This document shows positions 1 to 14,272 of a stretch of 14,272 nt of DNA, piece by piece (position 1 is the stretch's first letter; each line of letters starts with the position of its first letter). Source of the stretch: Bacteroidota bacterium (GTDB lineage: Bacteria; Bacteroidota; Bacteroidia; Bacteroidales; JADFUO01); assembly GCA_015222115.1 (NCBI GenBank), contig JADFUO010000091.1, forward strand, positions 1 through 14,272, written 5' to 3'. The notes beneath the pieces were generated by a model. That model saw only the letters and a list, made by a program, of their open reading frames with translations, was not told where the DNA came from and did not search any database. The translations under genes were made by a program, and so were the position numbers.

Positions 1-73
1 AACAAAAACTGCTCCTTCAATGACAATGGCTATTGAACAATACATACAGAAAGAAAATAAAAAGAAAATATAA
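1..73 (+). CDS. hemD: Uroporphyrinogen-III synthase, C-terminal end (partial)
   Basis: An open frame enters from the left edge (first full codon at position 2) and stops with TAA at 71-73. The visible tail reads TKTAPSMTMAIEQYIQ followed by a lysine-rich end. A 'TAPSMTMA-EQYI' ending is how many Bacteroidota HemD proteins finish, and hemD commonly sits just upstream of rnpA and yidD in that phylum. HemD closes and isomerises the linear tetrapyrrole hydroxymethylbilane to uroporphyrinogen III in haem and sirohaem synthesis. Only about 23 residues are visible, so the call rests on this short motif plus gene order. No catalytic region can be checked. Confidence 0.6.
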   Translation, partial: TKTAPSMTMAIEQYIQKENKKKI

Positions 74-83
74 TTATTTCCTT

Positions 84-101
84 TTCTTGATTTAACAAGA
101 A
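84..101. other. Small inverted repeat between hemD end and rnpA
   Basis: TTCTTG (84-89) and CAAGAA (96-101) are perfect complements around a 6-base loop, 12 bases before the rnpA ATG. It is not followed by a T-run, so it does not look like an intrinsic terminator. It could be a weak RNA hairpin in the rnpA leader or chance in A/T-rich DNA. Confidence 0.25.
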
Positions 102-113
102 CCGGCTTTCAAA

Positions 114-503
114 ATGCAGACCTTCAAAAAAGAAGAACGCCTTTGCAAAAAAAAAACAATTAAGATATTATTTGAAGAAGGAAAAAAATTCCATGTTTAT
201 CCCTTCAAAATTATTTGGATGGATATTGAATCAGATAGTAAATATCCTGTCCGTATTCTTATAAGTGTATCTAAACGATTTTTTAAAAAAGCAGTTGACA
301 GGAATAAAATTAGAAGACAAATTCGGGAAGTTTACCGGAAAAACAAATCTTTATTTTATGAATACTTTAGCAGACAAAAAAAACACTGTGTATTCGCAAT
401 TTTATATACCGATGGTGCATTTATTCCCTTTAAAGAACTGGAGAAAAAAATAATTGTAATTTTACAACGTTTAATTGATGAACATGAAAAAACTTTTAAA
501 TAG
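114..503 (+). CDS. rnpA: Ribonuclease P protein component
   Basis: This is the protein subunit of RNase P. It binds the catalytic RNA and helps it recognise and cut the 5' leader of precursor tRNAs in the cytoplasm. The 129-residue length is normal. The N-terminal block [13 protein letters not shown]...[14 protein letters not shown] is the typical Bacteroidota form. The family signature, the RNR-type basic helix, is seen at about residues 60-75 as [16 protein letters not shown], preceded by a [12 protein letters not shown] strand. The ATG at 114 is chosen because the conserved N-terminal block begins immediately after it. The 3' end overlaps the start of yidD, the usual arrangement in bacteria, which implies translational coupling. 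The only oddity is high Lys/Phe content from A/T-rich codon use. Confidence 0.95.
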
Positions 504-705
504 GTTTTTTATTATACTTATACGTTTTTATCAATGGGCTATCTCGCCATATTTTGTACCATCATGCCGGTACACACCTACTTGCTCGGAATATGGAATT
601 GAAGCATTGAAAAAACACGGGCCATTTAAAGGAGGCTGGCTGACCTTGAAAAGATTTTTATCATGTAATCCGTGGGGAGGAAGTGGCTATGACCCTGTAC
701 CTTAA
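484..705 (+). CDS. yidD: Membrane protein insertion efficiency factor YidD
   Basis: YidD is a small membrane-associated protein that helps YidC insert inner-membrane proteins. The frame shows the whole family signature: an N-terminal amphipathic/hydrophobic helix ([19 protein letters not shown]), then the cysteine core [17 protein letters not shown], the KHGPFKGGW turn, the KRFLSCNPW block and the terminal G-YDPVP. Three conserved cysteines are present. The open frame extends back to TTG 475 and ATG 478. ATG 484 (73 residues, MKKLLNRFF...) is preferred because it matches the usual family start, but 478 cannot be excluded. All candidate starts lie inside the end of rnpA, so the two genes overlap and are likely translated from one mRNA. 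Confidence 0.93.
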
Positions 706-740
706 AATTTAGTAAAATCAATTTTAAAAAATTATTACAA

Positions 741-2423
741 ATGAACAAATATCATTCAAAAAAAATAAACATTTTAATTAGTATACTGGCAATTATATTC
801 TTTTTGCCATTTGCTGGCTTAAATCAAAATAATTTTGAAATATCAAAAAATTTAGATATTTACACAACACTTTTCAGGGAATTAAATATAAATTATGTTG
901 ATGAAATAAATTCAGGCGAATTAATGGAAGCAGCCATTAATGCAATGCTTGAATCACTTGACCCATATACCATTTATATTCCCGAATCGGAAGTTGAAGA
1001 TTACAGATTCATGACCACAGGCCAATATGGAGGCATAGGTGCTTTGATACATAAACAAGGTGATTATGTGGTTATTTCCGAACCTTATGAAGGCTTTCCT
1101 GCACATAAAGCAGGGCTAAAAGCCGGCGACAGGATTTTGAAAATAAATAATAAATCAGCAAAAGGAAAATCATCGGCTGATGTTAGTAAAGTGTTAAAAG
1201 GATCACCCGGTACTACATTAAAAATTTTAATAGAAAGAAACGGTGAACCAAAACCGATTGAAAAAGAAATTATCAGGGAAAAAATTAAAATTGAAAATAT
1301 ACCGTATTACGGAATGCTGAATGATGATATAGCGTATATTAAATTAACCGGATTTACCCAAAATGCAGCCAGGGAAGTTAAAAATTCATTCCTGAAATTA
1401 AAAGAAAATAATGATGTTAAAAGTTTGATTTTGGATTTAAGGGGGAACGGAGGCGGATTAATGAACGAAGCAGTTGATATAACCAATATATTCGTGGAAA
1501 AAGATAAAGAAGTAGTAAGCACTAAGGGTAAATTATCAAACAGAAACAAATCTCACAAAACCCGTTATGCGCCGGTTGATCTTTCAATTCCGCTTGTTGT
1601 TCTTGTTAACCAGGCAAGCGCATCTGCCTCGGAGATTGTTGCAGGAGCCATACAGGATTTAGACCGCGGAGTAATTTTAGGTCAGCGTACTTTTGGAAAA
1701 GGATTGGTGCAAAATGTTATCCCCTTAAGTTATAATTCAAAAGTTAAGGTTACAGTTGCAAAATATTATATCCCAAGCGGAAGATGCATACAAGCCATTG
1801 ACTATTCTTTAAAAGATGAGAACGGTCATTTTAATAAAATTCCTGATTCATTAATCACTGCTTTCAAAACCCAAAATGGTCGCACGGTTTATGACGGAGG
1901 TGGGATTGAACCGGATATCAAACTCAAACCTCTAAAATTTAGTAATATTGCAATAAGCCTTTTTACAAAGTTCCTGATTTTTGATTATGCAAATAAGTTT
2001 TTCAGGGAAAATCCCGAAATTCCACCGGCAGATGAATTTATAATTACTGATCAGATATTTGATGATTTTAAAAATTATATTTCAGATAAAAATTATGATT
2101 ACACAACTGAAAGTGAAAAAACACTTGAAAAATTAAAAAAGTATGCTGAAAAAGAAAAATATTTTGATGCTATTCAATCGGAATATGAAACCTTAAAAAT
2201 GAAAATGAAGCATGATAAAGACGAAGACCTGAATAAATATAAAGACCAGATTAAGGAATTACTTAAAATTGAAATTGTATCAAGATATTATTATCAAAAA
2301 GGGAAAATTATAGCTTCTATTGCTAATGATCCTGAAATTAAAGAAGCTATGGAAATATTAGAAAATAAAACCTTATATGAATCAATCCTTAATGGAACTT
2401 ATCAAAAAAACGAGGATAATTAA
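741..2423 (+). CDS. S41 family C-terminal processing peptidase (Ctp/Prc type)
   Basis: This 560-residue periplasmic serine protease probably trims or degrades envelope proteins from their C termini. A signal/anchor helix is at residues 9-26 (INILISILAIIFFLPFAG). Next come a CTP N-terminal helical segment (about 35-90, with SLDPYTIYIP), a PDZ domain (about 93-165, with the GYGGIG-like strand at QYGGIGALI and AGLKAGDRILKIN) and the S41 catalytic core (about 190-350). The serine-lysine dyad is visible: S295 in SASASEI and K320 in FGKG, 25 residues apart as in plant and bacterial CtpA. The GNGGG oxyanion-region motif is at about 235-239. A lysine- and glutamate-rich helical C-terminal domain (about 400-560) is typical of the Bacteroidota versions. 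Its stop TAA shares a base with the ATG of the next gene. Family assignment is firm; the substrate is unknown. Confidence 0.93.
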   Translation: MNKYHSKKINILISILAIIFFLPFAGLNQNNFEISKNLDIYTTLFRELNINYVDEINSGELMEAAINAMLESLDPYTIYIPESEVEDYRFMTTGQYGGIGALIHKQGDYVVISEPYEGFPAHKAGLKAGDRILKINNKSAKGKSSADVSKVLKGSPGTTLKILIERNGEPKPIEKEIIREKIKIENIPYYGMLNDDIAYIKLTGFTQNAAREVKNSFLKLKENNDVKSLILDLRGNGGGLMNEAVDITNIFVEKDKEVVSTKGKLSNRNKSHKTRYAPVDLSIPLVVLVNQASASASEIVAGAIQDLDRGVILGQRTFGKGLVQNVIPLSYNSKVKVTVAKYYIPSGRCIQAIDYSLKDENGHFNKIPDSLITAFKTQNGRTVYDGGGIEPDIKLKPLKFSNIAISLFTKFLIFDYANKFFRENPEIPPADEFIITDQIFDDFKNYISDKNYDYTTESEKTLEKLKKYAEKEKYFDAIQSEYETLKMKMKHDKDEDLNKYKDQIKELLKIEIVSRYYYQKGKIIASIANDPEIKEAMEILENKTLYESILNGTYQKNEDN

Positions 2424-4075
2424 TGTACATTTATAAAAGGGAATTTCATTCAACTGCGTATTTTATAGCATTGATTCTTATGGCTATAAGCCTTCCCTTA
2501 TCAAAGTTTACGATGAGTGTTATGCAATTTACTCTTCTTGGACTTTGGTTATGGGCAGGTTTTTCTTTTGAGAAAGCTTTTGATTTCTTCAAAAAAATTA
2601 ATTTTTTTAAAGGGCTTATCAATTTCCTGAATTATGTTATTATTTTAGGATACAATAATATTGTTGATAAGTTCAGGATTTTTTTCAAAAACAAACCCGC
2701 ATTAGTTCTCACATCGCTTTTTTTCCTTCACGTTATTGGATTAATTTACACAAGCGATTTTTCTTATGCATTTAAAGACCTCCGTACTAAATTACCACTC
2801 TTTGCATTTCCGGTTATCTTATCTACAATGGAACCACTCAATAAAAAAAGGTTCAATTGGGTGATGTTGATGTTCGTAGGAGCTGTTTTAATTGGCACTT
2901 TTATTAGCACCCATGTGCTACTGGAACAGGAATTTACAGATATCAGAAAAATTTCAATCTTAATTTCCCCAATAAGATTTAGTTTGAACATAAGCATAGC
3001 AATATTTACTTTAATATATTTTATCTATAAAAAAGAATATTTTAATATTACAACTAAAATTATATTTGGAATAATTGCTGCATGGTTAATTGTTTTCCAG
3101 TTTATTTTAGAATCTGGAATTGGTATAGTTATTTTGTTAACTATCAGTTTTGTATTATTTATTTATCTTGTTTTTAACCTGAAAAAACTTTATCTGAAAA
3201 TCGGAATAATTAGTCTGCTTGTAATAATTCCCATACTTCTTTATACTTATATTAATGATATTGTGAAAGATTACAACAAAGTGCCGGATATTGATTTTAG
3301 TAAGCTTGATAAATTTACTGCACTTGGAAATTATTATGTACATGATACTGTTTTTCTTGGAATTGAAGATGGGAAATATATCGGACTTTATATGTCGAAA
3401 AAAGAATTAAAAGCCGCATGGAACAAAAGAAGCTCGTATGATTATAACGGAAAAGACCAAAACGTACAAGAAATAAAATATACCATTATCAGATTCCTGA
3501 CTTCAAAAGACTATCGGAAAGATGCTGAAGGAGTCAACAAACTGACCGACAAAGAAGTTAAGGCAATTGAACGGGGTATTGCAAATATTAATTATCTTGA
3601 AAGTCCTAATCTAAAAACCCGTGTTTCAAAAATACTGATGGGATACCATAATTTTAAATATGCTTACGACCCTAATGGAAATTCAGTAATGCAGAGGATT
3701 GAATATTGGAAAGCATCAATAAATATTATAAAACAACATTTTCTTTTTGGTGTTGGAACAGGAGATATGAGAGATATTTTTAACGAACAATATGAAAAAA
3801 TGAACTCCATCCTGAAACTTGAAAATCGTTTGCGTTCCCATAATCAATTCATGTCAATATTTATTGCTTTCGGATTATTGGGATTTATGTGGTTTATTTT
3901 TACATTGTTATATCCTCCGATAAAAACACGAAAATTCCTTAATTATTTTTATGCAATCTTTTTCATCACAATTATACTTTCAATGTTTACAGAAGACACC
4001 ATTGAATCGCAAGCCGGTGCTACATTTTTTGCTTTTTTTAATTCTTTTCTGATTTTTTGCCAAAAAAATGAATAA
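2423..4075 (+). CDS. O-antigen ligase / Wzy-C family membrane protein
   Basis: This 550-residue polytopic inner-membrane protein is probably an O-antigen ligase (WaaL-like) or polysaccharide polymerase acting on undecaprenyl-linked glycans at the periplasmic face. Hydrophobic segments appear at about residues 12-45, 65-80, 93-110, 125-135, 146-165, 190-202, 212-228, 231-252, 258-276, then 476-500 and 505-520. A long hydrophilic loop (about 280-470) precedes the Wzy-C signature RIEYWKASINIIKQHFLFG-GTGD (about 425-448). Next is RSHNQF with H473, matching the conserved loop histidine that is functionally important in WaaL. The sequence does not separate ligase from polymerase. The start codon overlaps the protease stop by one base (TAATG), so translation is coupled. 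No glycosyltransferase genes are adjacent, unlike a polysaccharide cluster, which slightly favours a stand-alone ligase. Confidence 0.8.
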   Translation: MYIYKREFHSTAYFIALILMAISLPLSKFTMSVMQFTLLGLWLWAGFSFEKAFDFFKKINFFKGLINFLNYVIILGYNNIVDKFRIFFKNKPALVLTSLFFLHVIGLIYTSDFSYAFKDLRTKLPLFAFPVILSTMEPLNKKRFNWVMLMFVGAVLIGTFISTHVLLEQEFTDIRKISILISPIRFSLNISIAIFTLIYFIYKKEYFNITTKIIFGIIAAWLIVFQFILESGIGIVILLTISFVLFIYLVFNLKKLYLKIGIISLLVIIPILLYTYINDIVKDYNKVPDIDFSKLDKFTALGNYYVHDTVFLGIEDGKYIGLYMSKKELKAAWNKRSSYDYNGKDQNVQEIKYTIIRFLTSKDYRKDAEGVNKLTDKEVKAIERGIANINYLESPNLKTRVSKILMGYHNFKYAYDPNGNSVMQRIEYWKASINIIKQHFLFGVGTGDMRDIFNEQYEKMNSILKLENRLRSHNQFMSIFIAFGLLGFMWFIFTLLYPPIKTRKFLNYFYAIFFITIILSMFTEDTIESQAGATFFAFFNSFLIFCQKNE

Positions 4076-4104
4076 AAAATTACCGTTACTTTTCAGATTT
4101 TCCG

Positions 4105-4112
4105 TATTTTCG
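4105..4112 (+). promoter_or_regulatory. Weak candidate -7 box upstream of cytidine deaminase
   Basis: TATTTTCG matches the Bacteroidota -7 consensus TAnnTTTG at all but one fixed base and lies 20 bases before the ATG at 4133. No clear TTG -33 element is seen at the expected distance. It is offered only because the 57-base gap before cdd is the first non-overlapping junction after the protease/ligase pair. Confidence 0.2.
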
Positions 4113-4132
4113 CTTTTCCCAGATAAAATATT

Positions 4133-4621
4133 ATGAAAAAAATTGACTTAAAAATTTCTTTTGAAGAATACGATTCAATAGAAGAGTTAAATCCTGAAGA
4201 TAAAACCATACTTAATACAGCATGCAAAATGGTCAATACAGCTTATGCTCCATATTCACAGTATTATGTCGGGGCGGCTGTTTTGCTTGAGAATGGCAAA
4301 ATAATAACAGGAAATAATCAGGAAAATGTTGCCTATCCATCAGGTATATGTGCAGAACGTGTTGCCGTGTTTTATGCTTCATCGCAGTATCCTGATGTAA
4401 AAATCAAATCAATAGCGGTTTCAGCAAAGGCAATAAATTTTAAGATAAATCATCCGGTAACACCGTGTGGTGCCTGTCGTCAGGTTTTGGCTGAATATGA
4501 AGACAAACAAAAATCGGAAATCCGTATTATTTTAAAAGGGGATACAGGTAAAATTCGCATTATAAAAAGTGTTAAAGACATATTGCCGATGATATTTCAT
4601 GCAGATGAATTGAAGAAATAA
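4133..4621 (+). CDS. cdd: Cytidine deaminase
   Basis: This zinc enzyme hydrolytically deaminates cytidine and deoxycytidine to uridine and deoxyuridine in pyrimidine salvage. The protein is 162 residues, somewhat longer than the common ~130-residue homotetrameric type because of an N-terminal extension of about 25 residues, a frequent Bacteroidota form. Substrate and zinc motifs are complete: YAPYSQYYVGAAV (about 38-50), G-NQENVAYPSGICAERVA with C73 (zinc) and E75 (proton shuttle), and PCGACRQ with C112 and C115 (zinc). The ATG at 4133 follows an A/T-rich leader without a Shine-Dalgarno sequence. A 12-base gap to the ChaN-family gene suggests the two are co-transcribed, though no functional link between them is evident. 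Confidence 0.95.
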   Translation: MKKIDLKISFEEYDSIEELNPEDKTILNTACKMVNTAYAPYSQYYVGAAVLLENGKIITGNNQENVAYPSGICAERVAVFYASSQYPDVKIKSIAVSAKAINFKINHPVTPCGACRQVLAEYEDKQKSEIRIILKGDTGKIRIIKSVKDILPMIFHADELKK

Positions 4622-4633
4622 ATATATAAAATT

Positions 4634-5500
4634 ATGAAAACAAAAATCTTTCTATTATTATCAATTTTAGCTCTTACAGTAGCGATGAAAAATGACAGAC
4701 CTGCTTACAAATTATTTAATTCGGAAGGAAAACAGGTAAAATATAAAACATTATTAAAGAATGTCTTAGAATCCGATGTTGTGTTTTTCGGTGAAATGCA
4801 CAATAACCCGATTTGTCATTGGCTGCAACTGGAATTGACAAGCGACATTTTTGAAAAGAAAGGGGAATTACTTGTAATGGGTGCAGAAATGTTTGAAACC
4901 GACAATCAGTTAATTCTTGATGAATATCTAAATGAATTAATAAAAACAAAAAATTTTGAAAATGAAGCCAAATTATGGCCCAATTATAAAACGGATTATA
5001 AACCGCTGGTTGAATTTGCCAAAGAAAACAATTTGGATTTTATCGCAACAAATATCCCTCGCAGATATGCAGCCGTTGTTCATAAAAAGGGTTTTGAAGG
5101 ATTGGATAGTTTAAACCAGGAAGCAAAAGTTTTAATTGCACCTCTCCCTGTAAAGTACGACCCTGAACTTAATTGTTATAAAAAAATGTTGAAAATGATG
5201 GGCGGTATGGGGCATGCTAATACCAATCTTCCCAAAGCTCAAGCAATTAAAGATGCAACCATGGCACATTTTATTTTAGAAAACCGGCCGGAAGGGACAT
5301 TGTTTGTTCATTATAACGGGACATATCATTCAAATGATTTTGAGGGAATTGTATGGTACTTGAAACAAGAAAACCCTGATTTGAAAATTCTTACAATTGC
5401 TTCGGTTGAACAAAAAGAAATTGATGAGTTATCCGATGAATATCTGAATATTGCAAATTATGTTCTTGTTATTCCTGAAAATATGACTAAAACATATTAA
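4634..5500 (+). CDS. ChaN-family (haem-binding uptake) protein
   Basis: The 288-residue exported protein belongs to the ChaN/haem-binding uptake family, whose best-studied member binds haem as a dimer at the outer membrane. Family blocks are clear: VVFFGEMHNNPICHWLQLE (about 49-67), MGAEMFETDNQ, LWPNYKTDYKPLVEFAK, IATNIPRRYA, QAIKDATMAHFI, and near the end HYNGTYHSNDFEGIVWYLK. The N terminus is a hydrophobic signal peptide (residues 4-17). No lipobox cysteine follows it, so unlike many relatives annotated as lipoproteins this one should be a soluble periplasmic protein or be anchored by an uncleaved signal. Haem binding is inferred from the family. The TAA stop at 5498-5500 directly abuts the end of the convergent gap gene. 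Confidence 0.85.
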   Translation: MKTKIFLLLSILALTVAMKNDRPAYKLFNSEGKQVKYKTLLKNVLESDVVFFGEMHNNPICHWLQLELTSDIFEKKGELLVMGAEMFETDNQLILDEYLNELIKTKNFENEAKLWPNYKTDYKPLVEFAKENNLDFIATNIPRRYAAVVHKKGFEGLDSLNQEAKVLIAPLPVKYDPELNCYKKMLKMMGGMGHANTNLPKAQAIKDATMAHFILENRPEGTLFVHYNGTYHSNDFEGIVWYLKQENPDLKILTIASVEQKEIDELSDEYLNIANYVLVIPENMTKTY

Positions 5501-6514
5501 TTATACAAACTTCTCAATCAATTCAACCAAACGGGCGGCATAGCCCATTTCATTATCATACCATGCAATAATTTTAACTAATTTATTTTTCTCGCCTAAA
5601 ACTGCTGTTAATCCTGCATCAAAAACAGCGGAATGTGTGTTGCCGATAATATCAATTGAAACGATTGGGTCTTCGGTGTATTGCAAAATTCCTTTTAGTC
5701 TGCCTTCAGCAGCTTCTTTAAAAGCAGCATTAATTTCTTTAATGCTGGTAGGTTTTTTCAGAGTGCATGTAAGGTCGGTTAAAGAAGCGTTTGGGACAGG
5801 AACGCGTATGCCGGCACCACCGAGTTTTCTTCTTAAATGCGGAAAAATCCTTGTGGCTGCTTTAGCAGCACCTGTGGTTGTCGGAACAATTGAATATGCT
5901 GCTGCACGTCCCCTTCGTAAATCAATGTGCGGAGCATCTAATAAATTCTGGTCTTTGGTATATGAATGAACCGTTGTGATGAACCCTTTTTCAACTCCCC
6001 ATAATTCATCCAATATCATTATCAAAGGAGCTACGTTATTTGTGGTACAGGATGAGTTGGAAATTATCACATCATTTTTATCAATTATATCATCATTCAC
6101 ACCTAAAACCACATATTTAACTCCATTACTTTGTCCTTTTGCAGGCGCCGAGATAATAACCTTTTTCGCTCCTGCCTCTTCAACATGTTTTATTGCTTTG
6201 CTTTTGGTTACAAATTTTCCTGTTGACTCAATTACTACATCTATATCCAAATCTTTCCAAGGCAAGTATGAAGGATTCTTTTCAGAAAGCACGTTAATTG
6301 TTTTCCCGTTTACAATCAGCTTATTTTTTTCAAATTTAACTTCCCCGTCAAATTGACCATGAATTGAATCATATTTTAATAAATGTGCGAGGGTCTTCGG
6401 GTTGGTAAGATCATTAACGGCAATTAATTCCATTTTATCATTCTTTATTAATTGCCTGAAAGTTATTCTGCCTATTCTTCCGAAACCATTAATTGCTACT
6501 CTTATCTTTGACAT
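5501..6514 (-). CDS. gap: Type I glyceraldehyde-3-phosphate dehydrogenase
   Basis: This is the cytoplasmic glycolytic enzyme converting glyceraldehyde 3-phosphate, NAD+ and phosphate to 1,3-bisphosphoglycerate, and the reverse in gluconeogenesis. Length is 337 residues, as expected. The Rossmann motif INGFGRIGR is at 8-16 and NDLTN at 34-38; D35 favours NAD over NADP. The catalytic region is SNSSCTTNN with C156, and the activating histidine is H183 in TVHSYTKDQNLLDAPH. RRGRAAAYSIVPTTTGAA and WYDNEMGYAARL complete the C-terminal signatures. The second cysteine of the classic SCTTNC motif is N160; this does not affect the catalytic cysteine. The gene is monocistronic, is transcribed toward the ChaN gene with no intergenic base, and has a good promoter box upstream. 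Confidence 0.97.
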   Translation of the reverse strand: MSKIRVAINGFGRIGRITFRQLIKNDKMELIAVNDLTNPKTLAHLLKYDSIHGQFDGEVKFEKNKLIVNGKTINVLSEKNPSYLPWKDLDIDVVIESTGKFVTKSKAIKHVEEAGAKKVIISAPAKGQSNGVKYVVLGVNDDIIDKNDVIISNSSCTTNNVAPLIMILDELWGVEKGFITTVHSYTKDQNLLDAPHIDLRRGRAAAYSIVPTTTGAAKAATRIFPHLRRKLGGAGIRVPVPNASLTDLTCTLKKPTSIKEINAAFKEAAEGRLKGILQYTEDPIVSIDIIGNTHSAVFDAGLTAVLGEKNKLVKIIAWYDNEMGYAARLVELIEKFV

Positions 6515-6544
6515 AATAAAATAATGTTATAATTTTTGAATGCA

Positions 6545-6552
6545 CAAAATTA
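6545..6552 (-). promoter_or_regulatory. Candidate -7 box of gap
   Basis: Read on the minus strand this is TAATTTTG, a full match to the Bacteroidota -7 consensus TAnnTTTG, about 30 bases before the gap ATG. That would give a short leader. A TTG element at the -33 position is not obvious. Confidence 0.4.
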
Positions 6553-6635
6553 TAATATTTAACTAATCATACGGCTTAATGATAAGAATTTTTGAAAATA
6601 TATTTTGGAAAATCAACAATTTGTCCATGATTTTA

Positions 6636-6788
6636 TTATAATAATTCAGGTTTATCGTATTCAATTTCTTTAAGGTGAAAATTTACATAGTTATGATCAC
6701 TTTCCTTTAATTTCCAAGTTCCTTTAATGACTGTGGGTATAACTATACCATTGATTTCTTTGTAGTCAAAGAATATAATAAAACGCAT
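6636..6788 (-). pseudogene. Possible 3' remnant of a truncated gene (50 codons)
   Basis: A minus-strand frame encodes 50 residues from ATG at 6788 to TAA at 6636. The sequence, including FFDYKEINGIVIPT, GTWKL and YVNFHLKEIEYD, looks like the last beta-strands of a secreted or lipoprotein-carrier-like fold. I am reminded of the C termini of DUF6544/DUF6920-type proteins ('Y-E-NG--IP ... W ... Y ... I--I-Y'), but this is recollection of a pattern, not a match. Upstream the frame reaches a stop only eight codons before the ATG, exactly where the DNA turns GC-rich. The simplest reading is a gene whose 5' part was lost at that junction. It could instead be a genuine small protein; it has no evident signal peptide. 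Confidence 0.35.
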
Positions 6789-6996
6789 GGGGCTTTCTAC
6801 TGGTTCGGGACCTTACCTTTGCTATTAAGGGGCTTTTACCTCCAAGTGGATGAGCCATGCCGGGCGTAAATCAGAACGGACTGGCAGTAAAAAGAGCTAA
6901 CCGGCCTGGTATTATACGTATTAATATTTCCCAAGTAACGTTTGTTGTTTAAACTTCAGTGGATCGTTAAGCTGAAGGCTGAATCACAAATGTTAC
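6784..6996. other. GC-rich element of unknown nature (candidate ncRNA or small mobile element)
   Basis: This block stands out in composition from both flanks and carries no reading frame of convincing length: all frames are broken by stops within about 30 codons. It includes a repeated octamer GGGGCTTT (6789-6796 and 6829-6836), complementary segments GCATGG (6785-6790) and CCATGC (6855-6860), and at its right end the 62-nt hairpin. It is not a tRNA, tmRNA or RNase P RNA by any motif I can recognise. Its left edge coincides with the truncation point of the minus-strand ORF, consistent with insertion or a recombination junction. Confidence 0.4.
6935..6996. repeat. 62-nt imperfect hairpin
   Basis: GTAACGTTTGT (6935-6945) pairs with ACAAATGTTAC (6986-6996), 11 pairs including one G-U. 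GTTTA (6947-6951) then pairs with TGAAT (6980-6984), and CTTCAGT (6954-6960) with GCTGAAG (6971-6977), leaving a 10-nt loop. That makes 23 pairs with one single and one double mismatch. No T-run follows on either strand, so it is not an intrinsic terminator. Candidate explanations are a folded RNA, a transposon or REP-like end, or an attC-like recombination hairpin. Confidence 0.7.
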
Positions 6997-7025
6997 CGTT
7001 GCTTTTATTTTGAATCACTTTTGTA

Positions 7026-7033
7026 TATTTTTG
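7026..7033 (+). promoter_or_regulatory. Candidate -7 box for the M20 peptidase gene
   Basis: TATTTTTG fits TAnnTTTG fully and lies about 110 bases before the ATG at 7143. A TTG at 6999-7001 is slightly too far upstream for an ideal -33 element. A/T-rich DNA yields such boxes by chance, so this is tentative. Confidence 0.3.
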
Positions 7034-7117
7034 AAAAAATCCAATTTCTGGATAAAAAATAAGAATAAAAAAAATTTCTTCCCAGTATCTAATATTTTTT
7101 AATTTTACCAATTGAAA

Positions 7118-7137
7118 ATCTAAATCTAAAATCTAAA
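7118..7137. repeat. Short tandem repeat (ATCTAAA)3
   Basis: ATCTAA, ATCTAAA and ATCTAAA follow one another immediately before the M20 peptidase start codon. A change in copy number by slippage would alter the leader length directly upstream of the ATG. No Shine-Dalgarno sequence is present here. Confidence 0.6.
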
Positions 7138-7142
7138 ATTAT

Positions 7143-8513
7143 ATGGAACAAATAAAAAATTACATTGAAGAAAACAAAGAACGTTTTTTAGATGAATTGT
7201 TTGATTTAATTAAAATTCCTTCAATCAGTTCAGAAACGAAGCACAAAGATGATATGTTAAAAACTGCAGAGTTATGGAAAGATACAATTTTAAAAGCCGG
7301 TGCCGATAAAGCAGAAGTTATGCCCACAGAGGGAAACCCTGTGGTTTACGGTGAAAAAATGATTGATCCGGATGCTCCGACGGTTTTGGTTTACGGTCAT
7401 TATGATGTGATGCCTGTTGACCCCTTAGAACTATGGAAATCACCTCCTTTTGAACCGGAAATCAGGGATGGAAAAATCTATGCACGTGGCGCAGACGATG
7501 ACAAAGGACAGGCATTTATGCATGCTAAAGCATTTGAATTAATGGTAAAAACAAATACTTTACCTTGTAATGTTAAATTTATGATTGAGGGCGAAGAAGA
7601 AATCGGTTCTGTAAGCCTTGCAAAATTTTGCAAAGACAATAAAGAACTATTAAAAGCTGATATAATTTTAGTTTCTGATACAAGTATGATAGCACAAGAC
7701 ATACCATCAATCACAACAGGTTTGCGGGGTTTAAGTTATATGGAAGTTGAAGTTACAGGACCTAACAAAGACCTGCATTCGGGAATTTTCGGCGGTGCCG
7801 TTGCTAATCCGATAAATATACTTACAAAAATGATAGCCCAACTTACAGATGAAAACAACCAAATTACAATACCCGGTTTTTATGACGATATTGATATTGT
7901 CAGCAATGAAGAAAGAGCTGAAATGGCAAAAGCCCCCTTTAACTTAGAAAAATACAAAAAAGCATTGGATATTGATGTAGTCTGGGGCGAAAAAGGATAT
8001 TCAACTAACGAACGTACAGGTATTCGCCCATCACTTGATGTAAATGGTATTTGGGGCGGTTATACAGGCGAAGGTGCAAAGACCGTTATTCCTTCAAAAG
8101 CTTACGCAAAAATTTCTATGCGATTAGTTCCACATCAGGACCATGAGAAAATAAACAAATTATTTGAAGATTATTTTAAAGCTATTGCCCCTTCTTGTGT
8201 AAAAGTTAAAGTAAAAGCATTACATGGCGGTCAATCCTACGTTTCACCAACTGATATGCTAGCATATAAAGCCGCAGATATGGCTTATACAAAAGCTTAT
8301 GGTAAAAAACCTGTTCCTGTTAGAAGCGGGGGAAGTATTCCAATTATTTCGGCTTTTGAAGAAATTCTCGGTATCAAATCAATTCTAATGGGCTTCGGAC
8401 TGGAATCGGATGCAATTCATTCACCTAATGAAAATTATCCGTTATTCAATTTCTATAAAGGAATTGAAACTATTCCGTATTTCTATAAATATTTTACCGA
8501 ATTGATGAAATAG
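7143..8513 (+). CDS. M20 family metallopeptidase (dipeptidase)
   Basis: This 456-residue cytoplasmic di-zinc aminoacyl peptidase probably hydrolyses dipeptides or N-acyl amino acids. All active-site motifs of the M20 clan are visible: YGHYDVMP with H86 (metal) and D88; YARGADDDKG with bridging D119; IEGEEEIGS with E151 (general base) and E152 (metal); VSDT with D179; and DLHSG with H212 in the dimerisation/lid domain (about 195-360). The metal-binding His near the C terminus is in the AIHSPNENY block. Length and order fit the CNDP/PepV-like dipeptidase branch ('M20/M25/M40 dipeptidase'). There is no signal peptide. It appears to be monocistronic, bounded by non-coding repeats on both sides. 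The exact substrate cannot be read from the sequence. Confidence 0.92.
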   Translation: MEQIKNYIEENKERFLDELFDLIKIPSISSETKHKDDMLKTAELWKDTILKAGADKAEVMPTEGNPVVYGEKMIDPDAPTVLVYGHYDVMPVDPLELWKSPPFEPEIRDGKIYARGADDDKGQAFMHAKAFELMVKTNTLPCNVKFMIEGEEEIGSVSLAKFCKDNKELLKADIILVSDTSMIAQDIPSITTGLRGLSYMEVEVTGPNKDLHSGIFGGAVANPINILTKMIAQLTDENNQITIPGFYDDIDIVSNEERAEMAKAPFNLEKYKKALDIDVVWGEKGYSTNERTGIRPSLDVNGIWGGYTGEGAKTVIPSKAYAKISMRLVPHQDHEKINKLFEDYFKAIAPSCVKVKVKALHGGQSYVSPTDMLAYKAADMAYTKAYGKKPVPVRSGGSIPIISAFEEILGIKSILMGFGLESDAIHSPNENYPLFNFYKGIETIPYFYKYFTELMK

Positions 8514-8523
8514 GCACTTAAAT

Positions 8524-8544
8524 ATTGAGTATTGAGTATTGATT
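8524..8544. repeat. Short tandem repeat (ATTGAGT)3
   Basis: Two exact copies of ATTGAGT (8524-8530, 8531-8537) and a third with one change (ATTGATT, 8538-8544) lie just after the M20 peptidase stop. Together with the ATCTAAA repeat on the other side, the gene is bracketed by unrelated 7-bp tandem repeats. Confidence 0.6.
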
Positions 8545-8560
8545 ATAGAATAATGAAGAT

Positions 8561-8587
8561 AAACGCAGAGACGCTGAGTCGCAGAGA
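8561..8587. repeat. GCAGAGACGC-type intergenic repeat motif
   Basis: The stretch contains CGCAGAGACGCTGAGTCGCAGAG, a degenerate 7-8 bp repetition of CGCAGAG/CGCTGAG. It stands out as a GC-rich patch in A/T-rich DNA. Motifs of the form ACGCAGAGACGC recur in intergenic DNA of many environmental bacteria, so this may be one copy of a dispersed repeat. Only one copy is in this window. Confidence 0.5.
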
Positions 8588-8754
8588 TTTAAAAATAACT
8601 TGAAACCTGAAATCATAATATATCGGTTAACCATACGAGAGATAGGTTTTGGAATGTTTTAAAATAGGTTGTTTTATTATAAATAAATTTAAATTTCTTA
8701 ACAAAAATTTTGAATTTTATAAATATTAGTATATTAAATTTATAAGTATTTGCA

Positions 8755-9069
8755 ATGAATCTTTCAGAACCACAAAACAAAGACATCAGTAAACCTCCTG
8801 ATTACTGGCGCAAACCGCTTGATATTGAAAAATACAAAATCCCCCATGGAACAGTTCATATTATAATAGAGCGGTGCAAGGGATGTGAATTTTGTATAGA
8901 ATTCTGCCCTCAAAAAGTATTTGAAGTATCAGACGAATTCAACAGTAAGGGTTATCATCCTCCTAAAATAGTTTGTCATGATAAATGTGTTAATTGTAAA
9001 TTGTGCGAACTCATCTGCCCTGAATTTGCCATCTATATAACAGAAGATGAACCCATGAATATAATTTAA
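8755..9069 (+). CDS. korD: 2-oxoacid:ferredoxin oxidoreductase delta subunit (2x[4Fe-4S] ferredoxin)
   Basis: This 104-residue ferredoxin-like subunit carries electrons from the catalytic KorAB core. Two CxxCxxCxxxCP motifs are present: C41-C44-C47-C51 (CKGCEFCIEFCP) and C78-C81-C84-C88 (CVNCKLCELICP), plus an extra C74. The N-terminal 35 residues have no cysteines and include a DYWRKPLDIEKY segment that I regard as typical of KorD/VorD subunits. It is first in the operon, 12 bases before korA. The 241 bases upstream are non-coding and should hold the operon promoter, but no convincing -7/-33 pair was found there. Confidence 0.88.
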   Translation: MNLSEPQNKDISKPPDYWRKPLDIEKYKIPHGTVHIIIERCKGCEFCIEFCPQKVFEVSDEFNSKGYHPPKIVCHDKCVNCKLCELICPEFAIYITEDEPMNII

Positions 9070-9081
9070 AGAGGAATAAAA

Positions 9082-10236
9082 ATGAGAAATATAAAACCGG
9101 CAGTCTTAACCGGCGAACACTTTATGAATGGCGACTATGCATGTGCAGAAGGAGCTTTAGCATGCGGATGTCGCTTTTTTGCTGGATATCCCATAACTCC
9201 AGCCACTGAGATTTCTGAAAAAATGTCCAGGCGAATGCCCGAAGTCGGAGGTATTTTTATTCAAATGGAAGATGAAATGGCTTCAATGAATGCTATTTTA
9301 GGTGCCTCATGGGCGGGAGTTAAATCCATGACCGCAACATCAGGACCTGGCTTCAGCTTAATGATGGAAAATTTTGGTTTGGGAATTATGATGGAAGTAC
9401 CTTGTGTTTTGGTAAATATTCAGCGGGGAGGACCCAGCACAGGTTTGCCTACATTAGTTGGTCAGCAGGATATGATGCAGGCAAGATGGGGTTCACACGG
9501 TGATTACGAAGTCATCGCATTAACTCCCAGCTCTCCTCAGGAAATGTTTGATTTCACAATTAAAGCATTTAATCTTTCGGAAAAATATCGTCTGCCCGTT
9601 TTATTGATGTCTGATGAAATAGTAGGTCACATGACGGAAAAAATAGTTATACCTAAAGAAAAAGACATTAAAATCGTTAACAGAAAAAAACCGGAAAAAT
9701 ATACCGATAAATACTTAATGTATAAAGCCGATAAAGACCTTGTACCTCCGATGGCTAATGCTGGAGAGGGTTATAAGGTCATTACTACCGGATTAACTCA
9801 TGATGAAAAGGGCTATCCTGCTATGAATGCCGAAGCCCAGGAAAAACTTATTAAACGACTCTGTGATAAAATTCTGAAAAATAAAGCTGATATTATTGAA
9901 ACACAAGAACGGGAAACAGAAGATGCTGAAATAATTGTAGTTGCTTATGGCTCTCCTGCCAGATCAGCTTTAAGTGCAGTTAAATTAGCCAGAAAAGAAG
10001 GAATAAAAGCAGGACTATTACGACTGATTACCGTTTGGCCCTTCCCAGATGAGAAAATACTTGAAGTTGCTAATAAAGCAAAAACAATCATTGTACCGGA
10101 GATAAACAGAGGGCAAATAGTTCGTGAAGTTGAACGCTGTTCCCATGATAAGTGCCATGTAATATCTTTACCAAAACTTGGAGATATCCATACACCATAC
10201 GAAATATTAAAAGTTATAAAGGAGGTTAACAAATGA
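9082..10236 (+). CDS. korA: 2-oxoacid:ferredoxin oxidoreductase alpha subunit
   Basis: This is the large subunit (384 residues) of a probable 2-oxoglutarate:ferredoxin oxidoreductase, which oxidatively decarboxylates a 2-oxoacid to its acyl-CoA and reduces ferredoxin. It holds the pyrimidine-binding domain (about 14-200), with GYPITPATEI, QMEDEMASMN, TATSGPGFSLMMEN and QRGGPSTGLPT. Domain II follows (about 280-384), with VVAYGSPARSA and GLLRLITVWPFP. The QRGGPSTGLPT form is the KorA/VorA type rather than the single-chain PFOR type. A Shine-Dalgarno-like AGAGGAA precedes the ATG. The stop overlaps the korB start by 4 bases (ATGA). 2-Oxoglutarate as substrate is inferred from similarity to KorA and from D-A-B-C gene order; a branched-chain 2-oxoacid (Vor) is the main alternative. 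Confidence 0.9.
   Translation: MRNIKPAVLTGEHFMNGDYACAEGALACGCRFFAGYPITPATEISEKMSRRMPEVGGIFIQMEDEMASMNAILGASWAGVKSMTATSGPGFSLMMENFGLGIMMEVPCVLVNIQRGGPSTGLPTLVGQQDMMQARWGSHGDYEVIALTPSSPQEMFDFTIKAFNLSEKYRLPVLLMSDEIVGHMTEKIVIPKEKDIKIVNRKKPEKYTDKYLMYKADKDLVPPMANAGEGYKVITTGLTHDEKGYPAMNAEAQEKLIKRLCDKILKNKADIIETQERETEDAEIIVVAYGSPARSALSAVKLARKEGIKAGLLRLITVWPFPDEKILEVANKAKTIIVPEINRGQIVREVERCSHDKCHVISLPKLGDIHTPYEILKVIKEVNK
10218..10226 (+). promoter_or_regulatory. Strong Shine-Dalgarno of korB
   Basis: AAAGGAGGT, near-perfect complementarity to the 16S rRNA tail, sits 6 bases before the korB ATG at 10233 and inside the end of korA. It fixes this ATG rather than the second one two codons downstream. It is unusual beside the mostly leader-poor genes in this window. 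Confidence 0.7.
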
Positions 10237-11069
10237 GCATGAATGAAATTCATCCGATGGATAAGCTCATCAGGGCTGATCGTATGCCACACATCTGGTG
10301 TTCGGGTTGTGGCTTAGGTACTAATTTTACATGTTATCTTACAGCAATGGAAAAATCCGGTCTTGACCTTGATAAATGTGTTATTGTATCTGGAATTGGC
10401 TGTACCGGCAGGATTCCCGGCTATACCAATATTGACTCTTTTCATACTACTCATGGCAGGGCAATTCCCTTTGCTTTAGGATTAAAACTTGCTAATCCCG
10501 AATTAACAGTTACTGTGTTCAGTGGCGATGGAGACCTGTTTGCTATCGGCGGTAATCACTTTATCCATGCTGCCCGACGAAATGTTGATATCAATATAAT
10601 CTGTGTAAATAACTTTAACTATGGAATGACCGGAGGTCAATTTGGTCCAACAACACCACTTGATGCCATAACAACAACTTCACCTTATGGTAACTATGAA
10701 CACCCTTTTAATCTTGTTGATTTGGCTGCTGCCAGTGGAGCTGTTTATGTTGCAAGATGGACCAGCATACATGTTCGCCGTTTAACCAAATCCATTCAGG
10801 AAGCCTTGCTTAAAAAGGGTTTCACTTTTATTGAAATAATTTCTCCATGCCCAACTAATTACGGACGAAGAAATAAATTAGGTGATGGATTGGATGAAAT
10901 GAAATATTACAGAGAGCATAGCATAATTAAACATGGGATTAATCCTAAAGAAGCGGATCTGAGTTTTAATGGAGAAATAGTAGTTGGTAAATTTGTTGAT
11001 ATAGATAAACCCACATTTCTTGATAACCAGCCTGATATGTCACAAATGTCAGTCAATAATAAAAAATAA
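10233..11069 (+). CDS. korB: 2-oxoacid:ferredoxin oxidoreductase beta subunit
   Basis: This is the thiamine-pyrophosphate-binding subunit (278 residues) that pairs with KorA. Visible are WCSGCGLG with C23 and C26, GIGCTGR with C57 and SPCPTNYGRR with C206. Together these give the four ligands of the core [4Fe-4S] cluster. The TPP/Mg motif GDGDLFAIGG is at about 98-107, followed by NNFNYGMTGGQFGPTTP. HTTHGRAIPFALG is the usual block for the interface with TPP. The gene is translationally coupled to korA through an ATGA overlap and a strong Shine-Dalgarno. The family match is clear; substrate specificity is shared with the korA call. Confidence 0.92.
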   Translation: MSMNEIHPMDKLIRADRMPHIWCSGCGLGTNFTCYLTAMEKSGLDLDKCVIVSGIGCTGRIPGYTNIDSFHTTHGRAIPFALGLKLANPELTVTVFSGDGDLFAIGGNHFIHAARRNVDINIICVNNFNYGMTGGQFGPTTPLDAITTTSPYGNYEHPFNLVDLAAASGAVYVARWTSIHVRRLTKSIQEALLKKGFTFIEIISPCPTNYGRRNKLGDGLDEMKYYREHSIIKHGINPKEADLSFNGEIVVGKFVDIDKPTFLDNQPDMSQMSVNNKK

Positions 11070-11073
11070 TAAA

Positions 11074-11628
11074 ATGAAACATATTGAAATAAAAATAGGC
11101 GGGTTCGGTGGACAAGGCATTGTTTTGTCCGGTTTTATTATGGGTAAAGCAGCATCAATTTATGATAAAAAGAATGCTACTTTAACCCAAAGCTATGGCC
11201 CTGAATCCAGAGGTGGAGCCTGTAGTGCACAGCTTATAGTTTCCGAAGAAGAAGTAGATTACCCTGAAGTACAAAAACCTGAAATATTAATGGTAATATC
11301 TCAGGAAGCTTATGAAAAGTTTACTCCATGCTTAATTAAAGGAGGAATACTTCTTTATGATGAAGATTTAGTCAATTCTGTAAACAATCTGCCAAAAAAA
11401 ACCAGGATATATTCAATTCCTGCAACCAGGTTTGCTGAAGAATTAGGCAGAAAAATTGTGACTAATATTATTATGCTTGGCTTTTTTACTGCAATTACAA
11501 GTGTGATCAGTTATGAATCTATGAAAAAGTCGGTACTCTCAAGTATTCCGGCAGGAACAGAAGAACTAAACCTTAAAGCTTTTCAAAAAGGTTATGAATT
11601 TGGTCTTGAAAAAGTTAAGGGTATGTAA
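11074..11628 (+). CDS. korC: 2-oxoacid:ferredoxin oxidoreductase gamma subunit
   Basis: This gamma subunit (184 residues) of the Kor/Vor complex covers the CoA-side domain that is fused into one chain in PFOR. Family blocks are IKIGGFGGQGIVLSG at the very N terminus, TQSYGPESRGGACSAQLIVS and VDYPEVQKPEILMVISQEAYEKF. The frame is open from 11020, inside korB. The start is placed at ATG 11074 because the conserved IEIKIGGFGGQG block begins directly after it and it lies 4 bases beyond the korB stop. It is followed after 12 bases by the HdrC-GltD fusion gene, with no terminator, so co-transcription is likely. Confidence 0.9.
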   Translation: MKHIEIKIGGFGGQGIVLSGFIMGKAASIYDKKNATLTQSYGPESRGGACSAQLIVSEEEVDYPEVQKPEILMVISQEAYEKFTPCLIKGGILLYDEDLVNSVNNLPKKTRIYSIPATRFAEELGRKIVTNIIMLGFFTAITSVISYESMKKSVLSSIPAGTEELNLKAFQKGYEFGLEKVKGM

Positions 11629-11640
11629 TAAAATAAAATA

Positions 11641-13056
11641 ATGGAAAATCCTGAATCTAAACATAAAATTGAAATCACTGACTCACTTGAGGAGGTGATC
11701 AAGCAAGCATTTTATTGTCTGGAATGTGGAAGATGTACAGGAACCTGCCCTATGGTAGAATTGTTCCCTGAACATTTTAACCCGCGCCATATTTTAGAAA
11801 ATGTACTTATCAATCTTGATAAGGTCATTAATGAAAAGGGAATATGGTTTTGTGCTTCATGCTATAAATGTAATAGATTATGCCCCCAGGGTATTGAACT
11901 ACCGGATATTTTCCTGAGACTAAGAAAAATCGCTGTAAAGGAAAACGGACTTGAAAAATTAAAACAAGCCATTGAAATAATAAAGGAAAAAGTACCTTTC
12001 TCTGCCAGTTTTATTGAGGTTTGTTTTCATCACGAAAGAATACCGCTTGACCAGACAATAGTCGACAATATATTTAAAAAAATTCATGTTAAGAAAAAAA
12101 CCGCAAAACAACCTGAATTAAAGGAAAAGATAGCAGTTATTGGCTCAGGTCCTGCCGGATTGGTTGTTGCTCACGACCTCAGACAAAAAGGATATCAGCT
12201 TACCGTATTTGAATCACAACCATTCGCAGGGGGCATGCTCAGGGAATGTATTCCTGAATATCGCCTGCCTACCAAGATAATTGAAACTGATATTAATAAT
12301 CTGAAAGAGCAGGGTATAGAGTTCAAAACCAATACAACAATCGGAAAGGACTTAACTTTTAATCAGCTTTTTGAAGATGGATTTGAAGCTATCTTTGTTG
12401 CATCAGGTGCACACCAAAGCATAAATCTAAATATAGAAGGCAAAAATCTGTCAGGAGTAGTTAGTATGTTAAAATTTATGGGAGATTTAAAAAAGGAGAA
12501 GAACAAAAAACCAGGTAATAAAATTGTTGTGATTGGTGGAGGTAATACAGCTATGGATGTTGCTTCAACTGCTGTCATGTTTGGTTCAAAAGAGGTTACA
12601 TTATTATATCGCCGTTCCAGAGAGCAAATGCCTGCTGATAAAAACGAAATCAGGGAAGCAGAAGATGATGGAGTAAAAATCATATATTTAGCAGCTCCTA
12701 AAAGATTTTTAGGGGAAAAGAAAATCAATAAAATAGAATGTTATAAATTACAATTAGCCGAAGTTGATTATAGTGGAAGAAAACGTCCTGTTCCCATCAA
12801 AGATTCTGAATTTATTATTGAAGCCGACCAGGTGATTATTGCAATTGGTGAAAGACCAAGCATTAGCTTTTTACCTGAAGAAATTGAAATAAATTCAGAT
12901 GGTGCCATTATAGTTGACCCTAACACTATGGAAACAAGTTTACCCGGAGTATTTGCCGGAGGGGATGTTGTTCATGATTCAGCTACAGTAGCTGAAGCCA
13001 TTGTATCAGCAAAAAATGCTGTAATTGGAATTGATAATTATTTAAAATCAAAATGA
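11641..13056 (+). CDS. HdrC-like [4Fe-4S] domain fused to GltD/NfnB-like FAD-NAD(P)H oxidoreductase
   Basis: This 471-residue two-part redox protein starts with residues 20-100, a heterodisulfide-reductase-C-like ferredoxin with C26-C29-C32-C36 and C71-C74-C77-C81 (CLECGRCTGTCP; CASCYKCNRLCP). The GIELPDIFLRLRK tail after the second cluster is as in HdrC. Residues 163-471 are a glutamate-synthase-small-subunit-like flavoprotein. They show a dinucleotide fold (IAVIGSGPAGL, 164-174), ECIPEYRLP, a second one (IVVIGGGNTAMDVA), RRSREQMPA (typical of NADPH-binding GltD/NfnB) and the FAD-closing GVFAGGD (436-442). GltD proteins normally carry a different N-terminal cluster domain, so the HdrC-type head is the notable point. 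It probably passes electrons between NAD(P)H and the neighbouring HdrA/Kor proteins. Its stop overlaps the HdrA gene by 4 bases. It is not a glutamate synthase subunit by context. Confidence 0.85.
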   Translation: MENPESKHKIEITDSLEEVIKQAFYCLECGRCTGTCPMVELFPEHFNPRHILENVLINLDKVINEKGIWFCASCYKCNRLCPQGIELPDIFLRLRKIAVKENGLEKLKQAIEIIKEKVPFSASFIEVCFHHERIPLDQTIVDNIFKKIHVKKKTAKQPELKEKIAVIGSGPAGLVVAHDLRQKGYQLTVFESQPFAGGMLRECIPEYRLPTKIIETDINNLKEQGIEFKTNTTIGKDLTFNQLFEDGFEAIFVASGAHQSINLNIEGKNLSGVVSMLKFMGDLKKEKNKKPGNKIVVIGGGNTAMDVASTAVMFGSKEVTLLYRRSREQMPADKNEIREAEDDGVKIIYLAAPKRFLGEKKINKIECYKLQLAEVDYSGRKRPVPIKDSEFIIEADQVIIAIGERPSISFLPEEIEINSDGAIIVDPNTMETSLPGVFAGGDVVHDSATVAEAIVSAKNAVIGIDNYLKSK

Positions 13057-14272
13057 ATACAGAAACAAAAGAAATCAGAATTGGAGTATATGTCTGCCAT
13101 TGTGGACTAAATATTGCCGGTTCGGTTGACTGTGTAGAAGTTACAAAGTTTGCTTCCACATTACCCGATGTAGTGATTGCCAGCGATAACAAATACACAT
13201 GTTCAGACCCGGGACAAGAAATTATCAAACAGGATATTAAAGAACATAAGTTAACCCGCGTAGTAGTTGCTTCATGTACTCCACGATTGCATGAGCCAAC
13301 TTTCAGAAATGCATGCGCCGAAGCCGGCTTAAATCCTTACCTGTTTGAAATGGCTAATATCAGGGACCAATGTAGCTGGGTTCATTTATATGATAAAAAA
13401 AATGCAACCGAAAAAGCCAAAGACCTCGTTAAAATGGCTGTGGCAAAAGCCAGACTGCTTCAACCGCAAACCGAAACCGAAGTCCCGATAACACAAACCG
13501 CTTTAATTATCGGAGGAGGAGTTGCAGGAATACAAGCTGCACTTGACCTTGCAGACCAGGATTATAAGGTTTACCTCGTTGAAAAACGTCCCAGCATAGG
13601 CGGAATAATGGCTCAAATTGATAAGACGTTCCCAACAATGGATTGCTCAATTTGTATCCTTGCTCCCAAAATGAGTGAAGCCGGCAGACATCCCAATATT
13701 ACATTATTAACAAATAGCGAAGTTGCTGAAGTAAGCGGATATGTCGGTAATTTTAAAATAAAAGTCCTAAAAAAAGCCAGGTATGTTAAAGAAAAAGAAT
13801 GTACTGCCTGCGGCGATTGTGTTGAAGTTTGCCCGGTTACCAGACCTAACGAATTTGATATTGGCTTAGCCACAAGAAAAGCTATTTATACACCTTTTGC
13901 ACAAGCAGTACCTTCTGCTTATATTATTAATATGGATGATTGTATGGGTGATGTACCTGTTGCCTGTGGAAAATGCGTGGAAAAATGCGATAAAAATGCT
14001 ATTGACTTTGATATGCATGACGAAATCCTTGAACTGGATATCGGCACTGTAATAGTTGCAACAGGAGTTGATGTTTACGACCCGACAGGCATTACAGAAT
14101 ACGGCTATCGCAGATATGAAAATGTTATTACCAGCATGGAGTTTGAGAGGCTTATTAATGCCGGCGGACCAAGTGGCGGGCATCTAATCAGACCTTATGA
14201 CAAAGAAATTCCTAAAACCGTTGCATTTATCCAATGTGTTGGCTCACGAAACGAAAAGAAAGGAAATAATTA
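13053..14272 (+). CDS. hdrA: HdrA-like heterodisulfide reductase flavoprotein (3' truncated by window)
   Basis: The frame begins at ATG 13053 (4-base overlap with the upstream stop) and stays open to the window edge: 406 full codons, no stop. It matches HdrA. The N-terminal cysteine domain has VCHCGLNIAG (C15, C17), C50 in YTCSDPGQ, VVVASCTPRLHEP (C75) and NIRDQCSWVH (C107). The FAD fold is LIIGGGVAGIQAALDL (151-166), with TMDCSICILAPKM (C198, C201). Next is a [4Fe-4S] site C250-C253-C256-C260 (CTACGDCVEVCP) and a second set C297, C305, C308, C312 with a wider first gap. HdrA is the flavin-bifurcating subunit of heterodisulfide reductase in methanogens, and homologues serve Qmo, Flox and related complexes in bacteria. 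Here its role with Kor and the HdrC-GltD fusion is inferred from the operon. The C-terminal part lies outside the window. Confidence 0.9.
   Translation, partial: MNTETKEIRIGVYVCHCGLNIAGSVDCVEVTKFASTLPDVVIASDNKYTCSDPGQEIIKQDIKEHKLTRVVVASCTPRLHEPTFRNACAEAGLNPYLFEMANIRDQCSWVHLYDKKNATEKAKDLVKMAVAKARLLQPQTETEVPITQTALIIGGGVAGIQAALDLADQDYKVYLVEKRPSIGGIMAQIDKTFPTMDCSICILAPKMSEAGRHPNITLLTNSEVAEVSGYVGNFKIKVLKKARYVKEKECTACGDCVEVCPVTRPNEFDIGLATRKAIYTPFAQAVPSAYIINMDDCMGDVPVACGKCVEKCDKNAIDFDMHDEILELDIGTVIVATGVDVYDPTGITEYGYRRYENVITSMEFERLINAGGPSGGHLIRPYDKEIPKTVAFIQCVGSRNEKKGNN

Follow-up and report, generated by a model that had tools for sequence, protein, structure and literature searches.

Hdr-type electron bifurcation is usually described with an HdrB subunit that reduces a disulfide, and in methanogens hydrogenase or formate dehydrogenase feeds electrons into HdrA by way of MvhD. 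In excerpts from two reports, a direct bifurcating complex of Kor and Hdr has already been proposed for the kor-hdr-flx gene clusters of tubeworm symbionts and Thioflavicoccus mobilis, in which korABCD are interspersed with hdrA and hdrBC (PMC6315080, PMC11636981). The locus described here likewise combines Kor and Hdr. We propose that its KorDABC is linked to a bifurcating HdrA-MvhD core and that HdrBC is replaced by an NAD(P)H flavoprotein with HdrC-like and GltD-like parts, a reading to which we give an even chance; coupling of KOR to NAD(P)H by way of HdrA-MvhD is well supported.

The window, that is, the whole 14,272-nucleotide stretch of DNA analyzed, is an entire contig. Six genes, all on the plus strand between 8755 and 14272, follow in the order korD-korA-korB-korC-fusion-hdrA:

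8755..9069, + strand: korD, delta subunit of a 2-oxoacid (2-oxoglutarate-type):ferredoxin oxidoreductase with two [4Fe-4S] motifs; Fer4_7 41.7 bits; best NCBIfam model OGOR_delta, which at 74.5 bits falls short of the cut-off (125).
9082..10236, + strand: korA, alpha subunit; POR_N 247 bits, PFOR_II 75.6 bits; NF006412 583 bits, cut-off 411.
10233..11069, + strand: korB, beta subunit, thiamine diphosphate binding; TPP_enzyme_C 117 bits; best solved relative 8ys5_C, 220 bits.
11074..11628, + strand: korC, gamma subunit, ATG start at 11074; POR 122.7 bits; NF006323 228.5 bits, slightly below its cut-off of 235.
11641..13056, + strand: fusion of a two-cluster domain of HdrC type (about residues 18-110) with an FAD and NAD(P)H domain of the GltD/Nfn-large-subunit type (about residues 160-471).
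13053..14272, + strand: hdrA, N-terminal 406 codons, HdrA2 (HdrA-MvhD) type; NF040770 680 bits over profile positions 1-393 of 777.

The contig end breaks off hdrA after these 406 codons. The tight packing of the six genes reported in the first-pass annotation, with gaps of 4-12 bases or 4-base overlaps, was confirmed; a promoter-like site immediately upstream of the fusion gene counts against reading them as a single module. All four KOR/OGOR subunit types are present: alpha (POR_N, PFOR_II), beta (TPP), gamma (POR), and delta (2x[4Fe-4S]). The best solved relative of KorB is the beta subunit of a 2-oxoglutarate ferredoxin oxidoreductase, and the substrate would be 2-oxoglutarate. This assignment is not certain, since the sole Kor model above its cut-off, NF006412, is a general 2-oxoacid model, and the 2-oxoglutarate-specific models match below theirs.

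A fold search with the fusion protein ranked Nfn/GltD at the top. HdrC chains were not among the matches listed, which carries no weight for or against the HdrC-like domain, since that domain is recognized by sequence comparison (54.6 bits against 5odc). Arg208 of the fusion, invariant in 22/22 rows of alignment A1, aligns with position 187 of 4ylf_B, which the consulted part of the source identifies as Arg187 of Thermotoga maritima NfnB/L (PMC6405883). Judged by this alignment, the GltD part keeps the Nfn flavin (b-FAD) arginine, as in the Nfn large subunit.

The missing half of hdrA was sought in the window's own genome and not found; the best candidate, on contig C376, proved to be a different protein adjoining qmoC. 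In genomes G017 (locus L048) and G782 (L135), hdrA encodes an HdrA-MvhD fusion of 800-801 aa, and the complete L048 protein is 84% identical to the window's over 406 aligned residues. Against the HdrA2 model NF040770 (cut-off, 1100 bits), L048 scores 1300.9 bits and the archaeal L140 scores 1291.8 bits, compared with 680 for the window's cut copy. The L048 protein also matches 5odc_A at 865 bits and the MvhD chain 5odc_D at 162 bits, and its FlpD (MvhD) domain scores 168.6 bits. The window's hdrA stops upstream of the position corresponding to Lys409 of 5odc_A, the lysine of the bifurcating flavin according to the part of the source consulted (PMC6405883). This lysine is kept in 18/18 complete HdrA rows (nine loci plus nine chosen from the 120 homologues listed); 35 of the 36 cysteines of L048 HdrA are kept in all 18 rows, and the 36th is kept in 17. 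Both the MvhD domain and the inserted ferredoxin domain are also present in the complete relatives.

These features bear on a simpler reading, in which the six proteins are an NAD(P)+-reducing 2-oxoglutarate oxidoreductase, HdrA is a mere cluster/flavin relay, and every electron is delivered to NAD(P)+. Phenylglyoxylate:NAD oxidoreductase, an OFOR paired with a GltD-like flavoprotein, is a precedent. KOR and GltD are the sole obvious two-electron sites encoded, no further oxidoreductase gene was found in the modules read, and the difference in potential between KOR and NAD(P)H suffices without a third carrier. However, a wire would have no need of the bifurcation lysine or of the inserted ferredoxin and MvhD domains, all kept in complete HdrA relatives, and the Nfn flavin arginine is likewise retained; we regard this reading as unlikely. 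Bifurcation in its stead is a tentative choice, to which we give somewhat less than an even chance. At the standard potentials involved (about -490, -320, and -400 to -500 mV), splitting KOR electrons between ferredoxin and NAD(P)H gains little, because KOR can reduce ferredoxin alone.

We then compared gene neighborhoods. The fusion follows the kor genes in all five bacterial loci read: the window, the complete copy L048, L135 (which begins inside korC), and the cut copies L047 and L132. Of seven archaeal loci read, five have kor genes after hdrA, in the order fusion-hdrA/mvhD-korD-korA-korB-korC; all six genes are present in L136, L138, L139, and L140, and L137 keeps this order up to a contig end inside korB. 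The earlier proposal that kor and the Hdr module belong together is thus upheld, with kor lying on opposite sides of hdr in bacteria and archaea. Since the same genes travel together in some members of both domains, they probably make up one redox machine, and we lean toward a direct complex of the Kor and Hdr products.

In the other two archaeal loci (L141 and L142), the fusion and HdrA-MvhD are followed by a polyferredoxin with no kor beside them; the flavoprotein core thus also occurs without an adjoining KOR. This arrangement, with a polyferredoxin replacing KOR, would suit two soluble partners that form no complex: free ferredoxin would be reduced by KOR and recycled by a separate ferredoxin:NAD(P)+ oxidoreductase made up of HdrA-MvhD and the HdrC/GltD protein. 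The placement of kor on either side of hdr, depending on the domain of life, points the same way, as does the lack of any Kor-Hdr fusion protein among 360 homologous proteins (more than 30 bits required for both kinds). Yet kor adjoins the core in most loci read, and each of the five archaeal genomes with kor in the module has another KorA as well, which shares 49-53% identity with that of the window. These second copies are more distant than the module KorA (62-65% identical), and therefore the module has its own KOR; a ferredoxin pool would need no such dedicated paralogue. We consider two independent partners very unlikely.

In the KorA tree, the second copies of the archaea group in a single clade (100/100) separate from the module rows, and the long KorA row L150 groups among the archaeal module rows. 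A single origin of the module is not shown by the KorA trees, in which rows of unknown context lie between the bacterial and archaeal module rows. Among the five archaeal second KOR copies, no Hdr match was found in the stretch around L162, L163, or L164, L161 ends directly after korC, and L160 adjoins an HdrA-MvhD gene.

The fusion is rare, being found in 4/393 genomes of the order sample, 3/99 relatives of G017, 1/395 genomes of the phylum sample (the window's own), and 7/300 in the archaeal phylum. KorA matches at E <= 1e-100 number six in the 393 genomes of the order, four of them in module genomes; G782 has no close KorA match because its contig begins inside korC. Two kor-carrying contigs are uninformative on what follows kor, since that of G157, with korA and korB beside sucC- and sucD-type genes, ends directly after korB and that of G050 is cut inside korC. 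As an indicator of co-occurrence, we used the size of the genome's longest contig, which coincides between fusion and KorA matches for 18 of the 120 fusion matches listed (one being G017), far above chance (in 200 shifted controls, the mean was 0.87 and the maximum 4). Between fusion and HdrA, sizes coincide for 15 of the 120 (control mean, 0.52), and fusion, KorA, and HdrA coincide for 5. A scan of genome contigs for named neighborhoods yielded, among the best 80 of 493 confirmed loci, GltD relatives and large HdrA-GltD proteins with at most 43% identity in the best segment; HdrC-like and GltD parts in one frame were not found among these 80, of which L093 alone also has KorA and KorB matches above 60 bits; these lie some 4 kb away from the GltD protein of that locus.

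The first-pass reading of an operon without HdrB holds where the operon can be read to its end. In G017 and G782, the PF02754 places lie outside the contig that carries the module, and no CCG-pattern match was found in the archaeal loci L136-L142, with a pattern that recovers only 5/8 PF02754 loci. Of the downstream partners for which that annotation advised looking, mvhD is present in relatives as a domain fused to HdrA, in the part missing from the window's copy; the next gene in L048 and L135 is on the opposite strand, lacks a Pfam match at E <= 1e-6, and marks the end of the operon. On reading the six genes of the complete modules L048, L136, L138, and L140, we found no Nfn small subunit (NfnA/S) and, in these modules readable at both ends, no flxABCD. 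GltD is not inserted within HdrA, as it is in Type III HdrA: the window's HdrA aligns with profile positions 1-393 without an insert, and L048 HdrA aligns with 5odc_A from 8 to 657, GltD being instead on the neighboring protein.

A high-potential acceptor encoded elsewhere and docking on MvhD would permit bifurcation from NAD(P)H, with NAD(P)H as the middle-potential donor and KOR as the low-potential acceptor in the reductive carboxylation of succinyl-CoA. This direction is thermodynamically useful for driving that reaction and is near the role proposed, in the excerpts consulted, for kor-hdr-flx of tubeworm symbionts (PMC6315080, PMC11636981). The modules read, however, contain no third oxidoreductase gene. 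The window's genome (83% complete) has a single CCG protein, whose 272-aa frame contains both CCG stretches; it lies on a different contig, where no Hdr or Kor match is found among the frames listed. In addition, 5-oxoprolinase-type genes adjoin three of the five archaeal modules (L136, L137, and L138) and suggest glutamate breakdown rather than carbon fixation; we judge bifurcation from NAD(P)H to be highly improbable. A diaminopentanoate-dehydrogenase-like gene adjoins L138 and L140, and citrate synthase adjoins L048; the genes around the modules fit a 2-oxoglutarate/glutamate role.

In the route that we propose for KOR coupled to the HdrA-MvhD core, the thiamine center of KorAB would oxidize 2-oxoglutarate with CoA, and electrons would exit via the clusters of KorB and KorD, with the MvhD domain as their entry point into HdrA. 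From the HdrA FAD, one electron would then reach NAD(P)+ by way of the HdrC-like clusters and the FAD of the GltD part, and the other would go via the inserted ferredoxin domain of HdrA to ferredoxin, which is possibly the third carrier. The complex might also run in reverse, forming 2-oxoglutarate from succinyl-CoA and CO2. A bolder version, which we find doubtful, is a bifurcating 2-oxoglutarate synthase common to anaerobic Bacteroidota and archaea. It would have two flavins of the bifurcation type, the FAD of HdrA and, on the HdrC/GltD protein, an FAD of the Nfn type, and a single enzyme would move electrons between 2-oxoglutarate/succinyl-CoA, NAD(P)H, and ferredoxin, with pyridine nucleotide replacing the Hdr disulfide.

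If true, an HdrC branch ending on an NAD(P)H flavoprotein, with a 2-oxoacid oxidoreductase as donor, would extend the Hdr family to the center of the TCA cycle and explain how some anaerobes connect glutamate or 2-oxoglutarate with NADPH and ferredoxin. A cultured carrier of fusion and KorA seems to exist, making the published idea of a Kor-Hdr complex testable: fusion P0012 and KorA P0197 carry the same species name, Ancylomarina euxinus, and the longest contig given for each is 402,415 bases. Strains of this species are in culture, according to the excerpt consulted (PMC11129491).

Several known systems share parts of this module. In HdrABC-MvhAGD of methanogens (5odc), the HdrA, MvhD, and HdrC-like parts match, whereas HdrB and the hydrogenase have no counterpart here and KOR would occupy the hydrogenase position. 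BzdV of the benzoyl-CoA pathway is GltD-like, and we know of no HdrA or MvhD accompanying korAB-bzdV. KOR genes are named there together with a further electron-transfer gene, in the part of the source consulted (PMC5736913). Relative to the NfnAB, Stn, and NfnABC transhydrogenases (4ylf, 8oh5, 9n5u, and 9bov), the operon shows no small-subunit gene, has a two-cluster domain that is HdrC-like, and provides HdrA as the partner. HdrA2 of Methanosarcina acetivorans is fused to MvhD, as here, with L048 and L140 above the HdrA2 cut-off, but in the excerpt consulted it acts with HdrB2C2 on heterodisulfide, while the present module lacks HdrB and has its HdrC-like domain on one protein with a GltD-like one (PMC5296606). 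Type III HdrA and ANME HdrA9-11 likewise bring HdrA together with an NAD(P)H module of the GltD/NfnB kind; as the excerpts describe them, GltD is inserted in HdrA, whereas here it belongs to a separate protein with an HdrC-like domain and kor adjoins (PMC12054007, PMC9012536). Finally, kor-hdr-flx has flxABCD for NADH coupling as well as hdrB, in the published text consulted, while the complete operon copies here have neither, and the HdrC-like/GltD-like protein would couple NAD(P)H (PMC6315080, PMC11636981). What is new relative to that system is the lack of an HdrB or Flx gene and the presence of an NAD(P)H flavoprotein in their stead.

Over its final 5.5 kb, the window carries six forward-strand genes, which join a 2-oxoglutarate-type 2-oxoacid:ferredoxin oxidoreductase (KOR) to heterodisulfide reductase-like components:

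8755-9069, + strand, korD
9082-10236, + strand, korA
10233-11069, + strand, korB
11074-11628, + strand, korC
11641-13056, + strand, HdrC-like/GltD-like protein (the fusion)
from 13053, + strand, hdrA, first 406 codons only

The first-pass annotation had read this arrangement correctly, and its coordinates and tight packing (gaps of 4 to 12 bases, with 4-base overlaps at two junctions) were confirmed. No terminator-like site was detected in the interval between korC and the fusion gene; a promoter-like site ends immediately 5' of 11641. Since the window is the entire contig, nothing past 14272 can be read, and a search for the remainder of hdrA in the rest of the 2.3-Mb genome (534 contigs, rated 83% complete) did not find it.

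A complete copy in the same order, korD-korA-korB-korC-fusion-hdrA, is present in a bacterial relative (L048, 978-7646), where the gene after hdrA is 3 bases away on the opposite strand. Another relative's locus, L135, starts within korC and continues through the fusion gene and hdrA to a similar opposite-strand neighbor; neither neighbor had a Pfam match at E <= 1e-6. In L047, from the window's genus, and L132, from another family, the kor genes and then the fusion gene precede truncation by the contig end. The annotation had pointed to the genes beyond hdrA as a place to look for mvhD and hdrB, and in the relatives only the former belongs to the module: the 801-aa HdrA of L048 carries a C-terminal MvhD domain (FlpD, 168.6 bits), and the 800-aa L135 product matches the same region (335 bits). 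A PF02754 search of these two genomes placed CCG proteins solely on contigs other than the module's, and thus HdrB lies outside the module. A reading in which NAD(P)H drives carboxylation would call for a high-potential partner missing here.

L132 (contig C82), whose genome belongs to another family of the same taxonomic order, carries korABC-fusion with 95% identity to the window for the fusion and 97% for KorA; this near-identity may reflect either recent transfer or a mis-binned contig.

The wider association was assessed in a protein database that holds no gene neighborhoods and gives the size of the longest contig for each match; these sizes were compared between 120 listed matches each for the fusion (of 2022), KorA (of 2143), and HdrA (of 6829). 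Eighteen sizes were equal to the base between fusion and KorA, whereas 200 shifted comparisons averaged 0.87 coincidences and never exceeded 4. One of the eighteen, 402,415 bases, is the size given for proteins labeled Ancylomarina euxinus. Fusion and HdrA shared 15 (control, 0.52), KorA and HdrA shared 7 (control, 0.5), and all three shared 5. Absence from the 120 matches carries no meaning, and equal size is evidence of one contig, not proof of adjacency.

Among 300 genomes from the same archaeal phylum as one recorded as Candidatus Bathyarchaeota, the fusion was present in 7 (E <= 1e-110). Four loci (L136, L138, L139, and L140) have the order fusion-hdrA/mvhD-korD-korA-korB-korC, which L137 follows up to a contig end inside korB; in L141 and L142, fusion-hdrA/mvhD is followed by a polyferredoxin of ~320 aa, with no kor adjoining. 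Compared with the bacterial order, the kor and hdr halves are thus swapped and the gene set is retained. 5-Oxoprolinase-type genes adjoin L136, L137, and L138. L140 has a diaminopentanoate-dehydrogenase-like neighbor, as does L138, where the match is below its model's cutoff; the L139 module begins near a contig end, where flanking genes are unreadable. Functional coupling of Kor and the Hdr module is well supported.

Each of the five archaeal genomes whose module includes kor encodes a second KorA, 49 to 53% identical to the window KorA, whereas the module KorA of these genomes is 62 to 65% identical to it. The second copies form a separate clade in the KorA tree; an HdrA-MvhD gene adjoins the second KOR in one genome and does not in three, and the surroundings are unreadable in the fifth. 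The window's genome also holds another KOR, a two-subunit KorAB. Because of these distinct second copies, one KOR seems to be dedicated to the Hdr module. The KorA trees do not settle a single origin of the module. Two separate enzymes joined through ferredoxin would be an alternative to the single assembly first proposed; we lean toward one complex.

In the one archaeal genome where the second, divergent KOR has such a neighbor (L160; G934, contig C59), it adjoins the HdrA-MvhD gene (FlpD, 144 bits) and a polyferredoxin-like frame, which would constitute a second kind of Kor-Hdr pairing. In the window's own genome, positions 911-3277 of L046 (contig C376) hold qmoC (NF038018, 412 bits versus a cutoff of 300) next to a gene, presumably qmoB, for the C-terminal portion of a protein resembling HdrA/MvhD. 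This arrangement is known from sulfate reducers and is unexpected in Bacteroidales. Further HdrA-like genes lie on contigs C360, C103, C354, and C421; NF040770 has 20 matches in this genome in total, many short.

L048 HdrA aligns with methanogen HdrA (5odc_A) across the whole HdrA part, and its end aligns with MvhD. The equivalent of Lys409, which is hydrogen-bonded to the bifurcating FAD in 5odc_A (PMC6405883, excerpt), is retained in 18/18 complete HdrA rows aligned; 35 of the 36 L048 cysteines are invariant there, and the remaining one occurs in 17. The window HdrA stops short of the lysine and has all 18 L048 cysteines within its covered part.

In the fusion, cysteines 26, 29, 32, 36, 71, 74, 77, and 81 are invariant across 22 aligned rows, as is Cys128. 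The latter lies in a Val-Cys-x-His motif with an equally invariant His130, which resembles what would be left of the VCxHPCExxC cluster motif (as in 9bov_A) after loss of its later cysteines. The predicted structure (pLDDT 85.2, pTM 0.85) matches Nfn large subunits and GltD across 362 to 389 of 471 residues; on the strength of this match, the HdrC-like clusters should be positioned where Nfn and GltD hold theirs, near the GltD flavin. Arg208 aligns with position 187 of the Nfn chain 4ylf_B, an arginine that sits on the b-FAD N5 (PMC6405883); by itself it is no proof of bifurcation. In a rival reading, the module would simply pass its electrons on to NAD(P)H, like a plain wire.

Bifurcation is a reasonable, if tentative, reading of these sequences. 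Confidence declines from functional coupling, through a single complex, to bifurcation. In methanogen HdrA, electrons enter via MvhD, and one branch reaches HdrB via HdrC. The exit to ferredoxin runs through an inserted ferredoxin domain (PMC12054007, excerpt). In the module, KorD/KorB would form the donor side of HdrA and the HdrC branch would terminate on NAD(P)H, linking the 2-oxoglutarate enzyme to NAD(P)H, plus ferredoxin if HdrA bifurcates.

Proteins that fuse HdrA to MvhD (PMC5296606) are already known, as are HdrA proteins that carry GltD/NfnB inserts (PMC12054007, PMC9012536). The Hdr system of Black Sea isolates, which may or may not involve module-type genes, has been read as sulfur oxidation (PMC11129491, excerpt). 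In the portions seen of openly licensed PubMed Central literature, no kor operon was described that combines an HdrC/GltD protein with HdrA-MvhD and lacks HdrB. In a cluster of tubeworm symbionts and Thioflavicoccus that also includes flx, hdrA and hdrBC flank the kor genes, and a direct electron-bifurcating complex has been proposed (PMC6315080, PMC11636981, excerpts). That cluster has hdrBC and flx, whereas the module described here, without HdrB, has an HdrC/GltD protein and HdrA-MvhD.
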